Assembly (NCBI RefSeq): GCF_015775515.1
Contig: NZ_CP065383.1
Location: 1,736,001 to 1,800,000, forward strand
Source of the DNA: Atribacter laminatus
Lineage (GTDB): Bacteria; Atribacterota; Atribacteria; Atribacterales; Atribacteraceae
DNA: 64,000 nt
Direction: 5' to 3'
Program-made: the position numbers and the translations under genes
In this document: positions 1-64,000 of the stretch, one piece after another
Numbering within the stretch: position 1 is the stretch's first letter
How the letters are laid out: the number at the start of each line of letters is the position of its first letter
Notes under the pieces: model-generated
The model's input: the letters and a program-made list of their open reading frames with translations, nothing else
Told to the model about the DNA's origin: nothing
Database searches by the model: none

Positions 1-300
1 GATGGCAAGGTGATTCAGGGAGGAAACATCGAAAACGCTTCTCTGGGGTTGTCGGTTTGTGCAGAAAGAGTTGCTCTTTTTAAGGCAGTATCTATGGGAT
101 ATGCTACCTTCACACGACTGGCAGTCGTTTCATCCGGCCAAGACTATTGCCTTCCTTGCGGTGCCTGTCGGCAAGTTTTGTATGAGTTTGCACCTTATCT
201 TGAAATAGTGGCTGCCCGACATGACGGTGATTATCAAATTTACACCTTGGATGAACTCTTGCCCCACCCTTTTCAGTTTAAACCCGAAAAAGGGGAATAG
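1..300 (+). CDS. cdd: Cytidine deaminase, C-terminal part
   Basis: Pyrimidine-salvage enzyme that hydrolyses cytidine and deoxycytidine to uridine and deoxyuridine. The frame is open from base 1, so the true start lies left of the window and the GTG at base 10 is an internal valine codon. Visible are NIENAS, the first zinc/catalytic motif CAE (Glu is the proton shuttle) and PCGACRQ, which gives two more zinc-binding cysteines. A three-Cys zinc site is typical of the small tetrameric class of about 130 residues, of which 99 are seen here. It ends three bases before era, a common gene order. Confidence 0.95.
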   Translation, partial: DGKVIQGGNIENASLGLSVCAERVALFKAVSMGYATFTRLAVVSSGQDYCLPCGACRQVLYEFAPYLEIVAARHDGDYQIYTLDELLPHPFQFKPEKGE

Positions 301-303
301 GCC

Positions 304-1200
304 ATGGAAGATCAGATCGGTTTTCGTTCTGGCTTTGTAACCATTTGGGGAAGGCCAAATGTTGGAAAATCTACCCTTCTCAACAGCCTTTTAAAATATA
401 AAATCACCATTGTCAGCGATAAGCCTCAAACCACACGTAAAAATATAAAGGGAATTTTAAATCGACCCGATTGCCAAATCGTTTTTATCGATACTCCAGG
501 ATTTCATATCCCAGCTGACCCTCTTGGAGAATTTCTTTCCAATCAATGGAAAAGTTCGCTTCCCGATGCCGATTGTTTACTCTATATAACCACCCCCGGT
601 GTTTCAATTGATACCGATAGAACCTATCTAAAAGAGATTCGAGATTTTCACCATCCAATTCTATTGGTCGTGAATAAAATTGATTTATTTAAGAAAGAAA
701 CAATACAAAAAACCATTCAGGAATTTTCCCAGCATTTTTCATTTTACGATATTTTTGAGGTTTCAGCTTTAAAAGGTGTTGGGTTGGAGCAATTAATCCA
801 AAAAGTCCTAAATCTCCTTCCTTTCGGACCACCCTATTTTGATAAGGAACAAATTTCTGATGTATATGAGAGAGATATTGTTGCAGAAATTATTCGTGAA
901 AAAGTTTGGCATAATATTCACCAAGAAATCCCTTATGGAGTGGAAGTGCGAGTTGAGGAATTTAAAGAGAAAGAGGATTTGGTTTCCATTCGAGCTATAA
1001 TTTATGTTGAGAAGGATTCCCACCGAAAAATTATTATCGGGGGGAAGGGAAGTATGATTAAAAGAATTGGTTCCGAAGCTAGAAAGGACCTGGAGGAATT
1101 TTTTAGAAAAAAAGTGTTTTTGGATTTATGGGTTAAAACTCAGTTGAACTGGAGAAAAAAACCTGATGTTCTCAGAAGATGGGGTTATACATTCTTATGA
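304..1200 (+). CDS. era: GTPase Era, ribosome biogenesis
   Basis: Era binds 16S rRNA near its 3' end and helps 30S subunit maturation. The GTPase domain shows G1 GRPNVGKST at residues 16-24, G3 DTPG at 63-66 and G4 NKID near 125. The C-terminal part is the KH RNA-binding domain, with IIGGKGSMIKRIG as its GxxG-containing loop. The length of 298 residues is normal for the family. The ATG at 304 follows GGGGAATAG, which can serve as ribosome-binding site. The stop overlaps the recO start (ATGA), so the two are translationally coupled. Confidence 0.97.
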   Translation: MEDQIGFRSGFVTIWGRPNVGKSTLLNSLLKYKITIVSDKPQTTRKNIKGILNRPDCQIVFIDTPGFHIPADPLGEFLSNQWKSSLPDADCLLYITTPGVSIDTDRTYLKEIRDFHHPILLVVNKIDLFKKETIQKTIQEFSQHFSFYDIFEVSALKGVGLEQLIQKVLNLLPFGPPYFDKEQISDVYERDIVAEIIREKVWHNIHQEIPYGVEVRVEEFKEKEDLVSIRAIIYVEKDSHRKIIIGGKGSMIKRIGSEARKDLEEFFRKKVFLDLWVKTQLNWRKKPDVLRRWGYTFL

Positions 1201-1964
1201 TGAAAACTGGTCGTTACTGGAAAGATCAAGGAATTGTTTTAAAAAGTATAAATTATGGTGAATTAGATAGAATTGTTACCCTTTTTACTCGAAAAAAGGG
1301 GAAGATTAGCGCTATAGCCAAAGGAGCCAGGAAAGTAGGGAACCGATTTGGCCCGGCTCTTGACTGCCCAGCAATTTCGAATTTTATGTTTTATGATGGT
1401 CGGGGAATGCCGGTTCTTTCTCAGGCAGATATTGTGGATTGTTATCGAGGAATTGGCAAGAAAACCAATCAGTGGGTTTTTGCCAATTATCTTTTGTATG
1501 TCATTGACCGTTGTTATGAGCCTGAAGAATCCGATGAGAGGATTTTTGAAACCGTTCTATTTTATCTTGATTTATCGATGAAGTGCGAGAACTTTAATAT
1601 TTTCACTTTAAAATTTCGTATCGATTTGATTCGATATTTGGGATTTTTCCCTCGGATACGAGCTTGTGCAGTTTGCGGGAATCCTTTCAAGAAAATTCCT
1701 CCTGGATGGAGTTCAGCATCCGGCGGCGTGATTTGTGAAAAATGCTCGTCTTCGATACCTGATCTTCATTATTTACCCCCTGATATGATGGTTCTCTTGG
1801 GCAAGTTAATGACCTTTTCCTGTGCTTCGTGTCTATCGATTCAACTGAGAGAAAACCAGTTTGCCTATCTCGATCGACTGGTATCCGAGTATCTCACTTA
1901 CCATGTTGAAAAAAAAATTACCGAATGGAAAGTATTTCTCGAACGTTTTCAAGAAGTAAGTTGA
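1197..1964 (+). CDS. recO: DNA repair protein RecO
   Basis: RecO is the recombination mediator that, with RecR, loads RecA on SSB-coated single-stranded DNA. The N-terminal OB-fold is recognisable (DQGIVLKSINYGELDRIV, KGARK), and the C-terminal half carries a zinc-type cluster, CAVCGNPF followed by CEKC. I chose the ATG at 1197, which overlaps the era stop as ATGA and gives 255 residues. An in-frame ATG at 1179 would overlap era further and lies in conserved Era coding sequence. The next gene, glyQ, follows without a visible terminator. Confidence 0.92.
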   Translation: MMKTGRYWKDQGIVLKSINYGELDRIVTLFTRKKGKISAIAKGARKVGNRFGPALDCPAISNFMFYDGRGMPVLSQADIVDCYRGIGKKTNQWVFANYLLYVIDRCYEPEESDERIFETVLFYLDLSMKCENFNIFTLKFRIDLIRYLGFFPRIRACAVCGNPFKKIPPGWSSASGGVICEKCSSSIPDLHYLPPDMMVLLGKLMTFSCASCLSIQLRENQFAYLDRLVSEYLTYHVEKKITEWKVFLERFQEVS

Positions 1965-1995
1965 CACCCATAATGGCAACTGATATATTAATTCC

Positions 1996-2901
1996 TTGGT
2001 GTGTTTTGGGGTAGGTGATGATACTATATACTTTCAAGATATAATTTTAACCCTCAGTCAATTTTGGAAAAAAAACGGCTGCATTATACAACAACCATAT
2101 GATATTGAAGTTGGTGCCGGAACCATGAACCCGGCAACCTTTCTCAGGGTGATTGGACCAGAACCCTGGGGTGTGGCTTATTGCGAACCTTCACGACGGC
2201 CAGCGGACGGACGTTATGGAGAAAATCCAAACCGACTTTATCAGCACTATCAATATCAGGTAATCATCAAACCGTCACCATCCGATATTCAGAATATTTA
2301 TCTCAACAGTTTATATGAGTTAGGCATTAATCCAGCTGAACACGATATCCGTTTTGTTGAAGATAACTGGGAATCTCCCACTCTAGGAGCCTGGGGCTTA
2401 GGATGGGAAGTGTGGTTGGATGGGATGGAAATCACCCAATTTACCTATTTCCAACAAGCTGGAGGCTTAGATCTTAAACCAATATCAGTGGAAATTACCT
2501 ATGGTTTAGAACGAATCACCATGTATTTACAAGAAAAAGAGAATGTTTTTGATATTCAATGGAATGAAACCCTCACTTATGGTGACGTTCGTTGGCAGGA
2601 AGAACGAGAACACTCGATTTATAGCTTTGAACATAACGGAACTGATATTCTTTTTAAGCTTTTTGAGTCCTATGAAAAGGAAGCTCAGCGGCTCTTGGAA
2701 AAAGAACTGGTTATGCCAGCTTATGATTATATATTGAAATGCTCTCATACTTTTAATCTTCTTGACTCCCGGGGTGGAATCAGCGTTCTGGAAAGAAGTC
2801 AGTATATGGGGAGAATTCGACAACTTGCCAACCAGTGTGCCCGTCTTTATTTCCAACAAAGAGAGAAAATGGGTTTTCCCTGGTTAAAAAAGTCAAATTA
2901 G
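1996..2901 (+). CDS. glyQ: Glycyl-tRNA synthetase alpha subunit
   Basis: Alpha chain of the heterotetrameric glycyl-tRNA synthetase, which carries the class II catalytic core for glycine activation. Family motifs include [36 protein letters not shown] and [19 protein letters not shown]. The conserved N-terminus of GlyQ is normally [10 protein letters not shown]. Here the residue before YFQD is encoded by ATA at 2026, six bases after a good Shine-Dalgarno AGGTGAT (2013-2019). The nearest in-frame standard starts, TTG 1996 and GTG 1999, lie upstream of that site and have no ribosome-binding site of their own. I keep 1996 as outer bound but think translation may begin at the AUA. Confidence 0.95.
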
Positions 2902-2914
2902 GTGAAGGTTAATC

Positions 2915-5020
2915 ATGACGAAAACAAGAGATTTCCTTTTAGAAATTGGAGTTGAAGAGCTGCCTTCTAGTTTAATCTCGTCGATATTTGAGGAAACCAA
3001 AAGTCGGTTTATCGAAAAATTGAAGGAATCACGGCTCCATTATGAGGATTTGTATTTAGTCGGTACTCCTCGAAGAATTGCCCTTATTATTAAAGAGCTA
3101 CAAGAACGCCAAGAGCCTTTGATTTTGGAAGTAAAGGGACCGGCAGCTAAGGTTGGCTTTTCTCCTGATGGAGAAGCTTTACAACCTGCTCTGGCATTTG
3201 CACGGGCTCAAGGCATAGACCCTCAAAGCCTTTTCATAAAAGAAACCGAGCGGGGGAAATATGTTTTTGGAAAAAAAATAAGAGATGGGCAACCATCCAG
3301 GGATGTATTGATCCAACTCTGTCCGGTTGTTTTACGTTCTTTAAACTTTCCTCGTTCCATGCTTTGGGGAGAGGGAGACTATCGTTTTGTTCGCCCCATT
3401 CGTTGGTTGGTAGCAATATTTGGAGAAGATGAAATTCCACTCTCGGTGGCTAGCGTTTCTACTTCTCGTTTCACCCACGGACATCGATTTTTATCAAAAA
3501 ACTCTCAAGCTTTAAATAAAGCAGCCGATTATTTTACAACATTGGAAAGTCTCAAAGTTATAGTTGATCCGATTCAAAGAAGGACAATGATTGAGGAAGC
3601 ATTGGATAGAGAAGTGAAAAAGATTGATGGTCATTGGTTGAGAGATGAGGACCTCATAAATGAAGTTACCTTTTTAGTCGAATATCCCGATGCAGCTTTG
3701 GGAAATTTTAATGAAAAATATTTACAACTTCCAGCTTGCGTTCTCACCACGGTGATGAAACATCACCAAAAATATTTTGCCTGTGTTGATGATGAGGGAA
3801 AATTGCTTTCCCGGTTTTTAGTGGTTTTGAATCGACCGGCTTTTGGATGTGAGAAAATTATTCATGGAAATGAGAGAGTATTAAAAGCTCGACTCGAAGA
3901 TGCTTTGTTCTTTTTTACCGAAGACCAGAAAAAAAAATTAGAACAGAGAACCAAGTCTTTAAAAGGAATAGTTTTTCAAGAAGGATTAGGAACCATGTGG
4001 GAAAAAACCCTCCGATTAAAATATTTAGTTGAACGATTGGGTGCTTGTTTCCCAGGCAATGAAAATTCTCTCTCCCACTTAGAGCGAGCTGCTCTTTTAG
4101 CAAAAACCGATTTAACCTGTGAAATGGTTAAAGAATTACCGGAGTTACAGGGACACATGGGAAAGGTTTATGCTCAATTAGACGGTGAAAATGAGGAAGT
4201 CGCTACAGCTATTAAAGAGCAATACCTCCCCTCCCCGGGACAGGAAGACTACCCGGAAACTTTCACCGGGTGCATTCTTTCCCTTGCTGATAAAATGGAT
4301 AATATAGTTTCCAGTTTTTCTTTGGGGAGAGTACCAAGCGGTTCAACTGATCCTTTTGGATTAAGAAGACAAGCTCAGGGGATTCTTAATATTTTATTAA
4401 ACCGTCGTTGGTATTCAAACTTGCGAGACTGGATTAGTTGGAACTTAACAATTTTAAAAGAACAAGGGTTTGTGAATCCCGATCCCTCGGTGACCAATGA
4501 TATTATTCAATTTATCATTGGTCGATTTCGTTTTTATTTGTTAGAAACAGGAATAAATTACTCAATCATCAATGCAGTAATAAGTGTATCTTGTGATGAT
4601 GTCTATGATATTTACCTGCGGATTCATGCACTTCAAAAATTATTCGATAATGAAAGGAAATTTTTTGAAGATATTATTACCGGGTATTCTCGAGCCAACA
4701 ACATCACCAAAAATTTTCAAGAGCTTTCCTTAGTAGATACCAATCTCTTTGAAGAAGAAGTAGAACACCAACTTTACAAAACACTACAAAGCATAGAAAA
4801 AGAATTTTATCCGGCAATCCAACGAGGCGATTATATTTATGCTTGTGAGTCTTTTTCAGCTGTTGTCCCAGTACTCAACAACTTTTTTGACGATGTATTG
4901 GTTATGACCGAATCTGAATCAGTACGCAATAATCGCCTGTCGATGTTAAAAAATATTGTTGAACTCTGGCAACCCATAGCCGATCTTTCTCAGATCGTTA
5001 TTGAGGAGGGATCCAGGTGA
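2915..5020 (+). CDS. glyS: Glycyl-tRNA synthetase beta subunit
   Basis: Beta chain of the alpha2beta2 glycyl-tRNA synthetase, which supplies tRNA recognition. It starts with the family signature LLEIGVEELPSSLI and contains TPRRIAL, PRSMLWGEGDYRFVRPIRWLVAIF, the HD-like HHQKYFACVDDEGKL and GREIVNGNERVLKARLEDALFF-type sequence near residue 310-330; the C-terminal part resembles an anticodon-binding module. At 701 residues it has the usual length. The ATG at 2915 is preceded by AGGTGAAGG. Its stop overlaps the GTG start of the next gene (GTGA), so expression is coupled to the pyruvate phosphate dikinase regulator. Confidence 0.96.
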   Translation: MTKTRDFLLEIGVEELPSSLISSIFEETKSRFIEKLKESRLHYEDLYLVGTPRRIALIIKELQERQEPLILEVKGPAAKVGFSPDGEALQPALAFARAQGIDPQSLFIKETERGKYVFGKKIRDGQPSRDVLIQLCPVVLRSLNFPRSMLWGEGDYRFVRPIRWLVAIFGEDEIPLSVASVSTSRFTHGHRFLSKNSQALNKAADYFTTLESLKVIVDPIQRRTMIEEALDREVKKIDGHWLRDEDLINEVTFLVEYPDAALGNFNEKYLQLPACVLTTVMKHHQKYFACVDDEGKLLSRFLVVLNRPAFGCEKIIHGNERVLKARLEDALFFFTEDQKKKLEQRTKSLKGIVFQEGLGTMWEKTLRLKYLVERLGACFPGNENSLSHLERAALLAKTDLTCEMVKELPELQGHMGKVYAQLDGENEEVATAIKEQYLPSPGQEDYPETFTGCILSLADKMDNIVSSFSLGRVPSGSTDPFGLRRQAQGILNILLNRRWYSNLRDWISWNLTILKEQGFVNPDPSVTNDIIQFIIGRFRFYLLETGINYSIINAVISVSCDDVYDIYLRIHALQKLFDNERKFFEDIITGYSRANNITKNFQELSLVDTNLFEEEVEHQLYKTLQSIEKEFYPAIQRGDYIYACESFSAVVPVLNNFFDDVLVMTESESVRNNRLSMLKNIVELWQPIADLSQIVIEEGSR

Positions 5021-5877
5021 GTTCCGAATTAAGTGATTTTATGACCAGTGATGATTTCAGTATATTTGTGGTTTCTGATGGAACGGGCAAGACTGCCTAT
5101 TTGGCAGTACAAGCAGCACTTGCTCAGTTTGATCTCCCTCGAGTTAAAATTTTACGATTTGATCATGTAAAAAATAAAGAAGAAATCTTTAGTATACTCG
5201 ACATGACACGCCCTCATAAGGATTTGGTGATTTATACTCTGGTCAATGATGATTTTGTTCAAGCGCTGGTTACCGAATCACTTCATCGCCGAATTTTAGT
5301 ATTGGATTTGTTGAGCCCAATTGTTAATTCTATACGAAAACTGTCCACTCGATCCCCACGGGGAGAGCCGGGTTTGCTTCATAGCTCCGATGGAGAATCA
5401 GTGGCAATTACTGAAGCGGTAGAATATGCATTGGCGGAAAGTACTGGAGTAAGCTTTTCTCGTCTGAATGAGGCACAGGTCATCATCCTTACCGTTTGGT
5501 TCCCCCACCGTGACGATTGCGTAATGCAATTGGCAAAAAAGGGAATAAAATGTGGTTTTATGATGTTGAACCCTGATCTTCCTCTTCCCCAAAACTTGAA
5601 AGATGTTTTGGGGAAAGACCAGGGGAAAGTAATTATTGGCTTTATCATGGAACCTGGTTTTTTACAAAAGGTCCGCAATGAACGCATTATGAACCTGGGT
5701 TTGAATTACATGGAATACAAATCCAATCAAGAGGTTGTTCATCAAGAAATTGAATTTGCACGAGACATATATAAGAAGTTAAACTGTCCAGTGATTGATA
5801 TCACCAGTTTAAATAGTAAAGATATAATCAATCAGATTTTGCTTAAAATTCAAAAGCAAAGGGAGGAAGCAGAATGA
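5017..5877 (+). CDS. Divergent PpsR/PDRP-like regulator of pyruvate phosphate dikinase
   Basis: Homologue of the DUF299 bifunctional kinase/pyrophosphorylase that inactivates and reactivates PPDK by ADP-dependent phosphorylation of a threonine beside the catalytic histidine. The assignment rests on the N-terminal VVSDGTGKTA, the FDHVKNKEEI and VIYTLVNDD segments, the PGLLH region and its position overlapping ppdK. Odd: where the family has the ADP-binding loop GVSRTSKTP, this protein reads LTVWFPHRDDCV (about residues 158-170), with intact flanks and no sign of a local frameshift. The reaction direction or nucleotide use may therefore differ, or the protein may be a non-catalytic regulator. 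Start GTG 5017 follows GGAGGGATCCAG. Confidence 0.8.
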   Translation: MSSELSDFMTSDDFSIFVVSDGTGKTAYLAVQAALAQFDLPRVKILRFDHVKNKEEIFSILDMTRPHKDLVIYTLVNDDFVQALVTESLHRRILVLDLLSPIVNSIRKLSTRSPRGEPGLLHSSDGESVAITEAVEYALAESTGVSFSRLNEAQVIILTVWFPHRDDCVMQLAKKGIKCGFMMLNPDLPLPQNLKDVLGKDQGKVIIGFIMEPGFLQKVRNERIMNLGLNYMEYKSNQEVVHQEIEFARDIYKKLNCPVIDITSLNSKDIINQILLKIQKQREEAE

Positions 5878-8546
5878 AGAAGTACGTTTATTTTTTTGGT
5901 GAAGGCGATGCATCAATGAAGATGCTTTTGGGCGGAAAAGGTGCCAATCTTGCTGAAATGACCAGAATAGGTCTCCCCGTCCCTCCAGGATTTACCATTA
6001 ACACTGAAGCTTGCCATCATTATTACAAAAACAACGAAACTTGGCCCGAAGGACTTGAAGAAGAGGTAAAAAAGAACTTAGTTGAACTGGAAAAGAAGTC
6101 GCAAAAAAAATTTGGAGATCCAGTAAACCCGCTATTGGTTTCTGTTCGCTCTGGTGCTCCGGCATCCATGCCAGGCATGATGGATACGGTTTTAAATTTG
6201 GGTTTGAATGAAAGCTCTCTCCAGGGCCTAATAAAGCTAACTGGTAATGAGCGGTTTGCCCTCGATTGTTACCGACGTTTTATCCAAATGTTTGGTGATG
6301 TGGTTATGGGGGTCGACCACGATAAATACGAAGAAATTCTCAGTGATGTTAAAAAACAGGTTGGTGCCAGGCTTGATACCGACCTCACTGCTGAAAACCT
6401 AAAAGTTGTTATTTCACGGTATAAAGAACTGTATAAAAAGGTGACCGGTGAAGATTTCCCTCAAGAGCCGTTTAATCAGTTAAAAAAATCCATCAATGCT
6501 GTTTTCAGTTCTTGGAATAACAAAAGAGCGATTACCTACCGAAAGATAAATAAAATTCCAGAAAGCTGGGGAACCGCAGTCAACGTTCAAATGATGGCTT
6601 TTGGGAACATGGGCAATGATTCGGGAACCGGTGTTGGTTTTACTCGCAATCCGTCAACCGGTATAAAAGAGTTTTATGGAGAATACTTGGTTAACGCTCA
6701 GGGTGAAGATGTGGTAGCCGGTATTCGAACTCCGAAAGCAATTAAGGATATGGGACAGGATCTTCCGGCGGCCTTTGAAGATCTGAAGAAGATTTACTCT
6801 ATACTTGAAGAACATTATCGGGATATGCAGGATTTTGAGTTTACCATTGAAAAAGGAAAGCTTTATATGCTTCAAACCCGAACCGGGAAACGAACCACTC
6901 AGGCAGCCATTAAAATAGCTGTAGACATGGTGAGTGAAGGATTAATTGACAAGAAAACAGCTGTAAAACGAATTGATCCAGCTTCTCTCAATCAACTCCT
7001 TCATCCACAGATTGACCGTAGTGTTTCATTGAAAGTTATTGCCAAAGGACTTCCGGCTTCTCCTGGTGCAGCTAGTGGAAAGGTTTATTTTGATGCTGAT
7101 GATGCCGAACGGGTAGCCAACGAAGGAACCAAAGTTATCTTGGTTCGTCCTGAGACCACCCCTGATGACATCCACGGTGTTGTTGCTGCTCAGGGAGTTT
7201 TAACCAGCCGAGGTGGAATGACCAGTCACGCTGCAGTGGTGGCCCGAGGAATGGGAAAACCCTGTGTTGCCGGCTGTGAAGCGGTAGCTATCGATCTTGA
7301 TAAAAAGCAATTCCAAGTCAACTCTTTGGTCGTCAAAGAAGGAGACTTTATCAGCATCGATGGTGGGAAAGGCGAAGTTATTTTGGGACAAGCTAAAACC
7401 ATTCCGCCGCAACTTTCCGATGATTTCCAAAAGCTTTTAGGTTGGGCTGATAGTATTCGAAAGCTGGGTGTTCGTGCTAATGCCGATACGCCAAATGATG
7501 CTCGTAAAGCAATTGAATTCGGTGCCGAAGGTATTGGTTTGTGCCGGACCGAGCATATGTTCATGGCACCCGATCGTTTACCAGCAGTGCAAGAAATGAT
7601 CATGGCTCAGAATGTAGAAGAACGGAAAAAAGCCTTGGCAAAAATAGAACCAATGCAAAAAGGTGATTTTAAAGAAATTTTTAAGGTTATGGAAGGAAAA
7701 CCGGTGACCGTCCGCTTAATCGATCCTCCACTCCACGAGTTCCTCCCCAAATTGGAGGACTTGCTGGTTGAAGTAACCACTTTACGGGTGAAGGGAATCA
7801 GTGGTCCTGAATTAGAGGAAAAAGAGAAAATGCTCAAGATCGTTCGTGGACTTCATGAAACCAACCCGATGTTAGGTCTCCGTGGTTGCCGATTGGGAAT
7901 TGTATACCCAGAAATTGTCGAGATGCAGGTCCGGGCAATTATCGATGCAGCCTGTGAGCTGGATAAAGAAGGAGTGAAAGTCCTTCCAGAAATTATGATT
8001 CCATTGGTAGGCCACCAGAACGAGATTAAAATTCAAAAAGAAATTTTGGAAAAAATTGCTAAAGAAACTCTAGATCGACATCAATCGAAAGTTCAGTATA
8101 AATTTGGAACCATGATTGAAATCCCTCGAGCAGCAATAGTTGCCGATCAGATTGCTGAATACGCCGAATTTTTCTCCTTTGGAACCAACGATTTAACCCA
8201 GATGACGTTTGGGTACAGCCGTGATGACGCTGAAGGCAAATTCCTTTTCTTCTATGAAGAAAATGGTATTCTGCCTGAGGATCCTTTTCAATCCATCGAT
8301 CTTGATGGAGTTGGTGAATTAATGAAAATGGGTGTTCAGAAAGGAAGACAAGTCCGACCGGATCTCAAATGCGGGATCTGCGGTGAACATGGTGGAGATC
8401 CGAATTCGGTTATATTCTGCCACACCATTGGATTAAACTATGTCAGCTGTTCACCTTTCCGAGTTCCTTTGGCTCGTTTGGCGGCCGCTCATGCGGTAAT
8501 CGAAGATGAGGGAAAGGTTAGGGATACTTCTAAGTTCGATAAATAA
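5874..8546 (+). CDS. ppdK: Pyruvate, phosphate dikinase
   Basis: PPDK interconverts pyruvate, ATP and phosphate with PEP, AMP and PPi. The N-terminal ATP-grasp domain begins with GEGDASMKMLLGGKGANLAEM and has VSVRSGAPASMPGMMDTVLN. The swivelling domain carries GGMTSHAAVVARGMGKPCV with phospho-carrier His near residue 452 and the regulatory Thr two residues before it. The TIM-barrel domain has GLCRTEHMF, SFGTNDLTQM and CGICGEHGGDP with the catalytic Cys near 832. At 890 residues it is full length. The start overlaps the ppsR-like gene (ATGA). With the membrane pyrophosphatase downstream it fits a PPi-linked glycolysis. A terminator follows. Confidence 0.98.
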   Translation: MKKYVYFFGEGDASMKMLLGGKGANLAEMTRIGLPVPPGFTINTEACHHYYKNNETWPEGLEEEVKKNLVELEKKSQKKFGDPVNPLLVSVRSGAPASMPGMMDTVLNLGLNESSLQGLIKLTGNERFALDCYRRFIQMFGDVVMGVDHDKYEEILSDVKKQVGARLDTDLTAENLKVVISRYKELYKKVTGEDFPQEPFNQLKKSINAVFSSWNNKRAITYRKINKIPESWGTAVNVQMMAFGNMGNDSGTGVGFTRNPSTGIKEFYGEYLVNAQGEDVVAGIRTPKAIKDMGQDLPAAFEDLKKIYSILEEHYRDMQDFEFTIEKGKLYMLQTRTGKRTTQAAIKIAVDMVSEGLIDKKTAVKRIDPASLNQLLHPQIDRSVSLKVIAKGLPASPGAASGKVYFDADDAERVANEGTKVILVRPETTPDDIHGVVAAQGVLTSRGGMTSHAAVVARGMGKPCVAGCEAVAIDLDKKQFQVNSLVVKEGDFISIDGGKGEVILGQAKTIPPQLSDDFQKLLGWADSIRKLGVRANADTPNDARKAIEFGAEGIGLCRTEHMFMAPDRLPAVQEMIMAQNVEERKKALAKIEPMQKGDFKEIFKVMEGKPVTVRLIDPPLHEFLPKLEDLLVEVTTLRVKGISGPELEEKEKMLKIVRGLHETNPMLGLRGCRLGIVYPEIVEMQVRAIIDAACELDKEGVKVLPEIMIPLVGHQNEIKIQKEILEKIAKETLDRHQSKVQYKFGTMIEIPRAAIVADQIAEYAEFFSFGTNDLTQMTFGYSRDDAEGKFLFFYEENGILPEDPFQSIDLDGVGELMKMGVQKGRQVRPDLKCGICGEHGGDPNSVIFCHTIGLNYVSCSPFRVPLARLAAAHAVIEDEGKVRDTSKFDK

Positions 8547-8568
8547 GCACTTTTATTGAACCGAAATA

Positions 8569-8599
8569 AACCGGACTGGTCTATACCAGTCCGGTTTTT
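8569..8599 (+). terminator. Rho-independent terminator after ppdK
   Basis: An 11-bp perfect stem AACCGGACTGG / CCAGTCCGGTT with a six-base loop is followed by a T run. It closes the era-ppdK operon and separates it from dgt, whose ribosome-binding site lies at 8601. Confidence 0.93.
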
Positions 8600-8610
8600 C
8601 AGGTGATCGC

Positions 8611-9678
8611 TTGGAAATTACTACAATAAAAAAATTTTGGGAAAAATGGGAAGCTCAGACCCTCTCACCACTGGCAACCTTAAGTACCAAGAGCCGAGGG
8701 CGCGAGCGTCCCGAAAATGAGTGTGAATTGCGGAATTGCTTTCAAAGAGATCGTGACCGAATTATCCACAGCAAGTCATTTCGACGACTCAAACATAAAA
8801 GTCAGGTTTTTTTAAGTCCGGAAGGTGATCATTATCGGACCCGGCTTACTCACACCCTGGAAGTATCTCAAATTTCTCGAACTATTGCTCGAGGGTTACG
8901 GTTAAATGAGGACCTCACCGAGGCGATCAGTCTTGGTCATGATCTGGGTCATACTCCTTTTGGACATGCTGGCGAGGAAGCCCTCCAGGAAATTCGTCCA
9001 GGGGGTTTTAAACACAATGAACAGAGTTTGCGAGTTGTTGAATTTATCGAAAGAGATGGAAAGGGTCTTAATTTGACCTGGGAGGTGAGAGATGGTATTC
9101 TTCGGCATTCCAAGACCAGGGATTTGAATATGGAGAAAGTTTCAAAAGAAAATTTACCCCATACTTTGGAAGGCCAAGTAGTGAGATGGTCAGATATGAT
9201 AGCTTATGTCAATCACGATATCGATGATGCGATAAGGGCTGGTGTTATCACTCAGTGTGACCTTCCCCAGGATTGTTTAGAAATTTTGGGGGAAACCCAC
9301 CGAGAAAGAATTAATCGAATGGTGAAAGATGTTATTCTTAATAGCGTTGATAATTCTTCGGTAACCATGAGCGCTCCAGTTCGAAATGCCACCCAGAAAT
9401 TACGAAACTTTTTATTTGAAACCGTATATTTTGGTGAATATCAAAAGGTTGAAAGAGAAAAAGCGAAACGATTAATAAAAGAGCTTTATCAATTCTTTTT
9501 AGAAAATTTAAAAGTCCTTGAAAAGGAATATCGGATTAATTTATATTACCAAGATGTCAATTTAATCGTATGCGATTTTATCTCCGGGATGACCGATCGC
9601 TATGCTATGGCCATCTACCGGAAGTATTTTATTCCATTTTCCTGGCCGCAGGAAGGAATGGGAAAAGAAATCAACTGA
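8611..9678 (+). CDS. dgt: dGTP triphosphohydrolase-like HD-domain protein
   Basis: HD-superfamily dNTP triphosphohydrolase that cleaves dGTP or other dNTPs to nucleoside and triphosphate and so shapes dNTP pools. Metal-site motifs are RLTHTLEV, the HD pair in [19 protein letters not shown], and [15 protein letters not shown] (last metal Asp). The N-terminal [20 protein letters not shown] is typical of the short (about 350-residue) class. The TTG at 8611 is preceded by AGGTGATC at 8601-8608, a perfect match to the 16S rRNA tail. Substrate specificity cannot be read from sequence. Confidence 0.93.
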
Positions 9679-9710
9679 ATGAATTGGAATTCAGAAGGGA
9701 GGATTATATT

Positions 9711-11675
9711 GTGGGATTAGCAGTATTTGCTACTATAGCTGGTTTAATAGCGGTTATATATGCAGTTTATTTAGTTATGAAAATTAATGCCTTTGATGCT
9801 GGTAACGAAAAAATGAAAGAGATTTCTCATGCTGTTCAAGAAGGGGCTATGGCCTTTCTTAAAAGAGAATACTTCTTTTTGATATTTTTTGTTATCGGTA
9901 TGTTTATCCTCCTCACCTTTACCCGAGGAATTGTTGAGGCCATTTGTTACCTTTGTGGGTCGATTTGTTCGGTATTAGCCGGTTTTGTGGGAATGAGGGT
10001 TTCAACCAAAAGCAATGCCCGAACTACCCAGGCTGCCACACAAGGAATAAGCCAGGCACTTAAAGTAGCTTTTTCGTCAGGCACGGTTATGGGGATGTGT
10101 GTAGCTGGTTTTGGGCTCTTGGGCTTGGGAATTCTCTATCTGATCATTCGAGATGCTAATATAATCAACGGATTTGCCTTAGGTGCCAGCTCAATCGCTC
10201 TTTTTGCCAGAGTAGGCGGAGGGATTTATACTAAAGCAGCTGATGTAGGTGCCGACTTGGTGGGAAAGGTTGAAGCAGGTATTCCTGAAGATGACCCTCG
10301 CAATCCAGCAGTTATAGCTGATAATGTCGGAGATAATGTCGGAGACGTGGCCGGCATGGGTGCCGATTTGTTTGAATCCTACGTTGGTTCGATCATTGCT
10401 GCCATGGTTTTGGGAGTATTTGCTTTCCCCGGAACTTTAGGTGGAGTGATGTACCCACTGGTTTTAGCCGGTGCTGGAACTCTGGCTTCAATTTTTGGAA
10501 CATTGTTTGTAAGCTCAAAAGACGAAAAAGGTTTGGCAGCAGCACTGAATCGTGGCACCTATATCAGTGGTGCCCTGGTTATCGTTATCAGCTTGATTGC
10601 CTCACTTTTGATCTTTAAGACAACTGGACCCTTCGTGGCGACGATTGCAGGTTTGATTGCAGGGATTGTTATCGGATTGACATCTCAATACTACACTGCC
10701 AGCGATTACAAGCCAGTTAAGGAATTAGCCGAAAACTCTAAAACCGGTCCGGCAACTGTGATCATCAATGGTTTAGCCCTTGGCATGGAAAGCACTCTTC
10801 TCCCCACGTTATTGGTTTGTGCAGCCATCATGGTGGCTTTTTGGGCAGCTGGAATTTATGGGATAGCTATTGCTGGAATCGGAATGTTATCGATTACAGC
10901 TATTATTGTTGCGGTTGATGCCTATGGACCGGTTGCCGACAATGCTGGTGGAATTGCTGAAATGGCTGAACTGGATCCCAAGGTAAGAAAGATTACCGAT
11001 TCACTCGATTCACTCGGGAATACAACTGCTGCTATTGGGAAAGGATTTGCAGTTGCATCGGCAGCTTTAACTGCCCTAGGATTATTCGTAGCCTATTCCC
11101 AAACCGTTAAGCTCAGTGTGATTGACATCCTTAATCCCCGAACGGTAGTCGGGCTTTTCATTGGCGGTATGTTGCCCTTCCTGTTCTCGTCGATGGCAAT
11201 GAAAGCAGTTGGTGCTGCGGCATTTAAGATGGTTGAGGAAGTTCGTCGGCAGTTCCGAGAAATCAAGGGATTGATGGAAGGGAAAGCCAAACCTGATTAT
11301 GCCCGTTGCGTCGATATTAGTACTAGGGGTGCTATTACCAAGATGATTGTTCCAGGATTGATGGCTGTTTTAGTCCCTCTCTTTGTAGGAATTGCATTGG
11401 GAAAAGAAGCCTTGGGTGGACTTCTGGCTGGTGCCATTGTTACCGGTTTAATGCTGGCGATTATGATGGCAAATGCTGGTGGTGCCTGGGATAATGCCAA
11501 AAAATTTATCGAAAGTGGTTTCTTAGGAGGCAAAGGAACTTCTGCTCATTCGGCAGCAGTGGTCGGCGATACGGTTGGAGATCCTTTCAAGGATACTGCT
11601 GGTCCATCGCTGAATATTTTGATCAAATTAATGACCATTGTGGCACTGGTTTTTGCCCCGCTCTTTTTGAGATAG
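9711..11675 (+). CDS. hppA: Membrane-bound ion-translocating pyrophosphatase
   Basis: Integral membrane enzyme of about 16 helices that couples PPi hydrolysis to H+ or Na+ export. The substrate-site motifs are all present: [57 protein letters not shown] and [17 protein letters not shown]. The segment [10 protein letters not shown] has Ala where K+-independent enzymes have Lys, so this should be the K+-dependent type; the pumped ion is not certain. I chose GTG 9711, with AAGGGAGG at 9695-9702, because upstream in-frame sequence overlaps dgt in another frame and is not membrane-like. Length is 654 residues. Confidence 0.97.
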
Positions 11676-11702
11676 GATGCTCTTCAATATTTTAATAAAA
11701 AG

Positions 11703-11748
11703 AATAGCTCGGGGTTAATTATCAATACCCCCGGGCTATTATAATTTT
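11703..11748 (+). terminator. Terminator after hppA
   Basis: AATAGCTCGGGG pairs with CCCCCGGGCTATT around a loop of about 13 bases, followed by an AT-rich ATAATTTTC tail. Confidence 0.8.
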
Positions 11749-11750
11749 CT

Positions 11751-12056
11751 ATCCTGAAAATACCATCTTATAAATTCCCCCATTGAGGGGGGATAAAGGG
11801 GGGTGTGCCTTTAATCGGTCATCCTGAGCCCTCGCTTTTTGAGGGCGTGAGGATCTCATCTTTTAAGTTTTTTCTTCATAAATACTTTAAATGATGAGAT
11901 TCTTACGTCGTCCGGTAAAAACACCGGACTCCTCAGAATGACTAAGTGGATGGTAGAGATTGCCACGTCGCACAAGACGCTCCTCGCAATGACGGATTTA
12001 GATAGGTATTTTCATCCTCATCTGGTGCTGCAAAGCAGCATGACGGTCTATCCTGA
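11751..12056. repeat. Dispersed composite palindromic repeat, copy 1 (core 11753-11993)
   Basis: The 241-bp core is present again at 20571-20811 (one difference noticed, T/C in the CCGGTAAAAACACCGG hairpin) and inverted at 59371-59611. It is a chain of four imperfect palindromes: a C-run/G-run unit, a unit starting GTCATCCTGAGCCCTCGC, a unit ending CACCGGACTCCTCAGAATGAC and a unit GAGATTGCCACGTCGC...GCAATGAC. The stretch to 12056 (TCATCCTCATCTGGTGCTGC and on) is shared with the third copy. Bases 12057-12200 hold no recognisable gene; they carry the dnaG leader. Confidence 0.9.
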
Positions 12057-12200
12057 GAATTCATATCCATTTCTTTATTCTCTTCATAGTGGAAGAGGTT
12101 TAAATGAGGAGAAATAATATTCTTCTAAAGAGGGACCTTTTAAAATCTGAGAGGAATATTGGTTTATAATAAATTTATTAAATTTTAAAGAGGTTTATCT

Positions 12201-13982
12201 TTGGCAATTCAAGACCAAACTTTAGAAGAAATAAAAAACCGTATTGATATCGTTGAGCTCATCTCCAACTATGTAGATTTAAAACCAGCCGGGAAAAATT
12301 ATCGAGGACTCTGCCCTTTTCACGAAGAAAAAACGCCTTCTTTTATCGTTTCACCAGAAAAAGGAATTTTCCATTGCTTTGGTTGTGGTGTTGGAGGGAG
12401 TATTTTTAATTTTATCATGAAAGTGGAAAATCTATCCTTTCGGGATGCGGTGATTCATTTATCACAGAAAGCGGGTATTGAACTACCTACCTCAAGACGG
12501 GATATACAGAACAAGGAATATCGACAAAAAGGAAAAATAATACAGTTAAATCAAGTCGTTCAAAAATTTTATTATGATTCACTCCTTCATTCTGAAGATC
12601 CGTTGGCAAAAACATCAAGGCATTATCTCTTTCAAAAAAGAGGTATTAAACCGTCAACAGCTGAACAATTCGGACTGGGTTATTCGCCGGCAGATGGAAA
12701 GGCGATTATCGAGTATTTATACCAACAAGGATTTAACGGGAACGATTTTATCCAGGCAGGGATAGGAAACGTCATTAGAAAAGGAGAATTATACGATCGA
12801 TTCCGAGGACGAATAACCTTTTCGCTTCATGACAGCAACGGAGAGATTGTAGGCTTTGCTGGAAGAACCCTCCTTGAAAACGAGCATCCTAAATATATCA
12901 ATTGTTCTGAAAGCCCGGTTTTTTCTAAAGGGAACAATTTATACGGTTTATTTGCCACGAAAAACGACATACGAAAAACCAAGACGGCCATATTAGTTGA
13001 AGGATACATGGATTTTCTATCTCTTTTCGAGAACCAGGTAACCAATTGCTTGGCATCGATGGGGACAGCCTTAACGGCTCATCAGGCAACTCTCATCAGA
13101 AGGTTCGCTGAAGAGGTTGTTATCTGTTATGATTCAGATAATGCTGGAAGAGTAGCAACTTTCCGTGGAATTGATATTTTAACCAAAAAGGGATTATCGG
13201 TAAAAATTGCAGTGCTCCCTGCACCTTATGATCCCGATTCCTATCTTCGCAAGAAAGGGAAGGGAGCATTTTTAAAAATTTTGGAACAAAAAAAACCGAT
13301 TTTTGATTATCAATTGGAATTATTATTGCATGAATATGGTTCTAAATCATTAGAATCACAAATACATATCATTCGCGGCCTTCTTCCTTCCATCAATGCT
13401 ATGACTGATTCCATTGAAAGGTCATTAAAAATACGTTCTTTGGCTCAGTACTTAAAAATTCCTGAATCTTTAATTTATAATGTTTTAAAGGGAACTCGAG
13501 AAAGCGAGAAAAAAATAAAACTCTTTAAAACAGCTCAGAAAGACGCTATTTACGGAGCAATAAAGGCAGAAAAAATATTAGTGAAATTTCTAATGGAAGA
13601 GCCAACCGTTAGAAGTATAATTTGTGACCAGGTTCCAGCTGAGTATTTTTCTATTCCAGAACACCGGAGAATCTATCAGGTGATTTTAAATAATTTGGAT
13701 GAGAATTTTTCTCTTTCTGACCTGATTAACGTATTTTCTGGAGATGAATTGATGTCATCATGTATTTCAGCCATAGGTTCAATGGAAACCGAATGTCACG
13801 AAATGAATGAGGAATTGATTCAAAGTTTGATAAAAACTCTTAAATGGGCTGAATTAAGAAGAGAACGATCAATACTGGCTGGAGAATTAGCCCAACAAGC
13901 CGATTATGAATCAAAATTATTGATTGGAAAACGGATAGAAGAAATAGATAAGGAAATACAGAGATTAAAATCTTGTTCTTAA
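12201..13982 (+). CDS. dnaG: DNA primase DnaG
   Basis: Synthesises the RNA primers for lagging-strand replication. The N-terminal CHC2 zinc domain shows CPFHEEKTPSF and CFGCGVGG (residues about 40-65). The TOPRIM domain has LVEGYMDFLS and the acidic ICYDSDNAGR, and the C-terminal part is the helicase-interaction domain. At 593 residues it has standard length. The TTG start at 12201 follows AAAGAGGT at 12188-12194. It precedes rpoD, the classic macromolecular synthesis order, here without rpsU. Confidence 0.97.
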   Translation: MAIQDQTLEEIKNRIDIVELISNYVDLKPAGKNYRGLCPFHEEKTPSFIVSPEKGIFHCFGCGVGGSIFNFIMKVENLSFRDAVIHLSQKAGIELPTSRRDIQNKEYRQKGKIIQLNQVVQKFYYDSLLHSEDPLAKTSRHYLFQKRGIKPSTAEQFGLGYSPADGKAIIEYLYQQGFNGNDFIQAGIGNVIRKGELYDRFRGRITFSLHDSNGEIVGFAGRTLLENEHPKYINCSESPVFSKGNNLYGLFATKNDIRKTKTAILVEGYMDFLSLFENQVTNCLASMGTALTAHQATLIRRFAEEVVICYDSDNAGRVATFRGIDILTKKGLSVKIAVLPAPYDPDSYLRKKGKGAFLKILEQKKPIFDYQLELLLHEYGSKSLESQIHIIRGLLPSINAMTDSIERSLKIRSLAQYLKIPESLIYNVLKGTRESEKKIKLFKTAQKDAIYGAIKAEKILVKFLMEEPTVRSIICDQVPAEYFSIPEHRRIYQVILNNLDENFSLSDLINVFSGDELMSSCISAIGSMETECHEMNEELIQSLIKTLKWAELRRERSILAGELAQQADYESKLLIGKRIEEIDKEIQRLKSCS

Positions 13983-14099
13983 TTATTCCTTGAAAAGGAA
14001 GGGGTAGATTATAATTTGGGTAATAAGATTTCTGAAAGGAATATATTGTGATACAATCTCTATATTTTGCAACTCAATAATTTGAGAGAGGGTGATTTA

Positions 14100-15206
14100 T
14101 TGATTAGCAATAATGAAAATCAAGCCTCTCATACTTTAACCGCTGAATTTTCAAATCTTATTGAAAGCGGAAAAAAGAAAGGCTTCATCACTTTTAAAGA
14201 ATTAAATGATGTTATTGGTGACGATGCGGTCAACATTGATAAGCTTGATGATCTCTATACTGTGTTGTCTGATCAAGGTATCGAAGTTTCTGACGAAGAG
14301 GAAGCAGGGAAAGAGGATCAAATAGTCGCCAGCACCGAAGATCTTAAGCTGGAAGGAATTAAAGGTATCGGTGTAGACGATCCGGTAAAAATGTATTTAA
14401 AAGAAATTGGTCAGGTCCCATTGCTTACTCCTGAAAAAGAAGTCGAGTTAGCAAAAAGAGTTGAAAAAGAAGACTCCATTGCTAAAAATGAATTGATTGA
14501 AGCAAATCTTCGCTTGGTGGTGAGTATCGCCAAGAGATATGTTGGTCGAGGAATGCTATTCCTGGATCTCATTCAAGAGGGAAATTTGGGACTAATTCGT
14601 GCGGTGGAGAAGTTTGACTATCGTAAGGGATATAAATTTAGTACTTATGCCACTTGGTGGATTCGTCAAGCAATTACTAGGGCTATCGCCGACCAAGCTC
14701 GTACTATTCGAATTCCAGTTCATATGGTTGAAACCATCAACAAATTGGTGCGCATTTCCCGTCAACTTCTTCAGGAATTGGGTCGAGAGCCGGCACCCGA
14801 AGAGATCGCCCAAAAAATGGGTATTCAGGTCGATAAGGTTAGAGAAATTTTAAAAACTGCTCAGGAACCGCTTTCCTTGGAAACTCCCATTGGGGAAGAA
14901 GAAGATAGCCATCTGGGTGATTTTATTGAAGATCAGGGAGTGATGGCACCACCCAAAGCGGCTTCCTATACACTCTTAAAGGAACAACTTGACGACGTGC
15001 TCAATACTTTAACCGACCGGGAACGAAAAGTCCTGAAGCTGCGTTTCGGCTTACAAGATGGAAGACCTCATACTCTTGAAGAGGTGGGGCAGATTTTTGG
15101 AGTTACCCGGGAACGGATCCGGCAAATTGAGGCCAAAGCCCTCCGTAAACTTCGTCATCCAAGTCGGAGCAGAAAATTACGCGATTATCTTGACGAGGCG
15201 GAATAA
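14100..15206 (+). CDS. rpoD: Primary RNA polymerase sigma factor (sigma-70)
   Basis: Housekeeping sigma factor. Region 1.2 is [21 protein letters not shown], regions 2.1-2.4 run from [17 protein letters not shown] through [20 protein letters not shown] to [18 protein letters not shown], and region 4.2 is [20 protein letters not shown]. There is no long non-conserved insert, so at 368 residues it resembles the short RpoD of Gram-positives and thermophiles. I chose TTG 14100 because AGAGGGTGAT lies just upstream; an in-frame TTG at 14067 has none. A promoter for the following tRNA lies in its last codons. Confidence 0.97.
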
Positions 15207-15218
15207 ACCGTATATAAT
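15190..15218 (+). promoter_or_regulatory. Sigma-70 promoter for tRNA-Asn
   Basis: TTGACG (15190-15195), a 17-base spacer and TATAAT (15213-15218) match the consensus 11 of 12. The -35 box lies inside the rpoD stop region, and the tRNA begins 17 bases after the -10 box. Confidence 0.85.
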
Positions 15219-15234
15219 CCTTATCGTTGAATAT

Positions 15235-15309
15235 TCCTCGGTAGCTCAACGGTGGAGCATCCGGCTGTTAACCGGAGGGTTGCAGGTTCGAATCCTGCCC
15301 GGGGAGCCA
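15235..15309 (+). tRNA. tRNA-Asn (anticodon GTT)
   Basis: Full cloverleaf: acceptor TCCTCGG pairs with CCGGGGA (one G-T pair), the D arm contains TAGCTCAACGGTGGAGCA, the anticodon stem TCCGG/CCGGA encloses CTGTTAA with anticodon GTT, and the T arm has GGTTCGAATCC. The discriminator is G and CCA is encoded (15307-15309). It has its own promoter and terminator. Confidence 0.97.
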
Positions 15310-15315
15310 GATTAT

Positions 15316-15345
15316 AAAAGCCGCCTTATAAGGCGGCTTTTTTTG
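15316..15345 (+). terminator. Terminator after tRNA-Asn
   Basis: AAAGCCGCCTTATAAGGCGGCTTT forms a perfect hairpin followed by a T run. Confidence 0.95.
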
Positions 15346-15403
15346 TTGTGAGATCAATCTAAAATATATATTTATTAAAATAATATAAATAAAAAATGAT
15401 ATC

Positions 15404-15432
15404 TTGACAACGGTTTTGCTGTTGGATAAACT
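15404..15432 (+). promoter_or_regulatory. Probable promoter of the hybrid kinase gene
   Basis: A consensus TTGACA (15404-15409) is followed after exactly 17 bases by TAAACT (15427-15432), 104 bases ahead of the ATG at 15536. Confidence 0.65.
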
Positions 15433-15535
15433 TGATTTTAGTTAATATTCTCTTGATAAGGGCCTTTGGTGTGGACTAAGAAGATTTTAATGGTTAGAAT
15501 TAATGTTAAGTTGATGCTAGGTGGTAAACTTTTTA

Positions 15536-18500
15536 ATGACCAATAAGGAAACCATCAAAGAGCCGGACATTAGGTTTATTTTCTTCTTTTTAACAGTTAT
15601 TATTTTAGCTCTTATAACTGGAGGATATTTATATTATCACTATAATATACAAGCTGTTCAGGCTGAAAAAGAAATTGAACTCAAAGCCATAGCCGAACTA
15701 AAAGTTGAACAAATCCAGACTTGGCGAAACGAACGCCTTATCGATGCCTCCATGAATTCTTCAGGAATTCTCCGCATAGAAATCCTGCGATGGCTCAGGT
15801 CTCCCAATGATCAGGATTTAAAAAAACTCCTTGCTAATCACTGGCAAGATCTCCAAGATAATGCCAAATACCAAAATGTTCTTCTCATTTCACCTGCTGG
15901 ACAAATTTTGCTTTCCCTTGATCCCGATATTGTTGAATTGGAAACCGATGCTATACAGCTGGTTAATCGAGCCATCGCAACTGGTCATGTTGTATTCGGG
16001 GATTTTTATCGGTGTATACAAAACGAAAGAATTCATTTAGATTTGACAGTTCCCGTACTTGATGATAATGAAACTCCCTTGGCAGCTCTCCTACTCCGTA
16101 CTGACCCCGATAATTTTCTTTATCCTTTTATACAAACCTGGCCAACTCCAAGTGAGAGCGCAGAAACCCTTATTTTTAGACAGAACGGTCAGGAGATCGT
16201 ATTCCTCAATCAACTTCGCCATCAACCTGATTCCGCGCTTAACACTTGTATTCCACTTACAGAAACTGATAATTCAACAGTTCAAGGGATAATGGGGAAA
16301 ACCGGAATCATTCGTGGTAAAGATTATCGAGGAGAAGAAGTTGTTTCCTATATTCAACCAATACCTGATACTGACTGGTTTATGGAAGCTAAAATCAATA
16401 TTGATGAAATATTTTCTGAGGCTCAGACCCGAGGAGGCTATATCCTTTTACTGTTTTCGCTTTTTGTAGCAATGGTGATTCTCCTTGCCATCCTGTTAAT
16501 GAATCGCCGAAAAAGTAGAATATACCGAGAACTTTACCTTACCGAACAACAATTATCACAGTCCAAGGCAATTATAGCTGCCAGTAGTGATGCAGTATTG
16601 GTAATAGACCCGATTACGAATCGATATTTAGAGGTGAATGATACAGCGTGTGCCCGACTGGGTTACACCCGTGAGGAATTATTACACATGACTGTTCAAG
16701 ATATAAACCCGGCTTTTCTCAGGGAAGAGTTCCCCCAATTTTTGCAAAAAGTTCACGAAAAGGGGAATCTATTAATTGAAACTTTTTATCAAAAAAAGGA
16801 CGGGACAACTATCCCAGTCGAGGTCAATGTTCGTTCTATCCAGGTGGATGGAAACGAATATTTAGTTTCTACAGCCCGAGATGTAACCGAACGAAACCGC
16901 ATAGAGAGGGAACTCTGGGAAGCCACCCAACGTCTTGATATGATTTTGGCTGCTACCAAAACCAATATTGACATTATTGATCATGACTATAATCTCATTT
17001 ATGTGGATAAGCATTGGCAGAATATTTACGGTGACTTTATTGATCGAAAATGCTATGATTATTTTCTTGGATTAGAGGAACCCTGCGATTATTGTATTAT
17101 TCATGATGTTTTACAAACCAAGCAACCAGTTGTTTTAGAAAGAATACTCACGAAAGAAAATGACCGGGTTATTGAAGTTCATACTATACCAATAAAGGAT
17201 ATATCGGGAAAATGGGTTGTAGCCAAATTTAATATTGATATCACCAAACGCAAGCAAGCGGAAAAAGCGCTTAGAGAAAGTGAAGAAAAGTTTCGTCTTC
17301 TGGTGCAATCCACCAACGATATTATCTTTACCTTAGATACTCAGCAGCGACATACCAGTGTTTATGGACAATGGTTAGTACAAGGTGGGTTGAGTGAAGA
17401 TAAGTTTTTAGGAAAAACCGCTGCTGAATTTTTTGGTGAGGAAGCTGCAAAAATCCATACACAATCCAATCTACTTGCTCTTCAAGGTGAATTTGTTAAA
17501 TATGAATGGTCAGCAAAATTAGAAGGGGAAGAGCGTTTTTACCAAACTTCACTTTCTCCAATGAAAAATAGTGAGGGAAAAGTATTCGGTTTGGTCGGTA
17601 TTGGTCGTGATATTACTGCCCTAAAAAAGGCAGAGAAAGCTCAACGTGATATTGAAGCTCAGTTCCAAAAAGTGGTTGAGGGTGCACCTGATGCAATCTT
17701 CATAGAAACGGTCAATCAATTTAGCTATCTCAATCCGGCAGCTTGTAAACTTTTTGGAGCCAAGTCTCCTGATGAGCTATTAGGTAAACCGTTATTGGAT
17801 CGGATTCATCCTATAGCAAGAGAGCGATCTAAACAACGTATTCATCTTTTAAATATTGAAAAACAATCAGTTCCCTTAATTGAGCAAATTTATCTTCGTT
17901 TGGACGGCAGTGAAGTTCCAGTGGAAGTAACGGCGGTTCCCATTTTCTATCAAGGGAAAGACGGGGCTCTGGTGTTTGTTCGAGATATTACCAAGCGGAA
18001 AAAAGCCGAGGAAGAACGTTCAAAGCTCGCCGAACGCTTACAGGTTTCTGAGAAGATGGAGATTATTGGAAGTTTAGCTGGTGGGATTGCTCATGATTTC
18101 AATAACCTGCTATCGGTAATCACTGGGTATACCGATTTAATTTTATCCAGAAATTGTAAAGATGATTCAATACGTGAAAATTTAACCGAAGTTCGAAAGG
18201 CTACCGAAAGGGCGACAGCGCTCACTCAGCAATTACTCACCCTTAGCCGTAAACAGGTTGTCAATCCCGGACAAATTAGTCTCAATCAAATTATTGTTGG
18301 GATGGAAAAGATGGTGAGGCAAGTTATTGGAGAAAATATTGGACTGATGCAAATTCTCTCTCCCGACCTGTGGCTAACCTTGGCTGATCCCAACCAATTA
18401 GAACAGGTCATTATGAATTTAGTTGTTAATGCCCGTGATGCAATGCCCAATGGAGGAAAACTCATTATTGAAACTTCAAACGTTGAGCTTGATGAAAAAT

Positions 18501-19153
18501 ACGTATCCCAGCATATTGATGTCCTCCCTGGGCAATATGTCATGCTCAGCATCTCTGATACGGGAAGCGGTATGGATGAACAAACCAAGTTGAAAATATT
18601 CGAACCATTTTTTACTACTAAAACCAAAGGGACCGGCCTTGGGCTTTCCACGGTTTATGGTATTGTTAAACAAAATAAAGGACATGTCTGGGTTTACAGC
18701 GAACCGGGAGAAGGAACTACTTTTAAAATTTATTTAAGGCGGGAAACTCTTCAAAAAATCATTCATAAACCCACAGTACCAGTGGAGAGCAAAAATCCAA
18801 GAGGGACTGAAACCGTTCTGGTTGTGGATGATGAACAATCAGTTCGAAATCTAGTGAAGAAAATTCTGAGTAATGTCGGTTATACCGTATTATCAGCAGC
18901 AAGTGGTTCAGAAGCTCTTAAAATATTGAATCAGGATGAAAGACGAGTACAATTGGTGCTTACCGATATCGTTATGCCTGAGATGAGTGGTGAAAAATTT
19001 TCCCAACATCTTTTAAAGCTATTCCCTCATATCAAAGTCATCTTTATGTCGGGTTTTGCCGATAGTGCCGTACAAAATAATGAGATTGATCATGATCAGG
19101 TAATCTCAATATCGGTAAACCCTTCAGTGCCGCCGATCTTACTCATAAAGTGA
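15536..19153 (+). CDS. Multi-PAS hybrid histidine kinase (C-terminus cut by a frameshift)
   Basis: Membrane sensor kinase. A first helix at about residues 14-36 and a second near 300-325 enclose an extracytoplasmic sensor region. About four PAS domains follow (345-820), then HisKA with GGIAHDFNNLL (phospho-His near 852), the ATPase domain with NLVVNARDAMPNGG and GTGLGLSTVYG, and a receiver starting VLVVDDEQ with phospho-Asp near 1143 in LTDIVMPEMSG. The reading frame is lost near base 19102: the conserved KPFSAADLTHKVREVLDG continues one frame over to 19464, as if one A were missing from a run. Start ATG 15536 has AGGTGGT upstream. Likely partner is the adjacent HD-GYP regulator. Confidence 0.88.
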   Translation: MTNKETIKEPDIRFIFFFLTVIILALITGGYLYYHYNIQAVQAEKEIELKAIAELKVEQIQTWRNERLIDASMNSSGILRIEILRWLRSPNDQDLKKLLANHWQDLQDNAKYQNVLLISPAGQILLSLDPDIVELETDAIQLVNRAIATGHVVFGDFYRCIQNERIHLDLTVPVLDDNETPLAALLLRTDPDNFLYPFIQTWPTPSESAETLIFRQNGQEIVFLNQLRHQPDSALNTCIPLTETDNSTVQGIMGKTGIIRGKDYRGEEVVSYIQPIPDTDWFMEAKINIDEIFSEAQTRGGYILLLFSLFVAMVILLAILLMNRRKSRIYRELYLTEQQLSQSKAIIAASSDAVLVIDPITNRYLEVNDTACARLGYTREELLHMTVQDINPAFLREEFPQFLQKVHEKGNLLIETFYQKKDGTTIPVEVNVRSIQVDGNEYLVSTARDVTERNRIERELWEATQRLDMILAATKTNIDIIDHDYNLIYVDKHWQNIYGDFIDRKCYDYFLGLEEPCDYCIIHDVLQTKQPVVLERILTKENDRVIEVHTIPIKDISGKWVVAKFNIDITKRKQAEKALRESEEKFRLLVQSTNDIIFTLDTQQRHTSVYGQWLVQGGLSEDKFLGKTAAEFFGEEAAKIHTQSNLLALQGEFVKYEWSAKLEGEERFYQTSLSPMKNSEGKVFGLVGIGRDITALKKAEKAQRDIEAQFQKVVEGAPDAIFIETVNQFSYLNPAACKLFGAKSPDELLGKPLLDRIHPIARERSKQRIHLLNIEKQSVPLIEQIYLRLDGSEVPVEVTAVPIFYQGKDGALVFVRDITKRKKAEEERSKLAERLQVSEKMEIIGSLAGGIAHDFNNLLSVITGYTDLILSRNCKDDSIRENLTEVRKATERATALTQQLLTLSRKQVVNPGQISLNQIIVGMEKMVRQVIGENIGLMQILSPDLWLTLADPNQLEQVIMNLVVNARDAMPNGGKLIIETSNVELDEKYVSQHIDVLPGQYVMLSISDTGSGMDEQTKLKIFEPFFTTKTKGTGLGLSTVYGIVKQNKGHVWVYSEPGEGTTFKIYLRRETLQKIIHKPTVPVESKNPRGTETVLVVDDEQSVRNLVKKILSNVGYTVLSAASGSEALKILNQDERRVQLVLTDIVMPEMSGEKFSQHLLKLFPHIKVIFMSGFADSAVQNNEIDHDQVISISVNPSVPPILLIK

Positions 19154-19464
19154 GGGAAGTGTTAGATGGTGTCATACCTTCAAAAATTGAAAAAAATGAG
19201 AAGATGATAATAACTCATAAAACCAGAAATAACAGAGTTATTCCTCTAAAAAAATTACAGCTTCTTCCGATAAAAATCTATAAAGATCTGCGACAAGCTA
19301 CATTAGCCGCACGATACGACGATTTAGTTCAAATCATTGAGAAAATCCATTCCATAGATACCAATTTAGCCGAAATACTTTATCAATTAGTTGATGAATA
19401 TAATTACGATGGAATTTTAGATTTAATCGATGAAAAAGGAGGGGGAGAAAAGTCAGATGGTTGA
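19150..19464 (+). pseudogene. Frameshifted C-terminal piece of the hybrid kinase
   Basis: The frame starting upstream at about 19105 encodes NIGKPFSAADLTHKVREVLDG, the end of a receiver domain. It then gives a helical tail (LRQATLAARYDDLVQIIEKI, ILYQLVDEYNYDGILDLI) of the kind found at the end of such hybrid kinases. It is the direct continuation of the gene at 15536 in another frame rather than an independent gene; the GTG at 19150 is not a credible start. Its stop overlaps the start of the next gene at 19457, which suggests the original operon was coupled here. Confidence 0.8.
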
Positions 19465-19723
19465 AATGAATGTTGGGAATGTTTTGGTGGTTGATGATGC
19501 CCACGATAATCTTCGACTGCTCAGTACTCTCTTAAAACGGGGCGGACTGGTACCAAGACCAGTTGACAGCGGTAAAAAGGCTTTTGAAGTAGCAGTTGTT
19601 GACCCTCCTGATTTAGTTCTTTTAGATATCCAGATGCCGGAGATGTCGGGGTTTGAGGTGTGCCAACGATTTATGCAAGATGAACGGCTCCAGAATATCC
19701 CTATTATTTTTATTAGTGGATAA
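19457..19723 (+). CDS. Receiver domain of an HD-GYP response regulator (ends at an in-frame TAA)
   Basis: CheY-like receiver with VLVVDDAHDN and phospho-Asp near residue 56 in VLLDIQMPEMSG. The frame stops at TAA 19721-19723, right after IIFISG. Without that stop it would read on as QGTDDKVKAFQAGGVDYVSKPF, which is the standard second half of a receiver, into the HD-GYP domain. One codon thus splits one gene of about 361 codons. ATG 19457 is preceded by GGAGGGGGAG and overlaps the preceding frame's stop. Confidence 0.8.
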   Translation: MVEMNVGNVLVVDDAHDNLRLLSTLLKRGGLVPRPVDSGKKAFEVAVVDPPDLVLLDIQMPEMSGFEVCQRFMQDERLQNIPIIFISG

Positions 19724-19741
19724 CAAGGAACTGATGATAAA

Positions 19742-20542
19742 GTGAAGGCTTTTCAAGCTGGAGGGGTTGATTATGTTTCCAAACCCTTCCAAGAACAAGA
19801 AGTTTTGGCACGGGTTTGGGCTCATATACACCTTAAAAAACTCCGAGAAGAGCTGGTTTATCACAATAAACAATTGGAAGAAATTGTCACAAAACAGGTT
19901 GAAATTATTACTGCATCTCAAATGGCAACCATTTTTGCCCTGGCAAAGTTGGCAGAATCGCGGGACAAGGGAACCGGTCAGCACTTTGAGAGGGTCCGCA
20001 TTTTTACTAAAAAACTTGCCCTTCAAATGCGGGAAATGGGATTATATGAGGATATTTTAACTCCATCTTTTATAGACAACCTTTATCAAGCTGCCTGTCT
20101 TCATGACATTGGGAAAGTAGGAGTACCTGATGCCATTTTATTAAAACCTGGGAAAGTGACCCCAGTAGAATATGAAGAAATCAAAAAGCACAGCATTTAT
20201 GGCGCCGATACTTTGGCTGAGGTTTTAAAATATTTTCCCGAGAATCAATTTTTACAAATGGGTGTCGAACTAGCTCGATATCATCATGAGAAATGGGATG
20301 GAACTGGTTATCCCGAAGGTCTGGTTGGGAAGGATATACCACTAAGTGCTCGGATAATTGCTCTGGCTGACTACTACGATGCTTTGACTTCAATCCGTTG
20401 CTATCGAGAGGCTTTTAGCCATGAAGAAACAATTCAAATGATTTATCGAGAAAGTGGGAGACATTTTGACCCCGATGTGGTTAAGGCTTTTCGACTTCTT
20501 GACAAGGAATTTAAACGTATTCGTCAGGAAATACAGGATTAA
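19742..20542 (+). CDS. HD-GYP domain (c-di-GMP phosphodiesterase), second half of the split response regulator
   Basis: Same frame as the receiver at 19457 after the premature TAA. The GTG at 19742 could in principle restart translation, but it lies inside the receiver fold and has no clear ribosome-binding site. After KPFQEQEVLARV and a coiled linker comes the HD-GYP domain: RDKGTGQHFERV, HDIGKVGVPDAILLKPG, HHEKWDGTGYPEGL and ARIIALADYYDALTS, with all expected metal ligands. Known members hydrolyse cyclic di-GMP. With the receiver split off, phosphorylation control is probably lost. Confidence 0.85.
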   Translation: MKAFQAGGVDYVSKPFQEQEVLARVWAHIHLKKLREELVYHNKQLEEIVTKQVEIITASQMATIFALAKLAESRDKGTGQHFERVRIFTKKLALQMREMGLYEDILTPSFIDNLYQAACLHDIGKVGVPDAILLKPGKVTPVEYEEIKKHSIYGADTLAEVLKYFPENQFLQMGVELARYHHEKWDGTGYPEGLVGKDIPLSARIIALADYYDALTSIRCYREAFSHEETIQMIYRESGRHFDPDVVKAFRLLDKEFKRIRQEIQD

Positions 20543-20570
20543 TACAATCCTCGATATTCTTGTGTTCTAC

Positions 20571-20811
20571 CCTGAAAATACCATCTTATAAATTCCCCCA
20601 TTGAGGGGGGATAAAGGGGGGTGTGCCTTTAATCGGTCATCCTGAGCCCTCGCTTTTTGAGGGCGTGAGGATCTCATCTTTTAAGTTTTTTCTTCATAAA
20701 TACTTTAAATGATGAGATTCTTACGTCGTCCGGCAAAAACACCGGACTCCTCAGAATGACTAAGTGGATGGTAGAGATTGCCACGTCGCACAAGACGCTC
20801 CTCGCAATGAC
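20571..20811. repeat. Dispersed composite palindromic repeat, copy 2
   Basis: Same 241-bp block, same orientation and nearly base-for-base identical to 11753-11993. It begins 28 bases after the HD-GYP stop. Confidence 0.92.
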
Positions 20812-21660
20812 CGAGCAGGAAAAAAACTCAAATCCCCCTAACCCCCTTTGCTAAAGGGGGAAACGATTCCTGGGAAGGCATTTTCATCCTCATGTGGTGC
20901 TGCATAAGCAGCATGAAGGTATATCCTGAAAACCAACTAACGCTTAAAAATGCCGTCATCCTGAGCCCTCGCTTTTTGAGGGCGTGAGGATCTCATCTTT
21001 TCATTATTATAAAAAAATACTAAATGAGATTGCCACGTCGCTGCGCTCCTCGCAATGACGGAGCAGGGGGATGAGATTGCCACGTCGCACAGGACGTTCC
21101 TCGCAATCAGACTGTGTCACAATTATTCTGTAAATTTTTTACCACCACTTAGGTTAATATTTTACAGTAATATTGGGAATAGATAACCAAAAAACTGAAG
21201 ATAAATAGAATATATCTTCCACTTTCAAACTCTTCTTGGTGTATGAAAGAGATTATGACACAGCCTGAATGACGGAGCAGAATACAAACCCCTCATACCC
21301 CTTTTCTAAAGGGGGAAATTGATCGGCATATTCATTCATTATCATCAAATGATGTAACATGGCATGAAAATAAATCATGAAAATATACGGGCGTGATAAA
21401 TCAAGACAGTACAAAAGAATTTAAAATGTAGGGGTTTGATTTATTGCGCCCGATTAATGTAGCGACATGCCATGGCATGTCGAATCTGGGCTTTCACCCT
21501 CATCTTCACCTTCTCCCATCAAGGGAGAAGGAACTCTGAATTCTTTTGTTCTTTTTTCCTCGCCCCTTAGTGGGAGACGGTCCAGAGTGAGGAGGGGCAA
21601 CTATTTTCATTGTCATTAGGTTCCATATATGGCATAAAGATAAATTATGTGGTATGAAGT
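20812..21660. repeat. Gene-free mosaic of short palindromic repeats
   Basis: No gene is visible. Recognisable modules are the TCCCCCTAACCCCCTTTGC unit (20834 on), the CCTCATGTGGTGCTGC unit (20888 on), the GTCATCCTGAGCCCTCGC unit (20955 on), two GAGATTGCCACGTCGC units (21027 and 21073), a MITE-like insertion (21108-21267), and CTTCTCCCATCAAGGGAGAAGG (21511 on). The acetoacetate-decarboxylase-like gene starts just after. Confidence 0.8.
21108..21267. mobile_element. MITE-like element, copy 1 (160 bp)
   Basis: The ends CAGACTGTGTCACAAT and ATTATGACACAGCCTG form an imperfect inverted repeat, and AAT flanks both sides (21105-21107, 21268-21270). Removing the element plus one AAT restores a standard CTCGCAATGACGG palindrome. 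A reverse-complement relative lies at 48989-49147. It encodes no protein. A 3-bp ANT duplication would suit a transposase of the IS5/ISL2 type acting in trans, which is inference. Confidence 0.85.
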
Positions 21661-21699
21661 TAGTTATAATAAGAAAAATATTTTTAAGGGAGGTGTAAC

Positions 21700-22500
21700 A
21701 TGAGAGGAAAATTTAAGTTTCAAGACGATTTTATTTACAAAATGCCAGCTCATTTTGGAGGATCGCCCTTTTATCCAATAAGAGCAGTGTATGGAGATAT
21801 GTTAGGTGTCTCCGTCCAATATGAAACCGACCAAAAAGCGTTACTCCAATACATACCCGAAGATTTTGAACTTCGAGAACCGATAGTAAGCGTCCAGTAT
21901 ACCAACTGTCGAGATGTGGTTTGGATGGCGGGGGGCGAATATCGGCTGATACAAGTTTCTGCTCCGGTTACATATATGGGGAATTCTGAAGGGCTTTCTG
22001 GTGATTATGCCCTGGTGGTATGGGAAAATAAAACTTGCCCCATCATCGGAGGGCGAGAGGAGGATGGTGTTCCCAAGATTTTTGCTGACATCGCCAACGA
22101 ACGTCGTGTCGAAAATCATTGGTTTACAAATGCCAGTTATGAAAGCTGCACTTTTCTTAAAATTGATTTTAATCAACAGGATGAAGTATCGTCAAAAGAT
22201 ATTGAGAAACTAAACGAAAATCCCAAAGTCAACCTATTTGGCTGGCGTTATTTACCCAATCTTGGAAAGGGAGGAGCGACTTTGAGTCACGCTACCCTTT
22301 ACCCGCAGGAAATGAACATAAAACAAGCTTGGTTCGGTGAAGGTAGTCTCCAATGGACGACGCTGACCCCGGAGCAACATCCTTTACAGAGTCATATCAT
22401 CAAGGCTTTGGCAGATTTGCCAATAGTGAAGTATACCAACGCTATGATGTTAAAGTGCTCAGCCAGTCTCAACGTAGGCGATTCGAAAATTCTACCCTAA
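21700..22500 (+). CDS. Acetoacetate decarboxylase family protein
   Basis: Beta-cone fold enzyme of the ADC family (PF06314), whose members decarboxylate acetoacetate or act on related keto acids through a Schiff-base lysine. The segment PIIGGREEDGVPKIFADI matches the family's active-site stretch, with Lys126 as candidate Schiff-base residue. At 266 residues it has family length. ATG 21700 follows AGGGAGGTG. It is first in a short operon with an SDR dehydrogenase (13 bases downstream) and a membrane protein. The partners suggest keto/hydroxy acid metabolism, but the real substrate is unknown. Confidence 0.85.
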   Translation: MRGKFKFQDDFIYKMPAHFGGSPFYPIRAVYGDMLGVSVQYETDQKALLQYIPEDFELREPIVSVQYTNCRDVVWMAGGEYRLIQVSAPVTYMGNSEGLSGDYALVVWENKTCPIIGGREEDGVPKIFADIANERRVENHWFTNASYESCTFLKIDFNQQDEVSSKDIEKLNENPKVNLFGWRYLPNLGKGGATLSHATLYPQEMNIKQAWFGEGSLQWTTLTPEQHPLQSHIIKALADLPIVKYTNAMMLKCSASLNVGDSKILP

Positions 22501-22513
22501 AGGAGGGAGAAAC

Positions 22514-23320
22514 ATGAGCGAATATTTTGAAAATAAAGTAGCAGTGGTCACCGGAGCGGCATCAGGTATCGGTTTGGGACTCACCGAACATTTGCTGGCA
22601 AGAGGAGCAAAGGCAGTATTCATGGGTGATGTGAACGAAGAGAATCTCGTCAAAGAATCCGGACGTTTAAACCAAAAATACCCCGGAAAAGTCAGCCCTC
22701 AACTCACCGATGTAACCAAGCTGGAGCAAGTTGAGAAACTGATTCATGCTGCTAAAGCCTTTGATGGTCATCTTGATTTTGTGTTCAACAACGCTGGAGT
22801 GGGTATCACAATTCCAACGGAAAAAGTGACCTTTGAAATCTGGAAATTTGTTATAGATTTAAATTTCATGGGTATTGTCTATGGTACCTATACGGCGATA
22901 CCCATCATGCGGGAGCAGGGGTTTGGACACATCGTTAACACTGCTTCTATTACCGGGAGAATACCGGTTCCTTACCAAGCGGTTTATGCTGCAAGCAAAA
23001 GCGCAGTGATATCCATGACCGAGAGCTTGCAATATGAGTTGGAAGAGGAAGGATTAAATTTTAGTGTTTTTTGTCCCGGGAACGTCAGAACAGCTATTTT
23101 TGGAAACACGACACCGCCACCAGATTCAATTAGTGTTGACGAAGCGGTGGACTATATTTTTCAGGAACTCGAAAAAAAATCGATAGTCATAGTCTTTCCT
23201 CAACAAATGCGAGATTTTGATAGACTTTATAGGGAAAGTCGCCCGGAATTTGAAAAGAAAATTCGTAATTTAGCTGCCGAACGCCGAGAGAATTATCGAA
23301 CCAAGGGCACCTACTATTAG
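22514..23320 (+). CDS. SDR family NAD(P)-dependent oxidoreductase
   Basis: Classical short-chain dehydrogenase: nucleotide-binding VTGAASGIGLG at residues 11-21, FNNAGVG near 92, catalytic Ser in NTASITG, and YAASK with catalytic Tyr and Lys. An Asp after the second strand (GDVNEE) suggests NAD+ preference. The length of 268 residues is typical. ATG 22514 has AAAGGAGGGAG upstream, and the gene follows the ADC-like gene by 13 bases, so the two products may act on the same keto/hydroxy compound. Confidence 0.92.
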   Translation: MSEYFENKVAVVTGAASGIGLGLTEHLLARGAKAVFMGDVNEENLVKESGRLNQKYPGKVSPQLTDVTKLEQVEKLIHAAKAFDGHLDFVFNNAGVGITIPTEKVTFEIWKFVIDLNFMGIVYGTYTAIPIMREQGFGHIVNTASITGRIPVPYQAVYAASKSAVISMTESLQYELEEEGLNFSVFCPGNVRTAIFGNTTPPPDSISVDEAVDYIFQELEKKSIVIVFPQQMRDFDRLYRESRPEFEKKIRNLAAERRENYRTKGTYY

Positions 23321-23335
23321 GTTGGGTAAACAGAC

Positions 23336-24550
23336 ATGCCTATAAATCGGATATTCAACAAGGCAGATCTTCCCCTGGAAGTGGCGATTCTGTTGATTGC
23401 CGGTTTGATGATGCTGGTTACTGGAATATTGCTTTTTCCAGTGTCGACCGGAGCACTTCCTTATTATGAAAATGGATTGTACGGATTGCTCCTGTTCATC
23501 TTTGCCTTGCAAATAGTGACCTTGGGGAAAACCCCCTTTGGTGATATGAGCCGATCAAAACCTTTAATTGTTATTGGTGTGGTTATAGCGGCAATCGGCA
23601 TCGTGACCTGTTTTATTCCTGACCTTTTAAGCCAAATACCCCGCATCCTCCTTTTTATTTGCTTTGCTCCGGGAGGTTTTCTCCTACTTCTTCAGATGTT
23701 TCTTTCCCAAGAAAAACTCCGTACTTGGGTAAAGTATGGAGGCATTTTTAAACACCTTATTGTTGGATGCGGAGCTGTCTATGTGTTATCAATATTGATT
23801 GGTTTCCTTATTTTAGTGCAAAGCTTGCTCACCACTACGATGACCGCTGTGGTTGGTTTGATTTTTGGAATAGCTATTATTTATCTGGCTTTGGTTCTTC
23901 AGAAAATCTACCTGACTTATCCGGAAGCGGAAAACACCAACTTGGGGACAGTTGAACTTTCTATTGATAAAATGATGCTTTTGATAACTGGTGTTTTCAT
24001 GCTGCTTTTGGGAATACTACTGATACCAGTCAATTTAGGTCAACTTCCTTTCTCGGGGAGCGCCCAACTGGGGTTGCTAATGGTCATTTTTTCTATCCAA
24101 ATGCTGGCATTAGGTAGCACCCCCATTGGTCCTTTTCCCCGGAGCTGGTTGATGATAATATTTGGGCTTTTATTTGCAGCATTGGGAATTATATCCAGTA
24201 TCATTCCAGGAATTCTGGTGAAACCGTTGACAATTCTTATCGGAGTATTGAATATTCTCGGTGGTTTTATAACCTTAGTGAAAACACTATTACCTCGGCT
24301 AAAAAAAACACAAAAGTCAGGTGGTCAAGTTACTCCAATCTTACAGAAGCTATTTGTTACTCAATTAATTATGGGTTTTCTATCGATTCTATTCGGATCA
24401 TCTATGCTGGCTTCTCGTCTCCTTCCGGGGCTAGTTGTTGGTGTGGTTCTATTTGCCAACGGATGTGTTCTTATGTATTTGATGTCAATTCTTCTGACTT
24501 TGGATAAGATGATCAGCCAAAAAGCAGACATGAGAGATCCGTCATCCTGA
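23336..24550 (+). CDS. Polytopic membrane protein with an internal duplication
   Basis: I do not recognise a named family. The protein has about eleven hydrophobic segments and two similar halves. Residues about 10-95 (LEVAILLIAGLMMLVTGILL, LALQIVTLGKTPFGDMSRS) and 205-290 (IDKMMLLITGVFMLLLGILL, IQMLALGSTPIGPFPRS) share the order helix, P-V-x-x-G-x-LP, helix, LGxTPxG, helix, CFIP/SIIP. No catalytic motif is visible. It ends the operon with the ADC-like and SDR genes. The last codons and the stop (TCATCCTGA) are supplied by a palindromic repeat, so the C-terminus is probably trimmed. Confidence 0.75.
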   Translation: MPINRIFNKADLPLEVAILLIAGLMMLVTGILLFPVSTGALPYYENGLYGLLLFIFALQIVTLGKTPFGDMSRSKPLIVIGVVIAAIGIVTCFIPDLLSQIPRILLFICFAPGGFLLLLQMFLSQEKLRTWVKYGGIFKHLIVGCGAVYVLSILIGFLILVQSLLTTTMTAVVGLIFGIAIIYLALVLQKIYLTYPEAENTNLGTVELSIDKMMLLITGVFMLLLGILLIPVNLGQLPFSGSAQLGLLMVIFSIQMLALGSTPIGPFPRSWLMIIFGLLFAALGIISSIIPGILVKPLTILIGVLNILGGFITLVKTLLPRLKKTQKSGGQVTPILQKLFVTQLIMGFLSILFGSSMLASRLLPGLVVGVVLFANGCVLMYLMSILLTLDKMISQKADMRDPSS

Positions 24551-24930
24551 GGCTTCGTTTTTCGAAGCCGTGAGGATCTCATCTTTTAATTTTTTCTCCT
24601 TAATAAATGCTTTAAAGGATGAGATTCTCACGTCGTCCAGTAAAAGTTACCGGACTCCTCAGAATGAAGGAGATGGTGGGTGAGATTGCCAGGTCGCTGT
24701 ATCCCTGGTAAAGAAGATTTAACTAATATTTTCATTATCATCAGGCAAACCAAGTAGCAAGAGTGTTTTTTAAAACTAATAGTCTTGATACATTAAAACT
24801 CTATAAAAATTTATAATCATTGGAGCGTATTATTGCACCCACTTAATGTAGAGGCATGCCATGGCATGCCGAATTTTGGTCTTTCACCCTCATCTGGTGC
24901 TACCAAATAATATTGGAGTCAATTCTTATC
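24541..24930. repeat. Palindromic repeat cluster
   Basis: Contains GTCATCCTGAGGCTTCG paired with CGAAGCCGTGAGGATCTC (24542-24582), a unit with TCTCACGTCGTCCAG...CTCCTCAGAATGA (24622-24668), and a GGCATGCCATGGCATGCC palindrome (24852-24870). No gene is visible. Confidence 0.75.
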
Positions 24931-24974
24931 AGCATGAATAGCAAAATATTAAACATTGAGAAGGAGGAGGTAAG

Positions 24975-26420
24975 ATGAAAAATTTTTCTGAATTAGACTT
25001 AGAAAATCTGGTTATTGATACTCCCATAGGGAAGAAAAAGATTGATTTAGAAGGTTCACCAGTTTCCGGAGTCAGAATGGAAGTCTCAAAAGCCTATGCC
25101 GAGATTCCTGTATTATTACAAAAAGTTATCGACCAAAACGATCAAAATGCTTGGCAGGAAATAACTAATAAGATTGACTACATTTATTCCAATCTCGATT
25201 TTTCCTTGGGTAAACTGGACAAGGAAACTGGCTTTGGCAAGGAAGTTCAGTCGCAGATAAAACATGGAAAGAGATTATTATTCAAACCCAATATTGTCGC
25301 CCCTTTAGTCATCGATCCGACCACCCATGGTGAAAGGTACCGCAGCTATCATAGCTACTGAATGGTCCTTGATTGCTGCTTTGATGCGGTGGTTCCACGA
25401 TAAGCTCAATATTCACTACTACCAAATGGCATTAGGAGAAGCCTCAACATCAACTTTTCTCGTTGCCGAACTATTTGGGAAGACATTTGGACAAACGATG
25501 ACCACTGAGGCATTATTTGAAGGAAAAATCTTTGATATATATGGTGGCTGGGGGTTTTATTTTGTCAGAAAGTATCTTGCCGACCGTCATCCTTCTTCTC
25601 ATCAAGACGACCCCATGAAGGGATTTGAGGACAGTGTTACCGGAAATTATCTCCCACCAGGACAAGCCAAAGATAAGTTAATGGTCTATGATTTAAATAA
25701 AATCCATAATGACCCATCGAGAGGAAGAACAGTCGTTGTTCCCAATGGTGCCAATTTCAAAGAGATCACTCTTCATAAAGTAATCATAGGAGGTGATCTA
25801 GATAATGCTGAAGACCTGCGAAATTATCCTGGCTGTGTTTTAGTTAATGTACCCAAGCACAAGATCCATGCTCAAGACCTTTTAACCAACGCCATTAAAA
25901 ACCTGGGCATCGGTCTTTATCCAACCCTCTGTGCCTTTGAGGGTGACAAAAACGCTGAGACCTGGAAATATTCCTATCCAGCTCAAACTTTGCCAACCTA
26001 TAAAGGAAAATTACCTCATTGTCCTTGGATGCTCAAAATTGATGAAAAGACCAATCTGCCGGTGAAGGATAAAAACGGTGAATACATTGCCATTAAGACA
26101 GCCGGTATGCCTGGAACTCAATCGGATGTCATGATGATGCCAGTCTTTGGTCGATTTATGGGAAGGCTTTTCAGTATGCAGATAAAGCTTTCAACTCAGG
26201 TGGGTATACCGGAAACCGTGATGAAGGGACAACCGATCCAAACGCATTAACCAAATATTATGCTGCTCTTTCCAAGGGAGCGAAGCCTCTACAGTTCACT
26301 TTTTATGTACCAGTTGGCTATGGAAAGCTAAGTAACCATCCATTACCAAATGTGGAAGAAACGACTGATCCTCAAAAGATTTTTACCGCTCATTTTAATG
26401 GTGGTCAGGAAGTCTGGTAG
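24975..26420 (+). pseudogene. DUF362-family protein gene with two single-base frameshifts
   Basis: Three frame pieces join into one protein. Residues of 24975-25335 (to KPNIVAPLVIDPTTHG) continue one frame over at about 25336 (GTAAIIATEWSLIAALMRW through TLHKVIIGGDLDNAEDLRN, VNVPKHKIHAQDLLTNAIKN). They return to the first frame near 26162 as AFQYADKAFNSGGYTGN and end at TAG 26420. The first break looks like an extra A in GAAAGG, the second a missing A in GGAAGG. DUF362 proteins are poorly characterised, sometimes linked to FeS proteins. The start ATG has GAAGGAGGAGG. The two cancelling indels could be assembly errors; otherwise the gene is dead. Confidence 0.8.
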
Positions 26421-26481
26421 TCACCAATCAGCAATTTGAGCTGAAGTCATTTGTTTATTGGCTGGATAATTTAAAACACTC

Positions 26482-26520
26482 AAAAGCGCCTGTTTTCATT
26501 GATTCCCCGGGGGCTTTTTA
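26482..26520 (+). terminator. Probable terminator after the DUF362 gene
   Basis: AAAAGCGCC and GGGGGCTTTT pair imperfectly around a loop of about 18 bases, followed by T residues. Confidence 0.55.
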
Positions 26521-26656
26521 TATTATCACCGCTCAGGATAACTCATCATTATAATTCCTTCTTCCTTGATGGGAGAAGGTCAGGATGAGGGTGATTATTT
26601 TTACTCCTCACAACTCACCACTCGTTTTCACCGTTTTTCCAAAATTGAATCTCATC

Positions 26657-28201
26657 CTAAATAAAAGTAGCCCGGTTTCGACCGGCAGCTTTTGACATAT
26701 AGAGAGCTTTATCGGCCTTTTGAATGAGTTCTTCCAGTGATTCCTTTTTATCTCCATCCCAGAAGGTAGCACCAATGCTGATGGTCACTTTCACTTTTTG
26801 TTCACAGGCAATGATTTCTTCCTGACATACAGTCATAAGAAGGCGTTGAGTTACCATTTGAGCTTTTTCCTTATCCAACTCAGGGAAGAGAATGATAAAC
26901 TCTTCTCCGCCTATTCGACCGAAAATGTCATTTTCTCTCAATTGTGATGAAATATTTTTCACCAATTGAATGAGAACCGTATCTCCTCCCTCGTGTCCTA
27001 AATTATCGTTGACTAATTTAAAATGATCAATATCTAGATAGGCAATAGTCAAAGGTCTGCCATAGCGTTTTGCCCGTTTAAGTTCGGTCTTAGCAAGATT
27101 CATCCATTTCCTTCGATTCCAAATACCAGTTAACCAATCTTTTTCAGCATATTCGTGTAATTTTTGAAGCAGTTTATATTGTTCTGTAAATTCTCGAATA
27201 TATAAAGCCATTCCAATCTTTTTGTTTTGTTTATTTTTAATTGAAATCTTTCTTGCTTCATAAAATAGAACGGCATCATCTTTTTGAATTGAAAGTGGAT
27301 TATATCTCGAGATGTTTTCTGTTGAGAGATAGGGTTTTAATTCTGGGACTAAAGTGGGCAAATGGTGTCCAATGTTTTCTTGGATAAGATTAGGAAATAT
27401 ATGATGCGCTGCAACGTTAAAATCAAGAATTCTTCCTTGAGGGTCAGTTACCGCCACTCCATCCTGCATGCTTTCAAATACTTGCTCTCGGGCAATGGGA
27501 GAGATGTTGAGAAATGCTAATCGGGTAATGGCGATACTCAAGATAAATCCATTAATGGATATAATCAAGGGGCCGATATCTAAGCTCCAGGGGATTACCT
27601 TTAAAATATAAATAAGATAATTGACAAGACATACAATTACCGCAATGACCATAGCAAGAGCTCGTTTCCGAAGAATAGCTGTGGTTTGAAAAAAGTGATG
27701 TAAACATAGAATGAAGCTTAGCAGAAATGAAACGATAAACCATAGGATGTTAAGGATGTAAAAGATACCCCTTCCTAAAGCAGCGGTTGGAAAAAGACCG
27801 CGATAATCGACTTCGATAGAAGAGTAGTAAAGATGGTGGAAATTGTTGGTTAAGACCACAATGAGAAAAAAAAGAGATACTCCAACAAGAACAACGAGAA
27901 TCACAGGTTTATGGGTTTTAAAGCTTCCAGTGAACTCAATGCTTAACCAGAGAAAAGATCCGGCTATAAAAGAAAGTCCAAAATATTCCACACGAAGCCA
28001 TAAAAAAAACCACTCAGGGTCGGCTTTCATGATTTCAAAAGCATATCCAAAGGCATAAATACCTGAAAAAAGAAGCAGAAACCCCAAAGGTCGTGCATGG
28101 GGCGTGAATCGAGAAAACCAGAAAGATAAGAAACTCAAAGTAATGGCAAGAGTGGCAGTAACAAGACAGACAATACTGAAAAGGTAATTATATTCGATCA
28201 A
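26657..28201 (-). CDS. 7TM-PAS-GGDEF diguanylate cyclase
   Basis: Membrane sensor that makes cyclic di-GMP. Seven hydrophobic segments occupy residues about 5-225, in the pattern of the histidine-kinase-type 7TM sensor region (LLFSGIYAFGYAFEI, WLSIEFTG). A PAS domain follows (MQDGVAVTDPQGRILDFN), then a GGDEF domain: DWLTGIWNRRKW, DIDHFKLVNDNLGHEGGD, RIGGEEFIILFP as active site, and KALYMSKAAGRN. An inhibitory RxxD site is not obvious before the GGEEF motif. The TTG start at 28201 has only a weak GAGGG upstream. It faces away from its neighbours and probably is a single-gene unit. Confidence 0.92.
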   Translation of the reverse strand: MIEYNYLFSIVCLVTATLAITLSFLSFWFSRFTPHARPLGFLLLFSGIYAFGYAFEIMKADPEWFFLWLRVEYFGLSFIAGSFLWLSIEFTGSFKTHKPVILVVLVGVSLFFLIVVLTNNFHHLYYSSIEVDYRGLFPTAALGRGIFYILNILWFIVSFLLSFILCLHHFFQTTAILRKRALAMVIAVIVCLVNYLIYILKVIPWSLDIGPLIISINGFILSIAITRLAFLNISPIAREQVFESMQDGVAVTDPQGRILDFNVAAHHIFPNLIQENIGHHLPTLVPELKPYLSTENISRYNPLSIQKDDAVLFYEARKISIKNKQNKKIGMALYIREFTEQYKLLQKLHEYAEKDWLTGIWNRRKWMNLAKTELKRAKRYGRPLTIAYLDIDHFKLVNDNLGHEGGDTVLIQLVKNISSQLRENDIFGRIGGEEFIILFPELDKEKAQMVTQRLLMTVCQEEIIACEQKVKVTISIGATFWDGDKKESLEELIQKADKALYMSKAAGRNRATFI

Positions 28202-28554
28202 TATTATTCGCCCTCATTCTAATCTCATAATTCTTAAACATTTTACCCAAAGGGAATTTAAAGTAAATACTCAGCTCAGGCAAATTTTTTCTTTTGAATA
28301 ATTTTTCATAGAAAACCAGTCAAGATCAAACATCAAGACCATAACTTTAAGGGATTTAATCAGTCTTTCTAAGGAGCGTATTATGCAACACGAGAATCTC
28401 TCCCTTACCAAATCCCCAATTCCACAGACTAATATTCATTCAAGAATCAAGACTAGAACTCCAGGAATTCTCTGTGGAACTGAGAAAAGACACAAAATGA
28501 TTTCCTCATGTCCTCATAAAACGAGGGTCCAGGGTTATGGTTGTCTTAGGGAAA

Positions 28555-28740
28555 AGAAGTTAATAAAGAATAATCTTATGAGATTGCCACGTCACTCCGT
28601 TCCTCGCAATGACGGATTGTGTTGATGAGAAGAGCAGATCCTGAGGGTCAGGTCTTGATTCTTGAATTTTAAAAAAGCTATGGAGTTGGGGAATTGGGAA
28701 AAAGGCTTAAGGATGAGATCCTCACGCGGTTAGGCACATC
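28555..28740. repeat. Repeat cluster left of the IS110 remnant
   Basis: Contains a GAGATTGCCACGTCAC...CTCGCAATGACGG unit (28580-28615) and, at 28648-28737, a 90-bp segment that recurs identically at 30272-30361. The intergenic stretch 28202-28554 before it holds no recognisable gene. Confidence 0.85.
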
Positions 28741-28749
28741 CTGAGGGTC

Positions 28750-28799
28750 TATCATACAATTTTGAGAGGATAACTATCATACAATTTTGAGAGGATAAC
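28750..28799. repeat. Perfect 25-bp tandem duplication
   Basis: Two head-to-tail identical 25-base units (28750-28774 and 28775-28799), each beginning TATCATACAATTTTGAGAGG. They sit at the presumed left end of the IS110 remnant. Nothing similar was found at the right end. Confidence 0.9.
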
Positions 28800-29020
28800 G
28801 AGGCATCCCCGGATAAAATATGCTATGCTATTTGAGACGGGGGTGTGGCTGTTGGGGTTCGTTATCCAGGAAACTGGGTTCACTCGACTCTGAAATGCCG
28901 CCCTCGTTTTTTTATTGTCCCGTAACATCTGCTGGGATGGTGCCGGTCGTGTGACTGTGGCTCTGTTAATAGACGCGATGTGGGACAATAAAGAATACAT
29001 CCTCAATATATCAAGCTTGG
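28800..29020 (+). ncRNA. Candidate IS110 bridge RNA region
   Basis: Non-coding sequence between the element's left end and the transposase ribosome-binding site. A perfect 11-bp stem TTTATTGTCCC (28911-28921) / GGGACAATAAA (28982-28992), extended inward by ACATC/GATGT, encloses about 47 bases. A second hairpin, CATCCCC/GGGGGTG, lies at about 28803-28845. IS110 elements are known to encode a structured guide RNA in this position. Whether this one was functional is inference, as the transposase is broken. Confidence 0.5.
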
Positions 29021-29031
29021 AGGCTCCGCTC

Positions 29032-30254
29032 ATGAACGAACACCTTCTGGTTGGCATCGATGTTGGATGTCATTCACATCAGGTTGCCATTGCAGAATCA
29101 AATGGCACACATCTTTAAAGAATTTGGGATTTCTCATAATGCCAGTGGTTTTAACTCTCTTTTTTCTGAAATTAATCATTATGAATCAACTTTGAAATGT
29201 CCAGTCATAATCGGAATGGAAGGGTTTAATGGGTATGCTCGACCTCTTGATCAATTGATTCAACAGAAAGGCTATATCCTGTATAACATCAATAATTTAA
29301 AACTGGCTCGATTCAAAGAGCTGTTCTTAAGGTCCTGCAAAAACTGATGTGATTGTGCCCTAAAAGATTGTCGAGTTCATGCGGATTGCTCCTTCTTTCC
29401 AAGGAGAGCGTTGAGCCATCACTCAAAATCAAACCAGGAAACGGAGTGAATCAGACCCTCAAACGGCTCACTCGACGACGTCGACAGTTGGTGAATGAAA
29501 AGATCAGCATCCAGAATCGAATGCAAGGCTCTCCTTGCAATCAGTCGCTCCGGGGTTAGTTGATTTGGTGAAAAATGTTGATAGTCGCTGGTATCTCCAT
29601 TTTCTCACCTGCCGTCCTTCACTGCGAAGTCTCGCTACCATGCGGAAAGAGAGTCTCCTCAAGATTAAAGGAGTCGGGAAAAAGTATGCTGCAGTAATCG
29701 CTTCCTGGCAAAAAGAAGCTCATTTTTCTATTGATGTTGACTTGGTCAGTTCCATGATCATTGAGGATGCCAAACGCATACTAGCGCTTATGGAAGCCAT
29801 TGCAACCATTGAAAACGAATTCGAGCCTCTCTGCGAACAATCAGATCTGGCTAGAACCATCGGAAGTATTCCTGGTTTTGGACCAATTTCTTCAGCTGAA
29901 CTAGCTGGTGAAATTGACGATCTCAGTCGTTTTCCGCAAGATATGAGCTTAGCTTTGTACCTAGGAATGGCACCACTTGATAATAGTTCAGGGAAAAAAG
30001 AAGGCTGTAAAGTTGCCAAATCAGTGAATACTCGAACTAAAGCAGCAATGATGGTTGCGGTGGCTCATCATTCTTGGCAAGTCGAAGAATCAAAGCGATA
30101 CTATGAGAAAAAACGATTAGAAGGGAAAAAGCATAATCAGGCTATCCGATCACTGGGGAGACATCTGGTGAGGGTTATTTGGTCACTCATAAAAGAAAAG
30201 CGCTTCTATGAAATCCGAGAAGAAAACGAGAGAAATATTTTAAAAATGGCTTGA
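29032..30254 (+). pseudogene. IS110-family transposase, frameshifted
   Basis: The start ATG (with GGAGG at 29019) encodes LLVGIDVGCHSHQVAIAESNG, the first part of the DEDD/RuvC-like domain. The frame then changes near 29105 (FGISHNASGFNSL, VIIGMEGFNGYARPLDQL), again near 29340 and near 29540. The last frame (from about 29540) holds the Transposase_20 domain: TIGSIPGFGPISSAELAGEI, LALYLGMAPLDNSSGKKEG and NTRTKAAMMVAVAH. At least three shifts make it inactive. It differs clearly from the IS110 transposase at 57810, so the two are not recent copies of each other. Confidence 0.9.
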
Positions 30255-30271
30255 AATTTGTAGTGGGATGT

Positions 30272-30530
30272 TCAGGTCTTGATTCTTGAATTTTAAAAAA
30301 GCTATGGAGTTGGGGAATTGGGAAAAAGGCTTAAGGATGAGATCCTCACGCGGTTAGGCACCGCTCAGGATGACACCTACGGTGTCAGATGAGATATACA
30401 CAACTTCAGAGAATGAGGCGGAGAGTATTAGTGAAATGCGCTGAGGGGGCGAGGGGGCGAAAAAGAAGAAGGAGAACGAGCTAAGGATGACGCTTTAGGA
30501 GTCAGATGAAATCCTTGTGGCTTCAAAAAG
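30272..30530. repeat. Composite repeat family B, copy 1
   Basis: Begins TCAGGTCTTGATTCTTG and continues through GATGAGATCCTCACGCGG, GGCACCGCTCAGGATGACACC, GGTGTCAGATGAGAT and a purine-rich GAGGGGGCGAGGG tract. Related copies in the same orientation lie at 31783-32030 and 32573-32790. Its first 90 bp also occur at 28648-28737. Confidence 0.85.
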
Positions 30531-30682
30531 CGAATCCTTGAGAAGGGCAATACTGTTCTGTTATTTCTTATCTCTGAATGGAAGAATGATTGTTACTTAC
30601 AGTTCAATCCTCTCATTATCAATAGAAAAAACAAAAATATGATAGAATAAACGAAAGATGTGTATTTGAAGGATTTAAAGAA

Positions 30683-30937
30683 GTGCTTATTGAATATATA
30701 GAAAAAGTCCTTAACTAAGCTCACTATGGTATTATTGAAGATGAAGAGCCATTTTATGGGGAAGTTAAAGAACTACCTGGGATATAGGCTTCAGGCAATA
30801 CTTTAGAGGAATACCGCAAAAACCTCAGAGATACTATTGAGGGATGGATAATCTTGAGTATAAAAAAAGAACTTCCTATTCCAAAACTGGGAAATATCAG
30901 CATTGATATTGAAGCCGAGATCAGTATTCATTCATGA
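30683..30937 (+). pseudogene. HicB-like antitoxin with two in-frame stops
   Basis: The frame from GTG 30683 to TGA 30935 would encode a HicB-type protein: LIEYIEKVLN, stop, AHYGIIEDEEPFYGEVKELPGI, stop, ASGNTLEEYRKNLRDTIEGW, then SIKKELPIPKL. The stops are TAA at about 30716 and TAG at about 30788. No indel is needed to read through, so the decay is by point mutation. No hicA toxin is visible on either side. Family assignment rests on the ELPG...G.TLEE..NL...IEGW pattern. Confidence 0.75.
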
Positions 30938-31044
30938 AGTTAATAAAAAATATTTAATTTTAAGTTTTAGTTATTATTTTCGATATCAAAGTTGTTTCCA
31001 TTTGAGATAGGGTTGAGAATAATTAATAAGGAGAATGTAATACT

Positions 31045-31293
31045 ATGGAAAATGATCTTTGGCGAGATCATATCGTTATCAACCCAAAGGTAATGATGGG
31101 TAAACCCGTAATTCGTGGTACTCGCCTAACCGTCCAATTTATCTTAGGTCTTCTTGCTCATGGTACAACGATAAATGAGATCATTGAGGAATATCCAAGC
31201 TTAACCAAAGAGGATATTTTTGCCTGCTTATTCTTTGCTTCCAAAGCTTTGGAAACAACTGAATTTATTCCTATTCAATTAGAGGTTGGATGA
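31045..31293 (+). CDS. DUF433 antitoxin-like protein
   Basis: Small DUF433 protein of 82 residues with the family hallmark INPKVMMGKPVIRGTRLTVQFIL and the helix-turn-helix-like LTKEDIFACLFFASKA. Such genes usually pair with a DUF5615 PIN-like toxin and are thought to be the antitoxin and autorepressor. The toxin-like gene follows directly at 31294. ATG 31045 is preceded by AAGGAGAATG. The pair lies between two copies of repeat family B. Confidence 0.9.
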   Translation: MENDLWRDHIVINPKVMMGKPVIRGTRLTVQFILGLLAHGTTINEIIEEYPSLTKEDIFACLFFASKALETTEFIPIQLEVG

Positions 31294-31647
31294 GTGCGTT
31301 TTCTTCTGGATGAATGCGTTGGTCCTGTTGTAGCCCGATGGCTTCAAAATCTAAACCATGATGTGATTTCAATATATGATACCAACCGAGGCATAGCTGA
31401 TCAGCAGGTACTTCAAAAGGCGGTTCGTGAAAAACGGATTCTGATAACCAATGATAAAGATTTTGGAGATATGGTAATTCGTAAAAAGAAAAAGCATTGT
31501 GGTATTATTTTACTTCGCTTAGAAGATGAAAGGTCATCTAATAAAGTAGCTGTTCTTACAAATTTGTTTGAAAAATATAGTGACGATCTTTCTGATGCTT
31601 TTGTAGTGGTTAGTGAAAGTGGAGTTCGTATCATAAAGAATAAATAA
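31294..31647 (+). CDS. DUF5615 PIN-like toxin
   Basis: PIN-like putative ribonuclease of the VapC/Mut7-C superfamily, 117 residues. Acidic residues expected for metal binding are visible in FLLDECVG near the start and in LITNDKDFGD near residue 50. GTG 31294 directly follows the DUF433 stop (TGAGTG), so translation is coupled; AGAGG at 31281 can serve as ribosome-binding site. The toxin activity is inferred from family and pairing, not shown. Confidence 0.9.
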   Translation: MRFLLDECVGPVVARWLQNLNHDVISIYDTNRGIADQQVLQKAVREKRILITNDKDFGDMVIRKKKKHCGIILLRLEDERSSNKVAVLTNLFEKYSDDLSDAFVVVSESGVRIIKNK

Positions 31648-31782
31648 ATCCCTTCTTATCCGCGAATTTTAATCTTTTATACTAACCCTTATTTTTTAGA
31701 TTCCTAGTATAAATAATAACTTCTTGGTTTGATATTTATGAAGATTCTTTGGAGTTACAAATCTTAGGCGTCCTGGTGGTTA

Positions 31783-32030
31783 ATTCTTGATTCTGGAATT
31801 TTAAAAAAACAGTGATACCTGGGAATTAGGGAAAGAAAATAGCTAAAAGATGAGATCCTCACGCGGGAAGGCACCGCTCAGGATGACACCTAAGGTGTCA
31901 GATGAGATCCTCACGACCTCAAAGAATGAGGGGGAGAGGGCGAGAGGGGGCGAGGGGGGCGAAAAAGAAGAAGGAGATTGGGCTCTGGATGACGCTTTGG
32001 GCGTAAGAAGAGATTTTCAGGAGGAAAGAA
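31783..32030. repeat. Composite repeat family B, copy 2
   Basis: Same module order as 30272-30530: TTCTTGATTCTGGAATTTT, GATCCTCACGCGG, CACCGCTCAGGATGACACC, GGTGTCAGATGAGATCCTCA and the GAGGGGGCGAGG tract. It separates the DUF433/PIN pair from the RelE pair. The spacer 31648-31782 shows nothing else. Confidence 0.8.
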
Positions 32031-32060
32031 CCATAATGGACGAGGGATTTAAAACAATCT

Positions 32061-32321
32061 CTATTTGTAAACATCTTTACGGTTTCGGATATAGATTATC
32101 ATTACATTTTTTATATTACTGTTTACTTCATATATAATACGATAATCTCCAATTCTTAATCGATAAAGGTTTACAGAACCAGTTATCTTCCGAACTCGAG
32201 GTGGAAGTGGATTTTTTGATAAGCTATCAATAACCTCAATGATCCGATTAATAAGTTTATGGGGAATGTTTTTGAGATCTTTTTCAGCAGACTTTTTCCA
32301 TAAAATTTTATATAAGACCAT
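32061..32321 (-). CDS. RelE/ParE-type toxin
   Basis: 86-residue protein of the RelE fold: YKILWKKSAEKDLKNIPHKL, LPPRVRKITGSVNLYRLRIGDYRIIYEV and a C-terminal IYIRNRKDVY. The RIGDYRIIYEV strand with its basic residues is the catalytic hallmark of mRNA-cleaving RelE toxins. It overlaps the antitoxin gene by 14 bases and is read after it, the usual order. Confidence 0.92.
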   Translation of the reverse strand: MVLYKILWKKSAEKDLKNIPHKLINRIIEVIDSLSKNPLPPRVRKITGSVNLYRLRIGDYRIIYEVNSNIKNVMIIYIRNRKDVYK

Positions 32322-32505
32322 TGTTTTTCAAGTTTTTATATACTTCATCGTGAGATAGAATTGATTCGTCTCTCCTTTCGGCTACTACAGCTAAATCATG
32401 AAGGTCTTCCAATAATTCATTATATTCACCAATTGGTAAAATAATGGCTTTCTTTTTACCATGATCGTCAACAATAAATTGTTTTATGACCTCTTTCGAT
32501 TTCAT
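32308..32505 (-). CDS. Antitoxin of the RelE pair (Phd/RelB-like)
   Basis: 65-residue protein MKSKEVIKQFIVDDHGKKKA with IILPIGEYNELLEDLHDLAV, the pattern of short Phd/YefM or RelB antitoxins: N-terminal dimerisation/DNA-binding part, C-terminal toxin-wrapping helix (ERRDESILSHDEVYKNLKN). The start at 32505 has TTGGAGGAAAAC directly upstream; an in-frame start at 32523 is less well placed. It should repress its own promoter, as family members do. Confidence 0.88.
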   Translation of the reverse strand: MKSKEVIKQFIVDDHGKKKAIILPIGEYNELLEDLHDLAVVAERRDESILSHDEVYKNLKNNGLI

Positions 32506-32572
32506 GTTTTCCTCCAAGATCAAATGTTTTTTCTAATTTATATTTTATCATAGACCTTTGCAAATACTGGGG

Positions 32573-32790
32573 ACAGGTCTTGATTCTTGAATATTTAAAG
32601 CTATGGAATTGGGGAATTAGGAAAAGGACTAAAGGATGAGTCCTCACGCGGTAAAGCACCGCTCAGGATGACACCTACGGTGTCAGATGAGATCCTCACG
32701 ACCTCAGAGAATGAGGGGGAGAGAGGGCGAGTATTAGCGTAATGTGCTGAGGGGGGCGAGGGGGAGAAAAAGAAGAAGAAGAAGGTAATA
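32573..32790. repeat. Composite repeat family B, copy 3
   Basis: Starts AGGTCTTGATTCTTGAAT and follows the same modules as the other two copies, including CACCGCTCAGGATGACACC and the GTATTAGCG...GCTGAGGGGGGCGAGG tract. Together the copies bracket both toxin-antitoxin modules. Bases 32791-32937 hold no convincing gene. Confidence 0.8.
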
Positions 32791-32937
32791 AATTACAGAA
32801 TGACATGCCCCCTGTCTATTGAAAGTCGGCTTTCTGGCGGAGGATATACAATCGTTTCTTCGGGAAGGGTTAAAGTATAAGGGGGATTTCGGTCGCAGGC
32901 GGAATAGGCTTCCAGAGTACAGTGTAAATAAATCCGG

Positions 32938-34209
32938 TTAGGCTTTTTGAACGATGCAGTTTCTCCCTTCTGCTTTGGCTTCATACAGAGCTTCATCCAC
33001 TTTCCTCAATAATTCGTCAATGTTGGATATCTCCTCGCTGTACGCTGCCACACCAATACTTGCGGTGAACGTTATCTTCTTACCCTGGTAAAGGACGGTA
33101 CTTTTTTCCACATTTTGCCTTAGTCTTTCAGCTAAAAGAGCTCCATTTTTAAGATCTGTGTTGGGAAGGATAATTCCAAACTCTTCACCACCCATGCGTC
33201 CCGGCATATCTGAATCACGCAAGCTGCTTTTTAATACGGACGCAAACTGTCTTAAAGCCGCATCTCTCGCGGAATGACCCAGCGTATCATTGATATGCTT
33301 GAAGTTATCCAGATCCAAGAACATAACGGAAAAGGATTGTTTATAGCGATGTGCACGTTCCATTTCTCGTTCGAGGGATTGCATAAAAACCCTGCGATTT
33401 GGAAGGCCGGTCAATTCATCGGTCGCGGCCAGCTCGTGCAACCTTTGGTTGATTGTTTCCAGTTCAGCGGTGCGTTCTTCAATGATGATCCGTTGTTCAA
33501 ATTCATGCTGTTTCATTTGGAAGGTTAATCTCATAAAAACCAAAACCAAGATGACTGCGATGGATGAATTCGCTATGTTCCTCACCATGAGGTAGGTATC
33601 AGAGTTTCCAAGAATGGAGGCTATAACAAAAACCGAATGAGTTGTAGCGAGAAATATGAATGAGTGCTTTGGGCTCAATAGGACAAACAATCCCACGGCA
33701 AAGACAGGCAATATGTAGATTATGAGATCTTTGACATAATAGAAAAGAGCAGTAAAACCGAGCGCCGTTACAATCAGAAAGCAGTAAGAAAGGACAAAAG
33801 CCATCTGCCAATGGATCGAATCATTGAGCCTCTTCTTCTTTGCCAGCGCTGTCATTCCCCAGTACAGCAACGAACATCCAATTGCTGATAGGTGAATGAA
33901 AAAGAGCACGGGGTATTGGTCGAAGACCACGTCAAAAAGTAAAAGAGCGGCAAAAATCGCAATAAGAAATTTTATAATAAGCTGAATGCGAAAGTAATTT
34001 ATTGCCCAAACTTCCTTGACAAAAAGGTCATGAAAACGATATGTCGAACTCTTTTTTTTGTGACTGGTGTCTCGTTGGTCATGAGTATTTGTGTACACGG
34101 TAATAGACAATTCCTCCGGCTTCTCTGTCGAATTAATGAAAAAAAACCTCCGACAATCTTTAGCTTCGAATCCTTTTCCAAGACGGTCTTTTCGAGACAG
34201 ATTTCCCAT
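32938..34209 (-). CDS. Membrane-anchored GGDEF diguanylate cyclase
   Basis: The N-terminal third has about six hydrophobic helices (LIIKFLIAIFAALLLFDVVF, FIHLSAIGCSLLYWGM and on), followed by a coiled stretch with EERTAELETINQRLHELA. The catalytic domain has DELTGLPNRRVF, DLDNFKHINDTLGHSARD, RMGGEEFGIILP and KVDEALYEAKAEGRN. The active-site GGEEF and metal-binding Asp are intact, so c-di-GMP synthesis is expected. The start at 34209 has no good ribosome-binding site, and the first 60 polar residues are unusual, so the true start may be internal. Confidence 0.9.
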   Translation of the reverse strand: MGNLSRKDRLGKGFEAKDCRRFFFINSTEKPEELSITVYTNTHDQRDTSHKKKSSTYRFHDLFVKEVWAINYFRIQLIIKFLIAIFAALLLFDVVFDQYPVLFFIHLSAIGCSLLYWGMTALAKKKRLNDSIHWQMAFVLSYCFLIVTALGFTALFYYVKDLIIYILPVFAVGLFVLLSPKHSFIFLATTHSVFVIASILGNSDTYLMVRNIANSSIAVILVLVFMRLTFQMKQHEFEQRIIIEERTAELETINQRLHELAATDELTGLPNRRVFMQSLEREMERAHRYKQSFSVMFLDLDNFKHINDTLGHSARDAALRQFASVLKSSLRDSDMPGRMGGEEFGIILPNTDLKNGALLAERLRQNVEKSTVLYQGKKITFTASIGVAAYSEEISNIDELLRKVDEALYEAKAEGRNCIVQKA

Positions 34210-34460
34210 TTCAAGACAGAAAAAAAGACTTAATTTTGCTTTATTATAACACTCAAATTTTCCTTTATAAATTAAAAGACCATTCTAATGGTAGGTAGCA
34301 TGAGATCATTCGTAAAAATGTGAATAACGAATTATTAGAGTTTAGTCTTACCTCATTCATTTATAAAAAGCTGTGGAATTGAGGAATAAACTAATGAGGC
34401 TTGGTCTTGATTCTTGAGTTTTCAAGTTGAAGAAATGGCTCATTCTCGATTAAAGTTATC

Positions 34461-35285
34461 TTATTCTTTTACTGCCCCTAAGGTAAGACCGCTGATAATA
34501 AACTTTTGAATGAGTATGCCTAGAATAACTATTGGAGTTGCTTGCAAAATGCCAATGGCAAGAATTTGGCCCCAATAAACGTGTTTGTCGGTCCAGAAAG
34601 TCATAACTGATACTGGCAGAGTATAGCTATCTAAACCGGCTAAAGTTAAAGCATAGAGAAATTCATTCCAGGAAGTGATAACACAGAAGAGCACAGCCGA
34701 TGCTATGCCATTAACCGACAAAGGGATAACAACTCTCCAAAAAAGTTTCCCAATTGAACACCCATCAATTAAAGCAGCTTCTTCGATTTCTCTTGGTAAG
34801 CCTTCAAAAAAAGTTGTCATCATCCAGATAATAAATGGGATATTAAAAGTACTATAAACTAAAATAAGTGAAGTTCTGGTTTGGAGGAGACCAAGCTGTT
34901 TCATGAAAAGATAATAGGGAACAACGGCTGCAATTGGGGGAAGCATAAGCTGACTCAGTAACCAAAAAGATATGTCTTTTTTCCGTCGAATTTTAAACCT
35001 GGCCAGAGCAAAAGCGGCAGGAATACCAAGTACCATGGAAAAAAGAACGCTTATGGTAGTAACAGAAAAGCTATTACGAAAATACATCCCAATTGGTCGA
35101 GTCTTAAACAAATTAACATATTGACTCAATGTGAACTTAGAAAATATCTTTGGAGGATAACTCCAGGCATCCTGGTCAAAGCGAAATGATGTAGCAGCCA
35201 TCCAAATTACCGGAAACAAATAAATCAATAAAATAGCTATCGCTGATATGGTTATTAAATAAGTTTTTGATCGGTCACCTTTCAT
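34461..35285 (-). CDS. Carbohydrate ABC transporter permease (MalG type)
   Basis: Inner-membrane permease, 274 residues, with six predicted helices. The EAA loop that docks the ATPase reads EEAALIDGCSIGKLFWRVVIP near residue 180. It starts with ATGA overlap to the preceding permease. Third gene of the transporter set in the LacI-controlled operon; no ATPase gene is present, so a shared MsiK-like ATPase encoded elsewhere must serve it, as is common for this subfamily. Confidence 0.95.
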   Translation of the reverse strand: MKGDRSKTYLITISAIAILLIYLFPVIWMAATSFRFDQDAWSYPPKIFSKFTLSQYVNLFKTRPIGMYFRNSFSVTTISVLFSMVLGIPAAFALARFKIRRKKDISFWLLSQLMLPPIAAVVPYYLFMKQLGLLQTRTSLILVYSTFNIPFIIWMMTTFFEGLPREIEEAALIDGCSIGKLFWRVVIPLSVNGIASAVLFCVITSWNEFLYALTLAGLDSYTLPVSVMTFWTDKHVYWGQILAIGILQATPIVILGILIQKFIISGLTLGAVKE

Positions 35286-36175
35286 TTTAATTCACCTCCT
35301 GGTTTTAATGAGGGGAATAACCAAGTAAAGGAAGCCATGGCAAGGATGGAAATAACAGCCAGGATAAGAAAGGCAAGAGCAGATGCTTCGCCGATCATCA
35401 TATATTGAAAACCTTTTAGATAGAGTTTGTGCATCAAAACATCTGTAGCGGTGCCTGGTCCGCCTTTGGTAATGATTCGAAAGCTTTCAAACACTCGGAA
35501 GCTAAAGATAAAACGCATAATAAAGGCTAAAGCAATGAAAGGTCGCATCAGAGGAAGCTTAACATTCCAAAATAATTGTGATGTTGTTGCTCCATCGACC
35601 CGAGCAGCTTCGAGTATGCTAGCTGGTAGGGTTTGTAATCCCGCGAGAGTAATAAGTGCTATAAAAGGTGACCATTGCCATATTTCAACCAAGCTGATTG
35701 AGTATAAAGCAATCCCAGGCTTTTGAATCCAACCGATATCATTAACACCAAACATGCTTGCTATATAAGTTAGAACCCCATAACTCGGATGATACATCAT
35801 TCTCCAAACCGTAGCTACGACTGCCGGAGCTATCATCATAGGAACGATAAAAAGAGAACGGAAAAGTTTTGGCCAAAGCAGATATTTGTTATTTAAAAAG
35901 AATCCGAGACCCAAACCAATTAACATTTGCATTGCGATTGAAATAACAAAAAACCGAACGGTAATAAAAAAAGAAAAACGCATTTCACTACTGGTAAGAA
36001 TGTCAATATAATTCTTTAATCCTACGAAAACCGGTGGTTTTGGGGATGCTAAATACCAGTAGTGAAAACTCGTATAAAGAGAATATAGAAAAGGGTAAAT
36101 GACGATAACAAAGAGAACAATTAGTGCCGGTAAAAGAAGAAAATAGGGAGTTAAATTGGGTTTCATTTTAATCAT
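35282..36175 (-). CDS. Carbohydrate ABC transporter permease (MalF type)
   Basis: 297-residue permease with the EAA motif EAARVDGATTSQLFWNVKLP near residue 190 and six hydrophobic helices, the first starting PYFLLLPALIVLFVIVIYP. The C-terminal end overlaps the MalG-type gene. A strong hairpin separates it from the binding-protein gene upstream. Substrate is unknown; with a binding protein and a LacI regulator it is most likely a sugar or sugar derivative. Confidence 0.95.
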   Translation of the reverse strand: MIKMKPNLTPYFLLLPALIVLFVIVIYPFLYSLYTSFHYWYLASPKPPVFVGLKNYIDILTSSEMRFSFFITVRFFVISIAMQMLIGLGLGFFLNNKYLLWPKLFRSLFIVPMMIAPAVVATVWRMMYHPSYGVLTYIASMFGVNDIGWIQKPGIALYSISLVEIWQWSPFIALITLAGLQTLPASILEAARVDGATTSQLFWNVKLPLMRPFIALAFIMRFIFSFRVFESFRIITKGGPGTATDVLMHKLYLKGFQYMMIGEASALAFLILAVISILAMASFTWLFPSLKPGGELK

Positions 36176-36219
36176 ACGAAATATTTCACCCCTTTCTGCT
36201 CCTAACTAATAGAGTATCA

Positions 36220-36242
36220 GGCGGGGAAAAGACTTCCCCGCC
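36220..36242 (-). promoter_or_regulatory. Intercistronic hairpin between binding protein and permease
   Basis: GGCGGGGAA/TTCCCCGCC, a perfect 9-bp stem with a 5-base loop, lies 14 bases after the binding-protein stop. In the reading direction no T run follows, so it more likely stabilises the upstream message or attenuates transcription than fully terminates. Confidence 0.7.
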
Positions 36243-36255
36243 TTCCTTTTCATTT

Positions 36256-37533
36256 CTATTTATAGCCGTGTTTCTTGAGAAGATCTTCAATGTCTTTTTG
36301 TGCTTTAGCTAATGCATCTTTTGCAGATAGCTGGCCGGTCAATGCTTCGTTGATAGCGGTTCCTAATAAAACATGGTATTCAGCTTCTGGTATAAGAATT
36401 TGACCGCCTTGATAGGTTTCAGCATATTTTCGAATATTTTTAAATTCTTGATAAACAACGTCAACCCAAGGAACTACTGCTTTTACTTCTGGATCCTGGG
36501 CAACATCTATACGGATGGGGGTTGCAATGGATACGTCAAGTGATTTTTTGGTTACTTCAGGTCCACATGCCCATCGCAAAAAGGTATATGCTGAATCAAG
36601 ATCTTTAGAATTTTTGTTAATGGAAAGTGCCCATCCACCCAAAAGTGGGTATTTTCCTGGGATAGACGCGTAAGCAGTTTTTTCTGCAAAGGGATTCTTA
36701 GCTGGGTCAGCTACATCACCGGCAAAGGCATCCCAGTTTTCCATCATGGCTATCTCTCCATTGGTAAAATGAGCAACTTGTTCTGGGAAATAGTTGGTTC
36801 CAAAACCTGGGGCTGAGTACTGAGCAGACTCTACAAATGCTTCAAGTGCTTTTAATGCTTCAGGTGTGTTCAGAGTTACATTCCAGTCTTCATCAAAAAC
36901 ACTTCCTCCATATCCCCACAACCAAGGCAACCATAAGCTTATAGCTCCATCTCCTCTTTCTCCAGCAGTTGATATACCATATTTGACAGGAGATTCTGGG
37001 TTAAAGGATTGAGTGAAGAATTTTGCTATTTCATTAAATTCATCCCAGGTTTCAGGAATTTTCTTTCCGTATTGTTCAAAAAGATCGCTTCGATAAAAGA
37101 GGATGGTAGTGGTTAACATGATTGGATATCCATAATATTTTCCCTCATATAAACCATAAGCATCGAGAACTGCCTTATCGAAACCGGCTAAATATTCGGG
37201 ATCCTCTTTTGACATATATTCATCGAGTTCTAACAAGTTGCCAGTTTGGACATATTCGGCAATCCAAGGGTTATCAACCATCAGGAGATCATAATTATTG
37301 GTACCGGAAACAAGATCTAATATACCTTTTGTGTGTGTATCCTCGTAGCCAACAATTTCAACTTTAACCTTGATACCAGTTTCTTTTTCAAAATCATCCT
37401 GAAGAGTTTCCATAACATCGGCAAGGGGTGAACCAGTAAGAAGAACACTGATCTCTTTTTCTTGCGATACCGCAACAAATGAAAGTGTGAGTATTGCCAA
37501 CGAAATTAAACAAACGAGTAAATACTTTTTCAT
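36256..37533 (-). CDS. Extracellular solute-binding protein (sugar ABC importer)
   Basis: Secreted receptor of family 1 (MalE-like), 425 residues. The signal peptide MKKYLLVCLISLAILTLSFV ends near AVSQ with no lipobox cysteine. Mature sequence shows VLLTGSPLADVMETLQDDFE, YDLLMVDNPWIAEYV and GGWALSINKNSKD, common in this family. I chose ATG 37533 because AAAGGAGG lies just upstream; a start at 37560 would place that site inside the gene. It precedes two permeases and follows an M24-family gene. Confidence 0.95.
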   Translation of the reverse strand: MKKYLLVCLISLAILTLSFVAVSQEKEISVLLTGSPLADVMETLQDDFEKETGIKVKVEIVGYEDTHTKGILDLVSGTNNYDLLMVDNPWIAEYVQTGNLLELDEYMSKEDPEYLAGFDKAVLDAYGLYEGKYYGYPIMLTTTILFYRSDLFEQYGKKIPETWDEFNEIAKFFTQSFNPESPVKYGISTAGERGDGAISLWLPWLWGYGGSVFDEDWNVTLNTPEALKALEAFVESAQYSAPGFGTNYFPEQVAHFTNGEIAMMENWDAFAGDVADPAKNPFAEKTAYASIPGKYPLLGGWALSINKNSKDLDSAYTFLRWACGPEVTKKSLDVSIATPIRIDVAQDPEVKAVVPWVDVVYQEFKNIRKYAETYQGGQILIPEAEYHVLLGTAINEALTGQLSAKDALAKAQKDIEDLLKKHGYK

Positions 37534-37554
37534 TTTTTTCCTCCTTTTATTCGA

Positions 37555-37584
37555 GGGCAAAGCTTATTTATTTAAGTTTTGCCC
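37555..37584 (-). promoter_or_regulatory. Hairpin in front of the binding-protein gene
   Basis: TAAGTTTTGCCC pairs with GGGCAAAGCTTA (one mismatch, six-base loop) directly upstream of the ribosome-binding site, 28 bases after the M24 stop. It may protect the 5' end of a processed binding-protein message. Confidence 0.55.
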
Positions 37585-37611
37585 TTTATTTTTCGTAATT
37601 GATCAAATGAC

Positions 37612-38850
37612 TTAATAAATTTTACCTGCTTCACATTTAAGTGGAAGGTCAACAGTTAAACACTTGGTATTGCCTTCGTGGTCAATAATAAATGGATTTT
37701 CAATTCGAAGACCCAGATGATTTTTATCAAGGCTTTTGAATGAACGGCCAAATATTCCTAAATCAAGCATAAAAGCAATTCCTTTGGGGAAATTCCAGGT
37801 TGAATGCTGTGTAGCGGCACCTTTTCCTTCCATGGCTTCAGTCCAACCGATACCATGGACTAAGCTGTATAAGGGGGATAAACCCTGGGGATCAAGAATT
37901 GAGCGAACTGTACGATCGACTTCGCTTGCAGGTTGACCATAAGCAATAGCTTCAATCCCTTTTTCGTATGCATTTATCGCAATATTAATAAACTCTAACT
38001 GGTCTGGATGGGCTTTTCCGGCGATAACTGTTCTTCCCATGCAAGAGGCAAGACCGTCATATCTGGCACTGACCGTCAGGTCAATCATGTCTCCTTCTTC
38101 GATAACTTTGTTCGAAGCTCTTCCAATGACATTTGGTGATCTCCAACCAGAGCATACAATGGTACTAATACCTACTCGGTCAGCTCCCATTGCTTTCATT
38201 ACATAATCAGCACAGGCAGCTACTTCCAATTCTCTCATGCCGGGACGAATAGCGGCAATCATCGCTTTCATGGCATAGGTGGAAATTCGAGCAGCAATAC
38301 TCATCATTTCCAGTTCTTGAGGGCTTTTCTGATATCGGTAATCCAAAAGAATATCGCTGGCATCAATTATTTCAGCATTGGGAATTTTTTTAAGAAGATG
38401 AAAAATTTCTAATGGAAGGATACTTGGCAGTGTGAGAATGCCAATTTTTTTTGGTTCAATTCCTGCTGCTTCAATGAGTATTTTACTTAATGGCATAAAT
38501 TCATATCCAGGGTAATCTTCTTCTGGTATTTTGAACTCCAATACATTGATGAAAGTGCCAGCCATCATAGTTTCTTTTGCATAAGCTTCACCTTCAGGTC
38601 CACCCAAAACAAATAATCCTTTTACCCCAATTACGGCTGCCGTTGGTTCGATTTGAGGATCATAACCAGTTAACCAACCAGTATCGCCTGGTCGCAGTTC
38701 ATTCCCAAAAGCTATGCCAACATCAATTCCGCGATTGTTCAATATGTCTTGGAGAGTCTTTATCCGGGATTCGTATTCTGACTTGGTTATTTTTCTTTCG
38801 AGATCAATAGGTTCAAGATTTTTAACAAAAGAACAAACATCGAAAGTCAT
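37612..38850 (-). CDS. M24 (creatinase/aminopeptidase P-like) family protein, metal site altered
   Basis: Pita-bread fold protein, 412 residues. The N-terminal half is a creatinase-type domain; the C-terminal half carries the M24 pattern. Compared with aminopeptidase P, the first metal Asp (MIDLTVS), the His in LVHGIGWTE and the last Glu in GLRIENP are present. The second Asp is Cys (YDGLASCMGRT) and the first Glu is Asp (FMLDLGIF). It may therefore be a non-peptidase such as a creatinase-like amidinohydrolase. It is in an operon with a sugar-type importer and LacI regulator, so its substrate may be the imported compound. Confidence 0.85.
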   Translation of the reverse strand: MTFDVCSFVKNLEPIDLERKITKSEYESRIKTLQDILNNRGIDVGIAFGNELRPGDTGWLTGYDPQIEPTAAVIGVKGLFVLGGPEGEAYAKETMMAGTFINVLEFKIPEEDYPGYEFMPLSKILIEAAGIEPKKIGILTLPSILPLEIFHLLKKIPNAEIIDASDILLDYRYQKSPQELEMMSIAARISTYAMKAMIAAIRPGMRELEVAACADYVMKAMGADRVGISTIVCSGWRSPNVIGRASNKVIEEGDMIDLTVSARYDGLASCMGRTVIAGKAHPDQLEFINIAINAYEKGIEAIAYGQPASEVDRTVRSILDPQGLSPLYSLVHGIGWTEAMEGKGAATQHSTWNFPKGIAFMLDLGIFGRSFKSLDKNHLGLRIENPFIIDHEGNTKCLTVDLPLKCEAGKIY

Positions 38851-38909
38851 ACATGAAACCTCCTTTTTTATATTTTAAAAGAATTGTTAGCTAAGATTGC
38901 GTTTATTAT

Positions 38910-39941
38910 TTACTTAGTTAAAGTTGAATTAATATAATAACCACATGATTTGCGAATGATTAAGCGAGGCGAAATAGCAATCTGATGATTTCCACTATAG
39001 TTATCTTCAATTAGTCCTAAAAGCATCTGAAGCGCAGTTCGACCGAGCTCAGCAACTTCAATTTTCACTGTTGTTAAGGGCGGATCAAAATATTCCATGA
39101 ACGGCATCCCGTCCATTCCCACAATGGCAATATCTTCGGGAACGGAAAGTCCATAGTCTTTTATGGCTTTAATGGAACCAATTGCCATTTCATCATTAAC
39201 AACAAAAACTCCTCGGGGTGGTCGATTTATTTTGAGCAATTTTATCATCGCATCATAACCTGACCCTAGATCTCCATTACCCTTTGCTAAAAAATTTGGA
39301 TCGGTTCGTATTTCAGATTCTAAAAGAGCTTGAAAATAACCCATTTCACATTCACGATTAAATGCATGTTCAGAAATACCGATAAAACCGATCGATTCAT
39401 ACCCAAGAGATAAAAGATGCTTTGTGCCAAGATAGGCTCCCAAACGGTCATTGTTATTGACAGCATAAGATTGAAGATTGTCGAAATGATTATCAATAAG
39501 GACAACTGGGATATTTTTTATAGTAAGTTTTGCCAATATATCTTCACTAACTACATTTACAATCAATACTCCGTCTGCATCACGATTATCAATAATTCGT
39601 TGAAGCGCACCAGTTTGATGTTTTTTTGATTCTTTGGCAAAGGTCAGATTGTAATTGGCTGCATCGGCCACTTCAAATATTCCGTTAACTACAATAGAAT
39701 TAAATATTTGCAAAGAACTGTAATCTCTGGTTTCAATGCTTAAAATAACGCCGATGTTTTGAGTTCTTCCAGAAACTAAACCCCGAGCGGTAAGATTTGG
39801 CTGATAATCCATTGATTGAGCTATATGAAGAATTTTTTCGCGGGTTTTCTTTGAAACCGAAGAGCAATCGCGAAGTGCACGCGAAACGGTACTTGGAGAA
39901 AGATTTAATACTTTGGCAATATCCTTTATTGTAGCTCTCAT
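38910..39941 (-). CDS. LacI family transcriptional regulator
   Basis: 343 residues. The N-terminal helix-turn-helix and hinge read ATIKDIAKVLNLSPSTVSRA and MDYQPNLTARGL, followed by a periplasmic-binding-protein-like effector domain (NIGVILSIE, ADGVLIVNV, PEDIAIVGMDGMPFMEYFDPPLTTV). I chose ATG 39941, with GGAG nine bases upstream; the GTG at 39953 would include that site. Two identical 16-bp operators lie upstream, one exactly in the spacer of its own promoter, so autorepression of the whole operon is expected. Confidence 0.96.
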   Translation of the reverse strand: MRATIKDIAKVLNLSPSTVSRALRDCSSVSKKTREKILHIAQSMDYQPNLTARGLVSGRTQNIGVILSIETRDYSSLQIFNSIVVNGIFEVADAANYNLTFAKESKKHQTGALQRIIDNRDADGVLIVNVVSEDILAKLTIKNIPVVLIDNHFDNLQSYAVNNNDRLGAYLGTKHLLSLGYESIGFIGISEHAFNRECEMGYFQALLESEIRTDPNFLAKGNGDLGSGYDAMIKLLKINRPPRGVFVVNDEMAIGSIKAIKDYGLSVPEDIAIVGMDGMPFMEYFDPPLTTVKIEVAELGRTALQMLLGLIEDNYSGNHQIAISPRLIIRKSCGYYINSTLTK

Positions 39942-39969
39942 TTTACACTCCACAAACCAGGATTAACTA

Positions 39970-39998
39970 AATATAACAAACGTTTGCTATCCTGTCAA
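39970..39998 (-). promoter_or_regulatory. lacI-operon promoter with embedded operator O1
   Basis: Read on the minus strand: TTGACA (39993-39998), a 17-base spacer and TATATT (39970-39975). The palindrome TAGCAAACGTTTGTTA (39974-39989 region) fills the spacer and overlaps the -10 box. CAAACGTTTG has the central CG typical of LacI-family operators. Confidence 0.85.
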
Positions 39999-40060
39999 AT
40001 TACCTCTTTGTTTAATTTTTTAAAATATTTTTTTTATAAATAAATCAAATATTATAATAA

Positions 40061-40076
40061 TAACAAACGTTTGCTA
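40061..40076. promoter_or_regulatory. Second LacI-type operator O2
   Basis: TAACAAACGTTTGCTA is identical to the 16 bases at O1. The centres lie 87 bp apart, compatible with DNA looping. No divergent gene follows to the right, so this is either an auxiliary operator or the remnant of a lost divergent promoter. Confidence 0.8.
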
Positions 40077-40084
40077 TAAACTCC

Positions 40085-40400
40085 TGATGTCCGATCTCGA
40101 TTCTTGATTTTTAAAAGGTTGTCGAGATATCAAGATGGAAAATTTAAAACGCTAAGGAGAGGAAGAAGTCAAGGGAAAATTAGTTAAGGATGAGAATTGA
40201 AATAGAAAAAGTGGCAAGGTGGAGAGAAGGGAGATTTAAAAAAGTTAAAAAAATTGAATCCCTCTCAGGTTCCCCTTAGCCTAAGGGATAAAAAACAATA
40301 AAGATGATGCATAGAGATTGCCACGTTGAGCTCCTCATAATGGTGGATCAAAATCAATTCTTCCTTTATGCTCTTCCCTGAGAGTTTGATCTTGATTCTT
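40085..40400. repeat. Degenerate repeat fragments
   Basis: Contains family B start fragments (CTCGATTCTTGATTTTTAAAAGG at about 40096; CTTGATTCTTGAATTTT at 40391) and a GAGATTGCCACGTTGAGCTCC remnant. No gene is visible. Confidence 0.6.
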
Positions 40401-40417
40401 GAATTTTGTTACAAGAA

Positions 40418-40482
40418 ATTAAAAAAGCGGCTGATAGTTAAGGTGAAATTTTACTACTAAAAATATCAGTCGCTTTTTTAAT
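40418..40482. terminator. Bidirectional hairpin terminator
   Basis: ATTAAAAAAGCGGCTGATA pairs with TATCAGTCGCTTTTTTAAT around a 27-base loop. It lies 69 bases past the stop of the minus-strand hydrolase gene, with T runs in both orientations. Confidence 0.65.
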
Positions 40483-40550
40483 GTTCAACCTTCAAGATTT
40501 ATTATCAATCATAAAATATGGTGACGATCTTTCTTTGAAATACGTGAGGT

Positions 40551-41606
40551 TTATTCCAGCCCCAAGAAATCAAAAGGTTCGGTTTCGACAAACAATTGAG
40601 CGGTATCTCCAGCATAGAAATGTTCCGGAGAGATAACCAGCTTCCGAACCGGTGCCGAAGGTGAGAAATCGATCTTATCCAGTTGAACCCAGAAAATATT
40701 GGGAGTCAAAGTAGATTCAAAGTAATATACCTTGTTTTTTTGGTCGGCGACTGTTCTCCATAGAGTTGAAGAAATGTTTGGTTTATCAGGGGTACTGATA
40801 CCAAAAGGTACCGACACATTCCGAATCACGCTAAATACCGAAGCTACTGCTACCTGAATGTCGGCGGTTTTGGGAATGGCATTGATATAGAACCAAGCCC
40901 GGGCAAATCGATCGGCAGCTCGACTGGTACCAGGGAGCACAACCATCCCGCCAATTTCCTTCCAATACTCATTCAGAGCGAGCTGCTGCTGATATGTCGG
41001 AGAATTGGTCATGACCAGATACGAAGAATCATGGTGAATAACCAATTTACCGTCAACATATTCAAAGATAGCACTATCACCTAAAGAATCGGAAACGGCC
41101 AAGTGAACGGTCGCTAATTTATCAAGACCTGGCATGTCGGCGGTAACTAGAATAAATTCTTCTCTGGACAAAGCTTCCACGGTTTCCTCAACTGTAGCAA
41201 AAGAATCTAATACGTATTGAGCCCATGCTGCTAAGCATAAACCCGGTTTTTGACCATCCCACTCAGGGTATACCGATTCGGCTAACCACAGCACGTTGGC
41301 TACTAAGCCTTCCTCATTCATACCATCGGTAGTGGAGATATCGTATCCAGTTGCAATAACACTCCCATACTTAGAAGTCCATTTAAAAGAATTGGGTCCC
41401 ACTCTTCCTTCTTGTTCCATTTCTCTTGGGAAGATCCAGAGATTGGTTCCAATGTCTTCTGTCCAATCCATAGTCCGGCCGGTGATTACCGTTCCTTCCA
41501 GTCCATGGTAGAGCACTCTGCTGCAGGCATTGGCTGAGGGATTGGCTAATAATAAAATCATTAAAAAGAATATTACTAACAATAACAACCGATTTTTACT
41601 TTTCAT
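40551..41606 (-). CDS. Secreted linear-amide C-N hydrolase (choloylglycine hydrolase family)
   Basis: Ntn-hydrolase of the penicillin V acylase/bile-salt hydrolase family, 351 residues. The signal peptide runs to ANA, with Cys28 right after the predicted cleavage site, so export would itself expose the N-terminal nucleophile (CSRVLY). Further family residues are Arg/Asp in VITGRTMDW, the Asn in VMTNSPTY and Arg in AADRFARA. It should cleave amide bonds outside the cytoplasm; substrates may include N-acyl amino acids or N-acyl homoserine lactones, which sequence alone cannot decide. The rest of the gap to the right (41607-42019) holds repeat fragments. Confidence 0.9.
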   Translation of the reverse strand: MKSKNRLLLLVIFFLMILLLANPSANACSRVLYHGLEGTVITGRTMDWTEDIGTNLWIFPREMEQEGRVGPNSFKWTSKYGSVIATGYDISTTDGMNEEGLVANVLWLAESVYPEWDGQKPGLCLAAWAQYVLDSFATVEETVEALSREEFILVTADMPGLDKLATVHLAVSDSLGDSAIFEYVDGKLVIHHDSSYLVMTNSPTYQQQLALNEYWKEIGGMVVLPGTSRAADRFARAWFYINAIPKTADIQVAVASVFSVIRNVSVPFGISTPDKPNISSTLWRTVADQKNKVYYFESTLTPNIFWVQLDKIDFSPSAPVRKLVISPEHFYAGDTAQLFVETEPFDFLGLE

Positions 41607-41699
41607 GATAGCCTCCTAATAAATTTGTGATTAGTGAGGAATGAAAGGTGGATGTTACAATTATACCCCAATTCTCATTTTCTTCCTTTTGATTCCTAA

Positions 41700-41880
41700 C
41701 TTTTTAAAAGATAGGATTTTCACGTCGCACAATAAGCTCCTTAGAATAACAAATTAAGCAATGTGATTGCCATGTCGTCCAACCAAAGAACAGTTAAGCT
41801 ACTTGTAGTGAAGTTTTTAATAAAAAGTATTTTTAATCATCATATGGCGCCACAACATGGTATGAGGATCTATCCAGGAA
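41700..41880. repeat. Degenerate palindromic repeat fragments
   Basis: TTTTCACGTCGCACAATAAGCTCC and TTGCCATGTCGTCCAACCAAAG are decayed versions of the two common modules. The rest of 41607-42019 holds only leaders of the two divergent genes. Confidence 0.5.
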
Positions 41881-42019
41881 TCAACGAAATTTCATTAATG
41901 TTCTTAAATTAAATCATTTATAAGTTTGATAAAGAAAAATCAGCTTTTCTATATTAATTTTTAATCAAGAAAGACCGATATATTATGAAATAACGAGATG
42001 CAAACAGGAGGATCCCAAG

Positions 42020-43507
42020 TTGAAGAGATTTATGGTGGTAATAATTGTTATTTGTACGCTGTATTTATTAACAGTCAATTTACTGGCAGATGAACAGCAG
42101 GATAAATTTCAGGCACCAGAGTCAGAAGATTTTAGCAGTCTGACTTGGAGCGAAGCATTTGATAAACTCCATACCAAGTTTTCTCGTGAATATGGGTTTA
42201 TGGACTGGAAGAAGATTGATTGGCCAGCTCTTTATAACCAATTCAAACCCCGAATAAACCAATCCCAGGAATCGAATGATTTCACAGCTTATTACCTCAC
42301 CTTAAGAGAATATGTCCATTCTATTCCTGATGGGCATGTTCATATGAATTCTTTATCGGAAATTGATAACCGTTATATTGGAGGTGGTTTCGGATTTTCG
42401 ATTGTGAAATTAACCGATGGAAAGATAGTGGTTATTTGGATTGATGAAAGCAGTGAGGCTTATACTCAAAGGATGAGGACAGGAGCAGAATTGGTAGAAT
42501 GGAATGGTTGTCCGGTTCAAGCAGTTTTGAATGAAGTGTCAACCATTTTTTACAACAACTCGGCTACCGACGAGGATAGTATGAACCAAAGGGTGAGATA
42601 TCTCACCCGGGCTCCAATTGGTACCAAACTATCTCTTTCGTTCAAAAATTTGAATGATGAAAAAATAATCAAGGCAAAACTGGTTGCTTATGATGATCAT
42701 GGTGAATCTTTAAAAAAGACCTATCCTGCAACGATGGTTTCCGATGGATTAAGAGAATTGATCTTGGGGGTAGAGAATCCCCAGAATCCACCAGAATCGA
42801 TGGTAGAGAAGAAAATGCTGGATGGAAATATTGGCTATTTAAAGATCTGGGGTTTGCTCGATGCTGATTTAACGGATTCAGGTGAAATTGTTTCAACATT
42901 GGGCTTATTTAAAGTAGCTATTGAGGAATTTAATCAAAAGAAGGTTAAAGGCTTAATAATCGATATCCGTAATAATGTAGGTGGTTTAGATTCGATGGTA
43001 GCGGATATGTTGGCTTCATTTTATACCGAAAAAACCTTTTATGAATACCAAAGTTGCTACAATGTTCTTTCCGGCTCCTGGGAAATACGTCCTGATGAAA
43101 CACGAGAAGTTAATCCTGCTGATCCGGGTTTATACATCGAACCAGACGAACCCTTCTTCGGTGGTCCCATAGTGGTAATTATTAATTCAAAATGTATCAG
43201 CTCAGGGGAAGGCTTGGCGATGGGAATTACAAATTTACCCAATGGTGAAGCACTGGGCTTTTACGGAACCAATGGATCGTTTGGTTTGGTGGGGAGTGGG
43301 GCACAAATGCCCGGAGGAATTGAAATTCGTTGGCCTTATGGACAATCTCTCGATAAAGATCGGCAAGTACAGATAGACAGCCGTGGTGGAATTGGTGGAG
43401 TTGTTCCTTCGATTCGCATCCCGATGACTCTCGAGAATGCCTTACGCATAGCTCAAGGTGAAGATGTAGAGTTGGAACAGGCTATTGAATTTATTAAGAA
43501 TTTATAA
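42020..43507 (+). CDS. S41 family (C-terminal processing type) secreted peptidase
   Basis: 495 residues with an N-terminal signal/anchor segment (FMVVIIVICTLYLLTVNLLA). The middle region resembles the S41 N-terminal cap and a PDZ-like part (GFGFSIVKLTDGKIVV). The catalytic domain has GLIIDIRNNVGGLDSM and VVIINSKCISSGEGLAMGI with catalytic Ser near residue 394; a base Lys is not certain. The C-terminal GGVVPSIRIPMT is the usual S41 end. The TTG start at 42020 has AGGAGG eight bases before it. Probably acts in the envelope. Confidence 0.88.
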   Translation: MKRFMVVIIVICTLYLLTVNLLADEQQDKFQAPESEDFSSLTWSEAFDKLHTKFSREYGFMDWKKIDWPALYNQFKPRINQSQESNDFTAYYLTLREYVHSIPDGHVHMNSLSEIDNRYIGGGFGFSIVKLTDGKIVVIWIDESSEAYTQRMRTGAELVEWNGCPVQAVLNEVSTIFYNNSATDEDSMNQRVRYLTRAPIGTKLSLSFKNLNDEKIIKAKLVAYDDHGESLKKTYPATMVSDGLRELILGVENPQNPPESMVEKKMLDGNIGYLKIWGLLDADLTDSGEIVSTLGLFKVAIEEFNQKKVKGLIIDIRNNVGGLDSMVADMLASFYTEKTFYEYQSCYNVLSGSWEIRPDETREVNPADPGLYIEPDEPFFGGPIVVIINSKCISSGEGLAMGITNLPNGEALGFYGTNGSFGLVGSGAQMPGGIEIRWPYGQSLDKDRQVQIDSRGGIGGVVPSIRIPMTLENALRIAQGEDVELEQAIEFIKNL

Positions 43508-43950
43508 TTATCAACAACCCAATCCGTTATTTTGAAGATTCTACGAATTAAAGGCACACCTCCTCAACAGGTGAATTCATTTGAGGATATTTTCAGGATA
43601 AACCATCATGCTGCATAACATCGCCAAATAACAATGAAAATATTTATATACCGATCAATTTCCCCCTTTAGTAAAAGGGGGTTAGGGGGATTTGAATTTT
43701 TGGAAACCAATCGAATACCTCTAATCTCCCTTTGTCCAAAGGGAGAGGAATTAATAAAAATTGAACTCATGAGATTGCCACGTCACTTCGTTCCTCGCAA
43801 CGACGAGTCAGAGTTCCTTCTTTCTTGATGGGAGAAGGTTAGGATGAGAGCGAAAGCCCACGATGAGGTTCTGGTTAGTTGCTCTAAAAGAATTACCTTA
43901 AAAAACGTTCCGGTATTTTCAGGATATAAAATAATAAAGTTGCCAAAATT
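43508..43950. repeat. Repeat-filled gap
   Basis: No gene. Modules seen are AAGGCACACCTCC (43550 on), TTTCCCCCTTTAG with AAAGGGGGTTAGGGGG (43659-43695), GAGATTGCCACGTCACTTCG with CTCGCAACGACG (43770-43806) and CTTCTTTCTTGATGGGAGAAGG (43817 on). Confidence 0.75.
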
Positions 43951-44442
43951 TCAAGATAAAAATTTTGGAGGCAATGATTGATATCCCATAATACTTGCAG
44001 CTTGGCTAATTGATTGCATTCCTTCGAGTATCAGTTGCTTGGATGTACCATGTGCTAGAAGTTTGCCGTGGATATCCTTAATTGTCGCCTCAGATAAACA
44101 AATGCTACGCCCGACCTTGATCTGTTTCCCTTCCACGACTAACTTTCCTTCTTTGGCAGAAGATAAATTGTCCACCTTAAGGTCGATGGTGATCAAACTT
44201 ATATTTTCTCTTAAGTCACAATAAACTGCACAGAATGTAGCAGTATCTATCAGGGAAGCATATACTCCACCATGTGCTCCTCCGAAAGGATTGAGATGCT
44301 TCTTTCCCAGATCAACCTCAACCTTACAATAGCCTGATTGTAATTCACTGACTTTTATTGATAGGAGTTTTAAGTAAGGGCTCTGATTAATTATGTCCAG
44401 AATAACTTTTATGTGTTCAGGATTTATGGTTTTCATATCCAA
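43951..44442 (-). CDS. PaaI-type hotdog thioesterase
   Basis: 163-residue hotdog-fold protein with the PaaI pattern HLNPFGGAHGGVYASLIDTA (Asn and the second-helix acid correspond to catalytic positions) and ITIDLKVDNLSSAKEGKLVVEG. Family members hydrolyse acyl- or aryl-CoA thioesters. I chose TTG 44442 because AGGAG lies seven bases before it; ATG 44436 is also possible. It follows the Lrp-type gene by 49 bases on the same strand and may share its transcript. Confidence 0.85.
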   Translation of the reverse strand: MDMKTINPEHIKVILDIINQSPYLKLLSIKVSELQSGYCKVEVDLGKKHLNPFGGAHGGVYASLIDTATFCAVYCDLRENISLITIDLKVDNLSSAKEGKLVVEGKQIKVGRSICLSEATIKDIHGKLLAHGTSKQLILEGMQSISQAASIMGYQSLPPKFLS

Positions 44443-44491
44443 TTCGAGTCTCCTAGAATAGCCTTCTATTCATGTTTATTTATGGAATTAT

Positions 44492-44968
44492 TCACTCGTC
44501 CTCATCAATAGGTACATAAACAGTCCTTTTATCTACTCCAATAACCATACTTGTTTCAACAAAGCTGATCGAAGCATTCTGCATTAATGAATCGATGATA
44601 AAATTCCTATAACTTATCATATCCTTTGCCACAATTTTAAGTAAATAATCATGGCTCCCTGTAAGGGTGTAACATTCTTGAATCTGTGGGTATTTATGAA
44701 CATCTTCTAAAAATGAATGTATGGTTTTTCTGTTAAGAGGCGATAAATTGATAAAAACAAAGGCAAGGACTTCCATTCCTAATTTTTTTTCATCAACTAT
44801 AGTGGCAAATTTTTTTATAATACCGGTTTCAATCAAGTTCTTTTTTCTTGCCAAACATGCTGATGGCGAAAGTCCAATTTTTTTTGATAAATTAAGATTT
44901 GATATTGAAGCATCTTCCTGTAATTCTCTTAGGATTGCTTTATCAATATGATCAAAAATTGTTGACAT
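44492..44968 (-). CDS. Lrp/AsnC family transcriptional regulator
   Basis: 158 residues: N-terminal winged helix (DKAILRELQEDASISNLNLS, KKIGLSPSACLARKKNL) and C-terminal RAM ligand-binding domain (VLAFVFINLS, CYTLTGSHDYLLKIVAKD). Members sense amino acids or related metabolites and often regulate an adjacent gene. The downstream thioesterase is the only co-directional neighbour. Confidence 0.95.
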   Translation of the reverse strand: MSTIFDHIDKAILRELQEDASISNLNLSKKIGLSPSACLARKKNLIETGIIKKFATIVDEKKLGMEVLAFVFINLSPLNRKTIHSFLEDVHKYPQIQECYTLTGSHDYLLKIVAKDMISYRNFIIDSLMQNASISFVETSMVIGVDKRTVYVPIDEDE

Positions 44969-45463
44969 AACTCATTTCTCTTCCTTTATAGAAATAAATT
45001 CTGTATTATTGGCATATTACCATTATATATTCTGTATGTAAATATAATTTAAGTAGATAATTCTGAATATTCTATAAATAGAAAATTTAATTAATAATAA
45101 TTGTTTGATTTTATGACTTTATTCATTTACAGATCTCATACGATCTTTTTAAATAATAAAATTATGACTGGATAAAATTATATAAATTATTGTTTGGTCT
45201 TAGATTGGTCAAGAAGGCAGATTTTCGTGTGATCCAAATTCCAAAGCTATTCAATACTTAGGATGTTTTTTAGTAAGCTAATAATGGAGGTTTGCCTTAT
45301 TTCAGCAATTTTGATGAGTGAAGTTTTAATGAGTGGAACTGGAGAGAACTATATTCTAAATATCGAACAACCATGAGGTAGTTTTCTTTCATTAATTAGA
45401 GGGGTGGATATCTTTATGGTCTGTTTGATTTTGTAATTTGTTGGAAGTGGAATAAAAGAGAGT
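44969..45463. other. Gene-free AT-rich gap
   Basis: I see no open frame with a ribosome-binding site, no repeat module and no clear promoter beyond the expected leader of the Lrp gene. Confidence 0.6.
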
Positions 45464-45656
45464 AAAAAAAAGACCACGGACTCTAACGAACCTTTTTGCC
45501 TTCATCTCACTGGGAAGGTTATTGTTATAAGCTTCCTCAGTGTTTCAGGATCAGACTTCCATTTTTCCTCTCGGAAAAACTTCGAACCTTTTTCCTTGCG
45601 GTTAAAAGTTCTTTGTTCTAATCCTCCGGTCTTAGAGTTCCTCAGAATCCGTGGTA
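45464..45656 (-). ncRNA. Free-standing structured RNA, family not recognised
   Basis: About 193 nt on the minus strand, ending in eight U. The 5' and 3' ends pair (CCACGGA 45648-45654 with UCCGUGG 45474-45480), then CUCUAA/UUAGAG after a 10-nt 5' bulge. Arm A is closed by AGGAUUAGA/UCUGAUCCU (45617-45625 / 45547-45555) and carries two hairpins with GNRA loops: CC-GCAA-GG and UUUUUCC-GAGA-GGAAAAA (45562-45579). Arm B is CACUGAGGAAG/CUUCCCAGUG (45508-45542). A TTGACA box lies upstream. No protein fits either strand. 6S RNA should be tested first by size and setting, but the forked arm does not match it well. Confidence 0.7.
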
Positions 45657-45662
45657 GTTATT

Positions 45663-45691
45663 ATATTAAATGATGCATCCTCTTTTGTCAA
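45663..45691 (-). promoter_or_regulatory. Promoter of the structured RNA
   Basis: Minus strand: TTGACA (45686-45691), 17-base spacer, TAATAT (45663-45668); a perfect TATAAT also overlaps at 45660-45665 but with a 20-base spacer. Either would start the transcript at the first paired bases of the closing stem. Confidence 0.65.
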
Positions 45692-46005
45692 ATTTTAGTA
45701 GTATGATGAAATGGTAATCGTTGAGCGATTTAAAAATTGGAGGGTGGGAATTTTACTCCTAATAAAAGGGAAATTGAAAACAGAATTATTTTTAGGAAAT
45801 TTGGGAAATTTCTCTTTTCTTTTTTTTAAAATGAGAACAATGATCTAGATTAAAAGCGTTATCTGGTTTGACCTATCCAACATTTGAAAGAACAGCGACA
45901 TGGACTACATTTTTATCTGTATATTTAAGAATCAATTCTTTGGTAATCTGGTTATTCAAAGGCAATGAAAAAGAAGAAAGACATAATCACCAGGAGGAGG
46001 AAATC

Positions 46006-46362
46006 ATGAATTGTCAAGATATTGAAAAAATTGGAAAGATTCAAAGCGATCGAAAAACTGCCAATGAATTTTATTCAAAAAATTCAGAAGTGTATCGGTC
46101 ATTTGTAAGCATGGAAAGAAAAACCTATTCGAATGGAGAACTGGAAAAAAGGTACAAAGAGATGATCGCTATTGGGATTTCGATCATCATTAACTGCGAA
46201 TCGTGCCTGGAGTGGCATATCAAAGAAGCTTTGCGGTCTGGAGCATCGGAAAAACAGATCATTGAAGCCATTGAAGTCGGAATCGAGATGGGTGGAGGAC
46301 CAGCAACAGTTTCTGCCCGATTTGCCATGAAGGTTTTGAAGTATTACCAGCAGAAAGCATAA
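46006..46362 (+). CDS. Carboxymuconolactone decarboxylase / AhpD-like protein
   Basis: 118-residue helical protein with the AhpD core motif CESCLEWHIKEAL (CxxC plus His) and KEMIAIGISIIINC before it, typical of alkylhydroperoxidase-like members that use a redox dithiol. GASEKQIIEAIEVGIEMGG completes the domain. I chose ATG 46006 with AGGAGGAGG at 45992-46000; the open frame reaches back to 45868 but that part has no family similarity. It stands alone, to the right of the structured RNA and its promoter, which read the other way. Confidence 0.9.
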   Translation: MNCQDIEKIGKIQSDRKTANEFYSKNSEVYRSFVSMERKTYSNGELEKRYKEMIAIGISIIINCESCLEWHIKEALRSGASEKQIIEAIEVGIEMGGGPATVSARFAMKVLKYYQQKA

Positions 46363-46572
46363 TTTTATGATGATTTAAAATAGTTATCAAGGAATTTTTC
46401 AAAAAGGAGAGTAGATTCTATAAAAACTAAACAATTTTTTTTTTAGCTTATAGTCACGATTGATTAAAAAATAGATATTATGCTGTTGTCATTTTTAGCT
46501 TAAAATCAGCATTATTGCTAATGGATTGGAATAGTTTATGAAATACTTCAATTAAATGAGGAGTAATTATTA

Positions 46573-46647
46573 ATGGATATTAAAAAAGAAAAATTGAACT
46601 TGATATCATGTCTGAATTCAACTACCCTATGGGTTAAACTAATTTAA
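46573..46647 (+). CDS. Possible small protein of 24 residues
   Basis: ATG 46573 lies ten bases after GAGGAG and opens MDIKKEKLNLISCLNSTTLW, ending at TAA 46645. It sits in the 313-base gap between the AhpD-like and amidohydrolase genes, where nothing else is visible. A leader peptide is possible but the support is weak. Confidence 0.2.
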   Translation: MDIKKEKLNLISCLNSTTLWVKLI

Positions 46648-46675
46648 AAAAGCGATGAATCAAAAGGAGCGGATT

Positions 46676-47527
46676 ATGATTGATATCCATCTTCACCCTC
46701 TTTTTATAAATGAGTTAGACAAAACAATTGATGAATGGAGAAGAATTAAAACAGTATTTTTGACTGAAAGTCAGATATTATCACCACCAATGCAACCTAT
46801 CCGAGCGGTTCTCTCTAAATTGGATGCAGCTAATATCCAAAAAGCTGTTCTTCTTCCCATTGACTGCCGTCGTTCCCGAGGAGTTTCAATTCTTGGTAAT
46901 CAAGATATCCAAAAGATTTGTTTGTTATCCAATCGCTTTGTAGGGTTTGCATCGATTGATCCTCTTGATTCTCATGGTCTTGATTATCTCGAAGATGCTC
47001 ATGCTATAGGTTTGCGAGGCTTAAAGCTGGATCCAGGGTTACAGCTCTTTGCAGTAAAAGATATTATTCAACATCCTATGTGGAAATTCATTGAAAAGTG
47101 GAGATGGCCGGTCATGCTTCATGTTGGATATTCTTTCGTTCCTCATGTGAGTATGTATAGCTGTACTGTCAAGGATGTTGAAATGCTGGTAGATACCAAT
47201 CCAAAAATCAACTTTATTGCCGCCCACTGGGGCTATCCTAACTCTTTGGAATTATGTCTTACCGCAATAAAATATCCAAATCTTTTTATTGATACTTCAG
47301 CTTTTTATTTTGATTCACCAACGAAATTTCACCGTGACCTTTTCGAAAAAATTATTCCCCTTTCGGTGGTGGAGAAAAGCCTCCGTCATCAGATTTGTTT
47401 TGGGTCAAATGCTCCCAAAGTCTATATTCAAGATATGAAGTTAGCAATTGAAGAGCTTCCATTATCAGACAAGACAAAATTGGCAATATTTCAATCCAAT
47501 ACTGAGAAATTATTGAATCAACGATAG
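46676..47527 (+). CDS. Amidohydrolase-family TIM-barrel protein
   Basis: 283 residues of the amidohydrolase_2 type (PF04909). Visible are MIDIHLHP (HxH after strand 1), GLRGLKLDPG, VMLHVGYS, FIAAHWGYP and FIDTSAFY. The final metal Asp position, usually GTDxP, reads FGSNAPK, so Asn replaces Asp. I chose ATG 46676, six bases after AAGGAG; the upstream ATG at 46655 would place that site inside. YjbQ follows by 10 bases, suggesting one transcript. Substrate unknown. Confidence 0.82.
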   Translation: MIDIHLHPLFINELDKTIDEWRRIKTVFLTESQILSPPMQPIRAVLSKLDAANIQKAVLLPIDCRRSRGVSILGNQDIQKICLLSNRFVGFASIDPLDSHGLDYLEDAHAIGLRGLKLDPGLQLFAVKDIIQHPMWKFIEKWRWPVMLHVGYSFVPHVSMYSCTVKDVEMLVDTNPKINFIAAHWGYPNSLELCLTAIKYPNLFIDTSAFYFDSPTKFHRDLFEKIIPLSVVEKSLRHQICFGSNAPKVYIQDMKLAIEELPLSDKTKLAIFQSNTEKLLNQR

Positions 47528-47537
47528 GAGGGGAGAA

Positions 47538-47969
47538 ATGAACACCATCATCAAACATTTTAATATCGAAACGCATAAACCCATTGAAATAATCAATATT
47601 ACTTCCTTGATTTTGGGTTTTCAAAAAGAAGCCGGTATTCAAGATGGAATGATATACATAATGACCCGACATACCACGACAGCGCTATTAGTTACTGAGG
47701 GCTTAAGCTGTATCGAAGAAGATATTCTTGGTAATCTTGATCGGCTTTTCCCCAAGCAACTAGATTATCATCATCACCGGTATCTTCCCGATGATGGGTG
47801 TGTTGGATATAACGCAGAAGCTCATTTAAAGAGCATTTTTACTGGTTATTTTTTATATTTTCCAGTGGAAAACCATCTCATTTTGAAAGGGACACGCCAA
47901 ACTATTTATCTAGTTGAGTTGTATGGTCCAGCGTCTCGTGAAATTATAATCCAAGGTTGGATTAGTTAA
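47538..47969 (+). CDS. YjbQ family (UPF0047) protein
   Basis: 143 residues with the conserved order TRHTTTALLVTEG, DGCVGYNAEAHLKSIFTG, FPVENHLILKGTRQTIYLVE and GPASRE. E. coli YjbQ can act as a secondary thiamine phosphate synthase; the physiological role is uncertain. The metal-type His residues (HTT, AHL) are kept, but the usual LGTWQ reads LKGTRQ and the final GPR is GPA. ATG 47538 follows GGAGGGG and directly trails the amidohydrolase. Confidence 0.88.
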   Translation: MNTIIKHFNIETHKPIEIINITSLILGFQKEAGIQDGMIYIMTRHTTTALLVTEGLSCIEEDILGNLDRLFPKQLDYHHHRYLPDDGCVGYNAEAHLKSIFTGYFLYFPVENHLILKGTRQTIYLVELYGPASREIIIQGWIS

Positions 47970-48003
47970 GGAAATTGATTGTACTATAATTTTTTAAATC
48001 GAC

Positions 48004-48831
48004 TCAGACTCCAGAAAAAGCGCTGAACCCACCGTCAACTGGAACGACAATGCCTGTAACAAAACTTGAAGCAGGTGATAGGAGCCATAAAACAGTGCTT
48101 AAGAGGTCCTCGGGAACCCCAAACCGACCACAGGGGGTATGGGAAAGGATTGCTTCTCCTCGAGGAGCTAGAGTACCATCTGCTTTATATAAAAGGTAGT
48201 AGTTTTGGTTGGTAACAAAAAAGCCAGGCGCTAAAGCATTTACCCGTACTTTCGGTGTATAATTTTGGGCGATATGGACCGCTAACCATTGAGTAAAGTT
48301 GCTTACGGCTGCTTTCGCTGCCGAATAACCAATAGTGCGAGTTAATGGTCGAAAAGAAGTCATAGAAGAGAAATTAATGATATTTCCACCATGGGGATTT
48401 TCAATCATCAATTGGGCGAAAACTTGGGACGGTATAATAGACCCCCCGAAGAGGTTCAGACTGACCACCTTTTGGAGAGCTTCGAGGGGAAGATCAAAAA
48501 AGGAGCAGTCTGGAGAAACTGTAGCATCTTTCATGTTGCCTCCAGCAGCATTGAAAAGAGCATCAATGTTGCCAAATTTTTGAATCACTTTTTGGGATAC
48601 TTCTTGAATCTGCTGTTTATTCAAAGCATCCATTGGATAACCGGTAACTTGGATATTTTCCTTCCGGAATTTATCAAGAACATCATCAAGAGGGGCAATA
48701 TCGGTAAGTATTATTTTGGCACCCAGCTTGCCTAATTCATAGGATAATGTTGATGCTAAAATTCCAGCTCCTCCTGTAAAAAAAAAGACTTTATCTTTTA
48801 ACGAAAACATTTTTTCAACCATTGATTCCAT
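48004..48831 (-). CDS. SDR family oxidoreductase
   Basis: 275 residues, classical short-chain dehydrogenase: FTGGAGILAS cofactor loop, LTDIAPLDD after strand 2 (Asp suggests NAD+), FNAAGGN, INFSSMTSF and YSAAK, then the C-terminal VTGIVVPVDGGFSAFSG. The pattern is close to D-mannonate or gluconate 5-dehydrogenase-like SDRs of sugar-acid pathways, which is inference. The ATG at 48831 has GGAGG nine bases upstream. It converges on yjbQ with a 34-base gap. Confidence 0.92.
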   Translation of the reverse strand: MESMVEKMFSLKDKVFFFTGGAGILASTLSYELGKLGAKIILTDIAPLDDVLDKFRKENIQVTGYPMDALNKQQIQEVSQKVIQKFGNIDALFNAAGGNMKDATVSPDCSFFDLPLEALQKVVSLNLFGGSIIPSQVFAQLMIENPHGGNIINFSSMTSFRPLTRTIGYSAAKAAVSNFTQWLAVHIAQNYTPKVRVNALAPGFFVTNQNYYLLYKADGTLAPRGEAILSHTPCGRFGVPEDLLSTVLWLLSPASSFVTGIVVPVDGGFSAFSGV

Positions 48832-49516
48832 TTTATTTATCCTCCGTATTCATTCTTACTTTTTCCCATCAAGGGAAAAGAAATTATTGTAATATGTTAT
48901 CTTTCGGTTTAGCATTTAGATGCAATAGAATTTTATTTATTAATGTTTAATAAAAAATTTTCTAAATGAGATTCTCACGTCGCACAATCAGGCTGTGTCA
49001 CAATCCCTTTCGTACACCAAGAATAGCTTGAAAGTGGAGGACACAGTACATTTATCTTCAGTTTTTGGTTATCTATTCTCAATATTACTGTAAAATATTA
49101 ACATAAGTAGGGGTAAATAATTTACAGAATAATTGTGACACAGCTTGAATGCGCTCCTCGGAATGTCGGAACGGCTGGATGAGATTGCCACGTCATCCAG
49201 CCAAAGAACGGTTGGATTCCTCGCAATGACGGAGCAGTAAAAAATTCAAATCCCCCTAACCCCCTTTTCTAAAGGGGGAAATTGATCGGTATATACCTAT
49301 TTTCATCCTCATCTGGTGCTGCTAAGCAGCATGAGGGTCTACCCTGAAAACCCACGGGCATGATAAATCAAGCCCCTACAAAAGATTTTCACCCTCATCC
49401 TTACCTTCTCCCATCAAGGGAGAAGGAAATTAAGTGATGCCTTATCCTTAACGGTGCTTTTCTGCGTGAGGATCTCATCTTTTAATAATATTTCTTTTTC
49501 GTTTTTTAACCACCCA
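48832..49516. repeat. Repeat-filled gap with a MITE insertion
   Basis: No gene. It contains CTTTTTCCCATCAAGGGAAAAG (48857 on), a GAGATTCTCACGTCGCACAAT half-unit (48967) split by the MITE at 48989-49147, its other half GCGCTCCTCGGAATG, a GAGATTGCCACGTCATCCAG...CTCGCAATGACGG unit (49181-49233), the CCCCCTAACCCCC unit (49250 on), the CTCATCTGGTGCTGC unit (49309 on) and CTTCTCCCATCAAGGGAGAAGG (49403 on). Confidence 0.85.
48989..49147. mobile_element. MITE-like element, copy 2 (159 bp, inverted)
   Basis: Reverse complement of the element at 21108-21267 with moderate divergence. Ends CAGGCTGTGTCACAAT and ATTGTGACACAGCTTG; AAT flanks both sides (48986-48988, 49148-49150). Excision with one AAT restores CGCACAATGCGCTCCTC, a normal palindrome unit. 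Confidence 0.85.
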
Positions 49517-50050
49517 TTACGCTTTGCTGATCTTTAATGCTTCAAGATAGAATTGAACTGTTTCCTGTTCAAAACACACAAAACGGACCAAAAGTGGATA
49601 TTTTTCAAGAAACTTCTTGACTTCTCTTACAGCTATTCCAGCAGCTCGCTTTTTGGGAAAACCATAGACTCCGGTTGAGATAGCTGGAAAAGAAATACTT
49701 TGAATAGAATGCTCTTTGGCTATTTTAAGACTGTTTTTGTAACACGAAGCGAGGAGCTCATCTTCCTGGGCATTACCACCTCTCCAAACCGGGCCTACGG
49801 TATGAATGATATATTTCGCTATCAATTGATATCCCTTGGTGATCTTTGCCTCTCCCGGTGGACATCCTCCCAGAGTGCGACATTCTTCCTTAAGCTTAGG
49901 TCCGGCTTTCCGGTGAATAGCTCCGTCCACTCCGCCTCCTCCCAAGAGGGTAGAATTAGCAGCATTGACAATCGCATCGGTTTCTTCTTCGGTAATATCA
50001 CCCAAAACGATTTGAATATTTCCCTCAGAGTAAAGGGCGTTGAGAGACAT
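49517..50050 (-). CDS. Macrodomain protein, O-acetyl-ADP-ribose deacetylase type
   Basis: 177 residues matching the YmdB/MacroD class: [35 protein letters not shown], the phosphate loop [12 protein letters not shown] and [13 protein letters not shown]. Members remove ADP-ribose from acidic residues or deacetylate O-acetyl-ADP-ribose. The catalytic Asp/Asn pair is present. ATG 50050 is preceded by AAAGGAGGCC. It seems to be a single-gene unit with its own promoter. Confidence 0.94.
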
Positions 50051-50114
50051 GATTGGCCTCCTTTACTGGTTATTCACACTCACTTACAAAAATGAGGTTC
50101 ACTCTTTTTGTTTT

Positions 50115-50145
50115 ATTATAACAGCCTCCAATCGAGTTTTTTCAA
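50115..50145 (-). promoter_or_regulatory. Possible promoter of the macrodomain gene
   Basis: Minus strand TTGAAA (50140-50145) and TATAAT (50115-50120), with a long 19-base spacer. The rest of the gap to 50605 shows no further gene. Confidence 0.4.
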
Positions 50146-50605
50146 AAAAAAGAAAAGGCTATTGACAGGAACCAACCTATCCCTTTTTTTAGCTATACTA
50201 GTATATGCCTATCAGATTTTAGGAGATAATAAAGATTAGCATTCACCTTCATCTACTTTTTACCGAAATACAATGAATTGTCTTTTCCGGCCACCTGGAG
50301 TGGTTTTTTTATAGCTTAGAAATCTTTTTTCATTTTTATCTATCTCTATCATACAACTCGCTTTTACACTTGTTAGAAGGTGTAAAATAAAAAAGAGGAG
50401 AAAATAGAAAAAAGATTGTATTCAGGGAAAACCACAAAAAGTAACGAAGCGAATATTGAAAATGAAAATGAGTCGTTATTCTGAGAAAAATATTTATAAG
50501 TCTCGAGGTTATTTTTATCGCAAACTCTGATTTTCCCAAAAGAATGTATCTCTGAACGAACTGAGATGAATTATTTGTTGTGAACCATATAAAGAGAGAA
50601 TAAAA

Positions 50606-50938
50606 ATGATCAAGAATGAATGTAAAGTTGTCTATAAAAATGGGATCGGATATGTGTTAAAGGATGGCAAGGAATTGAAGTGGAGCCCATGGCTGGGCGA
50701 TTTGTTTGCAATGTTTTATGATACAACAATGGAAAAATCGGTGTTTCCTCATAAATTTAATGCATCGTATAAAAAGCATATACAACTTCTCCAGAATAAG
50801 TTAAAAGACATTCATCATTACACTATTTTAGAATTAGCAGCCGGAAGCGGGAATCTTGCTGATATCCTCCCTCATGATAATATTTACGTAGGAATAGATA
50901 TTAGTGCCCGATTACTCCGAATTGCACTACAGAAATAA
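50606..50938 (+). CDS. Truncated class I SAM-dependent methyltransferase
   Basis: Only 110 residues: an N-terminal helical part and motif I TILELAAGSGNLADIL with the following acidic YVGIDIS. The sequence then stops at ARLLRIALQK. The remaining two thirds of the Rossmann domain are missing, and the ferredoxin gene starts 22 bases later, so the gene was most likely cut by a deletion. It is unlikely to be active. Such methyltransferases often neighbour metal-cofactor genes, which fits the next gene. Confidence 0.7.
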   Translation: MIKNECKVVYKNGIGYVLKDGKELKWSPWLGDLFAMFYDTTMEKSVFPHKFNASYKKHIQLLQNKLKDIHHYTILELAAGSGNLADILPHDNIYVGIDISARLLRIALQK

Positions 50939-50960
50939 AAAAATGGAAGGAGATGAACAT

Positions 50961-51539
50961 ATGACGGTCCTCGTAGATAAAAATCGGTGTGTTGGTTGTG
51001 GAATATGTACGAGTATATGCTCCGATGGTATACGGTTAGACATTATAAAAGGATATGCTCTCATTGTTGATGGGAATTCTGAATGCATGGATAAAGCGAG
51101 GCGTGCCTGTCCTCAAGAAGCAATAACCGAAATAAATGAAAAACTGAAATTTGCCATTGGAACAGATGATAAAAAAACAGTGAAACCCGATGACCATGTA
51201 GGAATGTCGGCTTTTTTCCACATTTTTGAATATTCCGATGGAGAGATGATTTTTAAAGAAAAAAGAGAGAATCCGAAATATAAATCCGACGAAACAAGAA
51301 TTCACGGTGATCCCGGGAAAGCGAAGGCGACTGCTTCGGTTTTGCAAGATGTAGATGTATTAATTGGAAAAATGATGGGTCCCAATATTGTTCGTTTAAA
51401 AAAACAATTTGTTTGTGTGATTGTGAGAGAAAAAGAGATTTCTCATGTTATCGATATCATAAAAGAAAACATATGCACAGTATTGCATGAGAAGAATAAG
51501 AGCGATAGCAACGAAAGAAGAGGGATATTGTTAAAATGA
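50961..51539 (+). CDS. Ferredoxin-NifX/NifB-like fusion protein
   Basis: 192 residues. The N-terminal ferredoxin domain has CVGCGICTSIC and a distal CMDKARRACP, consistent with one [4Fe-4S] cluster. The C-terminal domain (about residues 80-185; GMSAFFHIFEYSDGEMIF, VDVLIGKMMGPNIVRLK, VIDIIKENICTVLHE) matches the dinitrogenase iron-molybdenum cofactor family (NifX, NifB C-terminus, NafY). No nif genes are nearby, so a role in metal-cofactor handling is inference. I chose ATG 50961 with GGAAGGAG. Confidence 0.82.
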   Translation: MTVLVDKNRCVGCGICTSICSDGIRLDIIKGYALIVDGNSECMDKARRACPQEAITEINEKLKFAIGTDDKKTVKPDDHVGMSAFFHIFEYSDGEMIFKEKRENPKYKSDETRIHGDPGKAKATASVLQDVDVLIGKMMGPNIVRLKKQFVCVIVREKEISHVIDIIKENICTVLHEKNKSDSNERRGILLK

Positions 51540-51575
51540 AAGAGAAATCAATTTCACTTTTGTAAGGAGAGATAA

Positions 51576-52073
51576 GTGGTTATTGAAATGAAGTTAAAGC
51601 CCATTGGTGTCATTCGAACACCGTATCTCGAAACGGCGCCATATCAACCGGTTCATGATGATTTTGGCGAATTTCGAGTTATTTTATTAAAAGAGTATTC
51701 GAAGGGGCTCAAGGATCTTGATCGTTTTCGATATATATATGTGATTTACTATCTACACCGTCTGCAACGCAGCATTTCCTTGATAGAAAAACCATCTTGG
51801 GCGCAAGGCGTTGAAGTAGGATTGTTTGCCAGCAGATCCCCAGTTCGACCGAATCCAATTGGAATAAGTATTGTTCGGATTAAAAAAATAAAAGAGAATG
51901 TGATTTTCACCAGCGGGTTGGATGTGATTGACAACACCCCATTGTTAGATATCAAACCGTATATAAAGGATTTAGATTCCAAGGATGATGCAAATTCAGG
52001 GTGGATCGACTCCCTTAAAAATAGCAAAAAGCACCTTCTCCTTCATATCCGAGGAATTCCACATGACTTTTAA
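51576..52073 (+). CDS. tsaA: TrmO/TsaA-type tRNA m6t6A methyltransferase
   Basis: SAM-dependent beta-barrel enzyme that methylates t6A37 of certain tRNAs. Signatures are KPIGVIRTPY at the start, GLFASRSPVRPNPIGISIVRI and the C-terminal DNTPLLDIKPYIKDLD. Length 165 residues fits the short bacterial or archaeal form without the C-terminal extension. GTG 51576 lies six bases after AAGGAG. Archaeal-type members in metal-cofactor neighbourhoods may have other methylation targets. Confidence 0.88.
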   Translation: MVIEMKLKPIGVIRTPYLETAPYQPVHDDFGEFRVILLKEYSKGLKDLDRFRYIYVIYYLHRLQRSISLIEKPSWAQGVEVGLFASRSPVRPNPIGISIVRIKKIKENVIFTSGLDVIDNTPLLDIKPYIKDLDSKDDANSGWIDSLKNSKKHLLLHIRGIPHDF

Positions 52074-52268
52074 TTCATTCCTGCTTGTTCAATTCCTCTA
52101 AATTTACATTTTACTGCTTCGTAAATTCATCTCTTTATTTTACTCGAATCTACTTATTGACGGTAATTTTATGAATAAGTATGGTCGCTTGATTGAGGCT
52201 CGGAATGCATTATAATGGATTTAATTTTTAAGTATATGAAGAAAATAATGGGTATGCGGTGGGGGACG

Positions 52269-53476
52269 ATGAAGAAAATATTAATTCTGATGATTGAAGT
52301 GGGGAGTGGTCACAAAATACCAGCCCTAGCTGTCAAAGATGCCATTGAGGAAATCGCTACTCATCGATTCCGGATTAAAGTGGTGGATTTCGCCAAAGAG
52401 TCAGGAGCAAATAAGGTAGATCACTTTCTTAAAAGCTCTTGGGACTTAGCCCTCGCCCATCCGGTTATGACCTTAGCCATTAACCGGGCCATTGATGTCT
52501 TTTATCCCATTACCACTAGTCGGAATCTCCTTTCTTCCCTTTTTCGGGATTTTGTACTCAAAGGGATGAACTACATCCGACAATTCAACCCCGATATTGT
52601 CTATTCCACTCACTTCTTTTGCAGTACGATTGCAGCGACGGCAAGAAAACGGCATCATCTTTCGTTTAAGGTGGTAACCACAATGACTGACCCATTATTG
52701 GTCATCACATGTGGATTGATAATCACCTCGATTGTATCCTGGCAGCCAACCCAATTGCTGCTGAATACCTCTTCAGAGGTGGAATGAAAAAGGATAGGGT
52801 GAGAATAGTCCCTTTCCCTATCCATACTCGTTTTTTTAAAGAAACTAAAAATAAAGAGGAAATCAAAGAACAATTTCGATTGAACGAAAATAAATTAACC
52901 CTTTTATTCAGTGCTGGTGGACAAGGAATAGGAAAAACTGAAGAGTATATCAAAGCCATTTACCGCCGTGATCTGCCGGTTAACATTATTGCCGTATGTG
53001 GAAAAAACCAGAACCTTTTCCAATCCTTGTCTTTTTTGAAGAATCAAGCGGATACTCACACCAATTTGACGGTGCTGGGGTATGTGGACTATATGAATGT
53101 TCTTTTATCCATCGCCGATTTATTTGTTTCTAAGGCAGGACCAGCTGCTGTTTTTGAATCTTTGGCTTGTGGTTGCCCAATAATTTTTACCCATTGGGTG
53201 GGGTATAACGAGAAGGGAAATTTGGATTTTTGCATAAAATGTGAGGTAGGGTGGTTCGCCCCCAACAGTGAAAAATTTCTCCAGCTTTTGGCAAAAATCA
53301 TGGATCAAGAAGACTTACTCATTCGTTACCAAATGAATATCGAGAATTTAAAAGCAACACCGTTTATTGGTCAGCTTTCTGAAGGTGCATAACAAACAGC
53401 AGAGTTTGTCCTTTCTCGATTAGAAGATTCTGTGAATGGTGAAAAAAACTGGGAAAGAGAGGAGCAGAATTGGTGA
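52269..53476 (+). pseudogene. MGDG-synthase-like glycosyltransferase, broken
   Basis: GT28-type glycosyltransferase resembling diacylglycerol glucosyl/galactosyltransferases. The N-terminal part (KKILILMIEVGSGHKIPA; YSTHFFCSTIAATA) runs to TTMTDP near 52690. It continues one frame over as GHHMWIDNHLDCILAANPIA, LLFSAGGQGIGKTEEYIKA, VLGYVDYMNVLLSIADLFVS and PAAVFESLACGCPI. The break looks like a missing C in GACCC. The second frame hits TAA at 53390, though QTAEFVLSRLEDS continues to a TGA at 53474 that overlaps the next start as GTGA. So the ancestral gene ended at 53476 and carries two lesions. Confidence 0.85.
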
Positions 53477-54369
53477 CTGAGAAAAAGAAAGAGAAGCGCT
53501 TTGTTACGAGAGGATACCGTCGTGATGGAAGATGGTTAAGAGATATCCACCCTCTACATCGTTTGGAACCATTCGTCATGCGGACCAGAAACGAATCCTG
53601 CATCTACTTTAGAGAGAAACTCGATATAACCCATACCCTGGATTACCTCCAAAAAAGAAACCAGGATGTATCTCCAAAAGAGAAAATCACCCTCTTTCAT
53701 GTTCTCTTGGCAGCCATGGTGCGAACAGCCGTTTTAAAGCCTGGCTTGAACCGTTTTATTGCTGGTAAGCGTATTTACCAACGGAATGAGCTGCAAATAT
53801 CCTATATGGTGAAACAGGAAAAAACTGAAGCCGCACCAATGTTAGCGATCAAAGAAACCTTTGAACCGACAGATACTTTGGATCGGGTTGTGGAAAAAGT
53901 CCAAGCATCCGTCGAGCGAGCCCGATTGGAGAAGAGTGCCGATAGTGAGAGTTTGGTTAAAACATTTTCCAAAATGCCCAGCTGGCTTATTTCATCCATT
54001 ATCGCTGTTCTTCGTTGGTTGGATACCTTTGACCTTGTCCCAGAATCAATGACCCGCTCAGATCCCTTTTATGCCAGTGCTTTTGTAGCAAATATTGGGA
54101 GCATAGGGGTTAATGCTCCCTATCATCATTTATATGAGTGGGGGAACGTATCCCTCTTTGTTGTTTTAGGAAAGTATGCTGAAGAGTTGAAAATAAATTT
54201 AGAAGGTAAATTGAATAAAAAAACTTGTGTCGAAATCACCTTCACAGTTGATGAACGAATCAACGATGGGTTTTATTTAGCACGAGCTTTACAAACTTTC
54301 AAGCGACTTATGGAAAATCCGGAAAAATTGACAGAACCATTGGAAGGAGGAACCGAAAGTGATGCATGA
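53473..54369 (+). CDS. Stand-alone 2-oxoacid dehydrogenase acyltransferase-like protein
   Basis: 298 residues with the CoA-dependent acyltransferase (E2 catalytic, PF00198) fold, but without lipoyl or subunit-binding domain. Recognisable are TLFHVLLAAMVRTAVLKPGL, FVANIGSIGVNAPYHHLYE and the C-terminal FTVDERINDGFYLARAL. The canonical catalytic HRxxDG appears as ERINDG, so the usual His is Glu while Asp is kept. It lies between a glycosyltransferase and an AMP-dependent ligase with overlaps or near overlaps at both ends. It may transfer acyl groups in lipid synthesis or be structural. GTG 53473 follows AGAGGAG. Confidence 0.82.
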   Translation: MTEKKKEKRFVTRGYRRDGRWLRDIHPLHRLEPFVMRTRNESCIYFREKLDITHTLDYLQKRNQDVSPKEKITLFHVLLAAMVRTAVLKPGLNRFIAGKRIYQRNELQISYMVKQEKTEAAPMLAIKETFEPTDTLDRVVEKVQASVERARLEKSADSESLVKTFSKMPSWLISSIIAVLRWLDTFDLVPESMTRSDPFYASAFVANIGSIGVNAPYHHLYEWGNVSLFVVLGKYAEELKINLEGKLNKKTCVEITFTVDERINDGFYLARALQTFKRLMENPEKLTEPLEGGTESDA

Positions 54370-56011
54370 AATTCATCAAAGCATGGTCGAGCGATTGTCG
54401 GTCACGGTTGAAAACTATCCTGATTTACCTGCTCTTGATTATTATGGGAGTAAGATATCTTACCGTCGATTATTTGAAACCATCAAGAGAATGGCAACGA
54501 TCTGGAAAAATCTGGGAATCGAACCAGGTCATCGGGTCATCCTTTGTCTTCCCAATATTCCTGAAGTAGTTATCGCTCTCTATTCCTTAAACATGATTGG
54601 GGCAGTGGCTTGTATTGTACATCCTTTATCGACTTCAAAAGAAATGGCTTTTTACATAAAAGATACTCAGAGCAAATGGGTCATAACCCTAGACATGCTT
54701 TATGGTAACTTTAAAAAAGCAGTTGAGGAGAGTCGGGTTGAAAAAACCATTCTTACCACGGTTTCTGGGAAACTCCCTCCCTTACTTCGGCTCCTCTTTT
54801 TTTTCAGACAGGGACGTAAAAACCCTGTTTACCGGGGGAATCATTTGATTTATTGGAAAACCTTTGGGAAAAAACTCCCACCACCTGTTGAAGAATTTTA
54901 CCACTTTTCTTCCGACCAACCCGCCGTCATCCTTTTTAGTGGTGGAACGACGGGAACACCAAAAGGAGTTCTCCTCTCGAACGGAAATATGAATGCCCTG
55001 GCAGACCAAGTAATCGCTCAGGTTGATCCTCATCCGGGGAGAGAATCAATTTTGTGCATCTTGCCCCTTTTTCACGGGTTTGGACTTGGTATTTGCTTAC
55101 ATTCTGTTCTAATCGGTGGAGGCCGGTGTGTTCTTATTCCTCGTTTTAGCAAAAAGGAATTTATCGATGGTGTCATTAAATATAAGCCTACTTATATTGC
55201 TGGAGTACCTACCCACTACGAAGCTTTAGTCAGCAGCGAAAAAACAAAAAGAATTCATTTTTCTTTTCTTAAAGGAGCATTTTGTGGGGGAGATAACGTT
55301 CCCCATCCTCTCATTCAACGGTTTAATAAATTTGTGCAAAGCCATGGAGGAACGGTCTGTTTGAGAGAGGGGTACGGCTTAACAGAGTGCGTAACCGCGT
55401 GCTCGATCATGCCAGAAAATCTCTATAAGAAGGGGAGTGTGGGTTTGCCTCTCCCTGGTAATCGCTTCAAGATTGTTCGGCCTCATAGCACGGAGGAGGT
55501 ACCGGTGGGAGAAGAAGGAGAGATTTGCGTCAATGGACCAACGGTCATGCTCGGATACAATAACCGTCCCGAGGAGACTGCCCGAGTGTTATTAAAACAT
55601 GATGATGGTCTTATCTGGCTTTCTACCGGAGATTTGGGAAAGCTCGATCAAGATGGGTTTTTATACTTCACAGGGAGAATGAAAAGAATTATCAAATGCT
55701 CAGGTTATGCTGTTTACCCGTCCCAAGTTGAGAATGTCATTAACAGCCATCCACAAGTTGCTGCATCATGCGTCATTGGTATTCCTGACGAGTACACAAT
55801 GAGTCGAGTCAAGGCGTTTGTCGTTTTACGGGAGACAGTTCAATCCCGGGAGGCGTTGGCTGAAGAGATAAAACAGTATGTAGCTGAGCACCTTATTAAA
55901 TGGTCAGTTCCTACTGAGATTGCCTTCCTAGATAAACTGCCAGTTACCCGAATGGGAAAACTAGACTATCGGACTTTAGAAGCCTTGGAACAAGGCGAAG
56001 CGATTATTTGA
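54359..56011 (+). CDS. AMP-dependent acyl-CoA synthetase/ligase
   Basis: 550-residue adenylate-forming enzyme: ATP loop LFSGGTTGTPKGVLLS, PLFHGFGLG, YGLTECVTA, the adenylate Asp in STGDLGKLDQDG, the hinge GRMKRIIKCSGYAVYP and the catalytic Lys in LPVTRMGKLDYR. It would activate a carboxylic acid, probably a fatty acid, to acyl-AMP and acyl-CoA. GTG 54359 overlaps the upstream gene by 11 bases with GGAAGGAGG before it; ATG 54362 is equally possible. Last gene of the glycosyltransferase-acyltransferase-ligase cluster. Confidence 0.93.
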   Translation: MMHEIHQSMVERLSVTVENYPDLPALDYYGSKISYRRLFETIKRMATIWKNLGIEPGHRVILCLPNIPEVVIALYSLNMIGAVACIVHPLSTSKEMAFYIKDTQSKWVITLDMLYGNFKKAVEESRVEKTILTTVSGKLPPLLRLLFFFRQGRKNPVYRGNHLIYWKTFGKKLPPPVEEFYHFSSDQPAVILFSGGTTGTPKGVLLSNGNMNALADQVIAQVDPHPGRESILCILPLFHGFGLGICLHSVLIGGGRCVLIPRFSKKEFIDGVIKYKPTYIAGVPTHYEALVSSEKTKRIHFSFLKGAFCGGDNVPHPLIQRFNKFVQSHGGTVCLREGYGLTECVTACSIMPENLYKKGSVGLPLPGNRFKIVRPHSTEEVPVGEEGEICVNGPTVMLGYNNRPEETARVLLKHDDGLIWLSTGDLGKLDQDGFLYFTGRMKRIIKCSGYAVYPSQVENVINSHPQVAASCVIGIPDEYTMSRVKAFVVLRETVQSREALAEEIKQYVAEHLIKWSVPTEIAFLDKLPVTRMGKLDYRTLEALEQGEAII

Positions 56012-56125
56012 TTTTTTTATCAAAGGATTTATTTTCCACCCATTGAAAAATTTATTAGAAGATGGGAATAGGTCAGGATGGAGATATTATATAACTTTTT
56101 CCTATAAGACGAGGATTTTTAAAAA

Positions 56126-57085
56126 ATGAAATGTGTTGAGAAATTTGATTTCTGCATGGATACAGTTATTTATCAGAAAATATATGGAAAAAACTCAGAA
56201 GTGGCTATTGATGAAGCAACGAGGAAAATCCAATACTTAGAGTGTTTGCTTAGTTTTTTCCAAGAAGAAAGCGATATTTATCAAATAAATTCAAAGGCAG
56301 GGAAAGATTGGGTAAAAGTAAACCAAGATACCATAGAAATCTTGAAAATGGCAGTTAAAATATCGGAATTAAGTGCTGGTGTTTTTGATGTGACAACCGG
56401 AGTTTTGAATGATTATTGGCGCCATTTAAAAAAAAATCAAAGAAAACCAGATAAAAACCAAATTGATGATTTAATGAGGTTGATTAACTACCGTGATATT
56501 TTAATTAATCCAGAAGAAAAGTTAGTGAAGCTCTCACGGTTCAATCAAAAAATTGACCTAGGGGGAATAGGGAAAGGATATGCTGGGGAGAAGGTTATCG
56601 ATGTTTATAAAGATTATTCAATCCAATCGGGATTTATTAATTTAGGAGGAAATGTAGTAACTATTGGGAAACCCCATTGGAATAGAAATTGGATTATTGG
56701 TATTCGTGATCCCTTTTCAGAGGATGGGGGGATATTTGGGAATCTAAAGGTAGAAGATCAAGCAGTCGTAACTTCAGGGGGATATGAGAGATATTATGAA
56801 ATTAATGGTTTCAAGTATCACCATATTCTTGATCCTCGAAACGGTTTTCCCGCTCGGTTAGAATGGCAAAGCGTTACCGTGGTTGCAGAAAGTTCTTCCT
56901 TGGCAGATGCCCTTTCCACTGCTATTTTTATTATGAGTCAAAAAGAGCTCGTTGGTTTTTTAGAGAATTTTCCATCTTTAGGTGTGATTTTGGTTGCTCA
57001 TCCTGGAGAAATAGTAGTCAGTAAAAATTTGAAAGAAATTTTTCAAAAAATCAATCAAAAAATGTCTATAATATATATTAATTGA
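56126..57085 (+). CDS. apbE: FAD:protein FMN transferase
   Basis: ApbE family, 319 residues. It attaches FMN covalently to a threonine of target proteins using FAD. Motifs are CMDTVIYQKIYG at the N-terminus, SAGVFDVTTGVLNDYW, IDLGGIGKGYAGEKV, GFINLGGNVVTIG, the HHILDPRNGFPAR loop and SSLADALSTAIF with metal-binding Asp. There is no clear signal peptide, so it may act in the cytoplasm. Its likely substrate is encoded 32 bases downstream. Confidence 0.94.
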   Translation: MKCVEKFDFCMDTVIYQKIYGKNSEVAIDEATRKIQYLECLLSFFQEESDIYQINSKAGKDWVKVNQDTIEILKMAVKISELSAGVFDVTTGVLNDYWRHLKKNQRKPDKNQIDDLMRLINYRDILINPEEKLVKLSRFNQKIDLGGIGKGYAGEKVIDVYKDYSIQSGFINLGGNVVTIGKPHWNRNWIIGIRDPFSEDGGIFGNLKVEDQAVVTSGGYERYYEINGFKYHHILDPRNGFPARLEWQSVTVVAESSSLADALSTAIFIMSQKELVGFLENFPSLGVILVAHPGEIVVSKNLKEIFQKINQKMSIIYIN

Positions 57086-57117
57086 GTATTTTATAAAATT
57101 AAGGAGGGAAAATCATC

Positions 57118-57498
57118 ATGAGTATTTTAGCAATTGTTCTTATCATTGTGGCTGTCATTGTGGTAATTTTATTCATTTTTGCCTCAGCTGGTTTAAAAAA
57201 AGTCGGAAAGCTTAATATCGGAAAGATAGATCTTGCTAAATTGGATGATGGAGTCTATCCAGGTGGATTTAAGGGATATCGGTGGTCGAATCAGGTAGAG
57301 GTAACAGTGAAAAATCACCAAATTACCGGAATAAAAATTATCAAAGATGTTGTCTTTGGATCGGGAGATATTTCCAAAAAAATCTTCGATCAGATTATTC
57401 AAAAGCAATCATTGCAGATAGATACAGTATCAAGCGCAACAGTGACCAACAAAGCCTACCTTAAAGCAATAGAAAACGCATTAATGAAAGGGAAATAG
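57118..57498 (+). CDS. Membrane-anchored FMN-binding domain protein
   Basis: 126 residues: one N-terminal helix (ILAIVLIIVAVIVVILFIFA) followed by a small FMN-binding domain. The flavinylation motif is DTVSSATVT, in which Thr108 would receive FMN through a phosphoester bond. YPGGFKGYRWSNQVEVTVKN and NKAYLKAIENAL complete the domain. It directly follows apbE, which should modify it. Such pairs serve extracytoplasmic electron transfer; the redox partners are not in this window. ATG 57118 has AAGGAGGG upstream. Confidence 0.92.
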   Translation: MSILAIVLIIVAVIVVILFIFASAGLKKVGKLNIGKIDLAKLDDGVYPGGFKGYRWSNQVEVTVKNHQITGIKIIKDVVFGSGDISKKIFDQIIQKQSLQIDTVSSATVTNKAYLKAIENALMKGK

Positions 57499-57599
57499 TG
57501 GAGTTGGGAAATTGTAATTCTTAAATTCCTATTTGTAAAGGCTTAATTTATTTAATCCATTGCCATGTTGCTACACTAAATAAAGATCGGGTTCAATTA

Positions 57600-57797
57600 A
57601 TTGCCACCCTTCAATTTTTAAAATCTTTTTGAGGGGCGTGATTTATCATGCCCATTCCAAATCCGTCATTGCGAGGAGGCTAACCGTTTTTTGGTTAGAC
57701 GACGTGGCAATCTCATTTAGAAAAATGTTTTTAAAGAAAAAGATAAAGATTGATAGTGAGAGATTCTCACGTCGCATAATTCGCTCCTCAGAATGTT
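57600..57797. repeat. Palindromic repeats left of the IS110 element
   Basis: Contains GAGGGGCGTGATTTATCATGCCC (57631 on), a GTCATTGCGAGGAGG...GACGTGGCAATCTC unit with a CCGTTTTTTGG centre (57664-57714), and a GAGATTCTCACGTCGC...CTCCTCAGAATG unit (57760-57794) at which the IS110 element ends. The rest of the gap shows no gene. Confidence 0.8.
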
Positions 57798-57809
57798 CTG
57801 TGTTAATTG

Positions 57810-58814
57810 TCAAGTCAAAACTACTTCAAGATTACTTTTTAGTTTTAGGTAATGAGGATCATAAGGACAACCACTTTTTAATACTGCAAAGGCCTGTCTT
57901 AAGAGCTTATTGGCGACTGCTATGAGAGCGACTTTCTTCGGTTTTCCTTTCGCAAGGAGTCGCTGATAGAGTTCCCGACATTGAGCATTAGACCGTGAAG
58001 CCGAAAGAGCCGCAAGATAGAGAAGCCTACGGAGATAGCCGTTCCCCTTTTTACTCAGCCAGGCTTTGCCTTTGTCTTTTCCAGATTGAGAGATCTGGGG
58101 AGCAAGGCCTAAGAAACTGGCCACTTCTTTCCCTCGAGAGAAGCGATCCATCTTTTGGAGGAGTCCTAAAAGAGCAGTCGCCGAGCATTTCCCGATTCCT
58201 TTGATACTCAGGAGCAGTTGGTATTCTTTCGGAGCATACTGGGAAACCAGTCGTTTTGCTTCGGCTTCGAGGGTTTTGATCGCTTTTTCGATCTCTTCCA
58301 GCTGTTTTTGATAGATATCCCTCACCACTGGGTTGATCTCGTTATGGCAGGTGAATGCTTCTCGGTAATTCTTCAAGTTGGTTCTTTCTTTTTTGAGTTG
58401 GTCTAGACCTTTTAAGACTTGAGTTATTTCTTCAGCCATGCTCTCTTTGGGAGCAAAGAGAGTGACCTCCTGATAAAAACCAAATTGGGCAATCAACCGA
58501 GCATCTTTCCTATCAGTCTTGGCTCTTTTTAAGAGCATCTCGGCATATTTTTTGATGATGAAGGGATTGACGACGGCAACGGAGTAACCTTTCTTATAGA
58601 GGGTAGTGGCGAGTTTGAGATGATACGCTCCAGTTGCTTCCATGACAAAAAGAGTGTGAGAGGGATCACTTTTTGGGATGCTTTTCTGAACCTCTTTCAG
58701 GAACGACTTTTCTTGGTTGGGAAAGGAAAAATCAAAAAAAGTTGTTCCATCAAAGCGACTGGCTTGCACTGAGTCTTTCGCAATATCCATGCCCACTACT
58801 TGTTGGTACTTCAT
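57810..58814 (-). CDS. IS110-family transposase
   Basis: 334 residues, uninterrupted. The N-terminal RuvC-like DEDD domain has VVGMDIAKDSVQAS, FVMEATGAYH and KTDRKDARLIA; the C-terminal Transposase_20 domain has LLSIKGIGKCSATALL, VASFLGLAPQISQSGK and a serine-rich RRLLYLAALSASRSN with the recombinase-type catalytic Ser. Family members recombine DNA under guidance of a structured RNA made from the element's own non-coding end. I chose the ATG at 58814, which has GGGAG upstream; an in-frame start 20 codons earlier lacks one. Confidence 0.94.
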   Translation of the reverse strand: MKYQQVVGMDIAKDSVQASRFDGTTFFDFSFPNQEKSFLKEVQKSIPKSDPSHTLFVMEATGAYHLKLATTLYKKGYSVAVVNPFIIKKYAEMLLKRAKTDRKDARLIAQFGFYQEVTLFAPKESMAEEITQVLKGLDQLKKERTNLKNYREAFTCHNEINPVVRDIYQKQLEEIEKAIKTLEAEAKRLVSQYAPKEYQLLLSIKGIGKCSATALLGLLQKMDRFSRGKEVASFLGLAPQISQSGKDKGKAWLSKKGNGYLRRLLYLAALSASRSNAQCRELYQRLLAKGKPKKVALIAVANKLLRQAFAVLKSGCPYDPHYLKLKSNLEVVLT

Positions 58815-58928
58815 GTTTTTTATCTCCCTTTTCTTTTGGTTGGTATTTTGATCTATTCTTCCTTGGACTTTCATCGTTTTTTTATTCAGGCTTTAGTTGC
58901 CTCATGTTCTGTAAAGTCTTGGGGAAGA

Positions 58929-59000
58929 GAAGAAGGTGGTGGACAACATTCTGAACGGTTTTTTAACCAATGACGAAAATGTCCTTTTTCCACCTTCTTT
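58929..59000 (-). ncRNA. Candidate guide (bridge) RNA segment of the intact IS110
   Basis: Upstream of the transposase, a 10-bp stem AAGAAGGTGG (58930-58939) / CCACCTTCTT (58990-58999) encloses GGACA/TGTCC (58941-58945 / 58980-58984) and a GGTT-TTTT-AACC hairpin. Read on the minus strand, an internal segment TCAGAATGTT (58945-58954) equals the + strand at the element's left junction (57788-57797). The alternative is that this is the other half of an interrupted palindromic repeat. Confidence 0.4.
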
Positions 59001-59059
59001 TTTCTTTTATAAAACATTTTAGTAATTATTTGGTATTTTTGGTATAGGAATCAATATAC

Positions 59060-59640
59060 GATGACGAAGTGGAATTGCCCTCCTTGGAGGGGTGCCCGCT
59101 TTCGCGGCGGGGAGGGTGCCTTTCAATTTGTCATTATGAGGAGGTTGGTTGAATTTTACCAACCAACCTAAGAATCTCATTTTTTAATATATTTCATAAA
59201 AGACAAAAAGATGAAAAGATGAGATACTCACGCGGGAAGGCACCGCTCAGGATGACAGAATTTTTTAAATCCTTTGTAGGGGCTTGATTTATCATGCTCT
59301 TTGCTTTTCAGGATAGACACCCATGCTGCATAGCAGCACCAGATGAGGATGAAAATACCTATCTAAATCCGTCATTGCGAGGAGCGTCTTATGCGACGTG
59401 GCAATCTCTACCATCCACTTAGTCATTCTGAGGAGTCCGGTGTTTTTGCCGGACGACGTAAGAATCTCATCATTTAAAGTATTTATGAAGAAAAAACTTA
59501 AAAGATGAGATCCTCACGCCCTCAAAAAGCGAGGGCTCAGGATGACCGATTAAAGGCACACCCCCCTTTATCCCCCCTCAATGGGGGAATTTATAAGATG
59601 GTATTTTCAGGATAGACCTTCATGCTGTTTATTAGCACTA
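59060..59640. repeat. Repeat cluster with inverted copy 3 of the 241-bp block (59371-59611)
   Basis: Modules from left: a CCTCCTTGGAGGGGTGCCC unit (59079 on), GTCATTATGAGGAGG...AAGAATCTCA (59130-59181), GAGATACTCACGCGGGAAGG...GGATGACA (59220-59262), GCTGCATAGCAGC (59325-59337), then the long block as reverse complement of 11753-11993. The spacer 59641-59887 shows only a possible promoter. Confidence 0.88.
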
Positions 59641-59788
59641 GATGAGGATAGAATTATACACGTTCCCTGATATACATCACTTGTCACAGTATTCAAAGAA
59701 CGAAATGATTAAGCCTTCATGAGAAAGAAACTGCTTAAAATAATGATATTTTAACTCCAACACTAAAAATAACAGAATAATTCCTGTA

Positions 59789-59816
59789 TTGATGGGTATA
59801 ATTTATCAGTTAGAAT
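59789..59816 (+). promoter_or_regulatory. Possible promoter of the second ABC operon
   Basis: TTGATG (59789-59794), 16-base spacer, TAGAAT (59811-59816), 72 bases before the binding-protein start. Confidence 0.35.
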
Positions 59817-59887
59817 AGGATGCCAATTATTTTCAACCAATTATGTTAAAATAATTTAAATAAGTATATAGGAGGGCTAAGTAAGTT

Positions 59888-61141
59888 ATGAAACACAAAG
59901 GAATTTTTTTCATCACATTAATTTTATTGGTATTTTTGTGTTCGATTATGGTTGGTGCCAAGGTGACTCTAAGTGCTCTTTTTATGAAACAAGCTGGTTA
60001 TCAAGAAAGTGAAATGATTGAAATGACGGAAGAATTTATGAAACGAAATCCAGACATAGAAATCAATTTAAATTTTGTATCCTACGAAGAACTCCACGAT
60101 AAAATTGCGGTGGCTGCTGCGAGTGAATCAGGAGCATATGATGTTATTATTACCGACTGTGTTTGGCCGGCGGAATTTGCTGAGGCAGGTTGGATACTCG
60201 ATGTAACTGATCGATTATCAGATGAAGATAGAGCTGATATTTTCCCAACTGTTTTGAGTTCGGTAACCTATAAAGGGAAATTATATGGAATGCCATGGCT
60301 CAATGATTGGGAATATTTCTTTTATAACAAGAAAATGTTGAATGAAGTAGGTGCTGCAGTCCCAACCATGTGGCCAGAAGTGGTTGAAACTTCCCAAAAA
60401 ATGAAAAACAATGGAATAGTAGAATATCCAGTTATTGAGTTTTGGGGGCAGGGTGAGTCAGTCGCCATCAAATATCTAACTTATCTTCATGCCATGGGGG
60501 GGAATGTTTTTGACGAGAGCAGTATGCCGATTATGAACCAGGGGAAAGGCTTAGAGGCCTTGGAGTATATGGTTGATAATTTAAATGCCGGAATATATAA
60601 TCCTGCTTCAATCGAAAGCTTTGCTGAAGAAGTACGTCGAGTATATTCAGCAGGCCAGGCGGCATTTGCTACTAATTGGATTTATATGTACAGTTTGTCC
60701 AACGATCCCCAAGAATCACAAATTGCCGGTGATTCGGAAATAGGATTAATTCCTGGTTTCCCCGATGGGAACAAAAGTGCTTCCTGTAACGGTGGGATGG
60801 GGTTAAGTATTGTGAATACGTGCCCGAATCCAGACGAAGCTTGGAACTACATAACTTTCATGTGCAGTCGAGAAATTCAAAAGAAATACAGTGCGAGTGC
60901 ACTTCCTATCTGGATATCCTTGTATGATGATCCTGAATTGATTGCTCTTCAACCCAAAACTGTCCCCGTTGCAAAAGAACAAATACAATACGTGTATGAT
61001 CGTCCACAAATTCCATGGTATTCCCAATTTTCCCAGTTGTTAGCTGAAGAATTACAGGCGGCTATAACTGGGGTCAAAACTCCTCAACAGGCTCTCGATG
61101 ATGCCGTAGCTCGGACACAAGAAATTCAGGAAAGATATTAA
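59888..61141 (+). CDS. Extracellular solute-binding protein (second sugar-type ABC importer)
   Basis: 417 residues with signal peptide HKGIFFITLILLVFLCSIM ending near VGA. The Cys at about residue 20 lies in the hydrophobic core and is not a convincing lipobox. Mature motifs: MTEEFMKRNPDIEINLNFVS, YDVIITDCVWPAEFAEAGW, GKLYGMPWLNDWEYFFYNKK and YITFMCSREIQ, as in family 1 receptors. It is only distantly like the binding protein at 36256. ATG 59888 follows GGAGGG. A long hairpin separates it from its permease gene. Confidence 0.94.
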   Translation: MKHKGIFFITLILLVFLCSIMVGAKVTLSALFMKQAGYQESEMIEMTEEFMKRNPDIEINLNFVSYEELHDKIAVAAASESGAYDVIITDCVWPAEFAEAGWILDVTDRLSDEDRADIFPTVLSSVTYKGKLYGMPWLNDWEYFFYNKKMLNEVGAAVPTMWPEVVETSQKMKNNGIVEYPVIEFWGQGESVAIKYLTYLHAMGGNVFDESSMPIMNQGKGLEALEYMVDNLNAGIYNPASIESFAEEVRRVYSAGQAAFATNWIYMYSLSNDPQESQIAGDSEIGLIPGFPDGNKSASCNGGMGLSIVNTCPNPDEAWNYITFMCSREIQKKYSASALPIWISLYDDPELIALQPKTVPVAKEQIQYVYDRPQIPWYSQFSQLLAEELQAAITGVKTPQQALDDAVARTQEIQERY

Positions 61142-61151
61142 TCTATATAAA

Positions 61152-61195
61152 GCAATGTACGCAGTAGGGATTTTAACTCCTACTGCGTACATTGC
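61152..61195 (+). promoter_or_regulatory. Intercistronic hairpin after the binding-protein gene
   Basis: A perfect 17-bp stem GCAATGTACGCAGTAGG / CCTACTGCGTACATTGC with a 10-base loop, 10 bases after the stop, no T run behind it. It excludes the TTG at 61192 as permease start. Confidence 0.85.
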
Positions 61196-61209
61196 AAACT
61201 GAGATAATC

Positions 61210-61680
61210 ATGAAATCAAACCAATATAATCGAAGAGAAGTTCGATTTGCTTGGCTATTAATCATTCCCGCTTTTATTTTTATTGGAATTATCATTTTTT
61301 ATCCAATGGTTATGGCTTTCTATACCAGCCTCCATCAGGTTGACTTAACTCGAAAAGCCCAGGGCACCCCTTTTATTGGTTTTAAAAATTATATTGATAT
61401 ATTGAAAAGCAGTGGTTTTTGGGCTTCAATCAACCGTACTGTATATTTCACCGTGGTATCTATTGCCATTGAAATGGTTATTGGTTTTTTAATCGCTCTT
61501 CTTCTAAACCAAAAATTTTGGGCAAGAGGTATTCTCCGCAGTTTATTGTTGATACCGTGGGCGCTTCCGATTACCGTTGATGCCATTATGTGGAAATGGA
61601 TATTCAACGCCAACTACGGTGCATTTAATGCTTTCCTCTGTTTATTGTCTTATGATAAACCCAGTAGTATGATGTTTTAG
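61210..61680 (+). CDS. Carbohydrate ABC permease, truncated by an IS21 element
   Basis: First half of a MalF-type permease: WLLIIPAFIFIGIIIFYPMV, GFKNYIDILKSSGFW and LLLIPWALPITVDAIMWKWI. After NANYGAFNAFL the sequence leaves the family and ends at TAG 61678 within the insertion element's end; the EAA loop and last helices are missing. About 157 residues remain of an expected 290, so the importer is probably dead unless the other half lies beyond the window. The ATG at 61210 has no strong ribosome-binding site. Confidence 0.88.
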   Translation: MKSNQYNRREVRFAWLLIIPAFIFIGIIIFYPMVMAFYTSLHQVDLTRKAQGTPFIGFKNYIDILKSSGFWASINRTVYFTVVSIAIEMVIGFLIALLLNQKFWARGILRSLLLIPWALPITVDAIMWKWIFNANYGAFNAFLCLLSYDKPSSMMF

Positions 61681-62004
61681 ACCCATCGAGTGCACCAAAT
61701 AAATCCACTAGGTGCATACGTTAACTCCATAGCTATATATGACGGTTTAAATGAACCACAATAGCTATAAGCCCACTTTTCCGAATCATGAGTTTTACTG
61801 TTCTGAGAATAGTACTCTTTGATGGGTAGTTTGAAGGAACAAGATTAAGATTTCTATAGAACACCAGATGCCGAGGCTGTGGAGAGCGTGAACAACGTGT
61901 TTTGGTCGTCCACGAAGCGGAGGGTTGTCCACAAGAGGTCGGTACTATCCATCAGCCTCTTTAACCGGCAGACATAAATACACTCTTAATTACTTAGTTC
62001 TGGC

Positions 62005-62748
62005 TCAATTTTTAATCCCATGTCGTTCCCTCATTGACACTTTGCCGTCAATAAGGATGGTATAGGAATCATGGACAATACGATCAAGAATGGCATCTGC
62101 TAGTGTATCTTCGCCGATCTTTTCATGCCACCCACGTGGAGCAAATTGGGTGCAAAAAATAGTAGAAGCATTCTGATGTCTTGCTTCAACGATCTCAAGG
62201 AGATCCATTGCCTGGGTGTCTTTAAGTGGAGTTAAGAGCCATTCATCCAAAATGAGTAAGCCAACCTTTTTGTACTTCTTCATCACCATCTGATAGACAC
62301 CTTCACCTCGAGCCACTGCCAGTTCATCCAGAAGATCCGGTAGTCGGATATACTTAACGGTATAATAGTTGCGACAAGCCGCCATACCAAAAGCACAGGC
62401 AACATAAGATTTCCCGTTTCCAGAGGCACCCATGATGATGAGGTTGCGTTTCTCCTGGATGTAAGCGCACCCAGATAGCCGTAGGATTTGTGCCTTATCT
62501 AGTTTCCTGTCGGCATGGTATTCAATATCTTCAATGCTAGCCTGAGGATAGCGGAAATCTGCTTTTTTAATGAGATGGAGCAGTTTATTGCTTCTGCGTT
62601 TAGCCCATTCCACATCAACAAGAATACCAACCCGTTCTTCAAACGATAGCTCCTGATATTTCTCATCAGACAGTTGGCGTTTGAAAGCATCCGCCATAGC
62701 GGAGAGTCGCATGTCATGCAGCTTGTTCATGGTCGTAGAATTAATCAT
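62005..62748 (-). CDS. istB: IS21-family helper ATPase IstB
   Basis: 247-residue AAA+ protein that directs target choice and activates the IstA transposase. Walker A is MGASGNGKSYVA, Walker B LLILDEWLL, followed by the family's FCTQFAPRGWHEKIGED sensor region. I chose ATG 62748 with GGAGGAAAAGAC just upstream. It overlaps the istA stop by eight bases, the usual coupling. Confidence 0.95.
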   Translation of the reverse strand: MINSTTMNKLHDMRLSAMADAFKRQLSDEKYQELSFEERVGILVDVEWAKRRSNKLLHLIKKADFRYPQASIEDIEYHADRKLDKAQILRLSGCAYIQEKRNLIIMGASGNGKSYVACAFGMAACRNYYTVKYIRLPDLLDELAVARGEGVYQMVMKKYKKVGLLILDEWLLTPLKDTQAMDLLEIVEARHQNASTIFCTQFAPRGWHEKIGEDTLADAILDRIVHDSYTILIDGKVSMRERHGIKN

Positions 62749-64000
62749 TGTCTTTTCCTCCATAGTAGCCGGCACCCCGGACAAATCCGTAGATGTTGGG
62801 ATTGTCTTTTGTCGCTTTTTGTCGATCTGATTGGACTGATATTCTATCCTGACCGGTTTTGAGGATGGTCTGGATGATTTTGAAACTCGGACTGGGCGTG
62901 TAACAAAGTGCCCGCTGGCACGCTTCTTCAAAGCGGGATAAAGAATACTTGTCAGCGAGTTTCATAAGCGATGTACAAGAACGGTAACCTTGTTTCTCAA
63001 CTCTTGATGCTGACAAAAGAGCATTCACCACAATGACGGCATGAGGTCCAATGGAAGCAGCCCAATTCCTAAAATGATCAGCATTTACAGCCAGGTACTG
63101 TTTATGTTTCTCTGGCATGTGATCCGGTACCGTGACAATCTGGCCTTCCTGACCGCGAATCCGAATATGGGAAGCAATGCGATGATTGTGGTAAAAAACT
63201 TCAACAGTTTTGCTGGTTATACGTACCTCCACTTGATGCCGGATGTACTCATAGGGCACTGAGTAGTGATTTTTATCCACAATTATGTGATAATCGTACT
63301 GTACGGACGCCGTTGACCAGGTGGCAAGCTCGTATGGGGAAGTAGGCAAAGGCAAAAGCAGTGCTTTTTCCTCTTCTAGGAAGGCGCTTTTCCTGCTTCC
63401 CGGCTTCTTTTGAAAAGGTTTCTGGTTGAATTCTTCCAGCTTAAGACGGATGGCGCTATTCAGTTCGTGTAATGAAAAGAACTGTTGGTTTCGCAAAGAG
63501 GCAATGATCCAGGTGGAAATAATACCCACCGTACTTTCGGCATGGGGCTTGTCTTTGGGGCGCCTGACTCGGGCTGGAATGACTGCTGTCCCGTAATGCT
63601 CGGCCATTTCTTGATAGGTTCTATTAATCTTGGGATCTGGTCGAGAGGCTTTATCTACACTGGTTTTTAAATTGTCTGGCACGAGGATTCTGGCCACTCC
63701 ACCAAAGTATTTGAACGCATGAACATGAGCATTGACCCAGCTTTCCATATCCATTGACAGGAAGGCTTCTACATAGGCATACTGGCTGCAAGATAGGCTC
63801 GCTACGAAGATATAGGCTGGAATAAGTTCACCGGTTAGATTATCAACAATAAAACCAGTCTTTCCAGCCCAGTCCACTTCCAGCATTTCACCGGGTTTGC
63901 GCTTAATGCGCATAGTGGCTTTGGTGGTATTGGCATACTTATGATAATACCGACAGAATTGGCTGTACATGAGTGGGATTTCACCATTGAAGCGGCATTG
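62741..64000 (-). CDS. istA: IS21-family transposase IstA, N-terminus outside the window
   Basis: The frame is open to base 64000 (QCRFNGEIPLMYSQF precedes the ATG at 63970), so the N-terminal helix-turn-helix lies beyond the edge. The DDE integrase core is visible: MLEVDWAGKTGF (first Asp), RILVPDNLKTSVDKA (second Asp) and KDKPHAESTVGI with the catalytic Glu. The C-terminal part holds the Mu-type beta domain (YDYHIIVDKNHYSVP). It is followed in coupled order by istB. Confidence 0.95.
   Translation of the reverse strand, partial: QCRFNGEIPLMYSQFCRYYHKYANTTKATMRIKRKPGEMLEVDWAGKTGFIVDNLTGELIPAYIFVASLSCSQYAYVEAFLSMDMESWVNAHVHAFKYFGGVARILVPDNLKTSVDKASRPDPKINRTYQEMAEHYGTAVIPARVRRPKDKPHAESTVGIISTWIIASLRNQQFFSLHELNSAIRLKLEEFNQKPFQKKPGSRKSAFLEEEKALLLPLPTSPYELATWSTASVQYDYHIIVDKNHYSVPYEYIRHQVEVRITSKTVEVFYHNHRIASHIRIRGQEGQIVTVPDHMPEKHKQYLAVNADHFRNWAASIGPHAVIVVNALLSASRVEKQGYRSCTSLMKLADKYSLSRFEEACQRALCYTPSPSFKIIQTILKTGQDRISVQSDRQKATKDNPNIYGFVRGAGYYGGKDND

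Follow-up and report, generated by a model that had tools for sequence, protein, structure and literature searches.

The minus strand of the window, by which we mean the whole analysed stretch of 64,000 nucleotides from the genome of Atribacter laminatus (contig NZ_CP065383.1, positions 1,736,001 to 1,800,000), harbors a promoter-like pair of boxes, a 181-nt sequence with a predicted branched fold and a run of U directly after its closing stem (Table 1). A preliminary description had presented this spot as a free-standing structured RNA with its own promoter and terminator and of no recognised family, and all the parts that it named are indeed present. The end helix CCACGGA/UCCGUGG, however, is only the tip of an 18-position helix (P1) consisting of 17 pairs and one G-G mismatch. 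No ORF of 60 aa or more overlaps the element, and the only match to an Rfam family at gathering thresholds in the window is one distant tRNA.

Table 1. Positions of the features discussed in the text (window positions unless the genome contig is named).
Feature	Position	Strand	Remarks
-35 box	45686..45691	-	TTGACA
-10 box	45663..45668	-	TAATAT; spacing 17; likely start of transcription about 45657-45655
RNA	45474..45654	-	181 nt; model positions 1-183
P1, 5' strand	45637..45654	-	17 pairs plus G14 of the G-G mismatch
P1, 3' strand	45474..45491	-	
P2, 5' strand	45628..45629	-	CC; partner GG at 45499-45500
P3, 5' strand	45617..45625	-	AGGAUUAGA
P3, 3' strand	45547..45555	-	UCUGAUCCU
Hairpin P3a	45584..45611	-	GNRA loop (GCAA)
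Hairpin P3b	45562..45579	-	GNRA loop (GAGA); missing in one relative
Arm P4	45508..45542	-	CACUGAGGAAG/CUUCCCAGUG; variable terminal loop
U-run	45464..45473	-	UC plus eight U; with P1, the probable terminator
Loosely conserved upstream stretch	about 45744-45715		resembles AAATCGCTYAACCAWTACC
ORF, macro-domain-like	49517-50050	-	judged from its translation only
ORF, resembles choloylglycine-hydrolase-type enzymes	40551-41606	-	signal peptide; judged from its translation only
6S RNA gene	2858079-2858235 (genome contig)	-	49.8 bits to RF00013
85-nt family member	908352-908436 (genome contig)		handle and short body only; no clear promoter

The predicted fold is far from chance: the minimum free energy of the sequence is -67.8 kcal/mol against -39.1 +/- 3.7 for dinucleotide shuffles (z = -7.85). 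Moreover, the element is not single-copy, a fact that the preliminary description could not have known. A DNA search of the genome (one contig, 3,101,225 bases) found seven matches and relatives gave more. A covariance model built from 19 members, which scores the window RNA at 193 bits, found ten copies in this genome and members in 25 of 50 genomes of the phylum Atribacterota: every one of the 25 in the same order and none of the 25 in other orders. A broader covariance model was then searched over 386 genomes and gave the same 25 and none of the 361 others, although strict filters were used and only about six candidates were scored per genome, so that weak matches could be missed. A 58-nt model of the ends only, joined across an artificial loop, could not bridge the body: it found only the 85-nt copy in this genome and nothing in the 386 genomes, true carriers included, and this empty result is uninformative. 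The one contig hit outside Atribacteria-labelled and unnamed records, from Bacteroidetes, has only the 19-base 3' motif without a 5' partner and is a chance match. The order probably corresponds to the OP9 class, with JS1 lacking the RNA, and the genome is probably that of strain RT761, the largest Atribacterota genome at 3.1 Mb (PMC11227167); both names are inferences. None of 4,227 Rfam families is matched by the window RNA or by divergent members, with only chance matches far below the cut-off, and we found no paper on such an RNA in Atribacter or Atribacterota, as judged by titles and abstracts.

The data on covariation strongly support the fold. In 19 close members 92.4% of cells are paired and 26 of 54 pairs show double changes, while controls with slid partners reach only 32-57%. 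In 40 diverse members 94.5% of cells are paired against 35-56% when partners are slid, 49 of 54 pairs show double changes, and the covariation score is 0.455 against 0.21 for shuffles and 0.09-0.13 for slid versions. In P3, 6 of 9 pairs show double changes in close members and 9 of 9 in diverse members; P2 never varies among close members but covaries among diverse ones, and 9 of 9 modelled pairs of P4 covary. The alignment of diverse members was fitted to the model and leans towards it. However, the counts for P1 do not depend on fitting, because its arms align without gaps: 99.3% of cells are paired, 11 of 17 pairs have double changes and slid controls reach 32-55%. Position 14 is a G-G mismatch in 39 of 40 arms, flanked by a nearly fixed G-U and A-U on one side. 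Additionally, G-U makes up 121 of 624 P1 pairs, and the broader model scores 172 bits on the minus strand against 16 on the plus strand, so selection acts on RNA and not on a DNA inverted repeat.

A feature of the family is that a constant handle carries a variable body. The ends stay close to CCACGGGUUCYGAGRAAU...GGUUYGUURGAACCCGUGG followed by U, whereas the middle differs greatly in sequence and size, with classes of about 85, 127-132, 148-163 and 178-192 nt in total length. Divergent members of 128, 132, 144 and 148 nt still fold as P1, P2 and a three-way junction with z between -6.5 and -7.4, while the 85-nt copy is weaker (z = -2.3) and may be a remnant. In the core class the junction strands are conserved and purine-rich (GAAG, UGGAAG, GAA(A/G), AGAUGAA), P3a and P3b are capped by GNRA loops in 20 and 16 of 41 members, and the P4 loop varies from 3 to 25 nt among paralogues.

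The members appear to be transcription units of their own. TTGAC stands at a fixed distance in about 40 of 47 members, at unrelated loci, and in most members the -10 box ends 7-9 nt before the RNA. A sigma-70-type promoter at this distance scores at least 9 of 12 in 41 of 47 members, against 2.9% of shuffled upstream sequences. A U-run follows most members except the first unit of a tandem pair. Such pairs were found in genomes of two genera (loci L132-L135, L137 and L139 in our numbering, in the genomes labelled G023, G017, G010, G020 and G013), where two members stand head to tail, 6-9 nt apart, with one promoter before the first and one U-run after the second; in L137 the first unit is cut by a contig end. 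This would be a two-RNA transcript that needs processing between the P1 helices. Therefore, the P1-closed unit is a module in its own right and not just a terminator.

The copies lie between unrelated genes. No gene is shared by their neighbourhoods, and the few gene families that recur near several copies do not do so at a fixed place. Several loci are nevertheless syntenic between species, for example the ~128-nt class beside a CpXC-domain protein and a family A DNA polymerase gene. The window copy and a second copy of this genome are identical over 181/181 nt of RNA, although the spacer at -60..-41 has drifted to 10/20 and the downstream flank is unrelated, which suggests strong selection or gene conversion restricted to the promoter-RNA unit. 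The loosely conserved stretch upstream lies about 60-90 nt before the RNA in several paralogues of the genus and could be a site for a shared regulator, or just the extent of duplication.

We compared the RNA with known systems one by one. 6S RNA is of similar length, has closed ends and is a stand-alone gene, but the locus does not match RF00013, the RNA of the window is a branched three-way junction with ten copies, and 6S is excluded because the 6S gene of this genome lies elsewhere. Y RNAs and YrlA seem to share the general plan of both ends sealed in one conserved helix, which serves as a protein handle, with a body that varies between paralogues. However, no Ro60 (TROVE) gene was found in any of 50 genomes of the phylum, whereas one control genome was found, there is no Rfam match, and P1 carries a G-G mismatch motif of its own; thus this is not a Ro60-bound Y RNA. 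Orphan RNAs such as Dictyoglomi-1 (RF01703), Acido-1 and raiA are likewise stand-alone structured RNAs known only from a thinly sampled lineage (PMC2864571 for Dictyoglomi-1 and Acido-1). None of them matches by covariance model, and the expansion of paralogues on a constant handle is an added feature. CsrB-type decoys of CsrA resemble the RNA in their GGA triplets. CsrA was found in 14 of the 25 genomes of the order, but in none of the 6 genomes of this genus, where the RNA is most numerous, and in none of 25 other genomes of the phylum.

Our data imply that the window harbors one paralogue of a new family of stand-alone structured RNAs, detected only in the order of this genome. It could be that the RNA is made from the sigma-70-type promoter, folds with both ends sealed in P1, and is bound at P1 and the P1/P2 purine loop by a protein common to the order. 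The variable body (P3/P3a/P3b and the P4 loop) would then contact different partners or targets, so that the trans-acting paralogues would be functional variants on one handle. We consider this reading about as likely as not: expression, partner and function are inferred from sequence, the handle-binding protein is inferred only from conservation, and the conserved junctions could equally reflect a purely RNA tertiary fold. A more far-reaching version, for which the support is only tentative, is a lineage-specific ribonucleoprotein system in which an order-wide protein reads the G-G-marked handle and up to ten paralogous RNAs present different bodies on it, possibly tied to a trait peculiar to these bacteria, for example their nucleoid-surrounding membrane or microcompartments. 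It would be a class of RNA machine with no counterpart elsewhere.

Among other explanations, one would argue that the paralogues are antisense small RNAs, each pairing with different mRNAs through exposed loops, chiefly the variable P4 loop, while P1 gives stability and termination. The multiple copies, the own promoters and the variable P4 loop agree with this notion. However, conservation is concentrated in the handle and the purine junctions, the frequent GNRA loops of P3a and P3b are structural loops rather than seeds, both ends are locked in P1, and no Hfq was found in any of 50 genomes of the phylum, whereas 5 control genomes were found. An antisense role remains possible but is not likely. 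An intrinsic activity (a ribozyme, a ligand-binding or a self-assembling structural RNA), in which GNRA loops and A-rich junctions make a tertiary fold, is more doubtful still. The conserved purine junctions, the GNRA loops of the core class and the compact closed fold speak for it, but the body is so variable that no common active site is seen, only the handle is constant, and no cleavage site is evident.

It is quite unlikely that the family is a small non-autonomous mobile or selfish element spreading a promoter-RNA-terminator cassette. The dispersed near-identical copies with unrelated flanks and the inverted-repeat-like ends would suit such an element, but the G-U content of P1 (19% of pairs) and the strand preference suggest that P1 is not a DNA terminal repeat, several loci are held in conserved synteny, no gene family is common to the neighbourhoods and hence there is no shared transposase, and no match was found in phage or plasmid records by blastn or in viral contigs by exact motif. 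A cis-acting leader (riboswitch or attenuator) is suggested only by the terminator-like P1 and U-run and is very improbable, since the nearest downstream gene is on the opposite strand in 24 of 42 places and is unrelated between copies, and tandem units share one terminator. Finally, the side possibility of CsrA binding, raised in the preliminary description from several GGA triplets, is not supported, as no CsrA was found in this complete genome or its genus and the loops of the window RNA are GCAA, GAGA and an AU-rich P4 loop rather than GGA.

An RNA family kept in every examined genome of an order, expanded to ten copies in one genome and unknown to Rfam is a good sign of an undiscovered core RNA function, and the RNA is probably a working part of these cells. 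Atribacter laminatus is a cultured member of a phylum noted for an intracytoplasmic membrane around its nucleoid (PMC7736352), so expression, partner and location of the RNA can be tested directly. The design of a constant handle and a variable body, with its G-G mismatch, gives a precise bait for finding a new RNA-binding protein.
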